Source: Rhodospirillaceae bacterium (lineage in GTDB: Bacteria > Pseudomonadota > Alphaproteobacteria > Dongiales > Dongiaceae). From it: 64,000 bases of DNA. Of the stretch, positions 1-64,000 are shown piece after piece (position 1 is the first letter of the stretch; each line of letters begins with the position of its first letter). The stretch lies in NCBI GenBank assembly GCA_008012315.1, contig SSEL01000014.1, positions 1-64,000 of the forward strand, given 5' to 3'. The position numbers were made by a program, and so were the translations under genes. Below the pieces are notes generated by a model, which saw only the letters and a program-made list of their open reading frames with translations, searched no databases and had not been told where the DNA came from.

Positions 1-465
1 CATGGCCACCAGCGCGACGATCTCCATGACATTCGCATCCGTGTAGCCGGCCTCGCGGACGGTTTTCACATCGGCGTCACTGACCTTGCCGCGGGTCTCG
101 ATGACCTTGCGCGCAAACTGCACGGCGGCGTCCCGCTTCGCGTCGGTCGCATGACCCTTCCGGGCGAGGATGATTTCATCGGCCGGCAGCTGGGCCATAT
201 GTTCGGCGGTAAAGCTGTGAACCGTCAGGCAGTAGTCGCAGCCATTCACTTCGGAAACGGCAAGGCCGATGCTGTCCCGCGTCTTCACATCCAGCGCCTT
301 GCTCAGGTTGCCGAGCAGGGTGGCCCAGGCGTTGAAGGCGATCGGGCTCTGGGCGAAGGTCGCCAGCATATTCGGGGTGAACCCGATGTTCTTGGTGAAG
401 GCATTGAGAGTCGGTTTTGACTCGGCCGGCACCTGTTCCGGCGTCAGAGCTGTAGTTCTTGGCAT
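1..465 (-). CDS. Carboxymuconolactone decarboxylase / AhpD-like protein (3' end outside window)
   Basis: The gene runs off the left edge, leaving 155 codons from its N-terminus. Residues around the motif EVNGCDYCLTVH carry the Cys-x-x-Cys...His arrangement of AhpD-like alkylhydroperoxidases, so a peroxidase or disulfide redox role is likely, but the substrate cannot be read. There are two possible ATGs six bases apart (471 and 465). I chose 465 because a GGAG Shine-Dalgarno sits six bases in front of it, whereas it directly abuts 471. It lies 34 bases downstream of the nitroreductase gene on the same strand and is probably co-transcribed with it. The pairing of a nitroreductase and an AhpD-like protein under a TetR regulator suggests a response to electrophiles or oxidants. 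Confidence 0.85.
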   Translation of the reverse strand, partial: MPRTTALTPEQVPAESKPTLNAFTKNIGFTPNMLATFAQSPIAFNAWATLLGNLSKALDVKTRDSIGLAVSEVNGCDYCLTVHSFTAEHMAQLPADEIILARKGHATDAKRDAAVQFARKVIETRGKVSDADVKTVREAGYTDANVMEIVALVAM

Positions 466-499
466 CGTCATCTCCGCAAGCTACTGGTTTTACCGATAA

Positions 500-1135
500 T
501 CAGACGAGATCCAGGACTTCGGCCACCGGACGGCGCGGCTTCTGCGGCCAGTTGCCCGGACGCTCCCGGCCCACGGCCAGCAGCATGACCGGCACTTCGT
601 CCGCGGCCAGCCCGAACTCGTGGTGCACCGCATCGGCATCGAAACCGATCATCGGCGTCGACCCCAGGCCGAACGAGCGGGCCGCATAGATCATCGCCGC
701 CGCGCCGAAGGTGGCGGTGCGGACCGCCTCGTCGCGCCGGCGCTGCGGATACGCCATGTAGAGATCGCGGGCGGGGTTTTCCCATTCCGGCACCATCGCC
801 GCCGGCATGATGCCGGCTTCCACCAGCGGTGCCAGGCGCGCCGGTATGACGCTGGAATCGGCCAACTGGCCGCAGACGATGAAGGTCACGGCTGCTTCGG
901 TGATGGCGGGCTGATTCCAGGCGATCGGCCGCAGCCGAGCCTTGGCTTCAGGCGTGCGCACGGCGATGAAGCGCCAGTTCTGCAGGTGAAAGGAGGTCGG
1001 CGCGGTGGTGCCGATGCGCACCAACTCGCGGATCTGGTCGTCGCTCAGGGTGGCGGCAGGGTCGTAATACTTGGCGGCGCTGCGGCTCAAAATACAGTCA
1101 ATGACGCCATTGGTCATGGTCAGTCCGTGGGGCAT
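500..1135 (-). CDS. Nitroreductase family protein
   Basis: Flavin-dependent nitroreductase-fold oxidoreductase of about 211 residues, the usual family size. Family marks are the N-terminal SRSAAKYYDP segment, TAPTSFHLQNWRF (FMN-phosphate region), and the C-terminal GLGSTPMIGFD and LLAVGRERPG stretches. The reading frame is open back to 1201, but I prefer ATG 1135 because AGAGGAA lies about ten bases upstream and the extra N-terminus is basic and unlike the family. A start at 1201 (with AAAGG upstream) cannot be excluded. It is the first gene of a probable two-gene operon with the AhpD-like gene. It faces a divergent TetR gene across a 350-base region holding three related operator-like sites. 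The physiological substrate (quinone, nitroaromatic or enone) is not visible. Confidence 0.88.
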   Translation of the reverse strand: MPHGLTMTNGVIDCILSRSAAKYYDPAATLSDDQIRELVRIGTTAPTSFHLQNWRFIAVRTPEAKARLRPIAWNQPAITEAAVTFIVCGQLADSSVIPARLAPLVEAGIMPAAMVPEWENPARDLYMAYPQRRRDEAVRTATFGAAAMIYAARSFGLGSTPMIGFDADAVHHEFGLAADEVPVMLLAVGRERPGNWPQKPRRPVAEVLDLV

Positions 1136-1205
1136 GGCAGTGTTTTTCCTCTGCTTTCGGTGGTTGCCGTAGGGATGGGTCTCTTGCAGGTGGCCTGACA
1201 TTGTT

Positions 1206-1223
1206 ACGGACCTTTCGGTCCAT
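1206..1223. promoter_or_regulatory. Operator-like inverted repeat, site 1 (nitroreductase side)
   Basis: GGACC and GGTCC flank a four-base spacer (TTTC), a perfect 5+5 inverted repeat with A/T pairing just outside it. It lies about 70 bases upstream of the chosen nitroreductase start. It shares the core ACC-N4-GGTCY with two sites nearer the TetR gene, which is why I read it as a regulator binding site rather than chance. Confidence 0.5.
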
Positions 1224-1360
1224 AATTACGCAAAAAAACTGAGCCTGCGCCGGCGGAACGCCACGCTCGATTCATTCCTGATTACCTGCAAATCCCGGCC
1301 GCAACGGCATTGCCGCTACGGCAGGCCGATCGCCCGCATTCGTCGCGGCACGGATTAGAT

Positions 1361-1372
1361 ACCATTTGGTCC
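1361..1372. promoter_or_regulatory. Operator-like site 2 between nitroreductase and TetR
   Basis: The sequence ACCATTTGGTCC reproduces the core ACC-N4-GGTCC of site 1 with one half-site weaker. It sits about 115 bases upstream of the TetR start. The rest of the 1136-1485 intergenic stretch holds no recognisable gene. Confidence 0.4.
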
Positions 1373-1398
1373 ACAATCATTCAAGATCCCCGGTTGGA

Positions 1399-1416
1399 AT
1401 CGGTACCGATCGGTCT
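1399..1416. promoter_or_regulatory. Operator-like site 3 (two overlapping palindromes) upstream of TetR
   Basis: Two palindromes overlap: ATCGGTACCGAT at 1399-1410 and ACCGATCGGT at 1405-1414. The second continues as ACC-GATC-GGTCT and so matches the core seen at sites 1 and 2. TetR operators of the NemR type look similar. Its place about 70-90 bases before the TetR start suits autoregulation. Confidence 0.5.
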
Positions 1417-1419
1417 ATA

Positions 1420-1466
1420 TTTATGACAGGAACTTACGAGCATTTTTATGACAGGAACTCACGAGC
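1420..1466. repeat. Two-copy 22-bp direct repeat in the TetR leader
   Basis: A 22-base unit beginning TTTATGACAGGAACT occurs at 1420-1441 and again at 1445-1466 with one mismatch, a period of 25 bases. It lies directly before the TetR start and after operator site 3. It may be a simple duplication or a second protein site; it has no inverted symmetry. Confidence 0.6.
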
Positions 1467-1485
1467 CAGCACTCAAGCAAGAAAA

Positions 1486-2085
1486 ATGGCACGTCCGCGC
1501 GAATTTGATGAAGACGAGGTTTTAGAGGCGGCCCTTCGGGTTTTTTGGGAGAAGGGCTATGAGAGCGCCGCGCTCAGCGAACTGCTGGAGGCGACGGGAC
1601 TGACGAAATCAAGCCTCTACAAGGCCTTCGGTAGCAAGGAGGGACTCTTCTGGCGCGCCGTTGAACGATACCAGCGTGACTATCTGGATTTTCGGCATGA
1701 CGCGCTGGCGGAGTCGACGCCGCGCCGCATCGCCGAGCGGCTGCTGGAGGGCATAATCGACCTGCATGGCGGCGGGCGGAACCCCGTGGGCTGCCTCGAA
1801 CTCAACACCGCGCTATCCGGTTCCACGGAGGCAGAGCCGATCAGGCGGAAACTCGTCCGCGGCCGCGAGGTCTTCAGGCAGCGGCTACGCGACCGGTTTG
1901 AAGAAACGTCGGCAACGGCGCCGCTGCCGCCGGGCATGACGAGCGACGATGCTGCATCGTTCATCATGTCGCTCATCCAGGGCCTAGCCGTCCAGGCGAA
2001 AGGCGGCGTCTCACGGGAGACTGCCCGCCGGGTCGTGCGTGCCGCACTACTGTCTTGGCCGAATCCCGACGGAACCTTAGCGTAG
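1486..2085 (+). CDS. TetR family transcriptional regulator with a single cysteine
   Basis: DNA-binding repressor of 199 residues from ATG 1486. The TetR_N helix-turn-helix covers about residues 8-55, with the recognition region around TGLTKSSLYKAFGSKEGLF. The frame is open 40 codons further upstream, but that part overlaps the operator-like sites and repeat, whereas MARPREFDEDEVLEAAL is a canonical TetR beginning. The ligand domain contains NPVGCLELNTAL; Cys103 is the only cysteine in the protein and sits where NemR-like regulators carry a conserved Gly-Cys. Electrophile sensing by that cysteine is an inference from family knowledge. The ribosome binding site is weak. The divergent nitroreductase/AhpD-like operon is the obvious target. 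Confidence 0.88.
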   Translation: MARPREFDEDEVLEAALRVFWEKGYESAALSELLEATGLTKSSLYKAFGSKEGLFWRAVERYQRDYLDFRHDALAESTPRRIAERLLEGIIDLHGGGRNPVGCLELNTALSGSTEAEPIRRKLVRGREVFRQRLRDRFEETSATAPLPPGMTSDDAASFIMSLIQGLAVQAKGGVSRETARRVVRAALLSWPNPDGTLA

Positions 2086-2149
2086 GATTCCGCCCCTCCC
2101 GCAAACAGCACAAACAACGATGATGAGGAGGAAGCGTTAGATGGCGGCT

Positions 2150-2866
2150 CTATTTGCGGCCGTTGTAATGGGCCTGCAGGCTCTGGACGATCTCTTCCAG
2201 CTTGGCGCGATCCATCAGGAACAGGTTGCGTCCCTTCCGCTTGAGCAGGCCTGAGGGATAAAGCTGGCTGATCGCGCGATTGACGGTTTCGCGCGTCGTG
2301 CTGGTGAGGCTGGCAATCTCATGCATCGGCGGCAGCGGCCGCACGACCCAGAGACCGGGGACGGCGACATCCGGTTGGGCCATGCGCAACAATTCGGCGT
2401 AGACGCGCTGGGCGGCCTGCAATGTCGACAGCTCCATGATGCGCAGGCCGCTGGTGCGGATGACATCGGCCAGGCGCTGCAGCAGCATGAAGCCGACATC
2501 GGCGCGGTCACGCACCAGATCAGTGAAAATATCCGGTGCCATGATGGCGATATCGGTCTTTTCCACGGCAGTTGCACTGGCCGACCGGGGTTTTTCATCG
2601 ATTGCCGCCAGCTCGCCGAAAAAATCGCCAGCCTTGCGTGTCGCCAGGGTGATTTCGCGCCCGGCGCCGGAAAAACTGACGATGGCGACGGCGCCATGCA
2701 GGATGAAGAAGACTTCACGGCTGGTGCTGTCCTTGTCCAGGATGGTTTCGCCACGATTATACGTTCGCCAACGACAGCGGCTGGAGACCGATTTGATTTC
2801 TTCATCGCTTAGGCAGCGCAGCAGCGAGAAACCGCGCAAGCTTTTTTCAGCAGCGTTGCTGTTCAT
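2150..2866 (-). CDS. Crp/Fnr family transcriptional regulator
   Basis: A 238-residue regulator. An N-terminal cyclic-nucleotide-binding fold carries a clear phosphate-binding cassette, FGELAAIDEKPRSASATA (about residues 83-100), with the Arg-Ser pair typical of cAMP-binding members. The C-terminal winged helix-turn-helix includes MHEIASLTSTTRETVNRAIS (about 181-200). No N-terminal cysteine cluster of Fnr type is present, so oxygen sensing through an FeS cluster is unlikely. GGGA lies upstream of ATG 2866. It converges with the TetR gene, with 64 bases between the stops. Nothing shows its regulon. Confidence 0.92.
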   Translation of the reverse strand: MNSNAAEKSLRGFSLLRCLSDEEIKSVSSRCRWRTYNRGETILDKDSTSREVFFILHGAVAIVSFSGAGREITLATRKAGDFFGELAAIDEKPRSASATAVEKTDIAIMAPDIFTDLVRDRADVGFMLLQRLADVIRTSGLRIMELSTLQAAQRVYAELLRMAQPDVAVPGLWVVRPLPPMHEIASLTSTTRETVNRAISQLYPSGLLKRKGRNLFLMDRAKLEEIVQSLQAHYNGRK

Positions 2867-3002
2867 CGACGATCTGTCCCCGGCATTCCATTGGCTTTAT
2901 CCCATGATCGGCCCGGAATTCGGCGGGCCGGCCTGGGGTGGGTTTCATAGCATAGCGGGATAGGAAGTTCGAGTGGTTGGGCTGAATCTTAACTTTTGGC
3001 CC

Positions 3003-3899
3003 TCAGTTAACTGGTTTCGGCACCGCCCGCTGGACGCGGCGTGATTCCGCGATCGTGTTCCAGGCCACTGCGCTCAGCACCATCAAGCCACCGATGACCG
3101 CATGAATTCCGGGATTTTCACCGAGAAACAGGAACACCCAGACGGGACCCAGAATACATTCCAGCAGACCGATCAGAGAGGCCTCACTGGCTGGAATCAG
3201 CCGCGCACCGAAGGAAAAGCAGATCAGGCCGACCGCCAGCTGACCGGCGCCGAACAGGAAGAGCAGGGCAAAGTTCGCACCATCCGTTTCCAGCGGCGCC
3301 CCGAGAAACGCGCCGATGATCGCCATGATCACACCGGCGAGGCAGCAGGCCGGCGTCATCCGGATATGCTGAAATCGCCGTGTGATGACCGTGGCGACGG
3401 CAAGCGAGCAGGCAATGATGGCGGAGAGCAGCAGGCCGGAGGGATCTGCAGCCATGTCGTGCTGCGATACCATCACGCTTACACCGCCGAGGGCGAGCAG
3501 CATGGCCATCGCCTTCACGACGGAGATCGTTTCGCGCATCCAGAGCCAGGCGATGATCCCGGCAATCAGCGGCGCCGTGCTTTGGATCACCAGAATGGTC
3601 GCGACGGTGGTGTGGCGCAAGGCGATGATGAAGCAGATCGAGGCAGTACTGAAGCAAAGCGCGACGCCAAGGCCGGGCAGGCCCTGCGTGCGGATCAGGG
3701 CACCGATATTGCGGCCCTCACGCCATAGCAGGAAGACCATAAGTGCCGCCGCGGAGAAGCCGCCGCGCCAGCAGACCTGGGTCCAGGAATCGGCGGTGAT
3801 AAAGCGAGCGATCAATCCGCCGGTGCTCCAGCATAGGGCCGCCGCGGCGACCAGCAGGGAGCCCTGGCGATGAATGGTTGCTGAGTTCGGCTCGATCAT
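3003..3899 (-). CDS. EamA/DMT family transporter
   Basis: Inner-membrane protein of 298 residues with about ten hydrophobic segments and two EamA repeats, the standard drug/metabolite transporter layout. The opening SLLVAAAALCWSTGGLIARF is typical of the family. I start it at ATG 3899 because GAGAGG lies nine bases upstream; the frame is open to 3920 but without a ribosome binding site there. The substrate cannot be deduced. The upstream 270 bases are shared with the divergent lytic transglycosylase gene. Confidence 0.9.
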   Translation of the reverse strand: MIEPNSATIHRQGSLLVAAAALCWSTGGLIARFITADSWTQVCWRGGFSAAALMVFLLWREGRNIGALIRTQGLPGLGVALCFSTASICFIIALRHTTVATILVIQSTAPLIAGIIAWLWMRETISVVKAMAMLLALGGVSVMVSQHDMAADPSGLLLSAIIACSLAVATVITRRFQHIRMTPACCLAGVIMAIIGAFLGAPLETDGANFALLFLFGAGQLAVGLICFSFGARLIPASEASLIGLLECILGPVWVFLFLGENPGIHAVIGGLMVLSAVAWNTIAESRRVQRAVPKPVN

Positions 3900-4171
3900 G
3901 GTCTCCCGCCTCTCCGCCATCCATTCTTGCCCAATTTATTCGATGGCCGGACGAGATCGAGAGGATAAAGCAAGGGAATGCAGTATGAGCAGGGATGCGG
4001 GACGCATGATCGTTCAGCTTTCCATGCATGGCCGATACTGGCGCAGCCGCCGTGATCCGGGCACACATGGCGGTGAGGTGCGGCGCAATTGGCGCAGGCC
4101 AACATGACAAAACCGGATGGTCACCCTATGCTTTATCGCAATCAGTCACGATTCGCAGGAACGGGGTGGAT

Positions 4172-5485
4172 ATGACGCGACGGCATTTGCTGGTACCTTT
4201 CAGCCTGATGATGCTGGCGGGATGCGCAGCTACGTCCGGGACGACTTCATCAACGACGGGTGCCACGGCGACAACCACGGCGGCTCCGTCGGCGCCCCCC
4301 GGGCCGGCCGAAGATTTCCATACCCTGGACCAAACGACATGCCCGACCCAAGCCGCGAGCTATGGCGATTGGGTGGCGCATTTCCAGTCTTATGCCCAGC
4401 ATCAGGGCAAGCGGCCGGACGTGATCCAGACCGCCTTTGCCACGGTCAGGGAGAATCCCTCGATCAGCGCCAGTGCCGGCAAGCAGCCGGAATTCGTGAC
4501 GCCGGTCTGGACCTATATGAGCAAGGCGGTTTCGCCCAGCCGTGTCGCCAAAGGCCAGCAAAAATATGCCGAGAACGCGGCGGCCCTTGCGGCCGTCCAG
4601 CGCGATTACGGGGTGCCTGACAGCGTCCTCATGGGGATTTGGGGAATTGAGACCGATTTCGGCAATAATTTCGGCGACGTGAACGTTTTCGAGGCACTGT
4701 CCAATCTGGGTTATCGGGCCAACCGCGCGCCTTTCGCCTGCAAGGAATTGCTGGCGGCGCTGGATATCGTCGATGCCGGCCATATCGCGCCCAATCGCAT
4801 GATTGGTTCCTGGGCCGGTGCCATGGGGCATAGCCAGTTCCTGCCGACCAACTATCTCTCGGTGGCGGTCGACCGCGACGGTACCGGCGCGCCGGATCTC
4901 TGGAGCTCGATGCCGGATGTCTTTGCCTCCACGGCCAATATGCTGCGGCGGGACGGCTGGCAGCCGGGCCTGCCCTGGGGCTTCGAGGTAAAACTGCCCG
5001 CGACGTTCCCCTATGGCGAGGCGGAGCTGGACCAGCAAAGGCCGATCAGCCATTGGCAATCATTGGGCGTCCGCCGCATCGACGGGACGCCGATGCCGAC
5101 TTTGCCGGGCAATACCTCGATCCTGCTGCTCGCCGGATATAAGGGGCCGGCCTTCCTGATCACCGATAGTTTCCGGGCGATCCTCAAATACAATTACTCG
5201 ACCAGCTATGCCCTGTCGGTTGCCTATCTCGGCGACGAGATCAAAGGCGGCCGCGGCGTCGTGGCGGCCTGGCCGGTCAACGAGCCTCGCCTGAATCTGG
5301 ATGAGCGGATCGAGGTTCAGGATCGGCTTCAACAGCTCGGCTACGACGTTGGCGGTTCCGATGGCGTGCTCGGGCTGAAATCGCGCAAGGCAGCCCGACT
5401 GTTCCAGAAACAGATTGGTTGGCCTCAGGATGGTTTCATCACCAAGGCACTGCTGCTGGAGCTTCGCCGCCGGACCGTCAGCTAG
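4172..5485 (+). CDS. Lytic murein transglycosylase (MltB family) with peptidoglycan-binding domain
   Basis: Predicted outer-membrane lipoprotein of 437 residues that cleaves peptidoglycan to 1,6-anhydromuropeptides. The N-terminus MTRRHLLVPFSLMMLAGC is a lipoprotein signal with lipobox Cys18, followed by a Ser/Thr/Ala-rich linker. The catalytic SLT/MltB domain covers about residues 50-350; Glu160 in WGIETDFGNNFG is the expected acid/base. A PG_binding_1 domain lies at about 370-432 (LDERIEVQDRLQQLGYDVGG onward). An upstream extension of the frame to 4028 would bury the signal peptide, so ATG 4172 is chosen. The stop TAG is the first three bases of the terminal repeat of the intergenic element at 5483-5617. 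Confidence 0.93.
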   Translation: MTRRHLLVPFSLMMLAGCAATSGTTSSTTGATATTTAAPSAPPGPAEDFHTLDQTTCPTQAASYGDWVAHFQSYAQHQGKRPDVIQTAFATVRENPSISASAGKQPEFVTPVWTYMSKAVSPSRVAKGQQKYAENAAALAAVQRDYGVPDSVLMGIWGIETDFGNNFGDVNVFEALSNLGYRANRAPFACKELLAALDIVDAGHIAPNRMIGSWAGAMGHSQFLPTNYLSVAVDRDGTGAPDLWSSMPDVFASTANMLRRDGWQPGLPWGFEVKLPATFPYGEAELDQQRPISHWQSLGVRRIDGTPMPTLPGNTSILLLAGYKGPAFLITDSFRAILKYNYSTSYALSVAYLGDEIKGGRGVVAAWPVNEPRLNLDERIEVQDRLQQLGYDVGGSDGVLGLKSRKAARLFQKQIGWPQDGFITKALLLELRRRTVS

Positions 5486-5617
5486 AGCGCGATCGTCTTT
5501 GATGGCAGCGTAATGCTTTCATCAAAGACGTGAATCGCCCTCTATCTTATTGATGAGAAGCGGATTCACGCTTTAGACAAATCGCAAAGCGATTCCGCCT
5601 AAAACGATCCGGCTCTA
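5483..5617. repeat. 135-bp palindromic intergenic element with terminal inverted repeats
   Basis: The ends TAGAGCGCGATCGT (5483-5496) and, on the other strand, TAGAGCCGGATCGT (5617-5604) match at 12 of 14 positions. Inside are three further inverted repeats: CGTCTTTGAT/ATCAAAGACG (5494-5503 and 5521-5530, perfect), GTGAATCGC against GCGGATTCAC (5530-5538 and 5560-5569), and AATCGC-AAA-GCGATT (5580-5594). The element fills the whole gap between the convergent MltB-family and ExoD-family genes and provides both TAG stop codons. It has no coding capacity. It looks like a RIME/REP- or MITE-type repeat and may also serve as a bidirectional terminator. Confidence 0.75.
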
Positions 5618-6310
5618 AGCGGCGACCAGCCGCCAGAGCCGGTTGAGGATCTCGAGGCCGCCCCAGAACAGGAAGGCCACCCAGGCGACGGCGGCGATGG
5701 AGAGGATATAGCCGAAAATCGCGAAGACCCCATCGCGGCCGCTGATCGCCAAGGCGAGCACGGCGAGGGCGATGCCAGGCAGCATATTGCCCATCGGCAC
5801 CGGCAGTGACAGCAGGATGGCGAGGCAAAGCGAGACCAAACCGATCAGCCGCTCGGGGATGCCGCTGACCAAGGTGACCAATCTGGGCTTCAATCCTCGC
5901 TCAATCCAATGAAGATAACGCCCTGACATTGCAGCAAGTTTTGCCAGTTGCCCTTTCTTGAGGTTTTTGTTGCGCAACCATTTTGGGACGTAAGGCGCGC
6001 GTAGTCCCAAGGTGAGCTGGGCAGCGAAGAAAATCACCGGCAAGCCGGTGATGAAGGAGAGGCCGGGAATGCCCGGCAGGGGCAGGCAGTTCGGCAGGCT
6101 GAAAATCAACAGCACGACGCCAAATGCGCGGTCGCCCAGTTGCCGGTTGACCTCATCGAGCTTGAGCGTGTCCTCTGGATCGCCCTGCGACAATTCGCTC
6201 AGAATCTCCGTGATCCGCAGGCGCCGCCCGTTTGGCTGGCTTTGATTCTGCTGGGGCGCGGAGTCGCTGGAAAGCCGTTTTGGATCAGTCAAATCGTGCT
6301 GCCACTGCAA
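5615..6310 (-). CDS. ExoD family protein (exopolysaccharide synthesis-related membrane protein)
   Basis: A 231-residue membrane protein matching the ExoD family: a soluble N-terminal segment with RRLRITEILSELSQGDPEDTL, then a hydrophobic core including LLIFSLPNCLPLPGIPGLSFITGLPVIFFAAQL and two or three later membrane segments. ExoD was linked to exopolysaccharide and alkaline tolerance in rhizobia, but its biochemical role is unknown. No ATG is available near the N-terminus; the start is a TTG at 6310 or, 18 bases inside, at 6292. Its TAG stop lies in the right terminal repeat of the intergenic element. Confidence 0.85.
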   Translation of the reverse strand: MQWQHDLTDPKRLSSDSAPQQNQSQPNGRRLRITEILSELSQGDPEDTLKLDEVNRQLGDRAFGVVLLIFSLPNCLPLPGIPGLSFITGLPVIFFAAQLTLGLRAPYVPKWLRNKNLKKGQLAKLAAMSGRYLHWIERGLKPRLVTLVSGIPERLIGLVSLCLAILLSLPVPMGNMLPGIALAVLALAISGRDGVFAIFGYILSIAAVAWVAFLFWGGLEILNRLWRLVAA

Positions 6311-6484
6311 ATTGTGAAAACGGTTTATCAGGCAAAACAGGGGTTTGGCTATTGTCCCTTGCGTACCTAGTTAAATACCCCGCGAACCATTGCTTTTCGG
6401 GCGGTGATCGCTATAGTCCGCCCGACTTTCCCGCATTTTGCGGCAATATGAAGACAATCAACCCGAAACGAGGGGGCAGGAATT

Positions 6485-6829
6485 ATGTGGATTTCTCAGG
6501 CTTGGGCACAAGCGGCCGGTGGTGCACCAGCGGGCGGCGATATGTTGGGTACGCTGGGCTCGCTCGCCCCGATGCTGCTCATTTTCGTGGTGTTTTATTT
6601 TCTGCTGATCCGTCCCCAGCAGCGTAAGGCCAAACAACATCGTGCGCTGGTCCAGGCCCTGAAGACAGGTGACCAGGTCCTCACCAGCGGCGGCGTGCTC
6701 GGCGTCGTCACCCAGGTGACCAATGACAGCGAAGTGAAAGTCGAGATCGCCGATGGTGTCCGTGTGCGCGTGCTGCGCCAGGCCATCACCGAGGTCATCA
6801 ACAAGACCGCCGAATCTGCAAAGAAATAA
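6485..6829 (+). CDS. yajC: Preprotein translocase accessory subunit YajC
   Basis: A 114-residue protein with one membrane segment (about residues 22-42, MLLIFVVFYFLLIRPQQRK) followed by the conserved cytoplasmic part HRALVQALKTGDQVLTSGGVLG. This is the full YajC pattern. It works with SecDF at the SecYEG channel. GGCAGGAATT precedes ATG 6485. It heads the conserved yajC-secD-secF order; the gap to secD is 60 bases. Confidence 0.97.
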   Translation: MWISQAWAQAAGGAPAGGDMLGTLGSLAPMLLIFVVFYFLLIRPQQRKAKQHRALVQALKTGDQVLTSGGVLGVVTQVTNDSEVKVEIADGVRVRVLRQAITEVINKTAESAKK

Positions 6830-6889
6830 GATACGGCTGAAGCTGATCTCGATACGGCGCCGGAACAAGGGACGACAGGGTAAGCGGGT

Positions 6890-8446
6890 ATGTTGCAGTT
6901 CGCGAAGTGGAAGGTCACGCTGATCCTGGCCATCATTTTGGCTGGTTTTATTTTCGCAGCGCCAAATCTCATCAATCGCGACAAGCTGGAAACTTTGCCG
7001 GGCTGGATACCAAAGACGGTATTCAGCCTTGGCCTTGATCTGCAGGGCGGCTCGCATCTTCTTTACGAAGTCGATACGAACGCCCTGATCACCGAACGCC
7101 TCAACGGCGTGATGGACGAAGTCCGGACGCAATTGCGCGGCGCCAATATCGGCTATACCGATCTGGCGATCAAAGACGGTTCGGTCCGGCTGAAGCTGCG
7201 TGATACCGGCTCCATCGAGGCGGCACAGACGGCCTTGAAGAAGGCTGCGGGGACTTTGAACCTGACCGTCGGCAATGACGGCAATGTCGAGATCAAGTTC
7301 TCCGAAGATGCCGCGCGGGCTGAACAAGTCGATGCGGTGACACGGTCCATCGAAGTCATCCGCAAGCGTATCGACGAAACCGGCACCAAGGAGCCGACCA
7401 TCATCCGGCAGGGCAACGATCGGATCGTCGTCCAGTTGCCCGGCGTCAAGGATCCGCAGCATCTCAAGGAAATCATCGGCACGACCGCGAAGATGACGTT
7501 CCGCCTGGTTGATGAAGCCGCGGCCGTCAGTGGCCAATTGCCGCCGACGAGCGAATGGGTTCCGTCTGCGGAAGGGAATGGTGAGGCGCGGCTCCCGTTG
7601 CAGAAGCGCGTCATGGTGTCGGGTGAAAACCTGACCAATGCGCAATTGAGCTATGACGACCGGAATCGCCCGGCGATCTCTTTCAGCTTCGATTCTATCG
7701 GCGGCCGGCGCTTCGGCGAGGCGACCTCGCAGAATGTCGGTAAGCGCTTTGCCATCGTGCTCGATGGCAAGATCATCAGTGCGCCAGTCATTCAGTCCGC
7801 CATCATGGGCGGCAGCGGCATCATCACGGGTAATTTTACCTCGCAAAGCGCGCAGGATCTGGCATTGCAACTCCGTGCGGGCGCGCTGCCCGTGCCGCTG
7901 ACGGTGCTGGAGGAACGTTCGGTCGGTGCCGATCTTGGTGCGGATTCGATCGCAGCGGGGAAGCTGGCCTGTATCCTCGCAGTCATCCTGATCGTCGTCG
8001 CGATGCTGGTTCTCTATGGCTTGTTCGGGTTGTTCGCCAATGTGGCGCTGCTCCTCAATGCCGTGCTGATGACCGCGATCCTGTCGATCTTCGGCGCTAC
8101 GCTGACTTTCCCGGGCATCGCCGGCATGGTGTTGACCCTCGGTATGGCGGTCGATGCCAATGTGTTGATTCTCGAACGTGTTCGCGAGGAAATGCGCAAC
8201 GGCAGGTCCCCGGTCTCGGCCATGGAAACGGGCTATCGCGAGGCGCAGGGAACCATCTTCGATGCCAATATCACGCACTTGATCGCGACCATGTTCCTGT
8301 TCCAATTCGGCTCCGGCCCGATCAAGGGCTTTGCCATTACGCTGATCATCGGCATCGTTACCTCCGTCTTCACTTCGGTTTGGGTAACCCGCCTGATGAC
8401 CTCGATCTGGCTGCGTCGCACGCGGCCGAAACAGTTGCCGTTGTAA
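6890..8446 (+). CDS. secD: Protein translocase subunit SecD
   Basis: A 518-residue inner-membrane protein that with SecF uses the proton gradient to pull preproteins across the membrane. It has an N-terminal membrane helix (about residues 8-26), the GLDLQGGSHLLYEVD motif at about 49-63, a large periplasmic P1 domain, and five C-terminal helices beginning after SVGADLGADSIAAGKLA. The TM4 segment LTLGMAVDANVLILERVREE carries the conserved Asp of the RND-type proton path. Length is normal for alphaproteobacteria. secF follows after 13 bases. Confidence 0.98.
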   Translation: MLQFAKWKVTLILAIILAGFIFAAPNLINRDKLETLPGWIPKTVFSLGLDLQGGSHLLYEVDTNALITERLNGVMDEVRTQLRGANIGYTDLAIKDGSVRLKLRDTGSIEAAQTALKKAAGTLNLTVGNDGNVEIKFSEDAARAEQVDAVTRSIEVIRKRIDETGTKEPTIIRQGNDRIVVQLPGVKDPQHLKEIIGTTAKMTFRLVDEAAAVSGQLPPTSEWVPSAEGNGEARLPLQKRVMVSGENLTNAQLSYDDRNRPAISFSFDSIGGRRFGEATSQNVGKRFAIVLDGKIISAPVIQSAIMGGSGIITGNFTSQSAQDLALQLRAGALPVPLTVLEERSVGADLGADSIAAGKLACILAVILIVVAMLVLYGLFGLFANVALLLNAVLMTAILSIFGATLTFPGIAGMVLTLGMAVDANVLILERVREEMRNGRSPVSAMETGYREAQGTIFDANITHLIATMFLFQFGSGPIKGFAITLIIGIVTSVFTSVWVTRLMTSIWLRRTRPKQLPL

Positions 8447-8459
8447 GAGGCCCCGGATC

Positions 8460-9413
8460 ATGTTCAAGCCGCTCCACATCGTTCCGGCCGGTACGCGCAT
8501 CGATTTCATGCGCTATCACAAGATCACCTTTGCGATTTCTGTGCTCATGGTCATCGCCTCGATCGTGCTGTTCTTCGTCCGCGGGCTGAATTACGGCATC
8601 GATTTCGAAGGCGGTATCCTGATGGAAGTTCGTGGTCAGCAGACCGTCGATCTGGGCGATATGCGCGAGAAATTGAATAATCTCGACCTGGGTGAAATTT
8701 CACTCCAGCAGTTCGGCGACGCCAAGGATGTCCTGGTCCGTATTCCGCTGCAGAAGGTGAACGATGCCGCAGCCCAGCAGGCTGCCGTACAGAAGATCAA
8801 GGATACCCTGGGGGCCAATTGGGAATATCGCCGGACCGAAACGGTCGGTCCGAAATTCGGCGACGAGCTGAAATCCGGCACCGCCTGGGCCTTCGGTTTG
8901 GCCATACTCGGCATCATGGCCTATGTTTGGTTCCGCTATGAATGGCAATTCGGCGTCAATGCGCTGCTGGCCCTGTTCCATGACGTCATCACGACGATCG
9001 GTCTCTTCTCCCTGCTGAGGATCGAATTCAATCTGACGATCGTCGCGGCGGTGCTGACCATTGCCGGCTATTCGGTCAACGATACGGTCGTCATCTATGA
9101 CCGCATTCGTCATGACCTGCACCGATACAAGAAAATGCCGTTGGGCGAATTGATCAATCTCGCCTTGAACACGACGCTGAGCCGGACGACGGTGACCAGC
9201 GGTTTGACGCTGCTTTCGGTGCTCGCCCTCTACATTTTCGGTGGCGAGGTTCTCCACGGATTCTCCATTGCGCTGATCTGGGGCATTATCATCGGCACCT
9301 ATTCGACGATCTGCGTCGCCACCCCGTTGCTCCTTTACATGAAGCTTCGTCCTGTCCAGGCGAAGGAAGAGACTTCGCCACGGCCTGACGAAGGTGCCGT
9401 GAAGCGCGGATGA
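8460..9413 (+). CDS. secF: Protein translocase subunit SecF
   Basis: A 317-residue partner of SecD with six membrane helices. The family motif GLNYGIDFEGGILMEV follows the first helix, and the segment AGYSVNDTVVIYDRIRHDL contains the conserved Asp-Arg residues of TM4. AGAGG lies eight bases before ATG 8460. It is in the same operon as secD, and the Mth938-domain gene follows after about 100 bases. Confidence 0.98.
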   Translation: MFKPLHIVPAGTRIDFMRYHKITFAISVLMVIASIVLFFVRGLNYGIDFEGGILMEVRGQQTVDLGDMREKLNNLDLGEISLQQFGDAKDVLVRIPLQKVNDAAAQQAAVQKIKDTLGANWEYRRTETVGPKFGDELKSGTAWAFGLAILGIMAYVWFRYEWQFGVNALLALFHDVITTIGLFSLLRIEFNLTIVAAVLTIAGYSVNDTVVIYDRIRHDLHRYKKMPLGELINLALNTTLSRTTVTSGLTLLSVLALYIFGGEVLHGFSIALIWGIIIGTYSTICVATPLLLYMKLRPVQAKEETSPRPDEGAVKRG

Positions 9414-9511
9414 AACCGGCGCGGATGAACCAATTGGGCCTCGGGACGTTTTCCTTTTGAACGTTCCATTCAGAGCGTTCGGTACGCTCACGTAATCACA
9501 AGGAGGCTGTC

Positions 9512-9895
9512 ATGGATGTGACGCCCCTCATTCCCGAAGGCCGGCAAATTGTCGAAGCCTATGGCGATGGCGGATTCAAGGTTTCCGGCAAGGCCTATCA
9601 AGGCGCTGTCCAGGTGTTCCCCGGACGTACGCTGCCCTGGGGTGCGCTGGATTTTGCTAATCTGACGGTTGAGGATTTCGCCGTCATCATCGAAGCCGGC
9701 CGGTCGGGTGACGTATCGCTGATGCTGCTGGGCAGCGGTGCGCGGATGCAGATGTTGCCGTCGCAACTGCGCCAAGCCTTGCGCCAGGCAGGGATCGTCA
9801 CGGAAGTGATGGATACGGGGGCCGCCTGCCGTACGTATAATGTCTTGATGGCCGAAGGGCGGCTGGTCGCCGCAGCCTTGCTGCCGGTCGATTGA
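9512..9895 (+). CDS. Mth938-like domain protein (NDUFAF3 homologue)
   Basis: A 127-residue soluble protein matching the DUF498/Mth938 fold: an N-terminal GRQIVEAYGDGGFKVSGKAYQG, then LLLGSGARMQMLPSQLRQALRQAGI and the closing TGAACRTYNVLMAEGRLVAAALLPVD. In mitochondria the homologue NDUFAF3 helps assemble complex I. In alphaproteobacteria the gene commonly follows secDF, as here. AAGGAGG in front of ATG 9512 is a strong ribosome binding site. The function in bacteria is not established; a complex I assembly role is inferred. Confidence 0.9.
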   Translation: MDVTPLIPEGRQIVEAYGDGGFKVSGKAYQGAVQVFPGRTLPWGALDFANLTVEDFAVIIEAGRSGDVSLMLLGSGARMQMLPSQLRQALRQAGIVTEVMDTGAACRTYNVLMAEGRLVAAALLPVD

Positions 9896-9931
9896 CCGGT
9901 CTGTGCCGATAATAGCAAGGAGCGCAAAACA

Positions 9932-9956
9932 AAACGGGGACCATCGGCCCCCGTTT
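9932..9956 (-). terminator. Rho-independent terminator of sodB
   Basis: AAACGGGG and CCCCGTTT form a perfect eight-base-pair stem. Read on the minus strand the stem is followed by TTTTGTTTTG, so it terminates sodB. On the plus strand the T-run is short, so it may also slow transcription leaving the Mth938 gene. Confidence 0.8.
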
Positions 9957-9978
9957 CGCTGATCGGCTCAAGCTGAGA

Positions 9979-10560
9979 TCAGGCGAAATTCTTCGCCACG
10001 AAATCCCAATTGACCAGATTCCAGAACGCACCGACATAGTCGGGGCGCTTATTGCGATAGTCGATGTAATAGGCATGTTCCCAAACATCGCAGGTCAGCA
10101 GCGGCTTATCCGCCGTGGTCAGCGGGGTCTGGGCATTGCTGGTGCTGGCGAAATCCAGCGAACCGTCAGACTTCTTGACCAGCCAAGCCCAACCCGAACC
10201 GAAGGTGCCAACGGCAACTTTGGTGAACTCGGCCTTGAAGGTATCGAACGATCCCCATTTCTTGTTGATCGCATCGGCCAGCGCGCCGCTCGGCTGTCCG
10301 CCGCCCTTCGGCGACAGGCAATGCCAATAGAAGGTATGGTTCCAGACCTGGGCCGCATTGTTGAAGACGCCACCGGAAGACTTCTTGATGATGTCTTCGA
10401 GCGAGGCGTTCTCGAATTCGGTGCCCTTGATCAGGTTGTTGAGGTTGGTGACATAGGTCTGGTGATGCTTGCCGTAATGATATTCCAAGGTTTCCTTGGA
10501 GATATGCGGCTGCAGCGCATCGAGCGCGTAAGGAAGCTCGGGGAGGGTATGAGTCGTCAT
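9979..10560 (-). CDS. sodB: Superoxide dismutase [Fe]
   Basis: A 193-residue cytoplasmic enzyme dismutating superoxide to oxygen and peroxide. The metal ligands are visible as His28 ([12 protein letters not shown]), His75 ([11 protein letters not shown]), Asp158 and His162 ([12 protein letters not shown]). Gln71 in NNAAQVWNH is the position that marks iron-type rather than manganese-type enzymes. AGAAAGGTACACCA precedes ATG 10560. It is inverted relative to its neighbours and separates the two complex I assembly factor homologues. Confidence 0.97.
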
Positions 10561-10952
10561 TGGTGTACCTTTCTTTTTGTTGGCAGGTCTTTCTCCGTGA
10601 CGGGGTGATTCCTAGCCTCATCTGCTCTCAGTTTCATCCCTAAATTCAGCTAGGTTATTGCCGATCGCCACCGGGATCTCGGTGGGTGACAAGATCAAGT
10701 CCGCGGTGTGTCGGTGCCGCGACGTGAACTTCATGTTCCTTGCTGAGAGATGGCGGTTATCGCGTGTTTCTCTGACAACCGGCGGAACGTCCCTAAGGCT
10801 CATTGATCACGGAAATGTGAAGATGCTTGAGCGCACGCCGCACGGCGAGAATTTCGCCCATTTTTCAACTCCCGCATGTTAGTAGGCAGGCAGACTTGGC
10901 GCCGCCGCCGAAATAACATGAATTGTGTGTAATATTATATCGGACATCTGAT
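10561..10952. other. Intergenic region between sodB and the phytoene synthase-fold gene
   Basis: About 390 bases without a convincing gene. It must hold the divergent promoters of sodB and the next gene. I see a short hairpin, CCACCG-GGATCT-CGGTGG near 10672-10689, and an AT-rich patch just before the plus-strand gene, but no recognisable operator or RNA. Short open frames here lack ribosome binding sites and family resemblance. Confidence 0.5.
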
Positions 10953-11798
10953 TTGACCCTCGATCCGACATATTGCCTCGAACAGCTGGGACGGTGGGAT
11001 CGCGATCGTTATCTGGCGATCCTGGCCTCGCCGAATGGGTTGCGTGCGCCTTTTGCGGTCCTGGCTGCCTTCAATCTGGAACTGGCCCGCGTCAGTGACT
11101 CGGTATCCGAACAGATGCTGGGCCTGATCCGCCTGCAGTGGTGGCGCGATGTCCTGGGTGAGATCGCTGGCGGCGGCATGGTGCGTCGCCATGCCGTATC
11201 GACCCCGCTGGCCGAGATTGTCCGCCAGCACCATCTGCCGATCGACCTGCTCGAGGCCATGATCTCGGCACGCGAGAACGACATCGATCCCGAGGTGGCG
11301 ATGTCCTTGGACGAGACTGAAGCCTATCTCGATGCCACGGCCGGCAATCTCATCCGTCTGTCGCTTCAGGTATCGGGACTGGCGGCAGGGCAGGGCAGGG
11401 TGACGGAGATGGCGCGGCATGCCGGCATCGCTTACGGCTTGACGGGATTGATCCGTGCGACCTTGTTCCATGCGCAATCCCGGCGGCTGCTCCTGCCGCG
11501 CGATGTATTGCAGCGGCATGGTGTCGATGCGGATCGACTTGCCGAGCTGAAACCCCAGGCCGCTTTGCCTTTGGCGATTGCCGATCTGGCGCAGCACGCT
11601 TTTGGTCATCTCGACAGATTGCGGGCGCTGACACCACCCCGCCAAGCCGTGCCGGCTTTGCTGATCGCCCGCCTTGCCGCGCGTCAGCTTGAGCGTTTGA
11701 AGCAGGGCGGCTACGATCTGTTCGATTACGGCAATATCGCCAACGCGCCGACCGATATCTGGCGATTGTTGGCGGCCCGTTTTATCGGACGCCTGTAG
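10953..11798 (+). CDS. Squalene/phytoene synthase-fold protein (NDUFAF6-like)
   Basis: About 281 residues with the squalene/phytoene synthase fold: DRYLAILASPNGLRAPFAVLAAFNLELARV, LGLIRLQWWRDVL and YLDATAGNLIRLSLQV. The paired Asp-rich motifs of true prenyl synthases are not evident, as in NDUFAF6, a mitochondrial complex I assembly factor. I infer an assembly role, not terpene synthesis. No ATG is available; TTG 10953 has GGAC upstream, while TTG 10923 is possible but has no ribosome binding site. It is followed after 30 bases by the BKACE gene. Confidence 0.82.
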   Translation: MTLDPTYCLEQLGRWDRDRYLAILASPNGLRAPFAVLAAFNLELARVSDSVSEQMLGLIRLQWWRDVLGEIAGGGMVRRHAVSTPLAEIVRQHHLPIDLLEAMISARENDIDPEVAMSLDETEAYLDATAGNLIRLSLQVSGLAAGQGRVTEMARHAGIAYGLTGLIRATLFHAQSRRLLLPRDVLQRHGVDADRLAELKPQAALPLAIADLAQHAFGHLDRLRALTPPRQAVPALLIARLAARQLERLKQGGYDLFDYGNIANAPTDIWRLLAARFIGRL

Positions 11799-11828
11799 CC
11801 GCCATAAAAATCTGGGGAGAGCGGGGAT

Positions 11829-12662
11829 ATGAGTAAGCCAGCGATCATTTCCGTTGCCATCACGGGCAGCCAGCCGACCAAGGCGCAGAATGCCGCGGTG
11901 CCGATCTCTCCCGCCGAACAGGTTGAAAGCACCCATGCGGCCTACGAAGCAGGTGCGGCGCTGGTGCATATTCATGTGCGGGACGGCGATGGCAAACCAA
12001 GCTCCGATGCCGCGCTGTTTGCCGAGGTCCAGGCCGGAATCCGCAAACACTGCCCCGATATGATCATCCAGCATTCGACCGGCGGCCGGGGGCGTAATGC
12101 GACGGAACGCGGTTCCTGTATCGCCCTGAAGCCGGATATGTGTTCGCTGGCGACGGGCTCGGTCAATTTCGCCAGCATCATCTATGAGAATCCACCGCAA
12201 TTGGTGGAGGACATGGCCAAAGCCATGCTGGAAAACGACGTGAAGCCGGAATGCGAGCTGTTCGATCTGGCTATGCTCTATAATACGCGCAGCCTGCTGG
12301 ATCGTGGGCTGCTCAAAGGCCCCGCTCATGTGCAATTCGTATTGGGTATTCCGAATGCTTTGCCGGCCCGGGAAAAGGTGCTCGATTTCATGATCGAGGA
12401 ACTGGCGGAGGTCCTGCCCGGTGCGACCTGGACGGCGGCGGGAATCGGCCGCGGTCAGTTGGAAGTCAATCACTGGGCGCTCAAGCGCGGCGGCCATGCG
12501 CGGACCGGCCTTGAAGACAATATTTATTTCGAGAAGGGGCGGCTCGCCGCCAGCAATGCGGAGCTGGTGAAACGGGTTGCCGATCTCTGCGGCAAATTCG
12601 ACCGTCATCCCGCCAGCGCTGCCGAAGCCCGTCAATTGCTCTCGCTGCCGGCGGCAGCTTAA
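11829..12662 (+). CDS. Beta-keto acid cleavage enzyme family protein (BKACE, DUF849)
   Basis: A 277-residue TIM-barrel enzyme of the family typified by 3-keto-5-aminohexanoate cleavage enzyme, which condenses a beta-keto acid with acetyl-CoA to give acetoacetate and a new CoA ester. The zinc ligands His47 and His49 are in LVHIHVRDGDG, with a third acidic ligand likely in GHARTGLEDNIYF. The barrel also shows QHSTGGRG and AAGIGRGQLEVN. The family has many substrates (aminohexanoate, dehydrocarnitine, beta-ketoglutarate and others) and the neighbours do not decide between them. A strong GGAGAG ribosome binding site precedes ATG 11829. Confidence 0.9.
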   Translation: MSKPAIISVAITGSQPTKAQNAAVPISPAEQVESTHAAYEAGAALVHIHVRDGDGKPSSDAALFAEVQAGIRKHCPDMIIQHSTGGRGRNATERGSCIALKPDMCSLATGSVNFASIIYENPPQLVEDMAKAMLENDVKPECELFDLAMLYNTRSLLDRGLLKGPAHVQFVLGIPNALPAREKVLDFMIEELAEVLPGATWTAAGIGRGQLEVNHWALKRGGHARTGLEDNIYFEKGRLAASNAELVKRVADLCGKFDRHPASAAEARQLLSLPAAA

Positions 12663-12671
12663 CAGGCGCGC

Positions 12672-13328
12672 TCAGTCAGCAGCGACGACGCTATGCACGA
12701 GGGTCCGGCGGTCGCGCAGGGCATTGGCGGCTTTCACGCTGTCACCGCCACGTTCGGGCCGCAGCACATAGCTGCCGTCGCTGGCCGGACCATCGACCAC
12801 CCGAAGCTGCAAGCTGCGCAGTAAATCGCCGATATCGGCGGCACCCGCTTCCGGCCGGAAGGTGACGCGCAGATCTTCCGCCGTGGCGGTAAACAGGATG
12901 GCCGGTGTCAAAGGCCGGCCCAGCATGCTTTCCGCCTGGCGATACACCCACCAGAGCGCTGTTGCCGATATGAGCGCAACCAGGAAAGCGGCGAGTAATC
13001 CCAGTTGCGCGAACCGCCAGCGCCGCCGTTCCGTCAGCCGGCGCTGGCGGTTGCCTTTGTCAGAGCTGGCATCGGATTGACCCTGGCGTGCGGTATCGAT
13101 GTCCCGCAGCAAGCGTTGCAGTTCCCGCTTCTCGCTATCGACATCGAGCGGCTGTGACAGGATCGAGGTTAATTGCGCCCGCAACAAAGCGGTATCGCGC
13201 AGGGCGGTTTCGACAGACGTATCGTCGGCCCGGGTCTCAGCCGTTGGTTTCGACGCCTGGGCCGATGCTGCCGGCGGATGAGTCGTCTCCTGCTGGCCAT
13301 AGAAGTTGATGCGATCCGCGTTCTTCAT
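12672..13328 (-). CDS. Membrane-anchored protein of unknown function
   Basis: I do not recognise this gene. From ATG 13328 it gives 218 residues: a hydrophilic, Ala/Thr/Asp-rich N-terminus, a likely coiled-coil (SEKRELQRLLRDIDTARQG), a basic patch RRLTERRRWRF, one membrane helix (LGLLAAFLVALISATALWWV), and a C-terminal globular domain ending in LQLRVVDGPASDGSYVLRPE. That last domain resembles the extracytoplasmic part of some anti-sigma-factor-like proteins, but there is no zinc-finger motif, so I do not assign the role. The frame is open to 13478; in-frame ATGs at 13364 and 13385 also lack a clear ribosome binding site. Confidence 0.6.
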   Translation of the reverse strand: MKNADRINFYGQQETTHPPAASAQASKPTAETRADDTSVETALRDTALLRAQLTSILSQPLDVDSEKRELQRLLRDIDTARQGQSDASSDKGNRQRRLTERRRWRFAQLGLLAAFLVALISATALWWVYRQAESMLGRPLTPAILFTATAEDLRVTFRPEAGAADIGDLLRSLQLRVVDGPASDGSYVLRPERGGDSVKAANALRDRRTLVHSVVAAD

Positions 13329-13498
13329 ACCGCGCGCCGCCGATCCTTGCCCCCAATGCGCCATATCATAGCAAGCCGCCGGCATAAGATAAATATCCCA
13401 GGAAATATCATCGGATGGCAGAGAATGCATGTTACATGGCATTGCTGCCAAAGCCGCCAAGGTTGATGATGGCGGCATCTATCGATTGGAGGTCGGCA

Positions 13499-14530
13499 AT
13501 GTCCGATATCGGCAAGGGTCGCGCTCGGCAATCTTCCGCGCGAAAGCGGGCGCCGCGAGTTGTCCGCATGTTCGTCTTTCCGGATGCGCATCTGCTGGAT
13601 ATTTCGGGGCCCATGTCGCTCTTTGCCTCAGCAAATGAACTGGCTGGATATCACGCTTACGATGTCGCATTGATCGCCCGTCAGGCGGGACCGATCCGCA
13701 GCAGTGCTGGCATCGACTTGATGGCGGGGTTCGGCATCGGCGACAAACTGCCGCGGATCGATACCTTGCTGGTCTCGGGCGGCCGGGGTGTCGATGCGCT
13801 GCTGTCGGATCGCAAGATCCTTGCCTGGCTGCGGCAACAGGCGGCGAAGGTCCGCCGCATGGCATCAGTTTGCAGCGGCGCGCTGTTGCTGGCCGAGGCC
13901 GGATTGCTGAAGGGGCGGCGGGCGGTCACACATTGGGACCGCTGCGACCGGATGGCCGCGCGATATCCCGATATCAAGGTTGAGCGCGACCCGCTGTTCG
14001 TGCGCGATGGCAAATTCTATTCCTCCGCCGGGATTTCCGCCGGAATGGATCTGGCCCTGGCGCTCATCGAAGAGGATCTCGGTGCCGACGTCGCCCATGA
14101 GCTGGCCCGGGAATTCGTCCTCTACATGCGGCGCAGCGGTGGCCAGGCCCAGTTCAGCCCGGCTTTGCGGGCGCAGGTGACGGCGCCCGGCAAGATCAAG
14201 GCCTTGCAGGCATGGATCCTGGCGCATCTGCATCTGCCGCTGACGGTGGACGATCTCGCAGCCCAGGCCGCCATGAGCCCGCGCCATTTCGCGCGGCGCT
14301 TCACCCTGGAAACCGGCATGACGCCGGCAGCTTTCGTGGCGGCGGCGCGGTTGGATGGGGCCCGGCAGGCCCTGGCATCAAGCGATGCGCAACTCGATGA
14401 CGTGGCGCATCGCCTGGGTTTCGGCAGTGCCGAGCGGCTCAGGCGCACCTTTTTGCGCCATCTATCGGTGACGCCGACCCAGTTTCGCGATCATTTCCAG
14501 CTTTCGGGAGGCCATAGCGATGTCCGCTGA
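13499..14530 (+). CDS. GlxA-type transcriptional regulator (DJ-1/PfpI domain plus AraC helix-turn-helix)
   Basis: A 343-residue regulator. The N-terminal DJ-1/PfpI domain (about residues 20-190) contains RRMASVCSGALLLAEAGLL with the nucleophile-elbow cysteine and AVTHWDRCDRM. The C-terminal AraC domain (about 230-330) holds two helix-turn-helix units, TVDDLAAQAAMSPRHFARRF and LDDVAHRLGFGSAERLRRTF. GGAGG six bases before ATG 13499 fixes the start. The stop overlaps the start of the next gene, another DJ-1/PfpI protein, so the two are translationally coupled and probably act in one pathway. The ligand is unknown. Confidence 0.92.
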   Translation: MSDIGKGRARQSSARKRAPRVVRMFVFPDAHLLDISGPMSLFASANELAGYHAYDVALIARQAGPIRSSAGIDLMAGFGIGDKLPRIDTLLVSGGRGVDALLSDRKILAWLRQQAAKVRRMASVCSGALLLAEAGLLKGRRAVTHWDRCDRMAARYPDIKVERDPLFVRDGKFYSSAGISAGMDLALALIEEDLGADVAHELAREFVLYMRRSGGQAQFSPALRAQVTAPGKIKALQAWILAHLHLPLTVDDLAAQAAMSPRHFARRFTLETGMTPAAFVAAARLDGARQALASSDAQLDDVAHRLGFGSAERLRRTFLRHLSVTPTQFRDHFQLSGGHSDVR

Positions 14531-15140
14531 GACAATGTCTGCTGACACAAAGACTGTCATGCTTCTGCTTTTTCCCGATGTCGAGGTTCTGGATTTCGCC
14601 GGTCCATTCGAAGTCTTCTCGGTGGCGGCGCAAAATGCGGCGCCACGGTCGATCCGGGCGATGACCGTCGCCCATCGCCAGGAACAGCTTGCCGCCGTCG
14701 GCGGTCTCAAGGTGGTGCCCGATCACGATTTTGCATCAGCACCGCAAGCGGATGTGTTGCTGGTGCCAGGCGGCAGGGGAAGCCGTCATGCCGTGCAAGA
14801 TGAAGCGGTGCTGGCATGGTTGCAAAAGCAGGCGGCGGGCGCCGAGATCGTCGCCAGTATCTGTACCGGCGCCCTGCTGTTGGGACGCTTGGGTTTGCTG
14901 GACGGGCTGCGCGCGACGACACATTGGGGCGCCATCGACCTGTTGCGGGAAATCGCACCGCGCAGCGAGGTCCTGACCGAGACACGCTTCGTCGACAACG
15001 GGAAATACCTGACCTCGGCAGGCATCTCGGCCGGCATCGATATGTCACTCTATCTGGTGAGCCGACTATATGGAGCCAGGCTTGCGGCGCAGACAGCGCG
15101 GGAGATGGAATATGATTGGCGGGTGCGGCAGCCCGGATAA
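14520..15140 (+). CDS. DJ-1/PfpI family protein (isonitrile hydratase-like)
   Basis: A 206-residue single-domain protein. The fold is shown by KTVMLLLFPDVEVLDFAGPFEVF, DVLLVPGGRGSRHAV and the elbow VASICTGALLLGRLGLLDG, followed by THWG, which matches the isonitrile hydratase/ThiJ subgroup. GGGAGG lies before ATG 14520, inside the end of the preceding regulator gene, with 11 bases of overlap. It resembles the N-terminal domain of that regulator, suggesting a duplicated ligand-binding or enzymatic module. The actual reaction is not known. Confidence 0.9.
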   Translation: MSAETMSADTKTVMLLLFPDVEVLDFAGPFEVFSVAAQNAAPRSIRAMTVAHRQEQLAAVGGLKVVPDHDFASAPQADVLLVPGGRGSRHAVQDEAVLAWLQKQAAGAEIVASICTGALLLGRLGLLDGLRATTHWGAIDLLREIAPRSEVLTETRFVDNGKYLTSAGISAGIDMSLYLVSRLYGARLAAQTAREMEYDWRVRQPG

Positions 15141-15350
15141 ACCGGCTATTGCGCAACCGCGTCGATCGCGGCGGCGGCAAATCGGGTGTTCGTCGGGCAG
15201 CAAGTCGCGTTAGCCGGGCATTGTCGATACGCGCGGGAAAGCTACCTGCCAGCGATAGCTGCTCTCTCCACTACTTTTATTCCAATGCTGCGATAACCGG
15301 TGGCATGCGGTAACCAGTGGGTTACAGTATCCTGAACGGGAAGTGATTCT

Positions 15351-16340
15351 GTGCGGGTAAGCGGCATGAATTCGGTGGTTAATTGCGCCATTTATGAGGA
15401 TGGGCGCAAGCTTCGGGATCTCGATATAAATGATGCCGAGCAAATGAAAACCTCGGCCGGCCAGTTGATCTGGATTGGTCTCCTGGAGCCCAGCCAGGAA
15501 ATGCTGGCGCCATTGCAACGGCAATTTGGCCTGCACGATCTGGCCATCGAAGATGCCTATCGGGCACATCAGCGACCGAAGCTCGAAGTCTATGGCGACA
15601 CCGTCTTCGTGGTGATGAAGACCTGTCAGTGGCTGGATGGCGAACTGGCCTTGGGCGAAACCTGTTTCTTCGTGGGCCGGGGATATCTGATCTCCGTGCG
15701 ACACGGAAAGTCGCTGAGTTATCGGCCGGTTCGCGAACGCTGCGAAAACGCTCCGGGGAAGTTGAAGAAAGGCGAAGATTTCATCCTCTATGCCTTGATG
15801 GATTTCATCGTCGACAATTATTTCCCTGTCGTCGATGCCCTCGAGGAAAAGGTCGAAGAATTGGAAGACGCCATTTTCGAGAGCCGGGATCGGCACCGGG
15901 ACATCTTGTCGGAAATCTCCGTTTTGCGCCGTGATCTCCTGGCGATGCGCCATGCGGTGGCGCCGCTGCCGGATATCTGCCAGCGGATTATCCGCTTCGA
16001 CGTGCCGACGATGGACAAGAACACGCAGCCTTATTTCCGCGACATCTATGATCACACCAATATCCTGATGGACCGCATCGAGGCCTTGCGGGAAACGGTG
16101 AAATCGGTTGTCGATTCCAAGATGCTCATGGTGTCGATGCGGCAGAACGAGGTGATGCGCAAGCTTGCCGCCTGGGCCGCCATGCTGGCGGTCCCGACGG
16201 CGGTGGCCGGCATTTACGGGATGAATTTCAGCAATATGCCGGAACTGACCTGGCGTTATGGCTATTTTGCCGTGCTGGGCGTGATCGTCGTGATCTGCAT
16301 TGGCTTGTTCTGGCGCTTCAAGCGATCCGGCTGGCTGTAA
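15351..16340 (+). CDS. CorA family divalent metal transporter
   Basis: A 329-residue homopentameric Mg2+/Co2+ channel-type protein. A long N-terminal cytoplasmic alpha/beta domain and a long helix (residues about 150-260) precede two C-terminal membrane helices, with the signature YGMNF after the first and a basic tail. The start is GTG 15351, which has an excellent ribosome binding site (GGGAAGTGA, seven of nine matches); ATG 15366 is a weaker alternative. A second, divergent CorA-family gene lies at 44064. No structured leader is apparent here. Confidence 0.93.
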   Translation: MRVSGMNSVVNCAIYEDGRKLRDLDINDAEQMKTSAGQLIWIGLLEPSQEMLAPLQRQFGLHDLAIEDAYRAHQRPKLEVYGDTVFVVMKTCQWLDGELALGETCFFVGRGYLISVRHGKSLSYRPVRERCENAPGKLKKGEDFILYALMDFIVDNYFPVVDALEEKVEELEDAIFESRDRHRDILSEISVLRRDLLAMRHAVAPLPDICQRIIRFDVPTMDKNTQPYFRDIYDHTNILMDRIEALRETVKSVVDSKMLMVSMRQNEVMRKLAAWAAMLAVPTAVAGIYGMNFSNMPELTWRYGYFAVLGVIVVICIGLFWRFKRSGWL

Positions 16341-16349
16341 CCGGACAGT

Positions 16350-17540
16350 TCACGTTTCGCTGCACAGGTCGCTTTCGGTCGCACGGCGGCGCTTGCGAAG
16401 GGCAAACAGGCTGGCGACCAGCAGCACAACGGCCCCGAGTGTCAGGATGATGCTGAAGCCAAGGTCCCGGGAGATATCCATCGCGGCACCGGTAATGACC
16501 GGGCCGGTGGTGCTGCCCAGTTCGAAGACCATGATGAAGGCGGTGTTGGCAACGCCGACATCTTGTGCCTTGAACCGGTCGCCGATCATCGCGACGGACA
16601 AGGTATATAAGCCGTAAACGGATCCACCCCACAGGAACAGCAGGATATAGAGCGGTATCGTCTGGGCGATGACCAGCGGTAAAAGAAGCGCGCCGCCGAG
16701 AGAGATGAGCGTGCAGGCGATGAGGATGACCGGCCGGCCCAGCCGGTCGGCAATCCAGCCCAGGGGCAGCTGCAGAAAGATATTGCCGCTGATGAACAAA
16801 CTGACCATCAGCAGGGCGTCTTTCTCGGCGATGCCGAGGCGCAGTGCCTGGATCGGCAGCTGGGTATAGACCGACATATCAAGGAAGCCGCTGACCGCCG
16901 CCGCCAGCATGATCAGGGGCGAAAGGCGCATGATCTTGAAGATGCTTGTCTCGCCATGATGGGAGATCGAAGGCGTGACGCGGCCGATGAAAAGGATCGG
17001 TGTTACGGATATACCGATACAAGCGGCGATCACGACAAATGGCAGCGCACCATCCGTGCCGGTCTGCTGCAGCACGATCGGCCCCACTGTGAAGCCGGCC
17101 GCCATGGTCATGGCATAGAGCGCCATGACCTTTCCCCGGTTCTGTTCGGTGGTCAGGATGTTGATCCAGCTTTCCGTCGCGACCCAATGGCCGGCCAAGG
17201 CCATGCCCATGATGAAGCGCAGGATGAACCAGCTCGGCATTGGCGGCAGGACCGCCATCAGCAAGGTGGCGATGACGGCGATGGAGAAGCCGGTATAGAT
17301 GACGCGCAAGGCGCCGAAGCGCCCCAGGATGCGTGGCAGGAAGGGTCCGACGGTCATCACGGCCATGGCAAACATGGCGGCATGCAGGCCGATCAGCCAA
17401 GGCGGCGTCCCCATCTGCTCGAGGCGAACCGAGACCAGGGGTACGACCGCGCCGAAACCGATCACCACGCCGATCGTGCTGGCGATGATCGCCAGCAAGG
17501 CCCTGCGTCGTTCCGCTGCGGTATAGTTGATTTCACTCAT
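16350..17540 (-). CDS. MFS transporter (YcaD-like)
   Basis: A 396-residue permease with 12 predicted membrane helices. The segment ESWINILTTEQNRGKVMALY is the pattern of the YcaD subgroup of major facilitators, and DRLGRPVIL is the typical loop motif of the second half. The start is ATG 17540; the open frame reaches 17630 but the added residues are arginine-rich and unlike an MFS N-terminus. It follows the LysR gene on the same strand after 125 bases and converges with the CorA gene. The substrate cannot be deduced. Confidence 0.9.
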   Translation of the reverse strand: MSEINYTAAERRRALLAIIASTIGVVIGFGAVVPLVSVRLEQMGTPPWLIGLHAAMFAMAVMTVGPFLPRILGRFGALRVIYTGFSIAVIATLLMAVLPPMPSWFILRFIMGMALAGHWVATESWINILTTEQNRGKVMALYAMTMAAGFTVGPIVLQQTGTDGALPFVVIAACIGISVTPILFIGRVTPSISHHGETSIFKIMRLSPLIMLAAAVSGFLDMSVYTQLPIQALRLGIAEKDALLMVSLFISGNIFLQLPLGWIADRLGRPVILIACTLISLGGALLLPLVIAQTIPLYILLFLWGGSVYGLYTLSVAMIGDRFKAQDVGVANTAFIMVFELGSTTGPVITGAAMDISRDLGFSIILTLGAVVLLVASLFALRKRRRATESDLCSET

Positions 17541-17665
17541 ACGCCGTCTCAAAGCCTGAGAGATACCTATTCTCCTAGCTCTAGCAGCGCCATGTGACAG
17601 TTGTCGATGCTGCCGCCTGCATAAAGGCAATGCAATGCGGCCATAGCGATGGCAGGCGGATAACC

Positions 17666-18565
17666 CTAACCATCCTGCGCCAGCCTTTTTCGCAGATCAT
17701 CGATCAGCCATTTGCCGGCTCGCCCGGGTGGGCGCGTGCGGTCATGTACGATGTAAAGCGGGGCGAGGAAGCTGGTATCATCGATTAACCGCAAGCGGAT
17801 CAGGCGTCTGCTATCGAGATGCGTCTCCACCAGATGCATCGGCATGTTGCACCAGCCGAAGCCAGCGAGAAGATAGTCGAGCCTGGTTTGCAGATCGGCA
17901 AAGCGCCAGAGACGGCGGCCGATGAGGTTGCCGCGCAATGTTTGGGTCAGGGGTGTCGAATCCGTCAAAACGAGCTGGGTTGCTTCGGCGAGGACCGTCC
18001 GGCTGATCGGCATGGGCATCTGGGCCAAGGGATGCGTGGCGGCGACCACCGGGACGAAGGGAATATCGGTCAGGCGCTCCGCCTGTAGATCGGTCGCGCC
18101 GGTCACCAGCAGCGAATAGACCGCCAAACGCGCGACACCATCGCGGAGACGCTGCTCCGGTCCACCCAGGCCTTCCGTGAAGAGCAGAACCGGCAATTGC
18201 GGAAAGGCCTGGTCGAGCGCGCTCAGGCTTTCCATCAGGATATGCGTTGGGAAAACCGGATCGACCGCCAGCGTCAGCTCCGGCTCGATATCATTGGCGA
18301 TGCTCTCGGCACGGGCCCGCAGCAGGTCGGCGCTGTGCACCAGGCTTCGCGCATCGTTGAGGATTGCCTGCCCCGCTTCCGAGAGGGTGGGGATTTTGCC
18401 GGCACGATCGAATAGATCCAGGCCGAGCGTCGCTTCCAGGCTTTGCACCGACTGGCTGATCGCCGATTGCACCCGGCCCAGCCGCCGCGCGGCGGCGGAA
18501 AAGCTGCCGGTCTCAGCGACGGCAATCAAAATCCGCAACTGGTCCAAGGTGAGACGGTCGATCAT
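17666..18565 (-). CDS. LysR family transcriptional regulator
   Basis: About 299 residues: an N-terminal winged helix-turn-helix (LRILIAVAETGSFSAAARRLGRVQSAISQSVQSLE) and a periplasmic-binding-protein-like effector domain. There are two possible starts: ATG 18580, which lies inside the palindrome at 18569-18597, and ATG 18565, just beyond it. I prefer 18565, with GGATTATGAA upstream, because it leaves the palindrome free as an operator. It is divergent from a RutE-like reductase 110 bases away, the standard arrangement for a LysR regulator and its target. Confidence 0.92.
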   Translation of the reverse strand: MIDRLTLDQLRILIAVAETGSFSAAARRLGRVQSAISQSVQSLEATLGLDLFDRAGKIPTLSEAGQAILNDARSLVHSADLLRARAESIANDIEPELTLAVDPVFPTHILMESLSALDQAFPQLPVLLFTEGLGGPEQRLRDGVARLAVYSLLVTGATDLQAERLTDIPFVPVVAATHPLAQMPMPISRTVLAEATQLVLTDSTPLTQTLRGNLIGRRLWRFADLQTRLDYLLAGFGWCNMPMHLVETHLDSRRLIRLRLIDDTSFLAPLYIVHDRTRPPGRAGKWLIDDLRKRLAQDG

Positions 18566-18568
18566 TTC

Positions 18569-18597
18569 ATAATCCATCATAGATTATGATGGATTAT
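18569..18597. promoter_or_regulatory. Perfect 12-bp inverted repeat, probable LysR operator
   Basis: ATAATCCATCAT and ATGATGGATTAT flank a five-base centre (AGATT), a 29-base perfect palindrome in the gap between the LysR gene and the divergent reductase. It contains a T-N11-A core. Its AT-rich composition stands out from the surroundings. Autoregulation plus activation of the reductase gene is the likely function. Confidence 0.7.
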
Positions 18598-18675
18598 ATC
18601 AATTTTTGGCCGATTGTGTCGATAGATGAGGCGGTTCATATGCAGAAGCGTTGAAATCAACTGAAAGCCTCATCC

Positions 18676-19290
18676 ATGAACGCTCCCCTGAAAGATCGCG
18701 TCCTGTCGCCGTTGAACGGCCACGTACTCGACCAGTTGTTCCGTGAAGCCCGGACCTTCAATGCCTGGCAAGATCGCCCGGTCAGCGATGAATTGCTGGC
18801 GGAGGCCATTGATCTCGCAAAGATGGGACCGACCAGCGTCAATGCATCGCCGATGCGCGTGGTTTTCGTGCGCAGCCCCGAAGCGAAAGCCAAGCTGAAG
18901 CCGGCCCTGATGGAAGGCAATGTCGAGAAGACGATGTCGGCGCCGGTCACCGCCATCATCGCTCATGACCTGACGTTTTATGAGGCGCTGCCCAAGCTGT
19001 TTCCGCATGCGGATGCCCGGTCCTGGTTCGTCGGCAACGATGCCTTTGCCGAAATCACGGCCTTCCGCAACGGCACCTTGCAGGGCGCCTATCTGATCCT
19101 GGCGTTGCGCTCGCTGGGCCTGGATAGCGGGGCGATGTCCGGCTTCGACAATGCCCTGGTCGATCAGACCTTCTTTGCCGGCACCAAGGTGACGTCGAAC
19201 TTCCTGCTGAATATCGGCTATGGCAGCCAGAAGAATCTTTTCCCGCGCTCGCCGCGTTTCGATTTCGGCGAGATCGCCAAGATCGTCTGA
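18676..19290 (+). CDS. RutE-like nitroreductase family protein (malonic semialdehyde reductase type)
   Basis: A 204-residue flavin reductase closest in pattern to RutE, which reduces malonic semialdehyde to 3-hydroxypropionate in uracil breakdown: [40 protein letters not shown] and [10 protein letters not shown]. No other rut genes are visible, so the real substrate may be another aldehyde or enone. It is divergent from the LysR gene with the palindrome between them. The next gene on the plus strand is far away, so it is probably transcribed alone. Confidence 0.88.
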
Positions 19291-19313
19291 TGATCCCTGT
19301 CTGCGGGACATGA

Positions 19314-19652
19314 TCAGATGATCCTGCCCTCGAACGGATTGCGCCCGGCCCGGTCCTCGATCTCGACCACCCAGAGGTCGGGATCGCGGCTGACTTGGCG
19401 ATCGATATAGCTGGTGGCGTCAGCTTCGGCCATGAGCTGGCCTTGATTGGCGGCGAGCCAGGCAATATTGCCATCGAGATCGCGCGACTGTGTCAGCACC
19501 TTGCTGGTGCCGTCCAGCAGGTTGACCTTCACAATAATGGCGCCGCCCCAATCATCGCCGCGATGCAACACGGCGGCGAATAAGCCTTCGCTATTGCACC
19601 GGCGCACGGTTGCCTTGACCACCATCTCGCTTGGCAGGCGTGCGTCGCTCAT
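19314..19652 (-). CDS. DUF1491 family protein
   Basis: A 112-residue protein matching DUF1491, a family of unknown function found mainly in alphaproteobacteria: RLPSEMVVKATVRRCNSEGL, AVLHRGDDWGGAIIVKV and RDPDLWVVEIEDRAGRNPF. It starts 13 bases after the stop of the upstream TPP enzyme and is very likely in the same operon. Its job is unknown. Confidence 0.85.
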   Translation of the reverse strand: MSDARLPSEMVVKATVRRCNSEGLFAAVLHRGDDWGGAIIVKVNLLDGTSKVLTQSRDLDGNIAWLAANQGQLMAEADATSYIDRQVSRDPDLWVVEIEDRAGRNPFEGRII

Positions 19653-19665
19653 CGCGAGGCTGTCG

Positions 19666-21357
19666 TCACTGCTTGCCCTGCGCTTTCAAGGCGGTCTCAC
19701 GCATCTGCATCAGGGTCAGGCGCGGGGTGATGGCATCCGGATCGATGCGGATTTCGATCAGGGCGGGTTTGCCGGCGGCCTCGGCGCGTTGGAACGCCGC
19801 GGCAAAATCTTCGGTCCGTTCCACCGTTTCGCCATGGGCGCCGTAGGCACGGGCGAGGGCGGCGAAATCGGGGTTATGCAGCTCGGTCCCGGAAATACGG
19901 GCCGGATAGGTCTTTTCCTGGTGCATGCGGATGGTGCCGTACATGCCGTTATTGATGACCAGGAAAATCACATTGGCGCCGTACTGCACGGCTGTCGCCA
20001 ATTCTTGCCCGTTCATCATGAAACAGCCATCGCCGTTGAATGAGACAACCGTGCGCTTCGGGGCAACGAGCTTGGCGGCCACCGCTGCCGGCGCGCCATA
20101 GCCCATCGACCCGTTGGTCGGCGCAAGCTGGCTGCGGAAGGTGCGGTACTGATAGAAACGATGCGCCCAGGTGGCGTAATTGCCGGCCCCATTGGTGATG
20201 ATGGCATCAGCCGGCAGATGACCGCGCAGCCAGGTCATGATGTCGCCCATCTGCACTGCGCCGGGGACGGGGGCGTGTTTCAGGTTTTCCAGATAATCGG
20301 CGCGGGCCGAGGCCGTCCAGTCATCCCAGGCGCGATGATCGATCGGTCCGAGCGCCTTGGCCATGCGGGCGAAGGCTTGCATGCCGCTGTTGATCGGCAA
20401 AGCCGCCTGATAGACGCGGCCCAGTTCCTCCGGATCGGCATGCACATGCACCAGCGGCTGCCGTGGCACCGGGATATCGAGGAGGGTATAGCCGGAGGTC
20501 GTCATTTCCCCGAGACGCGGGCCGACCACCAGCAGCAGGTCGGTGGTCTTCACCCGCTCGGCCAGCTTCGGATTGATGCCGATGCCGACATCGCCGACAT
20601 AATTGGGCAGGGTATTGTCGAACAGATCCTGGCAACGGAACGAGCAACCGACCGGCAGATTGGCGGCTTCGGCGAAAGCGCGAATGTCCTGTACGGCCGC
20701 CTGGTCCCAGCCGCCACCGCCGACGACCATCAAGGGACGTTTCGCCTTGGCGAGACGATCGCGCAGATCGCTCATCTGTTCGGGGCTGGGCGCACCGCGC
20801 GAGATCCGGTATGGGCCGGCATCCGCCGTTGCCACCTTATCCGTCAGCATGTCTTCGGGCAAAGCAAGGACCACCGGACCGGGGCGCCCGTTGACCGCCC
20901 GGTGGAAGGCCTGACTCACATATTCGGGTATGCGTGATGCATCCTCGATCTGGGCCACCCATTTCGCCATCTGGCCATACATGCGGCGGAAGTCGATTTC
21001 CTGGAAGGCTTCGCGTTCGGCCTGGTCACGGGCGACCTGGCCGATGAAGACGATCATGGGCGTCGAATCCTGGAAAGCGGTGTGCACGCCGACCGAGGCA
21101 TTGGTGGCGCCGGGGCCGCGCGTCACGAAACAGATGCCGGGCTTGCCGGTCATCTTGCCATAGGCCTCGGCCATATAGGCGGCGCCACCTTCCTGGCGAC
21201 AAACCACCAGCTTGATCTTGTCGCGCTTATCGTAGAAGGCATCGAGAGCGGCGAGATAGCTTTCGCCCGGAACGCAGAAGGCCATATCCACGCCATGGAT
21301 CGCCAACTGATCGAGTAGAACCTGGCCGCCGGTACGCAGATTGCCGCTCACGCTCAT
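19666..21357 (-). CDS. Thiamine pyrophosphate-dependent enzyme (acetolactate synthase-like)
   Basis: A 563-residue enzyme with the three-domain layout of the POX/ALS family: a Pyr domain containing CRQEGGAAYMAEAYG with catalytic Glu56, a central DHS-like domain, and a PP domain with NGDGCFMMNGQELATAVQYG (the GDG metal/TPP motif). It is not part of an ilvBN pair and has no small subunit next to it, so it is probably a catabolic decarboxylase or ligase rather than biosynthetic acetolactate synthase. GGATAGCGAG precedes ATG 21357. A DUF1491 gene follows in the same operon. Confidence 0.88.
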   Translation of the reverse strand: MSVSGNLRTGGQVLLDQLAIHGVDMAFCVPGESYLAALDAFYDKRDKIKLVVCRQEGGAAYMAEAYGKMTGKPGICFVTRGPGATNASVGVHTAFQDSTPMIVFIGQVARDQAEREAFQEIDFRRMYGQMAKWVAQIEDASRIPEYVSQAFHRAVNGRPGPVVLALPEDMLTDKVATADAGPYRISRGAPSPEQMSDLRDRLAKAKRPLMVVGGGGWDQAAVQDIRAFAEAANLPVGCSFRCQDLFDNTLPNYVGDVGIGINPKLAERVKTTDLLLVVGPRLGEMTTSGYTLLDIPVPRQPLVHVHADPEELGRVYQAALPINSGMQAFARMAKALGPIDHRAWDDWTASARADYLENLKHAPVPGAVQMGDIMTWLRGHLPADAIITNGAGNYATWAHRFYQYRTFRSQLAPTNGSMGYGAPAAVAAKLVAPKRTVVSFNGDGCFMMNGQELATAVQYGANVIFLVINNGMYGTIRMHQEKTYPARISGTELHNPDFAALARAYGAHGETVERTEDFAAAFQRAEAAGKPALIEIRIDPDAITPRLTLMQMRETALKAQGKQ

Positions 21358-21800
21358 GATCTCGCTATCCTTTTGCTAAGGCATCTCTTGTTCCGTTGTC
21401 CCTTGCTAGCCCAGGCCCGGGGATGAGGCAAGGCAGAGATCCATGCAACCCATGCAACTGGCTAGACGCCAGGCGGATCGCCGGGCCAAATCCGCCGAAT
21501 GACGGAGAGAAACAGCTCAACCGGCAATAACTCGCTGCGACAAATCAAAGGGCTGCGACAAGTTCAAAGGAGTATGGCAGAATAGCCCGGCCGCGAACCG
21601 ACGGCGGGAGTCGTTTGGCTCCCGCAACGTCCGAAGAAATGGGGCGGCTTCGGGAGGAAGGGGCGGCACCTTGCTTAGCCCAGATTTACGGCAGATCACA
21701 CGACGCGATGAATGACGTGGTCGGATTACTGTCGACCGGTCCGCATAGGGGTGATCGCCATCTGTTGGATCTGATATGCGACCGGACAAAAGGGGAAAAC
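21358..21800. other. Intergenic region upstream of the histone-like gene
   Basis: About 440 bases without a supported gene. It holds a two-copy tandem repeat beginning GCTGCGACAA (21534-21551 and 21552-21570, the second with one base inserted) and a hairpin, GCGGGAG-TCGTTTGG-CTCCCGC (21604-21625). Open frames across it have no ribosome binding site or family pattern. It should contain the promoters of both flanking genes. Confidence 0.5.
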
Positions 21801-22235
21801 ATGTCCAATACACCGGATAAGCCGATTACCAACACGACACTCACGGCAGCGCCCGGCGCTTCCACCGCACCGAGCATGACGTCGCCGGCAGCGACAGCCG
21901 AAGCACCGGCTGTAACGTCGGCGGCACCACAGCCGGCTGCCGCTGCGGCCAGCAAAACACCAGCCAGAAAGACGGCGAAGAAGAAAGCCGCCAAAAAGAA
22001 AACGGCGAAGAAGGCTGCCAAGAAGCCCGCCGCGAAGAAGAAGGCAGCTAAGAAAGCCGCGAAAAAACCGGCGGTGAAGAAGAAAGCAGCCAAGAAGAAG
22101 GCGGCGAAGAAGCCGGCCGCGAAGAAGAAGGCCGCCAAAAAGAAGACGGCAAAGAAGGTTGCCAAGAAGGCGGCCAAAAAGCCGGCAGCCAAGAAGAAAG
22201 CCGCCAACAAAACCGCACGCCGCAAGAGCCGCTGA
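21801..22235 (+). CDS. Histone H1-like Lys/Ala-rich repeat protein
   Basis: A 144-residue protein: an N-terminal 50 residues rich in Thr, Ala and Pro, then about 90 residues of repeats built from AAKK, TAKK and KPAAKK units ending in ARRKSR. This is the composition of bacterial H1-like and AlgP-like proteins that bind DNA non-specifically. AAAGGGGAAAAC precedes ATG 21801; an upstream extension to 21615 has no such site and different composition. The repeats at DNA level make the length prone to vary between strains. A strong terminator follows 13 bases after the stop. Confidence 0.88.
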   Translation: MSNTPDKPITNTTLTAAPGASTAPSMTSPAATAEAPAVTSAAPQPAAAAASKTPARKTAKKKAAKKKTAKKAAKKPAAKKKAAKKAAKKPAVKKKAAKKKAAKKPAAKKKAAKKKTAKKVAKKAAKKPAAKKKAANKTARRKSR

Positions 22236-22248
22236 TCGCCTCTCATGC

Positions 22249-22288
22249 GTTACGCCCTCTTCCCGGTTGACCGGGGAGAGGGCGTAAC
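22249..22288 (+). terminator. Strong hairpin terminator after the H1-like gene
   Basis: GTTACGCCCTCT and AGAGGGCGTAAC pair perfectly and continue inward through CCCGG/CCGGG to a TTGA loop, an 18-base-pair stem with one G-T pair. The following T-run is only TTT. It lies between convergent genes and may block read-through both ways. Confidence 0.75.
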
Positions 22289-22313
22289 TTTGTCCGGCTA
22301 AGCTGCGTGCATC

Positions 22314-23729
22314 TTAAATCGGCGGCCGGCGATGCGCCCAGGGCTGGCGCTGCTCCAGGGCGGCACCGATACGCAGCGGCCCAAGGTCTTCGAAACGCCG
22401 GCCGACGATTTGCAGGCCGATCGGCAGGTTGTCCGTGGTCCAGCCGCAAGGCACGGACAGAGCCGGGCATTGGCTGACGAAATTGAAGACCGAGGTGACG
22501 TCGAGGCAGTGGAAATTACCCTGATCGTCCAGGCGCCAGAACTCGGCGTCGGCGCGGCCGACGCGGACGGCCGGTTGCGCCATGGTCGGGCAGAGAAGTG
22601 CGTCGCAGCGTTGCAGGATGGGAGCGAGTTCCTTCCAGGCCTCGGTGCGGCGGATTTCGATTTTCTTGAACTCGACCGCTGACATGGCGTGCCCAGCATC
22701 CAGATAAGCGACCAGGCGTGGATCCATGCGATCCCGATATTCCGGCAGCAGATGGCCGAAGAAGGTGGCGAGATAGACGCCCCAGTGACGCGCCCAATCC
22801 TCATCCAGGTTGATATCCCAACTGAGGGAAACGTCTTCGATCTCGGCGCCGGCTTCTTCCAGCACCTTGGCGGCATGGCGCACGGCGGCTTCGACCTCGG
22901 GATGCCAGACACGGCGGCCGAAATCGAGGCAAAGGCCGAGGCGCATGCCCTTGAGATCGAGATTGAGGGGTTGGGTGAAATCCAGCGCCGGTTTCAGTGA
23001 TTGGATATCGCGATCATCCGGTCCCTGGGTGATCTGCATGAAGAGGCACGTATCGGCAATGGTCCGGGCGAGGGGACCGAAATGCGATAGCTGGTCGAAC
23101 TGGCTGGGCAGGATCGTGAAGGGGATGCGCCCGAAACTGGGCTTCAGGCCGACCGTGCCGCAGAAACTGGCCGGGATGCGAACCGATCCGCCCATATCCG
23201 AGCCCTCGGCGACTGGTACGCAGCCGGTAGCGACCACGATACCGGCCCCGCCCGAGGAACCGCCCGGCGTGCGCTCGGGGTTCCAGGGATTGCGGGAAAT
23301 GCCCCAGAGCGGGCTCTCGGTGAAGCCGCTATGGGCGAATTCTGGTGTCGTCGTCTTGCCGATCAGGATGCCGCCGGCGGCGTCGAGCGCTTCGACAATC
23401 GGGGCATCATGATCCGGCACCCAATGTTCATAAGCATAGGAGCCGAGCGTCGTGCGCTTCCCCTTGGTCGGCGTCAGATCCTTCATGGCGAAGGGCACGC
23501 CATGCAGAGGCCCCCGGAATTTGCCGGCTTTGGCTTCCTGCGCCATCTGCTTGGCCAACGCGCGGGCTTCGTCGGGATAAGTGAAGCAGAAGCCGTTCAG
23601 CACCGGATTGACTTCATCGATCCGCGCCAAGGCGTTGTCGATGATATCGACCGGCGAAAGCTGGCCGGTGCGGATTTTCGCCGCGAGCTCGGTCGCCGGC
23701 ATATAACAAAGGTCGAGATCAGCGCTCAT
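22314..23729 (-). CDS. Amidase (amidase signature family)
   Basis: A 471-residue hydrolase with the Ser-cisSer-Lys triad of the amidase signature family: Lys83 (GVPFAMKDL), Ser158 (RTPGGSSGGAG) and Ser182 (GSDMGGSVRIPA), with the usual 24-residue spacing of the two serines. It is too divergent and wrongly placed to be GatA (no gatB or gatC nearby), so it is probably a catabolic amidase. GGGGACC lies just before ATG 23729. It converges with the H1-like gene and is divergent from the dioxygenase gene. Confidence 0.9.
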   Translation of the reverse strand: MSADLDLCYMPATELAAKIRTGQLSPVDIIDNALARIDEVNPVLNGFCFTYPDEARALAKQMAQEAKAGKFRGPLHGVPFAMKDLTPTKGKRTTLGSYAYEHWVPDHDAPIVEALDAAGGILIGKTTTPEFAHSGFTESPLWGISRNPWNPERTPGGSSGGAGIVVATGCVPVAEGSDMGGSVRIPASFCGTVGLKPSFGRIPFTILPSQFDQLSHFGPLARTIADTCLFMQITQGPDDRDIQSLKPALDFTQPLNLDLKGMRLGLCLDFGRRVWHPEVEAAVRHAAKVLEEAGAEIEDVSLSWDINLDEDWARHWGVYLATFFGHLLPEYRDRMDPRLVAYLDAGHAMSAVEFKKIEIRRTEAWKELAPILQRCDALLCPTMAQPAVRVGRADAEFWRLDDQGNFHCLDVTSVFNFVSQCPALSVPCGWTTDNLPIGLQIVGRRFEDLGPLRIGAALEQRQPWAHRRPPI

Positions 23730-23977
23730 GAAGGTCCCCGCATATTCTTCTGTCAGCAGCGGTGGCGAGCATCGACTACCCGGCGGCCCCGGTCAATGGG
23801 TTGGCACGGTCGCCTGGGCGAAATTTGAGGTCGATGTCCTTGCGGTGCGCCCCTTGCCCTCGTGCTGGAGTCCAAGCATGATTTGCGGACGAGCATGATT
23901 TCTGGCTGAGGTGCGATCGAACGACCGGCAAGCCCATGCCATGGCGAAGCCGGCGCTGGCAATGGCGGAGAAATGCG

Positions 23978-24850
23978 ATGATCGACCAGTTGCGCGCCGA
24001 TCAGGTGGCGCAGTTTCAGCGTGACGGCTTTCTGATTTTGGAACGGCTGATCGATCCCGATGATGCCGCCAGACTTGCCGGCCGCTTCGAGCCATTGTTT
24101 CGCGGGCAATTCGAAACCGGTCTCCATCCCGATGAATGGAATTGGCAGGAAGGCCGCGATCTGCCGGATCGGACCCGCCAGATCTGTAACGGCTGGAAAT
24201 CGGATTACACGGTGGCGAGCGTGGTGTTGCGCCGTGAAATCGGCCGGCTTTGCGCACAGCTTGCCGGCTGGCCGGGTGCCCGTATCGCCCAGGACAATGT
24301 CATCTGGAAGCCGCCGTGCGCGAAGTCGCTCGGCTATCATCAGGACAATGCCTATAACGGCTGGATCGTGCCAGGGGAAATGCTGAGCTGTTGGATCGCC
24401 CTGGACCGAACATCGGCCGATGGCGGGACGGTGGAATATGTGAAGGGCTCGCATCTCTGGGGGCCGTCGCCGCCCGCCAAGCAGTTTCATGCACCGGCGG
24501 ATTACCGTGAAGAAATGATCGCCCGCGCCCGTGCGATGGGACACGAGCCGGAAATTCACTATGTCGAGGTGCCACCGGGCGGCTGTGCGTTCCATCACGG
24601 CTGGACCTGGCATGGCTCGGGTCCCAATCGCGGCGATCATCCACGGCGATCCGCCGTCAGTCATTGCATGTCATCCGAGGCCGTCTATCACCCGACCGAA
24701 ATCAGCTACATCTACAATCGCTACAAGCGCATCGGCGATACGGCGATGGATGAAAGCTATTTTCCGGTGCTATGGCGAGACGACGGTTACCGCACGACGT
24801 GGTTGGATCAGTATATGCAGCGTGGTTCATTTGCTACTTTAAGGAGATGA
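23978..24850 (+). CDS. Phytanoyl-CoA dioxygenase family protein
   Basis: A 290-residue Fe(II)/2-oxoglutarate oxygenase. The iron ligands are His121 and Asp123 (GYHQDNAYNGW) and His212 (FHHGWTWHGSGPN); Arg224 (HPRRSAVSH) is placed to bind 2-oxoglutarate. The N-terminus VAQFQRDGFLILERLIDPDDAARL is a family signature. GGAGAAATGCG before ATG 23978 fixes the start; upstream codons are arginine-rich and unlikely. Members hydroxylate many small molecules, and nothing here names the substrate. Confidence 0.9.
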   Translation: MIDQLRADQVAQFQRDGFLILERLIDPDDAARLAGRFEPLFRGQFETGLHPDEWNWQEGRDLPDRTRQICNGWKSDYTVASVVLRREIGRLCAQLAGWPGARIAQDNVIWKPPCAKSLGYHQDNAYNGWIVPGEMLSCWIALDRTSADGGTVEYVKGSHLWGPSPPAKQFHAPADYREEMIARARAMGHEPEIHYVEVPPGGCAFHHGWTWHGSGPNRGDHPRRSAVSHCMSSEAVYHPTEISYIYNRYKRIGDTAMDESYFPVLWRDDGYRTTWLDQYMQRGSFATLRR

Positions 24851-24976
24851 ATTTTAAAAAAGCAATCAAAAATCGTGACTCTTCAGCTACACGCCTCATA
24901 TCGACGCGGAACTATCGGTGGGTTTTGGCTGTTTTTTTCCGATGGAGGACAATCCTTGCCGGAGAAAGGCTGTCTC

Positions 24977-25234
24977 ATGTCGATCTTCAAGCTGACGCCA
25001 AATCTCAACCATCTGAGCGACCCTGCCTGGCAGGGCAGCGCGAATAAAAAGGTCTGCCATGTCAGCGCCAAAAGCGAGGCCGATGCCCGGCAATATGCCG
25101 CAGAAAAGTTTCAGGTGGGCGGACAGGTTACGACGAGTAATCCTTGGCTGAATGATGCTTTGACCGACTGCCTTGTGCAGGATATCGCGGCCAGTGAGCC
25201 TTTGCCGCTTGGCGAGATCATCGTATTGGAATGA
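24977..25234 (+). CDS. Small conserved-type hypothetical protein
   Basis: An 85-residue soluble protein starting MSIFKLTPNLNHLSDPAWQG, with GAGAAAGG about eight bases before ATG 24977. I recognise the general form (a short protein with DPAW, an HVSAKSEADARQYAAEKF helix and a closing hydrophobic strand) from uncharacterised alphaproteobacterial proteins but know no function. There is no signal peptide or membrane segment. It may be transcribed alone. Confidence 0.6.
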   Translation: MSIFKLTPNLNHLSDPAWQGSANKKVCHVSAKSEADARQYAAEKFQVGGQVTTSNPWLNDALTDCLVQDIAASEPLPLGEIIVLE

Positions 25235-25323
25235 TGTCGCTGCCGATGAATTGCTGACATTCCGGCCGGTGCTTGAAATGATTTCCCCCATCGGCTTCAC
25301 TGGGGCGAAGCGAAGGGGGAAAG

Positions 25324-26160
25324 ATGTTCAAGCGCCTTTTGTCATTTCTCGTCTTGTTTGCCTCATTGCCTCCGATTGCCGCCCTTGCCGATGATGGGCA
25401 TCAACTGAGGCTGACCATTGGCAAGGAGACGCGCCAATTCGCACAGGATGCTCTGCTGGCCAGGCCCGATGTGAAGGCGGTTTCGGTCGCCCAGGATATC
25501 GCCTATGGCAAGCCGATGACATTTCGGGCCGTTCCCCTGGTTCGATTGCTGGACGGCCTGACATTGCCGCCGGACAATGTGTTGGAAACAGTGGCATCCG
25601 ATGGTTTTGTCGCGCAACTGCCGCTGGATCTCGTCGTCAACACCGATCCGACGAAAGCGGTTGCCTATGTGGCGATTGAAGACCCCGCGAAACCATGGCC
25701 GGCATTGCCGAATAAAAAGATCAGTGCGGGGCCGTTCTATATCGTCTGGCTGGGTGACGGCGCGGCGTCAGTGCGCAGCGAACAATGGCCTTATCAGGTT
25801 GTCAGCCTCACGACCCAGGAAGCGCCGGCAAAAAGATGGCCGGCACTGGCGGTGGATGCTTCATTGCCGGCAACCGATCCGGTGCGGGCGGGGCAGACTC
25901 TGTTCGTGACGCAATGCATGGCCTGTCATAAGCTCAATCTCGCCGGCAGTGCCGATGTCGGTCCGGATCTCAATCTGCCGATGAATCCAACCGAATATTT
26001 CCAACCCGCTGCGTTGAAACGCTACCTTCGCGATCCGGCTTCGGTACGGCATTGGCCGGAGCAGAAAATGCCATCCTTCGATCAAGCCGCCCTGAGCGAC
26101 CGGGAAATCGATCTGATTGTTCGCTATCTCGGCTATATGGCATCACGCAAAGTGAAATAG
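25324..26160 (+). CDS. Exported fusion of a molybdopterin-oxidoreductase-like domain and cytochrome c
   Basis: A 278-residue periplasmic protein. Residues 1-22 are a signal peptide. Residues about 28-165 resemble the small sulfite-oxidase/YedY-like fold (GKPMTFRAVPLVRLLDGL, ASDGFVAQLPLDLV, GPFYIVWL) but show no obvious cysteine to bind molybdenum. Residues about 186-275 are a class I cytochrome c with C198-M-A-C201-H202 and a probable axial Met249 (EQKMPSF). It probably passes electrons to the respiratory chain; the donor is unknown. The O-methyltransferase gene follows 13 bases later. Confidence 0.78.
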   Translation: MFKRLLSFLVLFASLPPIAALADDGHQLRLTIGKETRQFAQDALLARPDVKAVSVAQDIAYGKPMTFRAVPLVRLLDGLTLPPDNVLETVASDGFVAQLPLDLVVNTDPTKAVAYVAIEDPAKPWPALPNKKISAGPFYIVWLGDGAASVRSEQWPYQVVSLTTQEAPAKRWPALAVDASLPATDPVRAGQTLFVTQCMACHKLNLAGSADVGPDLNLPMNPTEYFQPAALKRYLRDPASVRHWPEQKMPSFDQAALSDREIDLIVRYLGYMASRKVK

Positions 26161-26173
26161 GAGCACGCCTATC

Positions 26174-26842
26174 GTGACACAGGATCTTTTCACCAAGGTC
26201 GATCACTATATCGACTCTCTCTTCGTTCCCGACGATTCCATTCTGGCGGACGTCCTGCAATCCACCAAGAACGCGGATATGCCGCAGATCCAGGTCTCGG
26301 CCAGCCAGGGGAAACTGCTCTACCTGTTTGCCAAGCTGACCGGTGCGAAGCGTATCCTGGAGCTCGGCACGCTCGCCGGCTTCAGCACCATCTGGATGGC
26401 GCGCGCCCTGCCGGCGGATGGTAGATTGCTGACCTTGGAATACAGCGAAAGGCATGCCGAGGTGGCGCTTGGCAATCTGCAGCGGGCCGGGCTTGATGAC
26501 TGTGTCGAGGTCATTGTCGGCCCGGCACTGGAAACCCTGCCGCAACTGGCGGCACGCGACGAAGCGCCGTTCGATATGGTGTTCATCGATGCGGATAAGA
26601 ACAATTATCCGGCCTATCTCGATCTCGTAGTGAAGCTGACCCGGCCCGGCGGTCTCATCCTCGCTGATAATGTGGTGCGCGCTGGAAGCGTTCTCGCCCC
26701 GGATCAGGGGGACGATGCAGCGCGCGGCGCGCGGATCTTCAATGAAAAGCTGGCCGACGACCCGCGGCTGGAAGCGGTGGTCATGCAGGTGGTGGGTGAG
26801 AAGGGACATGACGGCCTCGCCATCGCCCGCGTAAAGGCTTAG
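26174..26842 (+). CDS. Class I SAM-dependent O-methyltransferase (caffeoyl-CoA type)
   Basis: A 222-residue methyltransferase: SAM-binding motif RILELGTLAGFSTIWMARAL at about residues 60-79, acidic motif LLTLEYSERHAEVA, and metal-site region DMVFIDADKNNYPAYLDL with RPGGLILADNV. This is the pattern of the COMT/CCoAOMT-like family that methylates catechols. The start is GTG 26174, preceded by AGGAGC. It follows the cytochrome fusion gene by 13 bases. Its stop TAG begins the intergenic repeat at 26840-26946. Confidence 0.9.
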   Translation: MTQDLFTKVDHYIDSLFVPDDSILADVLQSTKNADMPQIQVSASQGKLLYLFAKLTGAKRILELGTLAGFSTIWMARALPADGRLLTLEYSERHAEVALGNLQRAGLDDCVEVIVGPALETLPQLAARDEAPFDMVFIDADKNNYPAYLDLVVKLTRPGGLILADNVVRAGSVLAPDQGDDAARGARIFNEKLADDPRLEAVVMQVVGEKGHDGLAIARVKA

Positions 26843-26946
26843 AACATGTCCGCGTTTCGTTGAATCATGGACATGTTCCATCTCTGTATTATTTCGCATT
26901 TTCTTCACGCGAACCGGTGCCCACTTCGCTCGAAAATGCTTTAGCG
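26840..26946. repeat. Palindromic intergenic repeat element between convergent genes
   Basis: Two hairpins: GAACATGTCC/GGACATGTTC (26842-26851 and 26869-26878, perfect) and GCATTTTC/GAAAATGC (26896-26903 and 26932-26939, perfect) with an inner GCGAA/TTCGC. The second half contains the GAACCGGTGCCCACTTCGCT type of core that I know from intergenic repeats common in rhizobia and relatives. It fills the gap between convergent genes and overlaps the upstream stop codon, as the element at 5483-5617 does. It is non-coding. Confidence 0.75.
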
Positions 26947-26953
26947 CCTTCTG

Positions 26954-27469
26954 TCAGATCGGCCGTTGCAGGAAGACGCGATGCTCATCGGCGAGGCCCC
27001 TGGCGCGATGATGCTCGCGAATGGCCAAGTGGCCGGGCCCGAGATCGGCCTCGGCCATATCGTTGAAGCCGAGACGCCGATAATAGGGCGCGTTCCAGGG
27101 AACGGCGCGGAAAGTTGAGAGGGTAAGGCACGGCAGACCCAGAGCCGCGCTGCGTTTGGCGACATCATCGATCAATCGCGCCGCCAGCCGGTGACCGGCA
27201 TGGGCCGGCAGGACGTCGATTTCCTCGATATAGGCGGCACCGTCGACGGGCGAAAAGATCACGGCGGCGACCGGCAGGCCGCCGTGATCGATCACGATCA
27301 GGCGGCCATCGGCGACGCGTTCCGAAAGGGTGGCGGCATCGGTTGGCTCGTCTTCGGTGATCCAGGCCATGCCGATATCGATGAACCGGGCCGCGGCAAG
27401 CCGCTCGACCTCACGTACCGCCTCGATGTCGTCAAGCCGGCCGGTGCGCAGATGATATGGGCCGGTCAA
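26954..27469 (-). CDS. GNAT family N-acetyltransferase
   Basis: About 171 residues with the GNAT fold: an N-terminal HLRTGRLDDIEAVREVERLA, the acetyl-CoA-binding strand and loop EEIDVLPAHAGHRLAARLIDDV, and WNAPYYRRLGFNDM. There is no ATG; TTG 27469 has GGGAG seven bases upstream, and TTG 27487 immediately after the upstream stop is the alternative. It is the last gene of a yajQ-hypothetical-GNAT operon. The acceptor substrate is unknown. Confidence 0.85.
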   Translation of the reverse strand: MTGPYHLRTGRLDDIEAVREVERLAAARFIDIGMAWITEDEPTDAATLSERVADGRLIVIDHGGLPVAAVIFSPVDGAAYIEEIDVLPAHAGHRLAARLIDDVAKRSAALGLPCLTLSTFRAVPWNAPYYRRLGFNDMAEADLGPGHLAIREHHRARGLADEHRVFLQRPI

Positions 27470-27487
27470 ATGCCGTCTCCCGCTCAA

Positions 27488-27832
27488 TCAGTGATGCGAT
27501 TGATGCAGGATCTCGTCCTTGAGGCCGGTATCGTAATCGGCGCCGGCCGGTGTCAGGACGCAGCCCATGGGATAAAGCGACTGGATCAACCCCTTGCGCT
27601 GCAAAGCCGCCCAGGCAGCTTCATTGGCGAGGCCGGAGGCATCGCGTGATCGCACGACATAGTGGCCGAGATGGAAGTGATCGCCATGCGGATGGGGCAG
27701 GCGGCTGATCATGATATGGCCGGGTTCATCCGCCGGGCTGGCATAGCCCTCCATCTTGGCCAGTTCCTGGAAGAGCGTCAGGGTCTTGAGCTGAAGCGGG
27801 TTGAGCTTCAAGGGATTTAGTTTTGGCGGCAT
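27488..27832 (-). CDS. Conserved-type hypothetical protein in the yajQ operon
   Basis: A 114-residue soluble protein beginning MPPKLNPLKLNPLQLKTLTLFQELA, with a His-rich middle (PHPHGDHFHLGHYVV) that could bind metal. I know similar short proteins in alphaproteobacteria but no function. It lies 23 bases after yajQ and 18 bases before the GNAT start, so it is co-transcribed with both. Confidence 0.75.
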   Translation of the reverse strand: MPPKLNPLKLNPLQLKTLTLFQELAKMEGYASPADEPGHIMISRLPHPHGDHFHLGHYVVRSRDASGLANEAAWAALQRKGLIQSLYPMGCVLTPAGADYDTGLKDEILHQSHH

Positions 27833-27855
27833 TGCCGGAGTCCTTTGCTGGATAC

Positions 27856-28344
27856 TCAGTCTCGGAAATTGACGAATTGCAGCGGCTGTTCGATCTTGAG
27901 GCCGCGAACGAAGGCGATGGCCTCCTGCAGCTCATCCTTCTTCTTGCCGGTGACGCGCAGTTCATCACCTTGGATGGAGACCTGGACCTTCATCTTGGAG
28001 TCCTTGATCTCCTTGACGATCTTCTTGGCCAGGGTCTGGTCGATGCCCTGCTTGATCACTACTTCCTGGCGCAGCGAATTGCCGGTCGCTTTCTGCGGGT
28101 CCTTGAACTCAAGGGCGCCGGCATCCAGCTTGCGCCGGGTGATGTAGACTTTCAGCAATTCCTGCATCTGCTTCAATTTGAGATCGTCGTCGGCATTGAC
28201 GGTGATGATCTCTTCCTTGCGTTCGATGCTGCAAACCTTGGCGCCCTTGAAGTCGAAACGGGTGCCGATTTCGCGCACGACGCCCTGGACGGCATTTTCA
28301 ACTTCCGACAGATCGGTTTTCGAGACGATATCGAAGCTCGGCAT
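27856..28344 (-). CDS. yajQ: YajQ family nucleotide-binding protein
   Basis: A 162-residue protein made of two ferredoxin-like repeats, full family length: MPSFDIVSKTDLSEVENAVQ at the N-terminus, RFDFKGAKVCSIERKEEIIT, and VRGLKIEQPLQFVNFRD at the C-terminus. YajQ proteins bind nucleotides; one in Xanthomonas is a cyclic-di-GMP-responsive co-regulator, which is interesting given the EAL protein at 32874. It heads a three-gene operon. Confidence 0.96.
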   Translation of the reverse strand: MPSFDIVSKTDLSEVENAVQGVVREIGTRFDFKGAKVCSIERKEEIITVNADDDLKLKQMQELLKVYITRRKLDAGALEFKDPQKATGNSLRQEVVIKQGIDQTLAKKIVKEIKDSKMKVQVSIQGDELRVTGKKKDELQEAIAFVRGLKIEQPLQFVNFRD

Positions 28345-28451
28345 CGCATCCTCCGGCGGTCAATTAATGAGAATCGGCGGCAATCTGCCATATTCGGCGC
28401 TTCCTGGCCAGACGCCGGGGGACCGGCCTATACTGTGGCCGGAGGCTGCAT

Positions 28452-29225
28452 ATGGGATATCTGCTACGGTTGGCCGGATTGATGTTCCTCTGTCTGCTGT
28501 CGCCGGGTGTGCAGGCGGCAGAACTGACGGCTGCCGAGGTGCGGGCGGCATTGTCAGGGGCGGCGGCGGGGCAGGGCGCCGATCTGTCGGGAAAATCGCT
28601 GGCCGGCCTGGACCTGCGACATCTGAATTTCAGCAAAGCAGATCTGAGCGGTGCAGACCTGACCGGCGCCAATCTCTCGGCTGCCGATCTGCGCGGCGCC
28701 AAACTGGTTGGCGCCAATCTCACGGATGCCGACCTCGCGCAGGCGAAACTCAACTTCGCCTGGATCATGCGCACCAATTTCACCCGGGCGGATCTTTCCG
28801 GTGCAATCCTGGAAACGCTGGTCGTCTCTCAGGGCATGGAGACACGGCCTGAGGAGGCGGCCATATTTGCCGGCGCCAAACTGGTTGGCGCCCGCATCAT
28901 GGCCCGGTTCAGCCTGGATGATATGCGCGGTGCCGATCTGTCGGGAATCATGGCCTCGGCCGATATGAGAAACCAATCCATGGGGCTGATCCGGACCGAT
29001 TTCTCGCAGGCGAATCTCGAGGACGCGCGCTTTCGGGGCGCGTCCTTGGCTTATGCGAAATTCCACTTTAGCAAATTGCGGAACGCGGATTTCACCGGGG
29101 CCGATCTCAGCCAGGCCGATTTTACCGGCGCCTATCTGACCGGTGCGGATTTCACCGGCGCCAAACTGGTGGGCACGAAATTCGATGCTGCCGTGCTGAC
29201 GGATGTGAAGGGATTGCACCCCTGA
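28452..29225 (+). CDS. Exported pentapeptide repeat protein
   Basis: A 257-residue protein with a signal peptide (residues 1-23, LLRLAGLMFLCLLSPGVQAAEL) followed by two blocks of pentapeptide repeats of the A(D/N)LxX type, for example ADLSGADLTGANLSAADLRG and ADFTGADLSQADFTGAYLTG, forming a right-handed beta-helix. The blocks are separated by about 60 less regular residues. GGAGG lies seven bases before ATG 28452. The export signal points to a periplasmic role rather than gyrase protection. Confidence 0.88.
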   Translation: MGYLLRLAGLMFLCLLSPGVQAAELTAAEVRAALSGAAAGQGADLSGKSLAGLDLRHLNFSKADLSGADLTGANLSAADLRGAKLVGANLTDADLAQAKLNFAWIMRTNFTRADLSGAILETLVVSQGMETRPEEAAIFAGAKLVGARIMARFSLDDMRGADLSGIMASADMRNQSMGLIRTDFSQANLEDARFRGASLAYAKFHFSKLRNADFTGADLSQADFTGAYLTGADFTGAKLVGTKFDAAVLTDVKGLHP

Positions 29226-29316
29226 CGACGGGAAATCCCGGCTGGATTGCAAGAAGACAAGGCATTATCAATCGGCTACCATGTGCCGGAATTCAGGGTA
29301 GGTATTTTTCGTTATC

Positions 29317-30312
29317 ATGACACGACAGCAGCCTCGCCGATTGGCGATCCGGCATGAAAGCTGGCCGATCGCCGGCACCTTCACGATATCTCGCGGCAGC
29401 AAGACCAGTGCAGAGGTCGTCGTCGTCGAATTGACCGAGGATAAGGTCGTTGGGCGGGGCGAATGCGTTCCCTATGCCCGCTACGGCGAGAGCATCGATC
29501 AGGTCATGGCGGCCATTGAGAGTCACCGGGCAGCGCTGGAGGAAGGCGCTGATCGCCAGGCCGTCGCCGATCTGCTGCCGGCCGGCGCGGCGCGGAATGC
29601 CGTGGACTGTGCGCTTTGGGATCTTGAGGCGAAAAGGCAGGAAAAACCGGTCTGGAAACTGGCGCGGCTGAAGGAGCCCCGGCCGCTGATGACGGCCTAT
29701 ACCATCAGTCTCGCCGACCCGGACGAAATGGCGCTGAATGCCGCCAAGAACCTGCACCGGCCCTTGCTGAAATTGAAGCTGAGCGGAGCCCAGGATATCG
29801 ACCGGGTCCGGGCGGTCAGCGCGGCGGCGCCACAGTCCCGCCTGATCGTTGATGCCAATGAGGGCTGGTCGGTCGACGATTACAGGAAACTGGCGCCGCA
29901 ATTGCGGGCGCTCAATGTGATTCTGATCGAGCAACCTTTTCCGGCCGATGACGACGAAGCCTTGCGCGATCTTGAGAAGCCGATACCGGTCTGTGCCGAT
30001 GAAGCATGCCATGGCCGGGCCGGTTTGGATCGGCTGGCCGGCAAATACCAGGCCGTAAACATCAAGCTGGATAAGACCGGCGGCCTGACGGAGGCACTGG
30101 CTTTGGCCAAGGCGGCACGGGAACAGGGCTTCCAGATCATGGTGGGTAGCATGGTGGGGACGTCCCTCGGCATGGCCCCGGCCTTCCTTGTCGGCCAGCA
30201 GGCATCCCTGATCGACCTCGACGGACCATTGTTGCTGGCCGAGGATCGCTCGCCGGGCTTCGCTTATACCGGCAGCTTGATGCAGCCCGCCGACCGGGAA
30301 CTCTGGGGGTAA
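29317..30312 (+). CDS. Dipeptide epimerase (L-Ala-D/L-Glu epimerase type, enolase superfamily)
   Basis: A 331-residue enolase-superfamily enzyme. Expected catalytic and metal residues are visible: KLKLSG (Lys pair on strand 2), DANEGW, IEQPF and CADEA (metal ligands on strands 3-5), and NIKLDKTGGL (Lys on strand 6). The pattern matches dipeptide epimerases such as YcjG, which recycle murein peptides. It heads an apparent operon with a BenE-type transporter (33 bases) and folD (22 bases more); the functional link is not obvious. The ribosome binding site is weak. Confidence 0.9.
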   Translation: MTRQQPRRLAIRHESWPIAGTFTISRGSKTSAEVVVVELTEDKVVGRGECVPYARYGESIDQVMAAIESHRAALEEGADRQAVADLLPAGAARNAVDCALWDLEAKRQEKPVWKLARLKEPRPLMTAYTISLADPDEMALNAAKNLHRPLLKLKLSGAQDIDRVRAVSAAAPQSRLIVDANEGWSVDDYRKLAPQLRALNVILIEQPFPADDDEALRDLEKPIPVCADEACHGRAGLDRLAGKYQAVNIKLDKTGGLTEALALAKAAREQGFQIMVGSMVGTSLGMAPAFLVGQQASLIDLDGPLLLAEDRSPGFAYTGSLMQPADRELWG

Positions 30313-30345
30313 TTTCGGGGGCAGTTGAAAGAAACGGAAGCGCAA

Positions 30346-31548
30346 ATGGGGGGCAGTGACGTCGCGGCGATCGAAACGCCGGCTTATCCAAAAAGCATCT
30401 GGCCGGCCGTTGTCGCCGGCATTCTGACGGCTTTCGTCGGCTATGCCAGCTCTTTCACCGTCGTCCTGCAGGGCTTGCAGGCCGTCGGTGCAACGCCAGG
30501 GCAGGCGACATCCGGGTTGATCGCGGTCGGAACGGCGATGGGTGTTGCCGCGATCGTTCTGGCGCTGCGCTATCGCATGCCGATCAGCATCGCCTGGTCA
30601 ACGCCGGGGGCTGCGCTGTTGGCGTCGACCGGGGCAGTGGCCGGCGGCTTCGGGGCGGCGTGCGGCGCCTTCATTGCCTGCGGCGTGCTGATCATCATCG
30701 CCGGGCTCTGGAAGCCCTTCGGCAAATTGGTGTCGAGCATTCCGGCGGTCCTGGCGAATGCCATGCTGGCCGGCGTGCTCTTCGGCCTCTGCATCGCACC
30801 GTTTCATGCCATTGCGCAAATTCCCGATCTGGCGCTGCCGGTGGTGCTGGCCTGGGCGGTGATGGCGAGATTCAAGCGTCTCTATGCAGTACCTTTCGCC
30901 GTCCTGGTGGCGGTGATCGCGCTTATCCTGGGCGGTGTGCCGGATCTATCGATGGGCAATTCGTTCTGGCCGCAGGTTGAACTGGTCAGCCCGTCTTTCT
31001 CGTGGAACGCCATTTTCAGCATCGGCCTGCCGCTGTTCCTTGTCACCATGGCGTCACAAAATATTCCCGGCCTCGCCGTGTTGCGCGCCTTTGACTATCA
31101 TCCGCCGGCGAGCCCGCTTTTCGTTTCCACAGGCATTGCCTCTTTGCTGTCGGTTCCATTCGGTGGCTATACCGTCAACCTGGCTGCCATCACGGCCGCG
31201 CTGTGCGCGGCGCCGGACGCACATCCGGATCCGTCCAAGCGGTATATTGCTGCTGTCGTTGCCGGTACGGTCTATGTCGCCTTCGGTGCTTTTGCCGGCG
31301 TGGCAGCCAGCTTTATTAGTGTTTCGCCGCCGATCCTGATCCAGGCTGTGGCAGGGTTGGCTTTGCTCGGCGCTTTCGGTTCGGCAATGAGCGGGGCATT
31401 GCAGAACCCATCCGAGCGCGAGGCGGCGGTGATCACTTTCCTCGCAACGGCATCCGGTATGTCGATCGGCGGGATCGGATCGGCATTTTGGGGACTGGTC
31501 GCCGGTGGGTTTGTTATGGCACTACATCGCTGGCGCAAGGCAGCTTGA
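30346..31548 (+). CDS. BenE family (benzoate/H+ symporter type) transporter
   Basis: A 400-residue inner-membrane protein with about 12 hydrophobic segments, matching BenE: VVAGILTAFVGYASSFTVVLQGLQAVGATPGQ, ISIAWSTPGAALLAS and the late MASQNIPGLAVLRAF. GGAAG six bases before ATG 30346 fixes the start. BenE proteins import benzoate, but no aromatic genes adjoin it, so another carboxylate is possible. It sits between the dipeptide epimerase and folD in the same direction. Confidence 0.9.
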   Translation: MGGSDVAAIETPAYPKSIWPAVVAGILTAFVGYASSFTVVLQGLQAVGATPGQATSGLIAVGTAMGVAAIVLALRYRMPISIAWSTPGAALLASTGAVAGGFGAACGAFIACGVLIIIAGLWKPFGKLVSSIPAVLANAMLAGVLFGLCIAPFHAIAQIPDLALPVVLAWAVMARFKRLYAVPFAVLVAVIALILGGVPDLSMGNSFWPQVELVSPSFSWNAIFSIGLPLFLVTMASQNIPGLAVLRAFDYHPPASPLFVSTGIASLLSVPFGGYTVNLAAITAALCAAPDAHPDPSKRYIAAVVAGTVYVAFGAFAGVAASFISVSPPILIQAVAGLALLGAFGSAMSGALQNPSEREAAVITFLATASGMSIGGIGSAFWGLVAGGFVMALHRWRKAA

Positions 31549-31570
31549 GTAGGGTTTTGGGGTAGAGAGT

Positions 31571-32479
31571 ATGGTAAACAACCAGATCATCGACGGGCGT
31601 AAGGTCGCCAATGGCATCCTTGCCGAATTGGCCGATCAGGTGGCCGATTTGAAGAAGGCCGGCTGGGGGCCGAAGCTGAATTCCATCACCATTGGCGATG
31701 TCGATGCGGTCCAGCTTTATGTGCGTAACCAGAAACGCTCGGCTGAAAAAGCGGGGTTGCTGTTCGAAGAACACCATTTCCCGGCCGACACCACCCAGGA
31801 GCAGATGCTGGCGGCGATTTCAGCCATGAATGCCGATCCGCGCGTGACCGGGATCATCCTGCAGCGCCCGGTGCCGCACCACCTCTCCATCAAGCAATTG
31901 CAGGCGTCGATCCATCCGCTGAAAGACGTGGAGGGTATGCATCCGGCGTCGATCGGCAACATTGTCTATAACGAAGTGGAGCTTGGGCCTTGCACGGCCA
32001 TGGCGTCCGTGGAGTTGCTCAAGTGCACGGGATTGAAGCTCGCCGGCCTGGAAGTGGTGGTGGTCGGCCATTCCGAAATCGTCGGCAAGCCGATCGCGTT
32101 CCTGCTCATGTCGGAAGGGGCGACGGTTACGGTCTGCCATCACATGACGCGCAATCTCTCGGTTCATAGCCGGCGCGCCGATGCCCTGTTCGTGGCGGTC
32201 GGCAAGGCCGGCCTGATTTCCGGCGACATGGTGAAGCCGGGTGCTGCCGTCATCGATATCGGCATCAATCAAATCACCTTGCCGGATGGCAGCACCAAGG
32301 TCGTCGGCGATGTCGACTATGATTCCATTCTCCCGGTTTGCGGCTGGATCACGCCGGTGCCGGGCGGTGTGGGGCCTGTCACTGTCGCGGTGTTGCTGCG
32401 CAATGCGGTGATCGGCGCCCAGCGGCAGCGCAAGCATTATGAGCGCCTGTTCGGTAGCAATCCAACTGCGGCGCAGTGA
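31571..32479 (+). CDS. folD: FolD-type methylene-THF dehydrogenase/cyclohydrolase with altered active site
   Basis: A 302-residue protein aligned over its length with FolD, which interconverts methylene-, methenyl- and 10-formyl-tetrahydrofolate. The NADP domain is intact (GHSEIVGKPIAFLL, DIGINQ, TPVPGGVGPVTV). In the folate site, however, Y50-V-R-N-Q54 has glutamine where E. coli FolD has its catalytic Lys54 (YVASK), Ser47 is Val, and VQLPLP reads LQRPVP; only Asp of KDVEG is kept. Lys55 is adjacent and might compensate. This may be a dehydrogenase-only paralogue rather than the housekeeping enzyme. It is third in the epimerase-benE operon. Confidence 0.9.
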   Translation: MVNNQIIDGRKVANGILAELADQVADLKKAGWGPKLNSITIGDVDAVQLYVRNQKRSAEKAGLLFEEHHFPADTTQEQMLAAISAMNADPRVTGIILQRPVPHHLSIKQLQASIHPLKDVEGMHPASIGNIVYNEVELGPCTAMASVELLKCTGLKLAGLEVVVVGHSEIVGKPIAFLLMSEGATVTVCHHMTRNLSVHSRRADALFVAVGKAGLISGDMVKPGAAVIDIGINQITLPDGSTKVVGDVDYDSILPVCGWITPVPGGVGPVTVAVLLRNAVIGAQRQRKHYERLFGSNPTAAQ

Positions 32480-32497
32480 CGTTTCCATTGTTGTTCG

Positions 32498-32528
32498 GCA
32501 GATGATGGATGAGATATCCGTCATCTGC
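32498..32528 (+). terminator. Probable terminator after folD
   Basis: GCAGATGA and TCATCTGC pair perfectly and continue through TGGAT/ATCCG to a short loop, about 13 base pairs. The T-run that follows (TCTTTC) is modest. Confidence 0.55.
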
Positions 32529-32873
32529 TCTTTCAGACGAATGCCGCTTTTTTGTCCAGCTTTGCGCGCCGGCCTTCCGCCTGAATCGCCAAGCCCAAGC
32601 GTCTTTCGGGCTCTCGAATTTTCAAGTGAAATCATGGTGATAGGCCGTCATGTGGCTTAGGTCATGGCGGCTGCATATTATCTTATGCTAGGTTGATGGC
32701 AATATTTACGCAACTATTGCGATCCCAGCGTAAGGCTCTGTTAAGATTTACTGCCTAGTTTTATGCTTGAATTGTTCTCGGCGGGTTTCTCGACGCGATA
32801 GCCGGCTGGTCGTCTTCAAATAAAGGCGGATCGATTGGGGGAGCGTAAGATGCCTGCAGAAGGCTTCGGCTGA
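32529..32873. other. Intergenic region upstream of the EAL protein gene
   Basis: About 345 bases with no supported gene. The second half is AT-rich relative to the surroundings (around 32660-32770) and is the likely promoter region of the EAL gene. I saw no clear operator or RNA structure. Confidence 0.5.
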
Positions 32874-34934
32874 ATGGCACAAGAGCTTATTCTTATCGCC
32901 GACGACACGGGTGAACTTGCAGGGCTCGGCGACGAGCTTCGACATGCGGGTAGCAACGTTCTTTTCATCAATGATGCCGAAGACATTGATGAACAGTTGA
33001 ACGATGCCTCGCCGGCGATCGATCTTCTTCTTTTGAATGGCCAGGGCAATATCGATGCTTTGACATTGCTGCGCCGCTTGCGTGCGACGGAGCGCCATGA
33101 TGATCTGGCGATAATCCTGGCCTTCCCAACCGACGCTGATGATCTGATGACGGATGCGATCATCGCCGGGGCGAACGATTGCATCGCCTTGCCGGTGAGC
33201 ATGAAACTGGCCATGGCGCGGTTGCAGCAGGAAATGCGGCATCATCGCGCCATCGTCGAAGGCCGCGAACAGCGTCAACGTTTCGATCTGGTCGTCGTTG
33301 GATCCGGCGATGGAATCTGGGACTGGCGGCTCGACAGTAACAGTCTTTATTTTTCACCGCGCCTGCTGGAGCTTTTGGGCTGTTCACAAGAGCGCCGGCC
33401 AAAAGGCGTCGACGAATGGATCGAGCTGGTCCATCCAGACGACATGGAGATGGTCAAGCGCGAGCTGCGCAATCATCTGGAGGGCATTTCGCTCAGCTTC
33501 CGCGTCGAATGCCGGATGCAGCACCGCAACCATGCCTATCGATGGTTTCTGCTGCGCGGCGCATCGCAGCATGATGAATTCGGCAAAGTTATCCGGGTGG
33601 CCGGCTCGCTGATCGATATCAGCGAACGCAAACTGACCGACCCGATGACGGGACTGCCGAACCGTTTGGTGCTGCATGACCGGATCAGCCAGGCGATCCT
33701 GCGCAGCCGCCGCCGGAGAGGCGAGAAGTTCGGCATCATCATGCTGCAGAGCGATCGTTATGAGGTGATGCGGGCAGCCTATGGCCAGGCGTTCTGCGAC
33801 CAGGCACAGAAATATATGGCGCAACGCATATCGCAGTCCCTGCGCACGACGGATACGCTCACCGCCATCAGCGAGAACACGATGTGTGTTCTGGTCGATG
33901 CCATGCGTGACGAGCCAGATCTGCTGCGCGTCGCCCGCCGTTTGCGGGCTTCGGCCGAAGAGCCGATGATCCTGAACCAGGAAACCCTGATGATGACGCT
34001 CAGCCTCGGCATGGCCGAGGGGCAGCCGGAGCATCAGAATGCCGAAGAACTGCTGAAAGAGGCAACGGCAGCCTTGAATGCGGCCCGGTTGCAGGGCAGC
34101 GGCCAGGAGGCAATCTTCGATGCCGATTCGCAGCAGCGATCGAAGGAACGGCTGCGGCTTGAAGCCGATCTGCACCTGGCCTTGCGCCGTGACGAATTAC
34201 GGGTGCACTACCAACCGATCATCAATTTTGCCGATGGCCGCCTGGCGGGATTCGAGGCGCTGTTGCGCTGGGTGCATCCCACGCGGGGCCTGATTTCACC
34301 GGCCGACTTCATTCCAATGGCAGAACAAACGGGGCTGATCGTGCCGGTTGGCGCCTGGGTCCTGCAAACCGCAGCCCGGCAGATTCGCCAATGGATCGAT
34401 GACGGCGCGCCGGAAAATCTCTTCGTCAGCGTCAATGTTTCCAGCCGCCAACTTGAAGGCGGTGATCTTGCCGGCATCGTGCAGCAGGTCTTGACGGAAT
34501 ATCAGCTATCGCCGGTCAGCCTGCGCCTGGAGCTGACGGAAAGCGCTATCATGCAAGATGTCACGGCGGCGCGCGAGCTGCTGGGCAAGCTGCGGGATAT
34601 CGGCTGCGGGTTGCTGTTGGATGATTTTGGCACCGGCTATTCCTCGCTCAGCCTGTTGCAGGGCCTGCCGATCGATGTGCTCAAGATCGATCAGAGCTTC
34701 ATCAAGTCGATGCGCCACGATCGGGCCGGTGTGCGCATGGTCGAAGCGATCGTGCACCTGGCACGGCTCTTCGATCTCAAGGTCGTGGCCGAGGGCATTG
34801 AGGACGAACAGGATGAACGCCTGGCGCGGGCCTGCGGTTGCGATTTCGGCCAGGGTTGGCTGTTCGGCAAGCCGCGGCTGGCGGCGGATTGCGCGGATCT
34901 GCTGCACCCGCCCTTAGCCGCAGCCAGCGGGTAA
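32874..34934 (+). CDS. Pseudo-receiver / PAS / degenerate GGDEF / EAL protein (probable cyclic-di-GMP phosphodiesterase)
   Basis: A 686-residue signalling protein. Residues about 4-120 resemble a response-regulator receiver, but the phosphoacceptor position reads LLLLNGQGN (Asn for Asp) and the conserved Lys near the end is missing (CIALPVS). Residues about 135-250 are a PAS/PAC domain (GDGIWDWRLDSNSLYFSPRL). The GGDEF domain (about 255-410) keeps DPMTGLPNR but has ISENT in place of GGDEF. The EAL domain (about 425-680) is intact: FEALLRW, NVSSRQ, LELTES, DDFGTGYSS, LKIDQSF, AEGIE and FGQGWLFGKP. It should hydrolyse cyclic-di-GMP, with sensory input through PAS and no phosphorylation. Confidence 0.92.
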   Translation: MAQELILIADDTGELAGLGDELRHAGSNVLFINDAEDIDEQLNDASPAIDLLLLNGQGNIDALTLLRRLRATERHDDLAIILAFPTDADDLMTDAIIAGANDCIALPVSMKLAMARLQQEMRHHRAIVEGREQRQRFDLVVVGSGDGIWDWRLDSNSLYFSPRLLELLGCSQERRPKGVDEWIELVHPDDMEMVKRELRNHLEGISLSFRVECRMQHRNHAYRWFLLRGASQHDEFGKVIRVAGSLIDISERKLTDPMTGLPNRLVLHDRISQAILRSRRRRGEKFGIIMLQSDRYEVMRAAYGQAFCDQAQKYMAQRISQSLRTTDTLTAISENTMCVLVDAMRDEPDLLRVARRLRASAEEPMILNQETLMMTLSLGMAEGQPEHQNAEELLKEATAALNAARLQGSGQEAIFDADSQQRSKERLRLEADLHLALRRDELRVHYQPIINFADGRLAGFEALLRWVHPTRGLISPADFIPMAEQTGLIVPVGAWVLQTAARQIRQWIDDGAPENLFVSVNVSSRQLEGGDLAGIVQQVLTEYQLSPVSLRLELTESAIMQDVTAARELLGKLRDIGCGLLLDDFGTGYSSLSLLQGLPIDVLKIDQSFIKSMRHDRAGVRMVEAIVHLARLFDLKVVAEGIEDEQDERLARACGCDFGQGWLFGKPRLAADCADLLHPPLAAASG

Positions 34935-34950
34935 CGCTGAGCGCGTCATA

Positions 34951-36081
34951 TCACGCCGAGGGCAAGTCGCCGCTATCCTGCCGATCCGCCGCATAGAATT
35001 TTTCGAAATGCGTCCAGACACCATCATCGCCATCCCAACTGCCGCGGCTGGCGCCCTTGGAATATTCGGTGGCGCGCTGTTCGAAGAAATTGGCATGTTC
35101 GACGCCGTTGAGAATTTCGACCAGCCAGGGCAGGGGATGTGGCTTTAGCTGCTGATAGCCGCTATCGCTCTTGGCGAAATAGCCGAAGACCGGCGTCAGC
35201 TTCAATTGGCTCAACCGCCAATCGGCGATATAGCGCACATAGGCACAGATATCCTCCGGCGTCATGCCCTCGATCTTGCCCAGGCCGAAAGCCAGTTCGA
35301 CGAAATGCTCTTCCAACGTGACCATGGTCCGGGCGACATCGATGATGTCGTCGCGGACCGCGGGCGTGACCGCACCCGTCTCGCGGTTCCATTCATGGAA
35401 CAGGCGGATGACGCCTTCGCAATGCAGGCTTTCGTCGCGGACCGACCAGGAAACGATCTGGCCCATGCCGTTCATCTTGTTATGGCGCGGGAAGTTGAGC
35501 AGCATGGCGAAGCTGGCGAACAGCGCCATGCCTTCGGTGAAGGCGCCGAACATGGCCAGGGTGCGGGCGACATCGGCCACGGTGCCGACGCCGAAGGTAT
35601 GCATGTAGTCTGCCTTGGCGCGCATCTGCTCATAGTCGCGGAAGGCGGCGAATTCGGCCTGCGGCATGCCGAGTGTCTTCAGCAACAGGGCATAGGCATC
35701 GATATGCACCGTCTCCATATTGGAGAAGGCGGCCATCATCATCTGCACTTCCAGCGGCTGGAAGATCGGGATGTAACGCTTCAGGTAATTGTCGCTGACC
35801 TCGACATCGGACTGCGTGAAGAAACGGAAGATCTGGGTCAGCAGGCTGCGCTCGGTATCGGTGACCCGGTCCGAGGCCCAGTCCTTGATATCGCCGCCCA
35901 GGGGGACTTCCTCGCCCATCCAGTGAATCTGCTGCTGACGCTTCCAGAAGTCATAGGCCCAGGGATAGCGCTCGACATCATAGGTGCCGGTTGCATTGAG
36001 GAGGCCGATCGTACCTTTGCCGATCAGGCTGCGCGGATCGGTCTTGCCGAGATCGATTTGGCCGAAATCGCTTACTGACAT
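34951..36081 (-). CDS. nrdB: Ribonucleoside-diphosphate reductase, beta subunit (class I)
   Basis: A 376-residue radical-generating subunit. The di-metal ligands are in QSDVEVSDNY, FSNMETVHIDAY, AFTEGMALF and VRDESLHCEG; the Tyr of ETVHIDAYALLL is the likely radical site. ATG 36081 overlaps the end of nrdA and has GAGGAG eight bases upstream; a GTG at 36090 is the other reading. Co-transcribed with nrdA and hence under the cobalamin riboswitch at 38195-38390. It converges with the EAL gene. Confidence 0.95.
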   Translation of the reverse strand: MSVSDFGQIDLGKTDPRSLIGKGTIGLLNATGTYDVERYPWAYDFWKRQQQIHWMGEEVPLGGDIKDWASDRVTDTERSLLTQIFRFFTQSDVEVSDNYLKRYIPIFQPLEVQMMMAAFSNMETVHIDAYALLLKTLGMPQAEFAAFRDYEQMRAKADYMHTFGVGTVADVARTLAMFGAFTEGMALFASFAMLLNFPRHNKMNGMGQIVSWSVRDESLHCEGVIRLFHEWNRETGAVTPAVRDDIIDVARTMVTLEEHFVELAFGLGKIEGMTPEDICAYVRYIADWRLSQLKLTPVFGYFAKSDSGYQQLKPHPLPWLVEILNGVEHANFFEQRATEYSKGASRGSWDGDDGVWTHFEKFYAADRQDSGDLPSA

Positions 36082-38069
36082 GCCAGGCACTCCTCGTAAT
36101 CGGCCCGCTCGGGCGTGGTCAAAGCCGTGCCATCACTCTTCTTCTCCAGCTGGCCGGCGAAAGCGGCGCGCTGGAGCGACTTCGAGCGGCAGTAATAGAG
36201 GCTCTTCACACCGCGCTTCCAGGCCGTCCAATGCAGCATATGGAGATCCCATTTATCGATATTGGCCGGCAGATAGATGTTGAGCGACTGGCTCTGGCAG
36301 ATATAGGGCGCGCGGTCGGCGGCAAGATCGATGATCCAGCGCTGATCGATCTCGAAAGCCGTGCGGAAGATGGCCTTTTCGTCTTCCGACAGGCATTCCA
36401 GATGCTGGACCGAGCCTTCATGCTCGATGATCGACTGCCAGATCTCCGGCACGTCGAGATCCTTCTCCGCCAGCAACTTGGCGAGATGCGGATTGCGTAC
36501 GACGAAGGCGCCGCTCAACGTCTTATGGGTATAGATATTGGCCGGGATCGGCTCGACGCAGGCGCTGGTGCCGCCGCAGATGATGCTGATCGATGCGGTG
36601 GGGGCGATGGCCAGCTTATGGCTGAACCGGGCGGCCATGCCGCGTTCGAGCGCATCGGGGCAGGGGCCGCGTTCCTCGGCAAGCGAGACCGAGGCGGCAT
36701 CGGCCGCCCGGCGGATCTTGTTGAAGATGCGGAAGTTCATCGACTTCGCCAAAGCGCTTTCAAACGGAATGCCATTCGCCTGCAGATACGAGTGGAAGCC
36801 CATGACGCCGAGGCCGACGGAGCGTTCGCGCATGGCCGAATAGCGGGCACGCGACATGGTGTCGGGTGCAACATCGATGAAATGGGTCAGCACATTGTCG
36901 AGGAAGCGCAAGACGTCCTCGACGAAGCCCGGCTCTTCGCTCCATTGATCCCAGGTCTCGATATTGAGCGAGGCGAGGCAGCAGACAGCGGTGCGCTCTT
37001 CATCGCGATGATCTCTGCCGGTCGGCAGGGTGATCTCGCTGCAGAGATTGGAGGTTGACACCTGGAGGCCCAATTCGCGCTGGTGCTTGGGTAGCGCGCG
37101 ATTGACCGCATCGATGAACAGAAGATATGGCTCGCCGGTCTGGAGACGGGTTTCCAGGATGCGCTGCCACAATTGGCGTGCATCGACATGGCGCATGGTC
37201 TCGCCGGTCTTGGGGCTGATCAGAGCAAAGGGCGTCCCATCGCGCACCGCTTCCATGAAAGCGTCGGTCACGTTGATGCCATGGTGAAGATTGAGGCCCT
37301 TGCGGTTGAAATCGCCGCTGGCCTTGCGGATCTCCAGGAATTCCTCGATCTCCGGATGGTGGATGTCGAGATAGACGGCGGCGGAGCCGCGCCGCAGCGA
37401 CCCCTGGCTGATGGCGAGGGTCAGGCCGTCCATCACGTGAATGAAAGGAATGATGCCCGAGGTCTCGCCGCTGCCTTTGACGGCTTCGCCGATCGAGCGC
37501 ACCTGGCCCCAATAGGTGCCGATGCCGCCACCATTGGAGGCAAGCGCCACGTTTTCATTCCAGGTCCGGACGATACCGTCCAGCGAATCCGGAACGGCAT
37601 TGAGAAAGCAGGAAATCGGCAATCCCCGCGTCGTGCCGCCATTGGACAGAATCGGCGTCGCCGGCATGAACCACAGCTGCGAGACGGCATCATAGATGCG
37701 CTGGGCATGGGGGATGTCATCGGCAAAGGCGCAGGCGACGCGGGCAAACATGTCCTGATAGCTTTCACCCGGCATCAGATAGCGGTCGCGCAGGGTTGCC
37801 TTGCCGAAGGGTGTCAGCAGGTCGTCGCGTGAGCGGTCAAGCTGAAGGTCCGACGGCTCGGGCGGTTGGGCCAGCGGAAAGGGAACGGGAGCGTGACGCT
37901 GCTCCGGGCGTGGCGCCAGCGGCAGATCGTGGAAGAGGGAGGGCGGCATTTGCTGGCGCGTCTTCGCCGCCGCCGGTTTTGCCGAGGCCTGGCTGGGGCG
38001 CGGCTGGCGCACCGGTTCCGGGACGAGATGACCCTCAAGATCGAAGTCGAAGGCGAGCAGGGACGACAT
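36072..38069 (-). CDS. nrdA: Ribonucleoside-diphosphate reductase, alpha subunit (class I)
   Basis: A 665-residue catalytic subunit reducing ribonucleotides to deoxyribonucleotides. Active-site stretches are PISCFLNAVPDS (first redox Cys), STSNLCSEITLPT (Asn, Cys and Glu of the finger loop), and the C-terminal redox pair ECLACQ. The family's N-terminal ATP-cone is absent; instead the first 80 residues are Pro/Ala/Arg-rich and probably disordered, so overall allosteric control by dATP through a cone is unlikely. GAAGAGG precedes ATG 38069. It is preceded by a cobalamin riboswitch, implying that a B12-dependent class II reductase exists elsewhere in the genome. Confidence 0.96.
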   Translation of the reverse strand: MSSLLAFDFDLEGHLVPEPVRQPRPSQASAKPAAAKTRQQMPPSLFHDLPLAPRPEQRHAPVPFPLAQPPEPSDLQLDRSRDDLLTPFGKATLRDRYLMPGESYQDMFARVACAFADDIPHAQRIYDAVSQLWFMPATPILSNGGTTRGLPISCFLNAVPDSLDGIVRTWNENVALASNGGGIGTYWGQVRSIGEAVKGSGETSGIIPFIHVMDGLTLAISQGSLRRGSAAVYLDIHHPEIEEFLEIRKASGDFNRKGLNLHHGINVTDAFMEAVRDGTPFALISPKTGETMRHVDARQLWQRILETRLQTGEPYLLFIDAVNRALPKHQRELGLQVSTSNLCSEITLPTGRDHRDEERTAVCCLASLNIETWDQWSEEPGFVEDVLRFLDNVLTHFIDVAPDTMSRARYSAMRERSVGLGVMGFHSYLQANGIPFESALAKSMNFRIFNKIRRAADAASVSLAEERGPCPDALERGMAARFSHKLAIAPTASISIICGGTSACVEPIPANIYTHKTLSGAFVVRNPHLAKLLAEKDLDVPEIWQSIIEHEGSVQHLECLSEDEKAIFRTAFEIDQRWIIDLAADRAPYICQSQSLNIYLPANIDKWDLHMLHWTAWKRGVKSLYYCRSKSLQRAAFAGQLEKKSDGTALTTPERADYEECLACQ

Positions 38070-38194
38070 CGGTAGCCTCTTCTTGTTCTGCGATCGGGAG
38101 GCTGACCGGAGAGACGCATGCGGAAGGCGGTACCGAACGGCAACACCTGCAAGCGGCCACAGGACACCCCGCCCGGGGACGAAACGTCGTTCAC

Positions 38195-38390
38195 GGCAGG
38201 TCTCCTGGCTCGCGGGTTCTGGCCTTCGTCCCGCCTTCCCAATGCGGCCGGACGACTGCCCGGGGCATCAGTGGCTGAATTGGACGATGGCTCGCCGCTT
38301 ACAGTTGCGGGGGCAGCGCCGGATTCGTCATCGCCGACTTACCGGTCTTCCCTCTTAGCTCTAGATGTAGATTTCCAGAGAACCGTGTTC
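38195..38390 (-). ncRNA. Cobalamin riboswitch upstream of nrdAB
   Basis: Read on the minus strand, the region has the ordered conserved elements of the cobalamin aptamer: GGTTCTCTGG at the 5' end, AAGAGGGAA, CTGCCCCCGCAACTGTAAGC, the B12 box GCCACTG (38275-38269), TTGGGAAGGCGGG, and the closing AGCCAGGAGACCTGCC. It ends about 125 bases before nrdA. Binding of adenosylcobalamin is expected to turn nrdAB off, leaving deoxynucleotide synthesis to a B12-dependent enzyme. The downstream leader contains CCCCGGGCGGGG, which may be part of the switch. Confidence 0.95.
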
Positions 38391-38394
38391 TCAA

Positions 38395-38424
38395 GATGTA
38401 GCAGAGTGGCCGGACTGATTTCAA
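38395..38424 (-). promoter_or_regulatory. Probable nrdAB promoter
   Basis: On the minus strand TTGAAA (38424-38419) is followed after 18 bases by TACATC (38400-38395), a fair sigma-70 pair. It would start transcription just before the riboswitch aptamer. It lies immediately downstream of the metF stop. Confidence 0.4.
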
Positions 38425-38447
38425 TCGAATTGTTGGCCGCAATCTCG

Positions 38448-39314
38448 TCACGCAGCCCGCTCTAATGCCGGCTGGATGCCTAAGGCATGGCAGATCGCCA
38501 GGGTCAGTGTCGGACGATTTAGCGTATAAAAATGAAAGCTTTGCACGCCTTCGGCGATCAGCCTTTCGCACATCGATACGGCGAGGCTGGCCGCGACCTG
38601 CCCACGTGCATCCGGATCGTTTTCCAGGCCGTCGAAACGGTCGATGAGCCAGCCGGGGACGCTGGCGCAGCATCGCCGGGCGAAACCGGCGGCCTTGTTG
38701 AAATCGAGAATCGGCAGGATGCCCGGAACCAGGGGGTGGTCGATGCCGATGGCGGCGGCGGCATCACGGAAGCGGAGAAAGACCTCCGGTTCGAAGAAGA
38801 ATTGCGAAATCGCCCGGGTCGCCCCAGCATTCAGTTTCCGCTTCAGATTGACGAGATCGGCCAAGCGGTCGCGGGAATCGGGATGGATTTCCGGATAGCA
38901 ACCGACCGAGATTTCGAACCCGGCAAGCTCATGCAGCGCCGCCACCAGCTCGGCGGCATTGCCGTATCCCGCCGGATGCGGATGAAAGGGTGTGCCGGGC
39001 TCGGCCATGTCACCGCGTAACGCGACAATATGCCGGATGCCCTCGGCCCACCAATGTCGGGCGATCTCCAAAGTCTCGCCACGTGAGAGCGCGACACAGG
39101 TCAGATGTGCCGCCGGGGTCAGGGAATTCCGGCGCCGGACATGCGCCAAAGCGATATCGCTGCCCTGGCGGGCGCTGCCGCCGGCGCCATAGGTCACCGA
39201 ACAGAAGCGCGGCTGCAATTTGCCCAGGCGGGCAAGTGCCTGGTCGAACTGATCCCAGCCTGCGGCATCGCGCGGTGGGAAGACCTCGATGGAAAAGGTG
39301 ACGGCTTTGTTCAT
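38448..39314 (-). CDS. metF: 5,10-Methylenetetrahydrofolate reductase
   Basis: A 288-residue FAD enzyme making 5-methyl-tetrahydrofolate for methionine synthesis. Conserved parts are the N-terminal SIEVFPPRD (catalytic Glu region), SVTYGAGGS, IVALRGD, RAISQFFF and the closing FHFYTLNRPTLT. Its ATG overlaps the stop of the regulator gene in an ATGA junction (39311-39314), so the two are translationally coupled. It supplies the methyl donor used by MetE, encoded divergently 1.6 kb away. Confidence 0.96.
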   Translation of the reverse strand: MNKAVTFSIEVFPPRDAAGWDQFDQALARLGKLQPRFCSVTYGAGGSARQGSDIALAHVRRRNSLTPAAHLTCVALSRGETLEIARHWWAEGIRHIVALRGDMAEPGTPFHPHPAGYGNAAELVAALHELAGFEISVGCYPEIHPDSRDRLADLVNLKRKLNAGATRAISQFFFEPEVFLRFRDAAAAIGIDHPLVPGILPILDFNKAAGFARRCCASVPGWLIDRFDGLENDPDARGQVAASLAVSMCERLIAEGVQSFHFYTLNRPTLTLAICHALGIQPALERAA

Positions 39315-40327
39315 GCACGCCTCCGTTTCGCTGTATCGGTTTTCGTCGACTTCGTGCTGCGCTTTTTAGACGGTGCGGAATCGATCGCAGCCGTATCGTT
39401 CGCCGGCCGGCGGGCGGACCACAGCACGACGGTCAGTTCGCCGCCGGTCAGATGGCGGGGACGGCTCGGCACCAACCCGGCTTTACGATACCAGTCGGCG
39501 ATCTGGTTATCGCCGAAGCCGAGCCAGCGATGAGCCTGTTCTTCCCGCAGCGCCACCAGATCATGCGTTGCGAAATCGACGACGACCAGTTGGCCGCCGG
39601 GCCGCAGGACCCGGGCAGCTTCGGCAAGAACCGCATCGGGGCGGTCGGCGAAATGCAGCACCATGTTCAGGGTAACGGCAGCAAAATTGTCTTTGTCGAA
39701 GGGCAGGGCCATCATATCGGCCTGCCGCACCTGGCAGTGCCGATGACCGGCACGGAACAGATTGTGCCGCGCGACCTGGAGCATTTCGCGGGACCGGTCG
39801 ATGCCGATGGCGGCCGGCACTTGCCCAGCCAGCAACAGCAGCACATGGCCGGCGCCGGTGCCGATATCGAGAAGGCTGTCGATCGGCCTTCCCGAGAGGG
39901 CGTCCGTCAGGGCCTTGTCGACGCGCTCCTGATCGGTATGGAGCGCGCGGATATGCTCCCAATCGCCGGCATGGTGGCGGAAATAATCGGCGACGCGGGT
40001 TGCCCAGCCCTCGGAGATCGATTGCAGGCGCCGCAGGTCCGTTGCATGGCGGCGGTCTTCGGGCGGCAGCAGGTCGACAATCAGGCGGGCAATTTCACTG
40101 CCGGCACCGCCTTCCGGCAGGCGATACCAGGCCCAGGGGCCTTCCTGATTCCGCTGCAGCAGATTGGCTTCGACCAGCAGTTTCAGGTGCCGGGAAATGC
40201 GCGGCTGCGACTGGCCCAGAATATCGCAGAGATCGCTGACAGTGAGTTCCGCATGGGCGCAAAGCCCCAGAATCCGCAGCCGGGTAGGCTCCGCTGCCGC
40301 CCGCAATCCTTTGAGAATCTCGTCCAT
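39311..40327 (-). CDS. SahR-like regulator: ArsR helix-turn-helix fused to a SAM-dependent methyltransferase domain
   Basis: A 338-residue fusion. Residues about 1-95 are an ArsR-type winged helix (AAAEPTRLRILGLCAHAELTVSDLCDILGQSQPRISRHLKLL) without metal-binding cysteines in the recognition helix. Residues about 140-300 are a class I methyltransferase fold (SLLDIGTGAGHVLLLLAG, NMVLHFADRPDAVLAEAARVLRPGG). The tail is Lys/Thr-rich. This architecture, coupling to metF and the ATAAAGAT/ATCTTTAT palindrome upstream match SahR, the S-adenosylhomocysteine-responsive repressor of methyl-cycle genes. ATG 40327 has GGGAGG upstream. Catalytic methyl transfer is not implied; the domain may only bind the ligand. 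Confidence 0.88.
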   Translation of the reverse strand: MDEILKGLRAAAEPTRLRILGLCAHAELTVSDLCDILGQSQPRISRHLKLLVEANLLQRNQEGPWAWYRLPEGGAGSEIARLIVDLLPPEDRRHATDLRRLQSISEGWATRVADYFRHHAGDWEHIRALHTDQERVDKALTDALSGRPIDSLLDIGTGAGHVLLLLAGQVPAAIGIDRSREMLQVARHNLFRAGHRHCQVRQADMMALPFDKDNFAAVTLNMVLHFADRPDAVLAEAARVLRPGGQLVVVDFATHDLVALREEQAHRWLGFGDNQIADWYRKAGLVPSRPRHLTGGELTVVLWSARRPANDTAAIDSAPSKKRSTKSTKTDTAKRRRA

Positions 40328-40360
40328 TCCGCCTCCCGATGTCGTCATTAATATCATCAT

Positions 40361-40376
40361 ATAAAGATATCTTTAT
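40361..40376. promoter_or_regulatory. Perfect 16-bp palindrome, probable SahR operator
   Basis: ATAAAGATATCTTTAT is a perfect palindrome, AT-rich in a GC-rich genome, placed 34 bases before the regulator ATG on one side and 20 bases upstream of the metE -35 box on the other. It agrees with the SahR-type motif as I remember it. It could control both the regulator-metF operon and metE. Confidence 0.8.
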
Positions 40377-40395
40377 GTCATTATGTATTTTTGCC

Positions 40396-40423
40396 TTGAC
40401 TTGAGGGGGAGGTCCCGTAGCAT
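40396..40423 (+). promoter_or_regulatory. Probable metE promoter
   Basis: TTGACT (40396-40401), a 16-base spacer, and TAGCAT (40418-40423) form a reasonable sigma-70 promoter whose transcript would begin at the 5' edge of the cobalamin riboswitch. Confidence 0.5.
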
Positions 40424-40431
40424 GGATTTCG

Positions 40432-40619
40432 TTCACGGTTCCTCGGAACATTGATGCCGAGGCTAAGAGGGAATCCGGAAAACCGGAGCTGCCCCCGCAA
40501 CTGTAGGCGATGAGCTGCTTTTGATCGGTCGATGCCACTGATGGCCGGGTGCCATTGGGAAGGCGGGATCGGCGATAGACGATCAAACAGCGTTGAGTCG
40601 TTAGCCAGGAGACCTGCCG
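40432..40619 (+). ncRNA. Cobalamin riboswitch upstream of metE
   Basis: The aptamer elements appear in order: GGTTCCTCGG, AAGAGGGAATCCGG, GAGCTGCCCCCGCAACTGTA, the B12 box GCCACTG (40534-40540), TTGGGAAGGCGGGATC, and AGCCAGGAGACCTGCC. Cobalamin should repress metE, so that the B12-dependent synthase MetH is used when B12 is available. It is the second copy of this riboswitch class in the window and points the opposite way to the one on nrdAB. Confidence 0.96.
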
Positions 40620-40916
40620 TGCACGGGAGAGGTTTTCGGGCGGGGTGTTCCGGTAAGTCGCATTGTGATGGCAGGCGCTTCGCCTGCCGCTGATCGCTCC
40701 ATGCGTCTGCACGGCCCACGCTTCCAATGTGTTGGAGGGTGCCGATGTTCATCAGCGGATCTACGAACCGATTGCAGGATTGCCGGCCGGCACCGATGCC
40801 ACCGCCTTAGGTTTGTTCGGCCGGTCGGCTGCAGCGAAACAGCAATCACTTTTTGATCATCAATAGCTGCGGCTGGTGCATCCATTCAATTGGGGGCGGT
40901 CGCGGAGGGAGTTCTC
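40620..40916 (+). other. metE leader between riboswitch and start codon
   Basis: A 297-base leader. Just after the aptamer is CGGGCGGGGTGT (40637-40648), also found after the nrdAB riboswitch. A perfect hairpin GGCAGGCG-CTT-CGCCTGCC (40670-40688) lacks a T-run, so it is not a classical terminator. Positions 40729-40866 (GTG start, 45 codons) form an open frame whose product includes DVHQRIYEPIAGLPAGTDAT and ends in QQSLFDHQ; it reads like a protein fragment but has no ribosome binding site. A 21-codon frame at 40745-40810 has a good GGAGGG site. None of these is certain. Confidence 0.4.
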
Positions 40917-43214
40917 ATGTCCATTCAAATCGCCAATCTCGGTTTCCCGCGTATCGGCTTGCATCGTGAGCTTAAGTCGGCGCTTGAAAGTTATTGGTCC
41001 GGCAAGAGCGATGCCAAGGCTTTGCTGGATCGTGCGGCGCAATTGCGCGCAACGCATTGGCAGCGGCAAAAAGCCCTGGGCGTCACGCATATCCCCAGCA
41101 ACGATTTCTCACTCTATGACCATGTGCTGGATACCAGCGTGATGGTGGGGGCAATTCCCGATGTCTATGGCTGGGAAGACGGCGATGTTCCGCTTGATGC
41201 CTATTTCGCCATGGCGCGCGGCTCAGCCGGTGTCCCGGCTTTGGAAATGACCAAATGGTTCGACACCAATTATCATTACATGGTGCCGGAACTGACGCGT
41301 GATCAGGTTTTCTGCCTGGCGTCGACGCAGCCACTGGATGCGTTCCTCGAAGCCAAGGCGCTTGGTATCGACACACGGCCGGTTCTGCTGGGGCCGGTGA
41401 CTTATCTCAAATTGGCAAAGAGTAAGGAACCGGGTTTCGATCCCTTGATCCTGCTGCCCGAGCTGTTGCCGGTTTACGCGGAAATCCTGCGCCATTTGGC
41501 GGTCGCGGGTGCGGACTGGGTGCAGATCGACGAGCCGGCTCTGGTGCTCGATCTCGACGACCGGACGCGTAACGCTTTCCGCACGGCTTATGACCAGCTC
41601 ACGGCCGTGGCGCCGAACCTCAAGATCATGCTGACCACCTATTTCGGCGGCCTCGGTGACAACCTTGCCACGGTTTTGCGCCTGCCGGTGGCGGGACTGC
41701 ATCTCGATCTCGTCCGCGGACCGGAGCAACTCGAGCTCGTCACGACCATGGCGCCGGCCGATTTGGTCCTGTCCCTGGGGATTATCGACGGGCGCAATGT
41801 CTGGCGGAGCGATCTTGAAGGCCTGGCCAAGAAACTGCGTCCGGTGGTCGAAACGCGTGGCGCGGATAAGGTCATCCTGGCGCCGTCTTGCTCGCTCCTG
41901 CATGTGCCGATCGATCTCGCCTTGGAACAAGATCTTGATGCTGATCTCAGATCCTGGCTGGCTTTTGCCGTCCAGAAGCTGGATGAGCTGGGTACGCTGG
42001 CTCAAGTGCTTGGCACCAGGGGAACGGGGGCACAGGATAAACTGACGGAGGCCGCGCGCATACTGGCGTTGCGCCGGGTTTCACCGAAAGCACGCAATCC
42101 GCAGGTGCGCGATCGCCTGGCTGCCGTGACATCGGAACAAATGCGCCGGTCGAGCGCATTCGCCGAGAGATGGCAGCTCCAGCAGGCGCAATTATCCCTG
42201 CCGGCGCTGCCGACCACGACCATCGGCTCTTTCCCGCAAACCGAGGCTGTCCGCAAGGCGCGGGCATCGCATGCGCGCAGCCAGCTGTCCGATGCGGATT
42301 ATCAGGCCTTCTTGCGGAAGGAGACCGACGCGGCCATCCGCTGGCAGGAGGAAATCGGCCTCGATGTGCTGGTACATGGCGAGTTCGAGCGCAATGACAT
42401 GGTGCAATATTTCGGCGAGCAGTTGTCGGGCTTCGCCTTCACCAAGCATGGCTGGGTGCAAAGCTATGGCTCGCGCTGTGTCCGGCCGCCGATCATCTTC
42501 GGCGATGTCTCGCGGCCGCAGCCGATGACGGTGGCCTGGACAACCTACGCACAGTCACAAACGAAGCGGCCGGTCAAAGGCATGCTGACCGGGCCGATCA
42601 CCATGCTGCAATGGTCTTTCGTCCGCGACGACCTGGGCCGCGACGAAGTCTGCCGGCAGATCGCCCTGGCGCTGCGCGACGAAGTCTGCGACCTGGAAAC
42701 CAACGGTATCCGCATCATCCAGGTGGATGAACCGGCGATCCGGGAAGGTCTGCCGCTGCGCCGTGCCGATTGGCAAGCCTATCTCGACTGGGCCGTCGAT
42801 TGTTTCCGCCTGGCCACATCCGGAGTCGCGGACCGGACGCAAATCCATACGCATATGTGCTATTCGGAGTTCAACGATATCATCGATGCGATTGGCCGGA
42901 TGGATGCCGATGTCATTTCGATCGAAACCGCGCGATCGAAGATGGAATTGCTGGAGGCCTTCACAAGCTATCATTACCCCAACCAGATCGGCCCGGGCGT
43001 CTATGATATTCATGCGCCGCGCTGCCCAAGCCGCGAGGAGATCGTCGCGCTGCTGGCCAAGGCGGCACAGCATCTGTCGGCCGATCAGCTCTGGGTCAAT
43101 CCGGATTGCGGCTTGAAGACGCGAAGCTGGGACGAAGTCCGGCCGGCTCTTGCCAATATGGTTGCCGCAGCCCGGCAATTGCGGGTGGAGAGCAAGTTGA
43201 CGGCAGCGCAATAA
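40917..43214 (+). CDS. metE: Cobalamin-independent methionine synthase
   Basis: A 765-residue zinc enzyme transferring the methyl group of 5-methyl-tetrahydrofolate (polyglutamate) to homocysteine. The N-terminal domain begins IANLGFPRIGLHRELKSALE; the C-terminal catalytic domain begins TTTIGSFPQTEAVRKAR and carries the zinc ligands in THMCYSEF and NPDCGLKTR. GGGAG precedes ATG 40917; a TTG-started extension is rejected because the family begins as here. Controlled by the upstream cobalamin riboswitch and probably by the SahR-like regulator. A strong terminator follows. Confidence 0.98.
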   Translation: MSIQIANLGFPRIGLHRELKSALESYWSGKSDAKALLDRAAQLRATHWQRQKALGVTHIPSNDFSLYDHVLDTSVMVGAIPDVYGWEDGDVPLDAYFAMARGSAGVPALEMTKWFDTNYHYMVPELTRDQVFCLASTQPLDAFLEAKALGIDTRPVLLGPVTYLKLAKSKEPGFDPLILLPELLPVYAEILRHLAVAGADWVQIDEPALVLDLDDRTRNAFRTAYDQLTAVAPNLKIMLTTYFGGLGDNLATVLRLPVAGLHLDLVRGPEQLELVTTMAPADLVLSLGIIDGRNVWRSDLEGLAKKLRPVVETRGADKVILAPSCSLLHVPIDLALEQDLDADLRSWLAFAVQKLDELGTLAQVLGTRGTGAQDKLTEAARILALRRVSPKARNPQVRDRLAAVTSEQMRRSSAFAERWQLQQAQLSLPALPTTTIGSFPQTEAVRKARASHARSQLSDADYQAFLRKETDAAIRWQEEIGLDVLVHGEFERNDMVQYFGEQLSGFAFTKHGWVQSYGSRCVRPPIIFGDVSRPQPMTVAWTTYAQSQTKRPVKGMLTGPITMLQWSFVRDDLGRDEVCRQIALALRDEVCDLETNGIRIIQVDEPAIREGLPLRRADWQAYLDWAVDCFRLATSGVADRTQIHTHMCYSEFNDIIDAIGRMDADVISIETARSKMELLEAFTSYHYPNQIGPGVYDIHAPRCPSREEIVALLAKAAQHLSADQLWVNPDCGLKTRSWDEVRPALANMVAAARQLRVESKLTAAQ

Positions 43215-43239
43215 CCTCCAGCCAATTGTGACGATCCTC

Positions 43240-43270
43240 ACCGCCAGCGGTATCGCTGGCGGTTTTCTTT
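43240..43270 (+). terminator. Rho-independent terminator of metE
   Basis: ACCGCCAGCG-GTAT-CGCTGGCGGT is a perfect ten-base-pair stem with a four-base loop followed by TTTCTTTC. Confidence 0.92.
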
Positions 43271-43330
43271 CATCCAGGCGTGATATGAAGGAAGCGCGAC
43301 AGGGCGTCTTGATATTGTAAGGGTTACAGA

Positions 43331-43729
43331 ATGACGGATCAGACACCAATGGAAACTTTGCCGACATCCGAGCCTGCCTTGCGGGCGATTGCCATGCCGG
43401 CGGATACCAATCCGCAGGGAGACATCTTCGGCGGCTGGCTGTTGTCTCAAATGGATCTGGCCGGCAGCACGGCGGCAATCCGGCGGGCAAAGGAACGCGT
43501 GGCGACCGTGGCGGTGACCAGCATGACTTTCCGGCGGCCGGTCTTCGTCGGCGACGAAGTCTCCTGCTATGCCGAGGTGATCAAGGTGGGCAACACCTCA
43601 GTTACGGTTAAAATCGAAAGCTGGGTGCGGCGCGGCATCGGTGATGGTCCGATCAAGGTGACCGAGGGGATATTCACCTATGTCGCGATCGGCGCTGACC
43701 GGCGCCCCAAGGCCGTTCCGGCCGAATAG
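43331..43729 (+). CDS. Acyl-CoA thioesterase (YciA-type hotdog protein)
   Basis: A 132-residue single hotdog domain hydrolysing acyl-CoA esters. The family pattern is clear: IAMPADTNPQGDIFGGWLLSQMDLAGS with the catalytic Asn/Asp region, VAVTSMTFRRPVFVGDEVSCYAEV, and EGIFTYVAIGADRRPKAVP. The length is normal. It stands alone between the metE terminator and the leader of the second CorA-family gene. AAGGGTTACAG precedes ATG 43331. Confidence 0.93.
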   Translation: MTDQTPMETLPTSEPALRAIAMPADTNPQGDIFGGWLLSQMDLAGSTAAIRRAKERVATVAVTSMTFRRPVFVGDEVSCYAEVIKVGNTSVTVKIESWVRRGIGDGPIKVTEGIFTYVAIGADRRPKAVPAE

Positions 43730-43804
43730 GGCATGTGCGGGCGCCGCCGGGCTTGTCGCGCGACGCCCGTATGGCTGTCATGAAACAGTTACAACCTTCC
43801 CTAG

Positions 43805-43833
43805 TTGACTCTGTTAAGGCCCAGGCGTAGGAA
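43805..43833 (+). promoter_or_regulatory. Probable promoter of the CorA-family leader transcript
   Basis: TTGACT (43805-43810), a 17-base spacer and TAGGAA (43828-43833). The -35 is good and the -10 poor. It would produce a leader of roughly 220 bases before the transporter gene. Confidence 0.4.
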
Positions 43834-43839
43834 ACCAAA

Positions 43840-44063
43840 AGGATTACCGGTTCATCCCTGTGAAAAGCAGGAACGGAGCGGTGTCCCTCATAACCCCGGA
43901 AAGAAGCGATGAAAGACGAACCACGAAGTCGATCTAGATTGATCGAAACCGTCCGCGGGACGGCGTCGGTCGTGCTTGTCGCTCTGAAGCGGTCCTAAGC
44001 GCCGCTCCGATCGCCGGTCGACCGAGGCGCTCTCCCGCTCAAAAGCATGTTGAGGAGGGGGCC
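43840..44063 (+). promoter_or_regulatory. Structured 5' leader of the second CorA-family gene
   Basis: A 224-base stretch with several nested pairings. CCTG-TGAAAAG-CAGG forms a hairpin at about 43857-43872. CGGAGCGGTGT (43874-43884) can pair with bases 43999-44009 (GCGCCGCTCCG, two G-T pairs). Between them TCGATC/GATCGA (43929-43946) and CCGTCC-GCG-GGACGG (43949-43963, perfect) form local hairpins. A 29-codon open frame lies within. No M-box, ykoY or other metal riboswitch signature is present. It probably controls the transporter by attenuation. Confidence 0.55.
43909..43998 (+). CDS. Candidate leader peptide upstream of the CorA-family gene
   Basis: An open frame of 29 codons plus TAA, MKDEPRSRSRLIETVRGT and eleven more residues ending in KRS. 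GGAAAG lies five bases before the ATG. Codons 5-10 read CCA CGA AGT CGA TCT AGA, a cluster of Arg and Ser codons that the neighbouring genes avoid. The stop codon directly abuts the 3' arm of the long-range leader stem (43999-44009), so a ribosome finishing or stalling here would change the folding. Enterobacterial mgtA and corA have leader peptides used in this way; similarity is in design, not in sequence. Confidence 0.45.
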   Translation: MKDEPRSRSRLIETVRGTASVVLVALKRS

Positions 44064-45071
44064 ATGGTCCTGAATAAATTCCGCAACCGGGCGTTGGATG
44101 CCGCGCGCAATGGCGCCAGCGGCGAAGGCAACGCAGCACCGGAAACCGGCAGCGAAACCTCGGTCGTTGCCGCACCGGTACCCGTTTGGATTGATATGTT
44201 GAGCCCGACGATGGAGGAGATTGCCGCCGTCGAGAAGAGCCTCGACCTGGAAATCCCCACCCGGGAAGAAATGGAAGAGATCGAGCTGTCCAGCCGCCTT
44301 TATGAAGAAGAAGGCGTGCTCTTCATGACGGCGCCGGTTCTCTATAATTCCTCGACGGAAGTACCGGCAACCTCGGCGGTCACGTTCATCCTGACACGTA
44401 CCACCTTGGTCACGTTGCGATATGTCAATCCCGTGCCGATCCAGGCTTTTGCCCGCCGGGCCGAGCGGGTGTCCGGCTTGATGGCCAGCCCGGATATGGT
44501 GCTGCTGGGCATATTGGAGCAGGTGGTCGATCGCCTCGCCGATATCATGGAGGCGACGACGGCCAATCTGGAATCCGTCTCATTGCGGGTATTCCGCAAG
44601 GGGCGCCGCACGGGTGCCGCAGGTGAGGATTTCGAGGACATTCTGCGCCAACTCGGCCATGCCGCCGATTTGGCGACGAAGGCCAAGGAGAGCCTGCTCG
44701 GTCTGCACCGGCTGACTCTTTTTCTGTCGACCCAGTCACGGCTGAAGAAGAACCCGCAGGCCCGGCTGAAGACGTTGTCGCGCGATATCGCCTCGATTAC
44801 CGAGCACGGCAATTTCCTGGCCAACAAGGTCACCTTCCTGCTCGATGCGACCCTCGGCCTGATCAACATTGAACAGAACAACATCGTGAAGATTTTCACG
44901 GTGGCGTCGGTTGCCTTCCTGCCGCCGACCCTGATCGCCAGCATTTACGGCATGAATTTCAAGATTCTGCCGGAGCTGGATTGGAGCTTGGGTTATCCCT
45001 TCGCCATCGGGCTGATGATCATGTCGGCGGTTTTGCCTTTCTGGTATTTCCGCCGGCGCGGCTGGTTGTAA
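44064..45071 (+). CDS. CorA family divalent metal transporter (second copy)
   Basis: A 335-residue membrane channel-type transporter. After a variable N-terminus the cytoplasmic domain begins PVWIDMLSPTMEEIAAVEKSLDLEIPTREEMEEIE; two C-terminal helices flank the signature YGMNF (in ASIYGMNFKILPELDW). TGAGGAGG lies just before ATG 44064. It is clearly distinct from the copy at 15351. The long leader with a small upstream open frame suggests control by Mg2+ or by translation status. Confidence 0.93.
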   Translation: MVLNKFRNRALDAARNGASGEGNAAPETGSETSVVAAPVPVWIDMLSPTMEEIAAVEKSLDLEIPTREEMEEIELSSRLYEEEGVLFMTAPVLYNSSTEVPATSAVTFILTRTTLVTLRYVNPVPIQAFARRAERVSGLMASPDMVLLGILEQVVDRLADIMEATTANLESVSLRVFRKGRRTGAAGEDFEDILRQLGHAADLATKAKESLLGLHRLTLFLSTQSRLKKNPQARLKTLSRDIASITEHGNFLANKVTFLLDATLGLINIEQNNIVKIFTVASVAFLPPTLIASIYGMNFKILPELDWSLGYPFAIGLMIMSAVLPFWYFRRRGWL

Positions 45072-45189
45072 TCTTCGGTTGCGGTGAGGCTAGTGACGGT
45101 CCTCATCGCAATCAACCCAGGCTGAACTGGCATTCACGGCCGAAACACCGCATGATGGCCGCGATGACAGCATGTTGAGACAGCCAGTA

Positions 45190-46284
45190 ATGCGTGACGA
45201 TCAATCCGCCATCGGTGCCGCCAGCGGGCCCATCTCCGATCAGCAACGAAAGCAAGCGGTCGAGGCCTATCAATTCCTGCCGCCCGTCGCCTTATGCGCC
45301 GGCGACCGGTTCCCGAATTTCCTTTTGCCGGATCAATCGGGCGCCGTGCGGTCCTTCGTCGAGCGCGCAAAAGGCAATGCCATCGCGCTGTTTTGCGATC
45401 CGGATGACGACTTGATGCATCGGTTGACGGCCGCGGCACCGGGTTATGATGCGGCGATGTTGGATCGCATGGCGATCCTGGGGGGATCGGAAGCCGATGT
45501 AACGGCGCGGGTGGAGCGGTTGGGTGCCAATTTCACCGTTCTCGCCGATCCGGCCGGAAAGATCCGTCAGCAACTCCGCCAAATGACCGGCAAGTCCGGC
45601 AGTAAGCCTTTCATCATCTTGCTCGATCGCCAGCAACGCATTGTCGATCTCGCCAGCGACGGCGATCTCTCCGCCTGGTCGTTGGAGCGCTGGCGTCGTG
45701 AGCCGGCCCTGGAAGATGGCCATCGCCTTTCGACTTTCGCACCCGTCCTGATCGTGCCCAATGTCCTGTCGCCGGCAGATTGCCGGGCCTTGATTGAACG
45801 CTGGGAGGTGCTGGGGCATGAAGAGGGGACGGTGAATTCCATCGTCGGCGGCGCCAAGGTTGAGCGCGTACATAAATCCGTCAAAAGCCGGAGGGACCAC
45901 CCCATTGCGGATATGGCCGTGCTGAAATCGCTGATCGGGGTGATCGGCCGACGGCTTGCACCGGAACTGGACCGGGCTTTCAATTTCTCGCGGTTCAAGT
46001 TCGACCGCTTCATCATCACCTGCTATGACGCGGAGCGTAACGATTATTTCCGCCGTCACCGCGATAACCAGACGCCAAGCACCGAGGACCGGCGCTTCGC
46101 CCTCACGCTCAACCTCAATACCGGTGACTATGAGGGCGGCGAATTGATCTTCCCGGAATATGGCAATCACCTTTACAGCCCGCCTGCGGGAGGCGCCATT
46201 CTCTTTTCCTGCTCCTTGCTGCATGAAGCCTTGCCGGTCACGCGCGGCCGGCGCTTTACCTTGCTGTCCTTCCTGCGCAACTAG
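45190..46284 (+). CDS. Fusion of a peroxiredoxin-like domain and a 2OG-Fe(II) oxygenase
   Basis: A 364-residue protein. Residues about 30-165 follow the thioredoxin-like peroxiredoxin fold (AGDRFPNFLLPDQSGAVRSF, KPFIILLDRQQRIV), but the peroxidatic Pro-x-x-x-Thr-x-x-Cys motif is absent (FCDPDDDLMHRL). Residues about 185-360 are a prolyl-4-hydroxylase-like oxygenase with iron ligands in FRRHRDNQ and LLHEALPVTRG, and the following Arg-Arg for 2-oxoglutarate. The first domain is probably structural or a binding module. ATG 45190 is chosen over TTG 45172; neither has a strong ribosome binding site. Confidence 0.85.
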   Translation: MRDDQSAIGAASGPISDQQRKQAVEAYQFLPPVALCAGDRFPNFLLPDQSGAVRSFVERAKGNAIALFCDPDDDLMHRLTAAAPGYDAAMLDRMAILGGSEADVTARVERLGANFTVLADPAGKIRQQLRQMTGKSGSKPFIILLDRQQRIVDLASDGDLSAWSLERWRREPALEDGHRLSTFAPVLIVPNVLSPADCRALIERWEVLGHEEGTVNSIVGGAKVERVHKSVKSRRDHPIADMAVLKSLIGVIGRRLAPELDRAFNFSRFKFDRFIITCYDAERNDYFRRHRDNQTPSTEDRRFALTLNLNTGDYEGGELIFPEYGNHLYSPPAGGAILFSCSLLHEALPVTRGRRFTLLSFLRN

Positions 46285-46362
46285 TGAAAAGGTCGCATGG
46301 ATGTGGGCTTGCCGGCCCGGCAACCCCTCGCCATCTAGGTTGCAACCGATCGAGGAGGGAAG

Positions 46363-47772
46363 ATGCGGCGACGGGACTTTCTGGCAGGCGGCCTTGGTCT
46401 GGCGACATTGCCGCTTGTCCATCCAACGGAAGCTGCGGCGGCCTTGCCGGACCCTGAATTCCCGCCGGATTTCACCTGGGGCGCCTCGACCTCTGCCTAT
46501 CAGATTGAAGGCGCGGTCGCCGAAGACGGCCGCGCGCCCAGCATCTGGGACACTTTTTCGCATCAACCGGGACGCATCATCACCGGCGAGAATGGTGATG
46601 TCGCCTGCGATCACTATCATCGTTATGCCGAAGATGTCGGTCTGCTGGCCCAAGGGGGCTTCAAGGCTTATCGCTTTTCCGTGTCATGGCCGCGTATCCT
46701 GCCGCAGGGGAAGGGGGCGATCAATCGGCGTGGCCTCGATTTTTATGACCGGCTGGTGGATGCGCTCCTGGCAAAAGGCGTTACGCCCTGGATCTGTCTC
46801 TATCACTGGGATCTGCCGCAGGCCTTGCAGGATCTCGGCGGCTGGACCAACCGGGCGATCACCGATTGGTACGCAGATTATGCCAGGATCGTCGCGCACC
46901 GGCTGGGTGACCGGGTCCAGCATTGGGCCATGTTCAACGAACCCAATGTGCATGCCATTTTCGGGCATGCGATCGGCAGCCATGCGCCGGGCCTGACCGG
47001 CTGGGACAATTATCTGGCCGCCCAGCATCACCAGAATTTGGCGCAAGGCAAAGGTATCGCGGCCTTGCGGTCGGAACGGGCGTCATGGCAGCTGGGAACG
47101 GTCATTTCGCTTCAACCGGTGCGGGCCGCAACGACGCGGCCGGCGGATGAAGAGGCCGCGCGCCGTTTCGATGCCGTCTGGAATCGGGCCAATCTCGATC
47201 CGCTGCTCCTGGGGCAATATCCGGGAGACCTCGCCAAGGCCTTTGCGCCGCTGATCAAGGAGGATGATCTGGCGGTGATCCAGCAGCCGGTCGACTTCCT
47301 TGGCCTCAATTATTACAGTCGCGCTCATGTGGTCGACGATCCCAACAGCGTTCTCGACCGTGCGAATTTCGGTCCTTTGTCGACGGGTATGGAAACCACG
47401 GCGATGGGCTGGCCGGTAGAGCCGGACGGTCTGCTGGAAATCCTGACCGACCTCAAGAACCATTACGGCAACCCGCCGGTCTATGTCATGGAGAACGGTG
47501 CCTGTTACATAGACCCGAAGCCGCGGAACGGCCTGGTCGATGATCCACAGAGGATCAGTTTCCTGCATCGCCATTTGCTGGCGGCGCAGCAAGCCGTGGC
47601 GCAGGGATGCCGCTTGAAAGGCTTCTTCGCCTGGTCGCTGCTGGATAATTTTGAATGGGCGGAGGGAACGCGTCGCCGGTTTGGCCTGGTCTATGTCGAT
47701 TTCGCGACCCTGCAGCGTGTGCCGAAAGCGTCATATCACTGGCTGTCTCAAGTGATCGCGAGCAATGCCTGA
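46363..47772 (+). CDS. Tat-exported glycoside hydrolase family 1 (beta-glucosidase/beta-galactosidase)
   Basis: A 469-residue retaining beta-glycosidase. The N-terminus MRRRDFLAGGLGLATLPLVH is a twin-arginine signal, unusual for GH1 enzymes, which are mostly cytoplasmic. The fold begins FTWGASTSAYQIEGA; the acid/base is Glu193 (AMFNEPN) and the nucleophile Glu377 (YVMENGA). It converges with galM, whose product handles released aldoses. A GAGGAGGGAAG site precedes ATG 46363. Confidence 0.95.
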   Translation: MRRRDFLAGGLGLATLPLVHPTEAAAALPDPEFPPDFTWGASTSAYQIEGAVAEDGRAPSIWDTFSHQPGRIITGENGDVACDHYHRYAEDVGLLAQGGFKAYRFSVSWPRILPQGKGAINRRGLDFYDRLVDALLAKGVTPWICLYHWDLPQALQDLGGWTNRAITDWYADYARIVAHRLGDRVQHWAMFNEPNVHAIFGHAIGSHAPGLTGWDNYLAAQHHQNLAQGKGIAALRSERASWQLGTVISLQPVRAATTRPADEEAARRFDAVWNRANLDPLLLGQYPGDLAKAFAPLIKEDDLAVIQQPVDFLGLNYYSRAHVVDDPNSVLDRANFGPLSTGMETTAMGWPVEPDGLLEILTDLKNHYGNPPVYVMENGACYIDPKPRNGLVDDPQRISFLHRHLLAAQQAVAQGCRLKGFFAWSLLDNFEWAEGTRRRFGLVYVDFATLQRVPKASYHWLSQVIASNA

Positions 47773-47787
47773 AAGCCGCCGGTGCAA

Positions 47788-48795
47788 TTACCGTTGCGAG
47801 AAACGATATTCGGTCACCTGACGATAGGTTTCGCCCGGCCGCAAAACGACGTTTCCGAAATTCGGATGGTTGATCGCATCGGGGAAACGCTGTGCCTCGA
47901 GGCAGAGGCCGGCATTTGGCCCATATGTCCGGCCATCGAGGCCCGGAACGGGCACATCCAGTTTCCCACCGTCATAGAGCTGCAGGCCTGGCTCGGTGGA
48001 CCACACCTCCAGGCAGATGCCTGTCGCCGGGCCAACAAGGCGCGCGGCAAATCGGGGCTGCGGCGACGGCGCCTGGTCAATGATGAAATTGTGGTCATAG
48101 GCGAAGCGTTCGCCTTGGTTTTCGTGCAGGACCGGACGCGCCGTGCGGAAATCCAAAGCCGTGTTCTCGACCGGGGCGATCTCGCCGGTCGGGATCAAGC
48201 GCCCGTCGGTCGGCGTGTAATGGCTGGCCGGGATTTCCAGCAGATGGCCAAGCGTGTCTGCCGCGCCTTCCAGGTTGAAGTAGCTATGGCCGGCGAGATT
48301 GAGAACCGTCGGCCGGTCGGTCCGGCCTTCGAGCGTGATGATGAGCTGACGGTCGGCAAGCTGATATCGGCAGGTCACCTCGACCTGTCCCGGATAGCCC
48401 TCAGCACCGTCCGGTGATAGCAGCCGCAGCGAGACCATATCCCCGGCTACCTCATCGACCTGCCAGGGCTGGTGCGCGAAGCCTTGCGGGCCACCATGCA
48501 GATGGGTGCGGCCGCCTTCGTTCAAGCTCAACTGGTAGGTGACACCATCCAGGTCAAACCGGCCCTCGGCGATACGATTGGCGCAACGACCCACGAGCGC
48601 GCCGAAATAGGGGGAGTGCGCCAGATAGTGCTCCAGCCGGTCGAAACCGAGGACGACAGAATGTGATCCATCGAGCAGCACATTCCGGATGACGGCGCCC
48701 CAGGAAATGATCGATGCTGAGATCCCATCCGCCCGGATAGTGACCTCTTCGATCCGGGTCCCATCAGGCAAAGTCCCAAAATGTCGGATCGCCAT
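47788..48795 (-). CDS. galM: Aldose 1-epimerase (galactose mutarotase)
   Basis: A 335-residue enzyme interconverting alpha and beta anomers of aldohexoses. The family marks are VVLGFDRLEHYLAHSPYFGALVGRCANRIA, GGRTHLHGGPQGFAHQPW and NLAGHSYFNLEG with the catalytic His, and a Glu near the C-terminus (LCLEAQRFPDAIN). ATG 48795 has GGGAGA upstream; the open frame extends 14 codons further. It lacks a signal peptide, so it acts in the cytoplasm, and converges with the exported GH1 gene. Confidence 0.95.
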   Translation of the reverse strand: MAIRHFGTLPDGTRIEEVTIRADGISASIISWGAVIRNVLLDGSHSVVLGFDRLEHYLAHSPYFGALVGRCANRIAEGRFDLDGVTYQLSLNEGGRTHLHGGPQGFAHQPWQVDEVAGDMVSLRLLSPDGAEGYPGQVEVTCRYQLADRQLIITLEGRTDRPTVLNLAGHSYFNLEGAADTLGHLLEIPASHYTPTDGRLIPTGEIAPVENTALDFRTARPVLHENQGERFAYDHNFIIDQAPSPQPRFAARLVGPATGICLEVWSTEPGLQLYDGGKLDVPVPGLDGRTYGPNAGLCLEAQRFPDAINHPNFGNVVLRPGETYRQVTEYRFSQR

Positions 48796-48933
48796 ATTGG
48801 ATTTTCTCCCTTGTTGTTTCACGCGAAGGTGCTTCAATGATGGATGTGATAGTTTTAATAATTATTTGATTCTAAACAATAAATTTCAGACTTCTGAGAT
48901 TGGGCGATTTTGCCGTTCATGATTTTCCTGATG

Positions 48934-48997
48934 AAGGTTGCGCCTTTTTCCGACTCTTCCAAGAAGGGCGCAACCTTTGTAGTATGATCGTCGCAAC
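48934..48997. promoter_or_regulatory. Three GTTGCG sites upstream of putA, probable PutA operator
   Basis: AAGGTTGCGCC (48934-48944) and GGCGCAACCTT (48967-48977) form a perfect 11-base inverted repeat with a 22-base centre. A third CGCAAC occurs at 48992-48997. Each contains the GTTGC core recognised by the ribbon-helix-helix domain of E. coli PutA (GTTGCA). The cluster ends 23 bases before the putA start. Confidence 0.65.
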
Positions 48998-49020
48998 TAA
49001 ATTTTTTCAAGGTGCTGTCC

Positions 49021-52000
49021 ATGGCAACAACCACGATCGGGGTAAAGATTGACGACGGTTTGCGGGCCCGTCTCAAGGAAGCGGCGGAACGCCAGGGGCG
49101 CTCGCCTCATTGGTTGATCAAGCAATCCATTATCCTAACCCTGGAACGACTGGAACGTGGTGAAGATATCACCGGCGGATCCGGCGATGACCGCGGCACT
49201 CTGGATGTGGTCGATGGACAGGCAAACCCGCCGGAGCCCCAGCCGTTCCTGGAATTTGCCCAGACGGTGCAACCCCAGACCGTCCTTCGTGCCAAGATCA
49301 CCTCGGCCTATCGCCGGCCGGAGCAGGAATGCCTGCCGTTCCTGGTGACCGAGGCAAGCTTGCCGAAATCCGTCACCGGCGCTGCCCAGGCTTTGGCCCG
49401 GCGGCTGGTCGAAGCGTTGCGGGAAAAGGGTCAGCGGGGCGGTGTCGAGGGCCTGATCCACGAATATGCCCTGTCGAGCCAGGAAGGCGTCGCCTTGATG
49501 TGCCTTGCCGAGGCCCTGCTGCGGATTCCCGACAAGGCAACCCGCGACGCCCTGATCCGCGACAAGATCAGCGTCGGCGACTGGGAATCCCATGTCGGCC
49601 GGAGCCCGTCGCTTTTCGTCAATGCGGCGACCTGGGGGCTTGTCGTGACGGGCCGCCTGACCTCCACCACGAGCGAATCCGGCCTGTCCTCGGCCCTGAC
49701 CCGGCTGATCGGGCGGGGCGGCGAGCCGCTGATCCGCAAGGGCGTCGATATCGCCATGCGCATGATGGGCGAGCAATTCGTCACCGGCCAGACGATCTCC
49801 GAAGCTTTGGCCAATAGCCGGAAGCTGGAAGCCCAGGGCTTCCGCTATTCCTATGACATGCTGGGCGAAGCGGCGGCGACGGCGGCGGATGCCGACCGCT
49901 ACTATCGCGATTACGAACAGGCGATCCATGCCATCGGCAAGGCATCCGGCCGGCGCGGGATTTATGAAGGCCCGGGCATTTCCATCAAGCTCTCGGCATT
50001 GCATCCCCGGTATTCGCGCCTGCAATACGACCGTATCATCGCGGAATTGCTGCCGCGCCTGAAGGCGCTCGCCATCCTCGCCCGCAGCTACGATGTCGGC
50101 CTGAATATCGATGCCGAAGAAGCCGACCGCCTGGAAATCTCGCTGGATCTGCTGGAGGCCCTGTGCTTTGCCCCGGAACTGGCGGGGTGGAATGGCATCG
50201 GCTTCGTCGTCCAGGCCTATCAGAAGCGGGCGCCTTTCGTCCTCGATTATATCGTCGACCTGGCGCGGCGCAGCGGCCATCGCCTGATGGTGCGCCTGGT
50301 GAAGGGCGCTTACTGGGATAGCGAAATCAAGCGGGCCCAGGTGGACGGTCTGGAAGGCTTCCCCGTCTATACGAAGAAGGTGCATACCGACGTTTCCTAC
50401 ATCGCCTGCGCGCGCAAGCTGCTGGCGGCGCCGGATGCGATTTTTCCGCAATTCGCCACCCATAATGCCCAGACCCTGGCGACGATCTATGCCCTGGCCG
50501 GGGAAAATTTCTATGTCGGCCAGTATGAGTTCCAGTGCCTGCATGGCATGGGCGAGCCGCTTTATGAAGAAGTCGTCGGGCGCGAGAAGCTCAATCGACC
50601 GTGCCGCATCTATGCACCGGTCGGCACGCACGAGACCTTGTTGGCTTATCTGGTGCGCCGGCTGCTGGAGAACGGCGCCAATACCTCCTTCGTCAATCGC
50701 ATCGGCGATGCCAATATTCGCATCGATGACCTGATCGCCGATCCGGTCGAGCAGGTGCGGGCTTCCCAGCCGATCGGTGCGCCCCATGCCCTGATCGCGC
50801 TTCCCCGCGATCTTTTCGGCGATAAACGGCCGAATTCCGCCGGGCTGGACCTGTCCAACGAACAACGTTTGGCGTCGCTCTCGGCCGCCTTGCTGTCCGG
50901 CGCCGACAGCTCCTGGCGCGCTGCCCCGCTGCTGGCGGACGGTCCGCAAGAAGGGACGCCGCGCGAGGTCAGGAACCCCGCCAATCAGCGCGATGTGATC
51001 GGGCAGGTGATCGATGCCACGCCGGACCAGATCGGTGCCGCCATCGCCCATGCGACGGCCACAGCGCCGATCTGGCAAGCGACACCGCCGGAAGATCGTG
51101 CGGCCTGCCTGTTGCGGGCGGCCGATCTCATGGAAACGCGCATGCCGATGCTGCTGGGGGTGATCGTGCGCGAGGCGGGCAAATCCCTGCCGAATGCGAT
51201 TTCCGAGGTACGCGAGGCGGTCGACTTCCTCCGTTATTACGCAACGGAGATTCGCGAGAAATTCTCCAATGACAGCCACCGGCCGCTCGGGCCGGTCGTT
51301 TGCATCAGCCCGTGGAACTTCCCCCTGGCGATCTTCACCGGCCAGGTCGCGGCGGCGCTGGCCGCCGGCAATCCGGTGCTGGCCAAGCCGGCGGAAGAAA
51401 CGCCGCTGATTGCCGCCCAGGCCGTCCAGATCCTGCATGATGCCGGCGTGCCGGCCGGTGCGGTGCAGCTCGTGCCCGGTGCGGGCGAGGTCGGGGCCGC
51501 ACTGGTCGGTGATGCGCGTACGCGGGGTGTCATGTTCACCGGATCGACCGATGTCGCCCGCCTCATTCAGCGGCAATTGGCCAGTCGCCTCAGTCCGGAC
51601 GGCAAGCCGATCCCGCTGATTGCGGAAACGGGCGGGCAGAATGCGATGATCGTCGATTCCTCGGCCTTGCCGGAGCAGGTCATTGCCGATGCCCTGACCT
51701 CCGCCTTCGATTCCGCCGGCCAGCGCTGCTCGGCCTTGCGGGTGCTGTGCATTCAGGAGGATGCCGCCGACCGGATGATGACCATGCTGAAAGGGGCGAT
51801 GGCGGAACTGTCGGTCGGCAACCCGGACCGCCTGTCGACTGATGTCGGTCCTGTGATCACCCGGGAAGCGATGGAAAATATCAACAAACATATCGATACC
51901 ATGCGCTCCAGCGGCCATAAGGTGCACCAGCTTCAATTGCCTGAGAGCTGCAGCCTTGGCACCTTCGTGCCGCCAACGATCATTGAAATTGCCAATGTCG

Positions 52001-52899
52001 GCGAATTGACGCGCGAAGTGTTCGGCCCAGTGCTGCATGTGCTGTGTTATGAGCGCGACGGATTGGACGACTTGATTGCCGATATCAATGCCACGGGCTA
52101 TGCCTTGACCTTCGGTGTGCATACCCGGATCGACGAAAGCATCGCCCGGGTCACCGACCAGATCCGCGCCGGTAATATCTATGTGAACCGGAACATCATC
52201 GGTGCCGTGGTCGGGGTGCAGCCTTTTGGCGGGCAGAGCCTCTCCGGCACCGGTCCGAAAGCCGGCGGACCGCTCTATCTGCGTCGCCTGCTGAATGCGC
52301 AGCCGCCGCTTGACGGTCCGCTGACGCGCGGCAAATCGCCTGAGACCGTTCGGCAATGGTCGGATTGGCTGCGGCAGCAAGGCAAGGAAGCGGAGGCGGC
52401 GCTGAGCGAGCGTTATGCCAGCCTGACGCCGCTGGACGCCGTGCTGGATTTCCCCGGACCGGTCGGTGAGCGGAACGTCTATGGCCTGACACCACGCGGC
52501 ACCGTGCTCTGCATGGCGCAGAGTGAATCAGGATTGATGCGGCAAATCAGTGCCGCCTTTGCCACCGGCAATCGGGTGTTGATTTCGGCACCGGACGATG
52601 TTCAGACGGTACTCGGCAAGTTGCCGCAGGCCTTGCGCGCGCGGATGGGCCGTCTGTCGGATCTCGCCATGGATGAGTTCGATGTCGTGCTCTTCGAGGG
52701 CGACAGTGATGCGCTTCATAGCATCAGCCAGGAGATCGCCCGGAAAGCGGGACAGATCGTGCCGGTTTACGGCATCCGCCGCGAAGCGCTGGCGGCGGAA
52801 AGCGAGGATTACGCCCTGGAATGGCTGGTGCACGAACATTCGGTCAGCACCAATACCGCTGCCGCAGGCGGCAATGCCAGCCTGATGACGATCGGCTGA
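49021..52899 (+). CDS. putA: Trifunctional PutA: proline dehydrogenase, P5C dehydrogenase and DNA-binding repressor
   Basis: A 1292-residue protein oxidising proline to glutamate. Residues 1-48 are a ribbon-helix-helix DNA-binding domain ([21 protein letters not shown]). The FAD proline dehydrogenase barrel spans about 190-560 ([33 protein letters not shown]). The aldehyde dehydrogenase domain spans about 620-1080 with catalytic Cys in [13 protein letters not shown] and Glu in [14 protein letters not shown]-terminal domain follows, as in long PutA proteins. AAGG lies eight bases before ATG 49021. The three GTTGCG sites upstream suggest autorepression relieved by proline. Confidence 0.97.
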
Positions 52900-52926
52900 A
52901 CGGCGCAGACAGCCGCGCAACTTTCT

Positions 52927-52961
52927 GAGCGGTTCCAGGAATGGAACCGCTCTTTTCTTTC
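52927..52961 (+). terminator. Rho-independent terminator of putA
   Basis: GAGCGGTTCC-AGGAAT-GGAACCGCTC is a perfect ten-base-pair stem followed by TTTTCTTTC. Confidence 0.95.
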
Positions 52962-53111
52962 ATGGGGTGCTGCATCGGGGCAGGGAAGTGACCCGTTTTG
53001 CCTAAGCCCGCAAGAGGGTGCTATTCTTTCATGAACAAAGACTGAGTGGTCGTCCGCCGATGGGACAAGGATGACCGGTAGGGCGGCAGCGAGCGGTGCG
53101 GAGATGGGCCG

Positions 53112-54263
53112 ATGCTGGAGTTCAACCTGAGTGAAACAGCGCGGGCGCTCCAGGAGACGGTCAGAGCGTTCGCAGCCGCTGAAGTGGCACCGCGGGCTGC
53201 CGATATCGACCGGCAGAATGATTTTCCCGCCGATCTCTGGCGGAAAATGGGAGCGGTGGGTCTTCTCGGCTTGACGGTCGAGGAAGCCTATGGCGGCGCC
53301 GGCATGGGCTATCTCGAACATGTGCTGGCGATGGAAGAGATCAGCCGGGCCTCCGCCTCGGTGGGATTGTCCTATGGCGCGCATTCCAATCTCTGCGTCA
53401 ACCAGATCAGGCGCAATGGCAGTGATGCGCAGAAGCGCACCTATCTGCCGAAACTGATTTCCGGCGAACATATCGGCGCGCTCGCCATGAGCGAGCCGAA
53501 TGCGGGTTCCGACATCGCTGCCTTGAAGCTGCGGGCCGATCGGCGCGGCGATCATTATGTGCTGAACGGCACCAAGATGTGGATCACCAATGGTCCCGAT
53601 GCGGATGTCATCATCGTCTATGCCAGAACCAATGCAGCGGCAGGCAGCAAGGGCGTCACGGCTTTTATCGTCGAAACCGGCGTACCCGGTTTCAAGGTCA
53701 CGCAGAAATTGGATAAGCTCGGCATGCGGGGGTCGAATACCGGCGAGCTCGTCTTCGAAGATTGCGAGGTGCCTGCGGAGAATATCCTGAAGGATGAAGG
53801 CTGCGGCATCAATGTCCTGATGAGCGGCCTCGACTACGAGCGCGTCGTGCTATCGGCCGGTCCGCTCGGCATCATGCAGGCGGCATTGGATACCGTTCTG
53901 CCCTATGTCCATCAGCGGCAGCAATTCGGCCAGCCCATCGGCACTTTCCAACTGATGCAGGGAAAGATTGCCGACATGTATACGACGCTCAGCGCCTGCC
54001 GCGCCTATTGCTACGCCGTCGCCCAGGCCTGCGACCGGGGCGAAACCTCACGCCAGGATGCCGCTGGCGTCATCCTTTATTGCGCGGAGAAAGCGACCTG
54101 GATGGCCCTGGAGGCGATCCAATGCCTGGGCGCCAATGGCTATATCAATGACTATCCGGCCGGACGATTGCTACGCGATGCGAAGCTCTATGAAATCGGT
54201 GCCGGGACCAGCGAAATACGCCGCATGCTGATCGGCCGGGAATTGTTCAATGCGACCAGTTGA
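53112..54263 (+). CDS. liuA: Isovaleryl-CoA dehydrogenase
   Basis: A 383-residue FAD acyl-CoA dehydrogenase, first enzyme of the leucine-specific branch, oxidising isovaleryl-CoA to 3-methylcrotonyl-CoA. The catalytic base is Glu243 in [14 protein letters not shown], the position used by isovaleryl-CoA dehydrogenases; the usual Glu near the C-terminus is replaced ([12 protein letters not shown]). That change, together with the operon, separates it from other acyl-CoA dehydrogenases. It starts the liuABCDE operon; GGAGATGG precedes the ATG. Confidence 0.95.
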
Positions 54264-54305
54264 GCCTGCCGGGATGATGCCGTTTCAAGGGAGGCGATTG
54301 CCCGT

Positions 54306-55913
54306 ATGCCGGTGATCCGCAGTCAGGTCGATGTCAAAAGCGATGCGTTTCGGCAGAATGCAGAGGTCCTGCGAAAACAGGTCGATGACTTGCGACAGCT
54401 CGTGGCGAGGCTGCAGAAAGGCGGTGGCGAGGCGGCCTGCGCCCGGCATGTCGCCCGCGGCAAGCTCCTGCCGCGTGACCGCATCCGTGAATTGCTGGAT
54501 TCGGGCTCGCCGTTTCTCGAATTGTCGCAGCTGGCGGCCCATGGGCTTTACAATGATGAGGTTCCCTGCGCCGGCTTGATCACGGGGATCGGCCGAATCT
54601 CGGGCCAGGAATGCATGATCGTCGCCAATGATGCGACCGTGAAGGGTGGGACATATTTTCCGATCACGGTGAAAAAGCATCTGCGCGCCCAGGAGATCGC
54701 GCGGCAGAATGCATTGCCCTGCATCTATCTGGTCGATTCCGGCGGCGCGCATCTGCCCAATCAGGATGAGGTTTTTCCCGACCGGGAACACTTCGGTCGC
54801 ATTTTTTACAATCAGGCAACGTTGTCGGCGGCCGGCATTCCGCAGATTGCCGTCGTGATGGGCTCCTGCACCGCAGGTGGTGCTTATGTGCCGGCGATGG
54901 CGGATGAAAGCATCATCGTCAAGAGCCAGGGAACGATCTTTCTGGCGGGGCCGCCATTGGTGAAGGCGGCCACCGGTGAAATCGTGACGGCAGAGGAATT
55001 GGGTGGTGCCGATATCCATTGCCGCGTGTCCGGTGTCACCGATCACTATGCCGAGGATGACCGCCACGCTTTGGCGATCGCGCGGCGGATCGTCGGCAAT
55101 CTCAACCGCCGCAAGCCGATGACGCTGGATCAGACCACACCGGAGGAGCCGATCTACGATCCGGCGGAAATCCATGGGATCATTCCGGCCGATCCGCGCA
55201 AATCCTATGATGTGCGGGAAATCATCGCGCGGCTGGTGGATGGCAGCCGGTTCGATGAATTCAAGCGTTTCTATAGCGAAACCCTGGTCTGCGGCTTCGC
55301 GCGACTCTGGGGATATCCGGTCGGCCTCGTTGCCAATAATGGAATCCTGTTCTCGGAAAGTGCGCTCAAGGCAGCGCATTTCATTCAGCTCTGCAGCCAA
55401 CGTGGCGTGCCGCTCATTTTTCTACAGAACATCACCGGTTTCATGGTCGGCCAGAAGCACGAAGCCGGCGGCATTGCCAAGGATGGCGCCAAGATGGTGA
55501 CGGCTGTCTCCTGCAGCAAGGTGCCGAAACTGACGATGCTGATCGGCAGTTCCTTCGGGGCGGGCAATTACGGCATGTGCGGCCGGGCCTATGATCCACG
55601 CTTCCTTTGGATGTGGCCGAATGCCCGGATCGGCGTGATGGGTGGTGAACAGGCGTCTAATGTCCTGGCGCAGGTCAAGCGCGACAATCTCGCCGCCAAG
55701 GGAGAGGAGTGGCCCGCTGCGGAGGAGGATGCGTTCAAACAGCCGATCCGCGCGCAATATGAACGCCAGAGCCATCCTTATTATGCCGGTGCGCGTCTGT
55801 GGGATGACGGTCTGATCGATCCCGCACAGAGCCGGGCCGTGCTGGGGCTTGGATTGGCGGCGGCATTGAACGCGCCGATCGAGCGGACGGAGTTCGGGAT
55901 ATTCAGGATGTGA
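54306..55913 (+). CDS. liuB: Methylcrotonyl-CoA carboxylase, beta (carboxyltransferase) subunit
   Basis: A 535-residue carboxyltransferase subunit of the biotin enzyme that carboxylates 3-methylcrotonyl-CoA. Family stretches are [56 protein letters not shown] and [24 protein letters not shown]. It pairs with the alpha subunit two genes downstream. It lies 42 bases after liuA; five bases separate it from the chosen start of liuC. Confidence 0.96.
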
Positions 55914-55918
55914 CGCGC

Positions 55919-56704
55919 ATGGGCGAACTTATTCTTGTGGATCGGCGGGACGACGTCGCGACGGTGACCCTCAACCGGCCGGAGCGCCATAACGCTTTCG
56001 ATGACCGGATGATCGCCGGCCTGGACAGTATATTCGATGACTTGTCCAAAGAGGAGACGGTGCGCTTCATCGTGCTCACGGCCGCCGGGAAAAGTTTTTC
56101 CGCCGGCGCCGATCTTGCCTGGATGCAGCGTGTCGCCGGCCAGACACGTGCCGAGAACGAGGCGGATGCCTTGGCACTCGCCAGGCTGTTGCAGCGGATC
56201 GATACTTGTCCAAAGCCGGTCATCGGTGTTGTCGACGGTGCGGCCTATGGCGGCGGTGTCGGGCTTCTTGCCTGTTGCGACATCGTTCTGGCAAGCCAAC
56301 AGGCAAGCTTTGCCTTATCCGAGGTCCGGCTGGGGCTGATCCCGGCGGTGATTTCGCCGTATGTCATTGCGGCGATCGGTGCTCGGCCTTGCCGGCGGTA
56401 CTTTCTGACAGCCGAACGGTTTTCGGCCGAGGAGGGATTGAGGCTCGGCCTGGTCCATCGGCTGGTCACCAGCGACGCATTGCCGGAAGCCATCGCGGCG
56501 TTCTGTGCCGATCTGCGCAAAGGCGGGCCCCTTGCCCAGGCGGCCGCGAAGCAATTGATCGCGACGGTCGCATCGCCTGATAGCGATGTCCCGATCCAGG
56601 AGTGGACCGCTGGCCGCATTGCCGATCTGCGGGGATCTGCTGAAGGGCGCGAGGGCATGCAGGCTTTTCTCGACAAGCGTCCGCCATCCTGGATGGGGCA
56701 CTAG
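55919..56704 (+). CDS. liuC: Methylglutaconyl-CoA hydratase
   Basis: A 261-residue enoyl-CoA hydratase-fold enzyme converting 3-methylglutaconyl-CoA to HMG-CoA. The oxyanion-hole segments are GKSFSAGADLAWMQRVAG and VDGAAYGGGVGLLACCDIVLAS. ATG 55919 is preceded by AGGATGTGA, close to the ideal ribosome binding site; a GTG at 55910 overlapping the liuB stop is an alternative. Assignment within the broad hydratase family rests on its place inside the liu operon. The next gene begins one base after its stop. Confidence 0.92.
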   Translation: MGELILVDRRDDVATVTLNRPERHNAFDDRMIAGLDSIFDDLSKEETVRFIVLTAAGKSFSAGADLAWMQRVAGQTRAENEADALALARLLQRIDTCPKPVIGVVDGAAYGGGVGLLACCDIVLASQQASFALSEVRLGLIPAVISPYVIAAIGARPCRRYFLTAERFSAEEGLRLGLVHRLVTSDALPEAIAAFCADLRKGGPLAQAAAKQLIATVASPDSDVPIQEWTAGRIADLRGSAEGREGMQAFLDKRPPSWMGH

Positions 56705-56705
56705 C

Positions 56706-58685
56706 ATGTTCGAGCGGCTGCTGATCGCCAATCGTGGCGAAATCGCCTGCCGCATCATCCGGACGGCGCGGCGGCTGGGCTTGCATTGCATCGCCATTTA
56801 TGCCGAAGCCGATGCGATGGCCCAGCATGTCCGGCTGGCTGATGAAGCCTATCCGGTCGGGCCGGCTGCTGCCGCTGAAAGTTATCTGAACATTCCTGCG
56901 GTCATCGAGGCCGCTTTGGCCAGCGGCGCGCAAGCCGTGCATCCAGGCTATGGCTTCCTTTCGGAGAATGCCGACTTCGCCGAAGCTTGCCAGGCGGCCG
57001 GTCTTTGCTTCGTCGGCCCATCGCCCGACACCATCCGCCTGATGGGCGACAAGGCAGCGGCGAAGCGCCTTGCCGCGACCATCAAGATGCCGTTAGTGCC
57101 GGGTTATGACGGTGACCAGACCGAAGAGGCTTTCACCGAGGCTGCGGCGCGGATCGGCTATCCGGTTCTCCTGAAAGCGGCCGCGGGCGGCGGCGGTCGC
57201 GGCATGCGGGTGGTCCATCAGGCGGAAGACCTGGGCGCGGGAATTTCAGCGGCGCGGCGAGAAGCGACGGCGTCCTTTGGACAAGATACGCTGCTGTTGG
57301 AGAAATATATCGACCATGCGCGGCATGTCGAAGTTCAGGTCTTTGGCGATCGCTTTGGCAATGTCGTCTATCTTGGCGACCGGGACTGCTCCCTGCAGCG
57401 GCGCCACCAGAAGCTGATCGAAGAAGCGCCTGCGCCGCACATACCTGGGGAAACACGGGAGGCCATGGCCGAAGCCGCGGTCCGCCTTGCCAAAGCCGCC
57501 AAGTATGTCGGCGCCGGCACTGTCGAGTTTCTTTATACGGACCGTCACTTCTACTTCATCGAAATGAACACCCGCCTGCAGGTCGAGCACCCCGTTACCG
57601 AAATGATCACGGGCCTCGATCTGGTGGAATGGCAGTTGCGGGTGGCGGCCGGAGAGGCCTTGCCGGTAACCCAGGAATGGGTTCATGGCAGCGGACATGC
57701 GATCGAGATACGCCTTTGCGCCGAAGACCCGGCACGCGATTTCCTGCCGACAGGCGGGCGGATTTTGCATCTGAACTGGCCACGCGATCTGCCGGGACGA
57801 CGGATCGATGCCGGTATTACCGAGGGCGACATCGTCGGTACCTATTACGATTCGATGCTGGGCAAGCTCATTGCCTGGGGTGAAACACGCAAGATGGCCT
57901 TGGCGCGGCTAGCGCAATTGATTGCCGAGACGCATCTGGCCGGCGTCATCACCAATCGTGATTTCATGGGTGCCGCCATTCGGCATCCGGAATTTGCGGC
58001 GGCCGGGATCGATACGGCTTTCTTCGAGCGGCACGCACCGTCATTGGTCGGTGAGGAGCGCGGGTCGGATCTCTTGCTCGCTTTGGCCGCCATTGCCGTC
58101 ACCCTGCAATCATCGCCCGGGGGCACCGAAGCGGGTGATCCATGGACCGCTCTCGTTGGATGGGAACTCAATCTACCCATGCGGTCGCGGCAGCGTTTCC
58201 AGCTCGGCGACGTGTTGCATGAGGTGTCGATCTCGTTGTCGGAAGGAAAACTGTGGCATATCCAGGTGGATGGTCGGCCGGGAGTCGATATCCAGGATCC
58301 GGTTTTAAAGGAGCAGGCGATTTCCGCAGTTATCGGCAATATGACAGTGCGTGCGCAGGTCATTTTCGACGGGCCGGCCATCTGGATGATCAATGATCAA
58401 AAGACCCTTTGCCTGAGGCGGGACGAGCCATTGGCGCGGGCCGATGCCGCCGGGAGCGGGCTGGGCGGATTGACGGCGCCGATGCCGGGAACCATCATCC
58501 AAATCCTGATCAAGCCGGGTGACATCGTGGCGAAAGGAAAGCCCCTGATCATCCTGGAGGCGATGAAGATGGAACATGTGATCACGGCGCCGCATGACGG
58601 CACCGTTGCCGCTGTCCATTTCACCGCGGGGCAACAAGTGAAGGAAGGGGCGGATCTCCTGACGCTGGCGGCGGAGGGTGGATAA
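56706..58685 (+). CDS. liuD: Methylcrotonyl-CoA carboxylase, alpha (biotin carboxylase/BCCP) subunit
   Basis: A 659-residue protein. Residues about 1-450 are biotin carboxylase ([33 protein letters not shown] for ATP, and [15 protein letters not shown]); a BT-type linker follows; the C-terminal biotinyl domain has the attachment lysine Lys621 in [14 protein letters not shown] 56706 begins one base after the liuC stop and matches the family start; longer readings are rejected. Confidence 0.97.
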
Positions 58686-58686
58686 G

Positions 58687-59616
58687 ATGGCATTGCCCAG
58701 AAAGGTGCGGATCGTCGAAGTCGGACCGCGTGACGGCTTGCAGAATGAAAGCGTGGCGGTCGGTGCCGATGTGAAGATCGCCTTGATCGAACAACTGGCG
58801 GCGGCCGGTCTGCGGACCATCGAGGCCGGCGCCTTCGTGTCGCCCAAATGGGTGCCGCAAATGGCCGATACGGCCGAGGTTCTGGCTGGTATCAAGGCAC
58901 GCCCCGGTGTCTCTTATCCGGTACTGGTTCCCAATCTGCGAGGATTGGACGCTGCATTGGCGGCGGGTGCGTCGGAGATATCGATTTTCGGCGCCGCCTC
59001 GGAAACATTCTCCCGGCGCAACATCAACTGTTCCATCGATCAGAGTCTCACGCGTTTCGCTGAGGTGACGGCGAAGGCGCATGAATCGAAGCTCAGGATA
59101 CGGGCTTACATTTCCTGTGTTCTCGGTTGCCCTTATGAAGGGGCGATATCGCCGGCGGTCGTTGCTGATCTTGCCGCTCGATTGGCTGATCTCGGCTGTT
59201 ACGAAATCAGCCTCGGCGATACGATCGGCGTTGGAACACCGCTAGCAGCCAGCCGATTGGTCGAGGCGGTTGGTGACAAAGTGCCGGTCGATCGCTTGGC
59301 AGTGCATTTCCACGACACCTATGGCCAGGCGCTGGCGAATATCTATGCGACGCTCGATCTGGGGATTTCAACCGTCGATTCCGCAATTGCCGGTTTGGGC
59401 GGCTGTCCCTATGCGCCGGGCGCCAGCGGCAATGTTGCGACCGAGGATGTCCTCTATATGCTGCGTGGTCTTGGAGTCGATACAGGCGTCGACCTGGATA
59501 AGCTGCTGGATGCCGGCGCGTATATCACGGCCATTCTCGGCCGCAAGAACCAGTCGAAAGCAGCGACGGCGCTGTTGAATCGCCTGGATCAAGCGCAGCG
59601 TGCCGGTGCCTCTTGA
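58687..59616 (+). CDS. liuE: Hydroxymethylglutaryl-CoA lyase
   Basis: A 309-residue TIM-barrel enzyme splitting HMG-CoA into acetyl-CoA and acetoacetate, the last step of leucine catabolism. Active-site parts are [11 protein letters not shown] (Arg and Asp), [15 protein letters not shown] (metal His pair) and [19 protein letters not shown] (catalytic Cys loop). ATG 58687 begins one base after the liuD stop; GGAGGGTGGATAAG lies upstream. Its last 28 bases overlap the end of the opposite-strand oxidoreductase gene. Confidence 0.97.
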
Positions 59617-62600
59617 GTTTCTGTGGCGACCAAAGACCGGCGCAGGGTTTCCCGCTTGTCACGAATTGCTGCTGCGCTGGCTTCCTTGATATGACCGAAG
59701 CCACGAATCTGCTGCGGGAGGGCAGCCAGAGCAACGGCAGCTTCCATATTCTGTGCCGACAGATGTATGGCGATCAGTTCCAGATCGTCTTCATAATCCT
59801 TGATCTGCTGCCGCTCAAGATGGCGATCCGATTGCCAGCCGAACGGATCGAAAGCCGTGCCACGCAGGAATTTTCCGTGTTTCAGCAGTCGGAAAAGCGG
59901 CATCACCCACTTGCCGTGCAGCTTGATTTTTTGCCGCTTTCCGGTGGCGGGATCGCGCGGCGCCAGCAGGGGAGGCGCCATGTGGAAGGTTAGGTGCGTC
60001 GGGTCATCGAAGGCCGCACCAAGCTGTTTCAGGAAATCGCCATCGGTATAGAGCCGTGCGACTTCATATTCGTCTTTATAGGCCAGCAGCTTGTAATAGG
60101 CCTTGGCGACGGTTTCGGTTAATGCGCCGATATCACCCTGCTGGGCTTTCTCGAGCGCAGCGATGCGCTGCACATGTTGCTCATAGCGCCGGGCCAGGGT
60201 CTCGTTTTGATAGGCCACGAGATCCGCGCGATTGGCAGCGATGATCTTGGACAGCGTGGGGGCTGTGCGATCCGCCACGACATCGAGATAGGTCGCCATG
60301 GTCTCCGGCATGGCGGCGAAGATCCGGCCCCAGAGGAAGGCCCGCCGGTTCGACGCGACAGCGACACCGTTGAGGTCGATGGCGCGCTCGATCGCGGCGG
60401 CGGCAACCGGTATCAGGCCGCGCTGATAAGCAATGCCCAGCAGCAGAATGCCGGAAAAGGTCGTATCGCCGAACAGGGCTTCGGCCAGATGCATCGCTTC
60501 GATATAGCTGGATTGGGCCTCATTGCTGACCCGTGCCAGGGCGCGGCGATGCAGATCGCCATCGAGCAGGAGATCCGGCTGGGTAACGAAATCCGCCGTG
60601 GGTGTCAGGTTCATATTGGCGACAATGGCGGTCCGCGTCTTGTCACAGAGCGGCCGAGCCATCGGCGAGGCAGCAACGGCGAGATCGCAGGCTAGCATCA
60701 GATCGGCCTGGCGCTCGTGGATGCGGGCGACATCCAGGCTGCTGTCATGCAAGGCGATCTGCAAATGCGAGACGACGGCGCCATTCTTCTGGCTTAAGCC
60801 GGTGAAATTCAGGCATTCGGCAGCTTTATTCTCAAAGTGAGCCGCCATGGCGAGGATCGCGCCGATTGTGACGATGCCCGATCCGCCGATGCCGGTTACC
60901 AGGATTCCATAGGGCCGGTCCAGGCTGCCGGCAAAGATCGGCTCGGCTAGGCGGGCGGCATAATCAGCTTCGATCCCGGTCAGTTGATCGGCATCGGGCT
61001 TGCGGGGGAAGGTGCCCTCGATGGTCACGAAGCTGGGGCAGAAGCCGTCGATGCAGGAGAGATCGCCATTGCAGGCCGTCTGGTTGATCCGCCGCTTGCG
61101 GCCCCGGTCGGTCTCGCTGGGTTCGACGGCGATGCAGTTCGAGGTTTTCTGGCAATCGCCGCAGCCCTCGCAGACCCGTTCATTAATGAAAGCCCGGACG
61201 GGCAGGTCCTGTTTCTGGCGTTTCCGCCGCCGGCGTTTTTCCGCCGCGCAGGTCTGGTCATAGATGATCACGGACACGCCCGGCAGATCGCGGTACCGCC
61301 GTTGGATCGCGTCCAGTTCATGGCGGTGATGAATGGTGACGCCGGCGGGGAAGGTGCCGAAGCCGGCATATTTCCCCGGTTCATCGGTCACCACGGATAT
61401 CTGCGCCACGCCCTCTGCAGCAATCTGCGCGGCGACTTGAAACACAGTCGGCCGTCCGTCCGGGGCCTGCCCGCCGGTCATGGCGACGGCATCGTTGTAA
61501 AGCAGCTTGAAGGTCATCGAGGCTTGCGCCACGACCGCCTGACGGATGGAGAGCAGGCCGGAATGCTGATAGGTGCCGTCGCCCATATTGGCGAAGAGAT
61601 GCGGCATGTCGGTAAAGCCCGATAATCCAACCCACTGGGCACCTTCGCCTCCCATCTGGCACCATGTCCGGGTGTTGCGTGCCTCACCCAGCGCCATGAC
61701 ATGACAGCCGATGCCGGCAGTCGCGAAACTGCCATCGGGCACATGGGTCGAGCTGTTATGCGGACAGCCGGAACAGAAGAAAGGCTTGCGTGCCAGCAGA
61801 CCGGCTATCGTTCCATCCGCTGCCGGCGCGTCAGGTTTTGGCGCGGTTCGCTGATCAATGCGCTCATCTTCGATGCCAAGCATCTTGAGGAAGCGGGTGA
61901 TGGCTTCGGACACGCTCGACGGGCTTAAATCCAGGACATCCGGAAGGAGTGGCTCGCCGGTCGGAAGGATTTTGCCGGCCACCACGGGACGCTGCCCGGC
62001 AGGCAGATGATAGAGCAGGTCCTTGATCTGCCGCTCGACAAAGGAGCGTTTTTCTTCGACCACCAGCAGGCCGGTCAGGCCGCGGGCCAGATGCCGCAGG
62101 CCTTCCGGTTCGACAGGCCAAGTCATTGCCATGCGATAGACTGCAATCCCCAATCTGCTCGCATCCGCCTCGCTGATGCCCATCTCGCGCAGCGCCCGCA
62201 AGGTGTCGAGATGTGCTTTGCCGATGGTGACGAGCGCGATCCGAGGCTTTCGGGAGCCATAGACGATGCGGTTGAATTGGTTGACCCGCGCAAAGGCAAG
62301 CGCAGCCGGCAGCCTTTCGTCGACGACCCGCCGTTCCAATTCGGCGCGCTGCTGCGGCCAGGCGAGATGCGGATCGGCATTGAGGCCATAAGACGGCAGC
62401 GGCAGATCATGCGGCAGGATGAAATGAGGCGTGTCTGGGAGTGTGACTGTCCGGCCGCTTTCCACCACTTCCGTGACCGTCTTGAAGCCGGTCCAGAGAC
62501 CGCAAAACCGCGACATCGCATAGCCGGCGAGACCCAGGGTCAAATATTCGTCGATGCTGGCCGGCGACAGGGTCGGCATCATCACCGCTTCGAGAATATG

Positions 62601-63110
62601 ATCGCTTTGATGGGGGAAGATGGAAGATTGCGCGGTGTGATCGTCGCCGACACAGGCCAGAACGCCACCCAGCGCCGCTGTGCCGTAGCTGTTGGCGTGA
62701 CGGAGCGCATCGGTCGACCGGTCCAGGCCGGGGCCTTTCCCGTACCACAATCCGAATATCCCGTCGAAGCGGCTGCCTGGAAAGGCCTGGGCCTGCTGCG
62801 TTCCCCAGACCATTGTCGCCGCCAGATCTTCGTTCAATCCGGGCTGAAAACGAATATTGTGCTTCTGCAGCAAAGCCTGTTGGTGCCAGAGCTCCTGGTC
62901 GTATCCGCCGAGCGGCGAGCCGCGATAGCCGGAGATGAAGCCGGCGGTGCGCAGGCCGTTCTGTCGGTCCAGCCTTGCCTGGTCCATCGGCAGGCGGACC
63001 AAGGCCTGAATGCCGGTCAGGAGGACACGGCCTTGAGTCTGTTGGTAACGGTCGGAGAGGTCATGGCCGGCGTATTTTCCGGCTGCGGTCTTTATGATTG
63101 GTGCGTTCAT
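59589..63110 (-). CDS. Fused indolepyruvate:ferredoxin oxidoreductase family protein
   Basis: A 1173-residue single-chain 2-oxoacid:ferredoxin oxidoreductase, oxidatively decarboxylating aromatic or branched 2-oxoacids to acyl-CoA. The N-terminal part has [19 protein letters not shown] and the TPP region [24 protein letters not shown]. An iron-sulfur segment follows ([16 protein letters not shown] and a later Cys cluster in [14 protein letters not shown]). The C-terminal gamma-type domain begins [21 protein letters not shown] 63110 has GGAG upstream. It is divergent from an Lrp/AsnC gene, which is probably its regulator, and converges on liuE. In aerobes this enzyme serves amino-acid breakdown; the exact substrate is not visible. 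Confidence 0.93.
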
Positions 63111-63179
63111 GAAGCGGCTCCGCCTGCAGACATGAAACTGTTCACCCAGAAATTTTAACGCAAACGCCGTCGCGTTTCC

Positions 63180-63246
63180 CACCAAAGCGGGGCTCCTGAT
63201 TGCCTCCCTTTGGTGATTTCCTCTAAAATGGAGTCATATTTTGGAG
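63180..63246. promoter_or_regulatory. Inverted repeats between the oxidoreductase and Lrp/AsnC genes
   Basis: CACCAAAG (63180-63187) and CTTTGGTG (63208-63215) pair perfectly across 20 bases. CTCTAAAAT (63221-63229) and ATTTTGGAG (63238-63246) pair with one mismatch. Both lie in the short divergent promoter region, where an Lrp-type regulator would act. Confidence 0.45.
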
Positions 63247-63256
63247 AGGACCTTCA

Positions 63257-63736
63257 ATGAAGCTCGATGAGATCGATGTGAAGATTCTCAATGAATTGCA
63301 AAAAGACGCGCGAATCAAAACCGTCGATCTGGCGGAACGCGTGGGGCTGTCGGCAACACCGTGTCAGCGGCGCCTCAAGATCCTTGAGGAAGGTGGTTTT
63401 ATCCGGCAATTCACGGCACTCATCGATCCGGAAAAAGTGGGCTATTCGATCAACGTCTTCATTTTCGTGCAGCTCGAGCGCAAGACCGAGACGCAGTTCG
63501 AGATGTTTGAAGCCGAGATTCACAAATGTCCGGAAGTCATGGAGTGCCATCTGGTGACCGGCGTGCATGATTATCTGCTGCGTATCGTGGCGCATGACAT
63601 GGCCGGCTACGAGCATTTCGTCACGGGCAAGCTGACCAGGATCGAAGGGGTGAAAGACATACAGTCGTTCTTCTCGGTGCGCCGCATCACTTATGAGACG
63701 GCGCTTCCCATCACCGTGCCACGACAGGAAACTTAG
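63257..63736 (+). CDS. Lrp/AsnC family transcriptional regulator
   Basis: A 159-residue regulator: an N-terminal helix-turn-helix (LDEIDVKILNELQKDARIKTVDLAERVGLSATPCQRRLKILEEGG) and a RAM/AsnC ligand domain with VMECHLVTGVHDYLLRIVAHDM, where amino acids bind at the dimer interface. GGAGAGG precedes ATG 63257. It is divergent from the 2-oxoacid oxidoreductase gene 146 bases away, the usual layout of an Lrp-type regulator and its amino-acid catabolic target. Its stop overlaps that of the next gene by four bases. Confidence 0.95.
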   Translation: MKLDEIDVKILNELQKDARIKTVDLAERVGLSATPCQRRLKILEEGGFIRQFTALIDPEKVGYSINVFIFVQLERKTETQFEMFEAEIHKCPEVMECHLVTGVHDYLLRIVAHDMAGYEHFVTGKLTRIEGVKDIQSFFSVRRITYETALPITVPRQET

Positions 63737-64000
63737 GTATTCTCGGCGTCGGGTTGCAGGTATGGATGAGCGGTTACGAAGGCGTCCAGGCGCAGACAAT
63801 GCGATTCGATGGCAGTCAGTCGCGGATAGGGGTCGAGCAGAATATCGAAACGTCGGGCGTTGAAAAGCTGCGGGATGAGAAAGGCATCGGCAAAGGTGGG
63901 CTTGTCGCCATAGCAGCATTGCCCCGCATCGCCGCACGTCGCGACCATGATATCGATCGCGGCCAATCCCTCTTCGACCCAGTGCCGATACCAGGCGGTC
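63733..64000 (-). CDS. maiA: Maleylacetoacetate isomerase / zeta-class glutathione S-transferase (5' end outside window)
   Basis: The C-terminal 88 codons are inside the window and the frame stays open to the right edge. The sequence AWYRHWVEEGLAAID, then CYGDKPTFADAFLIPQLFNARRFDILLDPYPRLTAIESHCL and the end HPYLQPDAENT are the C-terminal helical domain of zeta-class GSTs (MaiA), which isomerise maleylacetoacetate in tyrosine and phenylalanine breakdown. This fits the amino-acid catabolic neighbourhood. It converges with the Lrp/AsnC gene and overlaps it by four bases. Confidence 0.85.
   Translation of the reverse strand, partial: TAWYRHWVEEGLAAIDIMVATCGDAGQCCYGDKPTFADAFLIPQLFNARRFDILLDPYPRLTAIESHCLRLDAFVTAHPYLQPDAENT

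Follow-up and report, generated by a model that had tools for sequence, protein, structure and literature searches.

A short reading frame with a conserved EPxS core precedes corA in alphaproteobacterial relatives and is a probable switch operated by the ribosome

The corA locus and its leader

The window analysed here, that is, the whole stretch of 64,000 nt, contains a corA gene preceded by a leader in which a short upstream open reading frame (uORF) is found. The upstream neighbour of this leader is an ORF of the thioesterase family, with metE located before that ORF. The features of the locus are the following:

43804..43832, + strand: candidate promoter TTGACT-17-TAGGAA, read off the sequence
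43839..44063, + strand: corA leader of ~225 nt, its start inferred from the candidate promoter (folding z -2.35)
43874..43884, + strand: 5' arm of the long-range stem proposed in the initial annotation
43898..43903, + strand: Shine-Dalgarno (SD) sequence of the uORF, GGAAAG, 5 nt from its ATG
43909..43998, + strand: uORF encoding the putative leader peptide MKDEPRSRSRLIETVRGTASVVLVALKRS, 29 codons, from ATG 43909 to TAA 43998
43918..43929, + strand: E-P-R-S core including the AGT serine codon (GAR-CCN-CNN-AGT conserved in relatives)
43921..43938, + strand: rare-codon run CCA CGA AGT CGA TCT AGA, codons 5-10
43930..43945, + strand: perfect local hairpin CGATC-TAGATT-GATCG, inside the uORF
43949..43963, + strand: perfect local hairpin CCGTCC-GCG-GGACGG, inside the uORF
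43999..44009, + strand: 3' arm of the long-range stem, pairing with 43874..43884
44020..44069, + strand: predicted sequestor hairpin that encloses the corA SD and AUG (14/16 bases of the SD/AUG region paired)
44064..45071, + strand: corA, encoding a CorA-like Mg2+ transporter of 335 aa (PF01544, E 1.1e-50)

The candidate promoter was not listed by a generic scanner. Its spacing and -10 box (TAGGAC) are similar in leaders L043, L217, and L232, others showing TTGACA-17/18-TACCA, and a promoter-like site of the form TTGAC-17/18-TAGGA or TACCA precedes most of the uORF-bearing leaders described below. The leader folds more strongly than its shuffles (z -2.35; 2/200 shuffles), and no terminator-like sites were found within it. 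An overlapping GTG frame (43881-43937), possibly with its own SD (VSLITPERSDERRTTKSI), spans the uORF start in another reading frame.

Every element that the initial annotation had named in this region was found at the coordinates given there, including the 29-codon frame at 43909-43998 with its GGAAAG ribosome binding site, the two perfect hairpins inside it, and a leader before the CorA-family gene, then estimated at about 220 bases. Codons 5-10, described as unlike those of neighbouring genes, are indeed exceptional, their rarity being equalled in only 4 of the 14,606 in-frame six-codon windows from the 30 long ORFs of the window. The remark that no riboswitch class was recognisable agrees with the Rfam scan, in which no family, M-box (ykoK) included, matched the leader at gathering score. 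The only Rfam matches in the window correspond to two divergent cobalamin riboswitches, at 38178-38402 (-, 115 bits) and 40419-40635 (+, 107 bits), the second one preceding metE at 40890.

A second, divergent CorA-family gene is located at about 15366-16337 of the window, with 23% identity to the first; on a brief reading of its upstream region, no EPxS uORF was seen.

The uORF among relatives

CorA orthologs were gathered at several levels, namely the family of the window, its class, and related orders, together with a named set of genomes, and their upstream regions were compared. An ATG uORF whose early codons encode E-P-(P/H)-S was present in 8 of the 9 further genomes with this corA in the window's family, as well as in all 8 genomes of genus g322, which belongs to another family, including the MAG SZUA-351. 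Among non-redundant upstream regions, an EPxS-type uORF was detected in 17/18 leaders of these two groups versus 0/186 other corA orthologs, a contrast for which the Fisher value is descriptive only, because both groups were recognised by the trait itself. Examples of the encoded peptides within the family are MNRAQSSSAEPPSRGF.. (L007), MTGTQSSAVEPHSRRC.. (L004), and MTYFRHTLCEPPSSSS.. (L003), whereas those of g322 begin with MTEPPSWFVD.., MTEPPSPMFI.., MITEPPSQLC.., MPTEPPSCVV.., MSSEPPSCVN.., MSNEPPSFAL.. (twice), and MPSEPPIRAT... The leaders also have a common geometry, with the ATG located 105-177 nt and the stop codon 41-74 nt before the corA AUG. We conclude that the finding is real and reaches beyond the window into its relatives.

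Alignment of the distinct sequences on the Glu codon in frame 0 revealed E in 15/15 and P in 15/15, followed by P, H, or R, and then S in 13/15, with a mean top frequency of 0.92 in this frame versus 0.75 in frame 1 and 0.62 in frame 2. The wobble bases vary (GAA or GAG for Glu; CCT, CCC, CCG, or CCA for Pro), and therefore it is the peptide and its codons that are kept; L007 and L008 differ at three sites within their first 14 codons, all of them third positions. AGT encodes the serine in 16 of the 17 leaders, with a shift of one codon downstream in L006, and most uORFs use CCT. An acidic residue with Pro is found within the first codons as DEP in the window and as EP in the 16 other leaders, the second acidic residue beside the motif being mostly missing in relatives. 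Outside EPxS, the window's peptide has diverged.

The frame noticed in the initial annotation is thus conserved in relatives, and the remark on its rare codons is valid beyond the window, AGT, CCT, and AGA/AGG being scarce in the relatives' corA genes (3% of Ser, 1.4% of Pro, and 2.8% of Arg codons, respectively). However, although a rare-codon stretch recurs, the conserved part is the E-P-x-S core around it, which had been missed.

Several searches define the range of the element. No EP-type uORFs were found upstream of corA in Thalassospira, Magnetospirillum, or Mesorhizobium. Within the family, the pattern GARCCNCCSAGTAG retrieved the corA leaders and, in addition, three sites located within other genes. 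In a scan with GARCCTCCCAGT over 385 alphaproteobacterial genomes, none of the sites inspected, a subset of all, qualified as a convincing uORF with an SD before a gene other than corA. A uORF-like frame in L156, from another family (MPTDPFSRSG..), resembles the core but was rejected, as it precedes a small ORF upstream of corA and not the corA start. The exception within the window's family is L002, sister of L003, which shows a degenerate NPSN frame instead of EPPS.

The stop codon of the L002 uORF overlaps the corA start (ATGA), which suggests that this leader has been converted to plain translational coupling. In L010 (G015:C74), the leader is intact and the corA match contains one in-frame TAG, for which reason this gene may be broken or mis-sequenced.

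In the CorA tree, all the uORF-bearing genes fall within one clade of 22 sequences (support 100/99) and are represented in each of its three subclades, requiring four changes of the trait. Members without uORF are those of Thalassospira and Magnetospirillum, L040-L042, and L113; the corA of the window is placed beside the Thalassospira/L040/L042 group, which lacks it. The tree is compatible both with one old gain followed by losses and with more than one gain.

Predicted folding of the leaders

In the relatives, the corA SD is predicted to pair with an anti-SD located just upstream, as in L007, where GCCUCCGGGU pairs with ACCCAGGAGGC. This anti-SD can instead pair with the last codons of the uORF (ACCCGG/CCGGGU), within a longer stem that has the stop codon in its loop. 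When the EP codons were occupied by a modelled ribosome, anti-SD bases re-paired with uORF codons in 16/17 leaders, and the cost of opening the corA SD was lower with the ribosome on EP than on the last codon, with a mean difference of 3.6 kcal/mol over 14 leaders, compared with 0.1 kcal/mol (maximum 1.0) in a control where the sequence up to the uORF stop was shuffled (14 leaders, 40 shuffles each, the ribosome being a simple 30-nt mask). In each of L003-L010, opening the SD cost more when the ribosome was placed at the uORF end instead of EP, and the difference reached 4.4-6.7 kcal/mol in L005, L007, L008, L010, L218, and L221. By leader, the effect was strong in L004, L005, L007-L010, L218, L221, and L232, moderate in L006, weak in L003, L043, L217, and L220, and slightly negative in L236 and L237. 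In a consensus fold of seven leaders, covariation was weak owing to indels, and each leader was modelled separately instead. As modelled, the uORF/anti-SD/SD arrangement common to the relatives points to translational control of the mgtQ type, and not necessarily to Rho.

The window's own leader behaves differently in these models. Within its sequestor (44020-44069), the anti-SD CTCTCC (44030-44035) pairs with GGAGGG (44054-44059), and this hairpin barely responds to ribosome position, with an opening cost of about 16 kcal/mol (mostly 15-19). The difference between ribosomes at EP and at the uORF end was 0.4 against a shuffle mean of 0.7, and this lack of excess is attributable to the strong and local character of the sequestor. 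With the SD masked, pairing between 43989-44003 and part of the anti-SD becomes possible, the balance favouring closure. The bases at 43998-44003, i.e., the last one of the uORF and the first ones of the 3' arm of the long-range stem, have an alternative partner at 44026-44031, adjoining the anti-SD. A candidate antisequestor GCGGGA/UCCCGC (43955-43960/44033-44038) was rejected, as its probability in the ensemble was zero.

Regarding the long-range stem of the initial annotation, its 11 pairs exist, two of them G-U, but no counterpart was found in relatives, none of which is close enough to be aligned there, and their predicted folds show another arrangement. Its ensemble probability is about 0.4, dropping to near 0 once a modelled ribosome covers codons 5-12 or the last codon. 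From the proposal that this locus represents an alphaproteobacterial counterpart of the enteric Mg2+ leader peptides, the recurring rare-codon leader peptide and its acidic-Pro content stand, whereas the stem finds no support in relatives.

In the window, support is thus good for the leader peptide but not for the switch. Either the folding energies miss something (cotranscriptional folding, Mg2+, or initiation before the hairpin forms), or Rho exerts the control, or the window carries a decayed device.

Ribosome position and control of corA

What the leaders of these orthologous corA genes have in common is a similarly placed ATG uORF with E-P-(P/H/R)-S(AGT), preceded by an SD; most of them also have 3' uORF codons complementary to the anti-SD that otherwise sequesters the corA SD. 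At the start site of the transporter gene, the tiny uORF probably acts as a switch driven by ribosomes, and the reading that we favour, with moderate confidence, is that of a leader peptide controlling corA translation by ribosome position. Under low Mg2+, or when elongation over the acidic-Pro and rare codons is otherwise hard, ribosomes would halt at EPxS or leave the message there; with the 3' part of the uORF left untranslated, its codons could then trap the anti-SD, leaving the corA SD free and allowing CorA to be made. Conversely, read-through to the stop codon would release the anti-SD and close the corA start. We infer both Mg2+ as the signal and the destabilising role of EPxS from the enteric mgtL and mgtQ. 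Speaking against this reading are the behaviour of the window's own leader, the weak effects in L043, L217, and L220 and the slightly negative ones in L236 and L237, the single acidic residue before Pro in most uORFs, the four changes of the trait in the tree, and its absence from the corA genes nearest to that of the window (Thalassospira, L040, L042). More tentatively, and with the balance somewhat against it, these leaders may represent an undescribed Mg2+-responsive class, acting with neither riboswitch nor Rho, in which EPxS and rare codons (AGT, CCT, AGR) time the ribosome and the 3' codons of the uORF serve as anti-anti-SD. If so, the class would date back to the early history of this CorA clade and have been lost repeatedly, or it would have arisen on more than one occasion.

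Two other explanations, both unlikely in our estimate, draw on the behaviour of the window's own leader. A genuine leader peptide could act on transcription, its translation exposing or hiding a Rho site as in enteric mgtL and corL; the corL leaders of E. coli and Salmonella operate in this way (PMC11552253), and a leader without intrinsic terminator and an SD hairpin that, as modelled in the window, is insensitive to ribosome position would fit such a device, for which, however, the anti-SD that sequesters the corA SD in relatives and is able to pair with uORF codons would be superfluous if it were purely Rho-based. With a similarly low probability, the window's uORF could be a decayed or chance frame, the working device existing in sister genera only. 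The grouping of its corA with Thalassospira, L040, and L042, all without uORF, the absence of a predicted switch, and the divergence of the peptide outside EPxS would agree with decay, of which L002 offers an example. Against it, the uORF is found in 8/9 other corA leaders of the family, and, when the leader of the window is shuffled with its dinucleotides preserved, a uORF with such geometry, SD, and EPxS together appears at a frequency of only 1.7e-4, under criteria that were set after the relatives had been seen.

The conserved codons themselves admit further readings. It is improbable, though conceivable, that the uORF senses a cue other than Mg2+, such as poor decoding of rare codons (AGT, CCT, AGR), charged tRNA-Pro, or EF-P/EttA activity, CorA then belonging to a broader response: the near invariance of AGT and the use of CCT in most uORFs, despite their 3% and 1.4% shares of their codon families, speak for it, but selection on AGT could act at the RNA level, the controlled gene is a predicted Mg2+ transporter, and the enteric acidic/Pro uORFs report Mg2+. 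Least credible to us is that GARCCUCCCAGU constitutes an RNA element, e.g., a second anti-SD (CCUCC), whose reading frame is incidental. Identity of CCTCCCAGT in many leaders and an invariable C as first base of the third codon would be expected of such an element, whereas the existence of variants (CCG CCG, CCT CAT, CCC CAC, CCA CGA), the variation of the Glu wobble base, the restriction of the SD-preceded ORF to frame 0, and the maintenance of the motif in g322 while the corA SD changes (GGGGAC or GGAGG) argue against this reading.

Among known systems, control by ribosome position would resemble mgtQ of the Salmonella mgtCBRU operon, which acts on the mgtB SD by alternative pairing (PMC8092293): in both cases a short ORF with acidic codons is involved, and ribosome abortion frees the SD of a Mg2+ transporter from an anti-RBS stem, here as modelled. 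However, mgtQ is an ORF of 8 codons situated between mgtC and mgtB, with its acidic codons at positions 2 and 5 (PMC8092293), whereas the uORFs described here have 20-35 codons, are located in the 5' leader of corA, and combine the EPxS core and rare codons with an antisequestor in their 3' codons; no sequence relation between them was seen. With mgtL they share acidic-Pro codons near the N terminus, before a Mg2+ importer whose expression, in mgtL, is raised by inefficient translation (PMC11282234, PMC11552253), but the output in Salmonella is Rho-dependent termination, mgtA encodes a P-type ATPase, and the motif is EPDP instead of EPxS. The acidic-Pro codons of MgtL abort ribosomes, and a designed NKDEPD motif, to which MKDEP of the window is close, is strongly EttA-dependent in E. 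coli reporters (PMC11282234). The published destabilising motifs have two acidic residues, whereas most uORFs here have one before Pro. As for corL, it is also a uORF before corA, and its translation is inverse to that of corA (PMC11552253), as it would be in the model proposed here, but its start codon in E. coli is UUG and its action involves Rho, and the stems of the enterobacterial corL leader were not recognised in the leaders studied here. The polarity of early stop for on and read-through for off has been reported for mgtL, corL, and mgtQ alike (PMC11282234, PMC11552253, PMC8092293).

Of the features that mark the mgtL/mgtQ kind, the leaders show a short ORF behind an SD, conserved in relatives and located upstream of a gene for a predicted Mg2+ transporter, as well as Pro together with acidic residues early in the peptide; mgtQ-type alternative pairing freeing the SD is predicted in most relatives, but not in the window's leader. 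The element looks like mgtQ and mgtL in anatomy, and by sequence it is not a member of either. No earlier description of an EPxS leader peptide of corA was found in the literature searched, where most subscription journals are missing. Ribosome-destabilising leader peptides of Mg2+ uptake are known from enterobacteria, and an unrelated alphaproteobacterial case before corA would show that acidic-Pro translation is a repeatedly used Mg2+ sensor; the small and sharply defined core (EPxS, AGT) lends itself to direct ribosome-pausing tests. Outside the enteric systems, the M-box/uORF2 leader of Mycobacterium tuberculosis pe20, which has an M-box aptamer where none is found here at Rfam gathering score, is a Mg2+ leader that likewise combines SD, anti-SD, and anti-anti-SD with a conserved uORF (PMC12810186).
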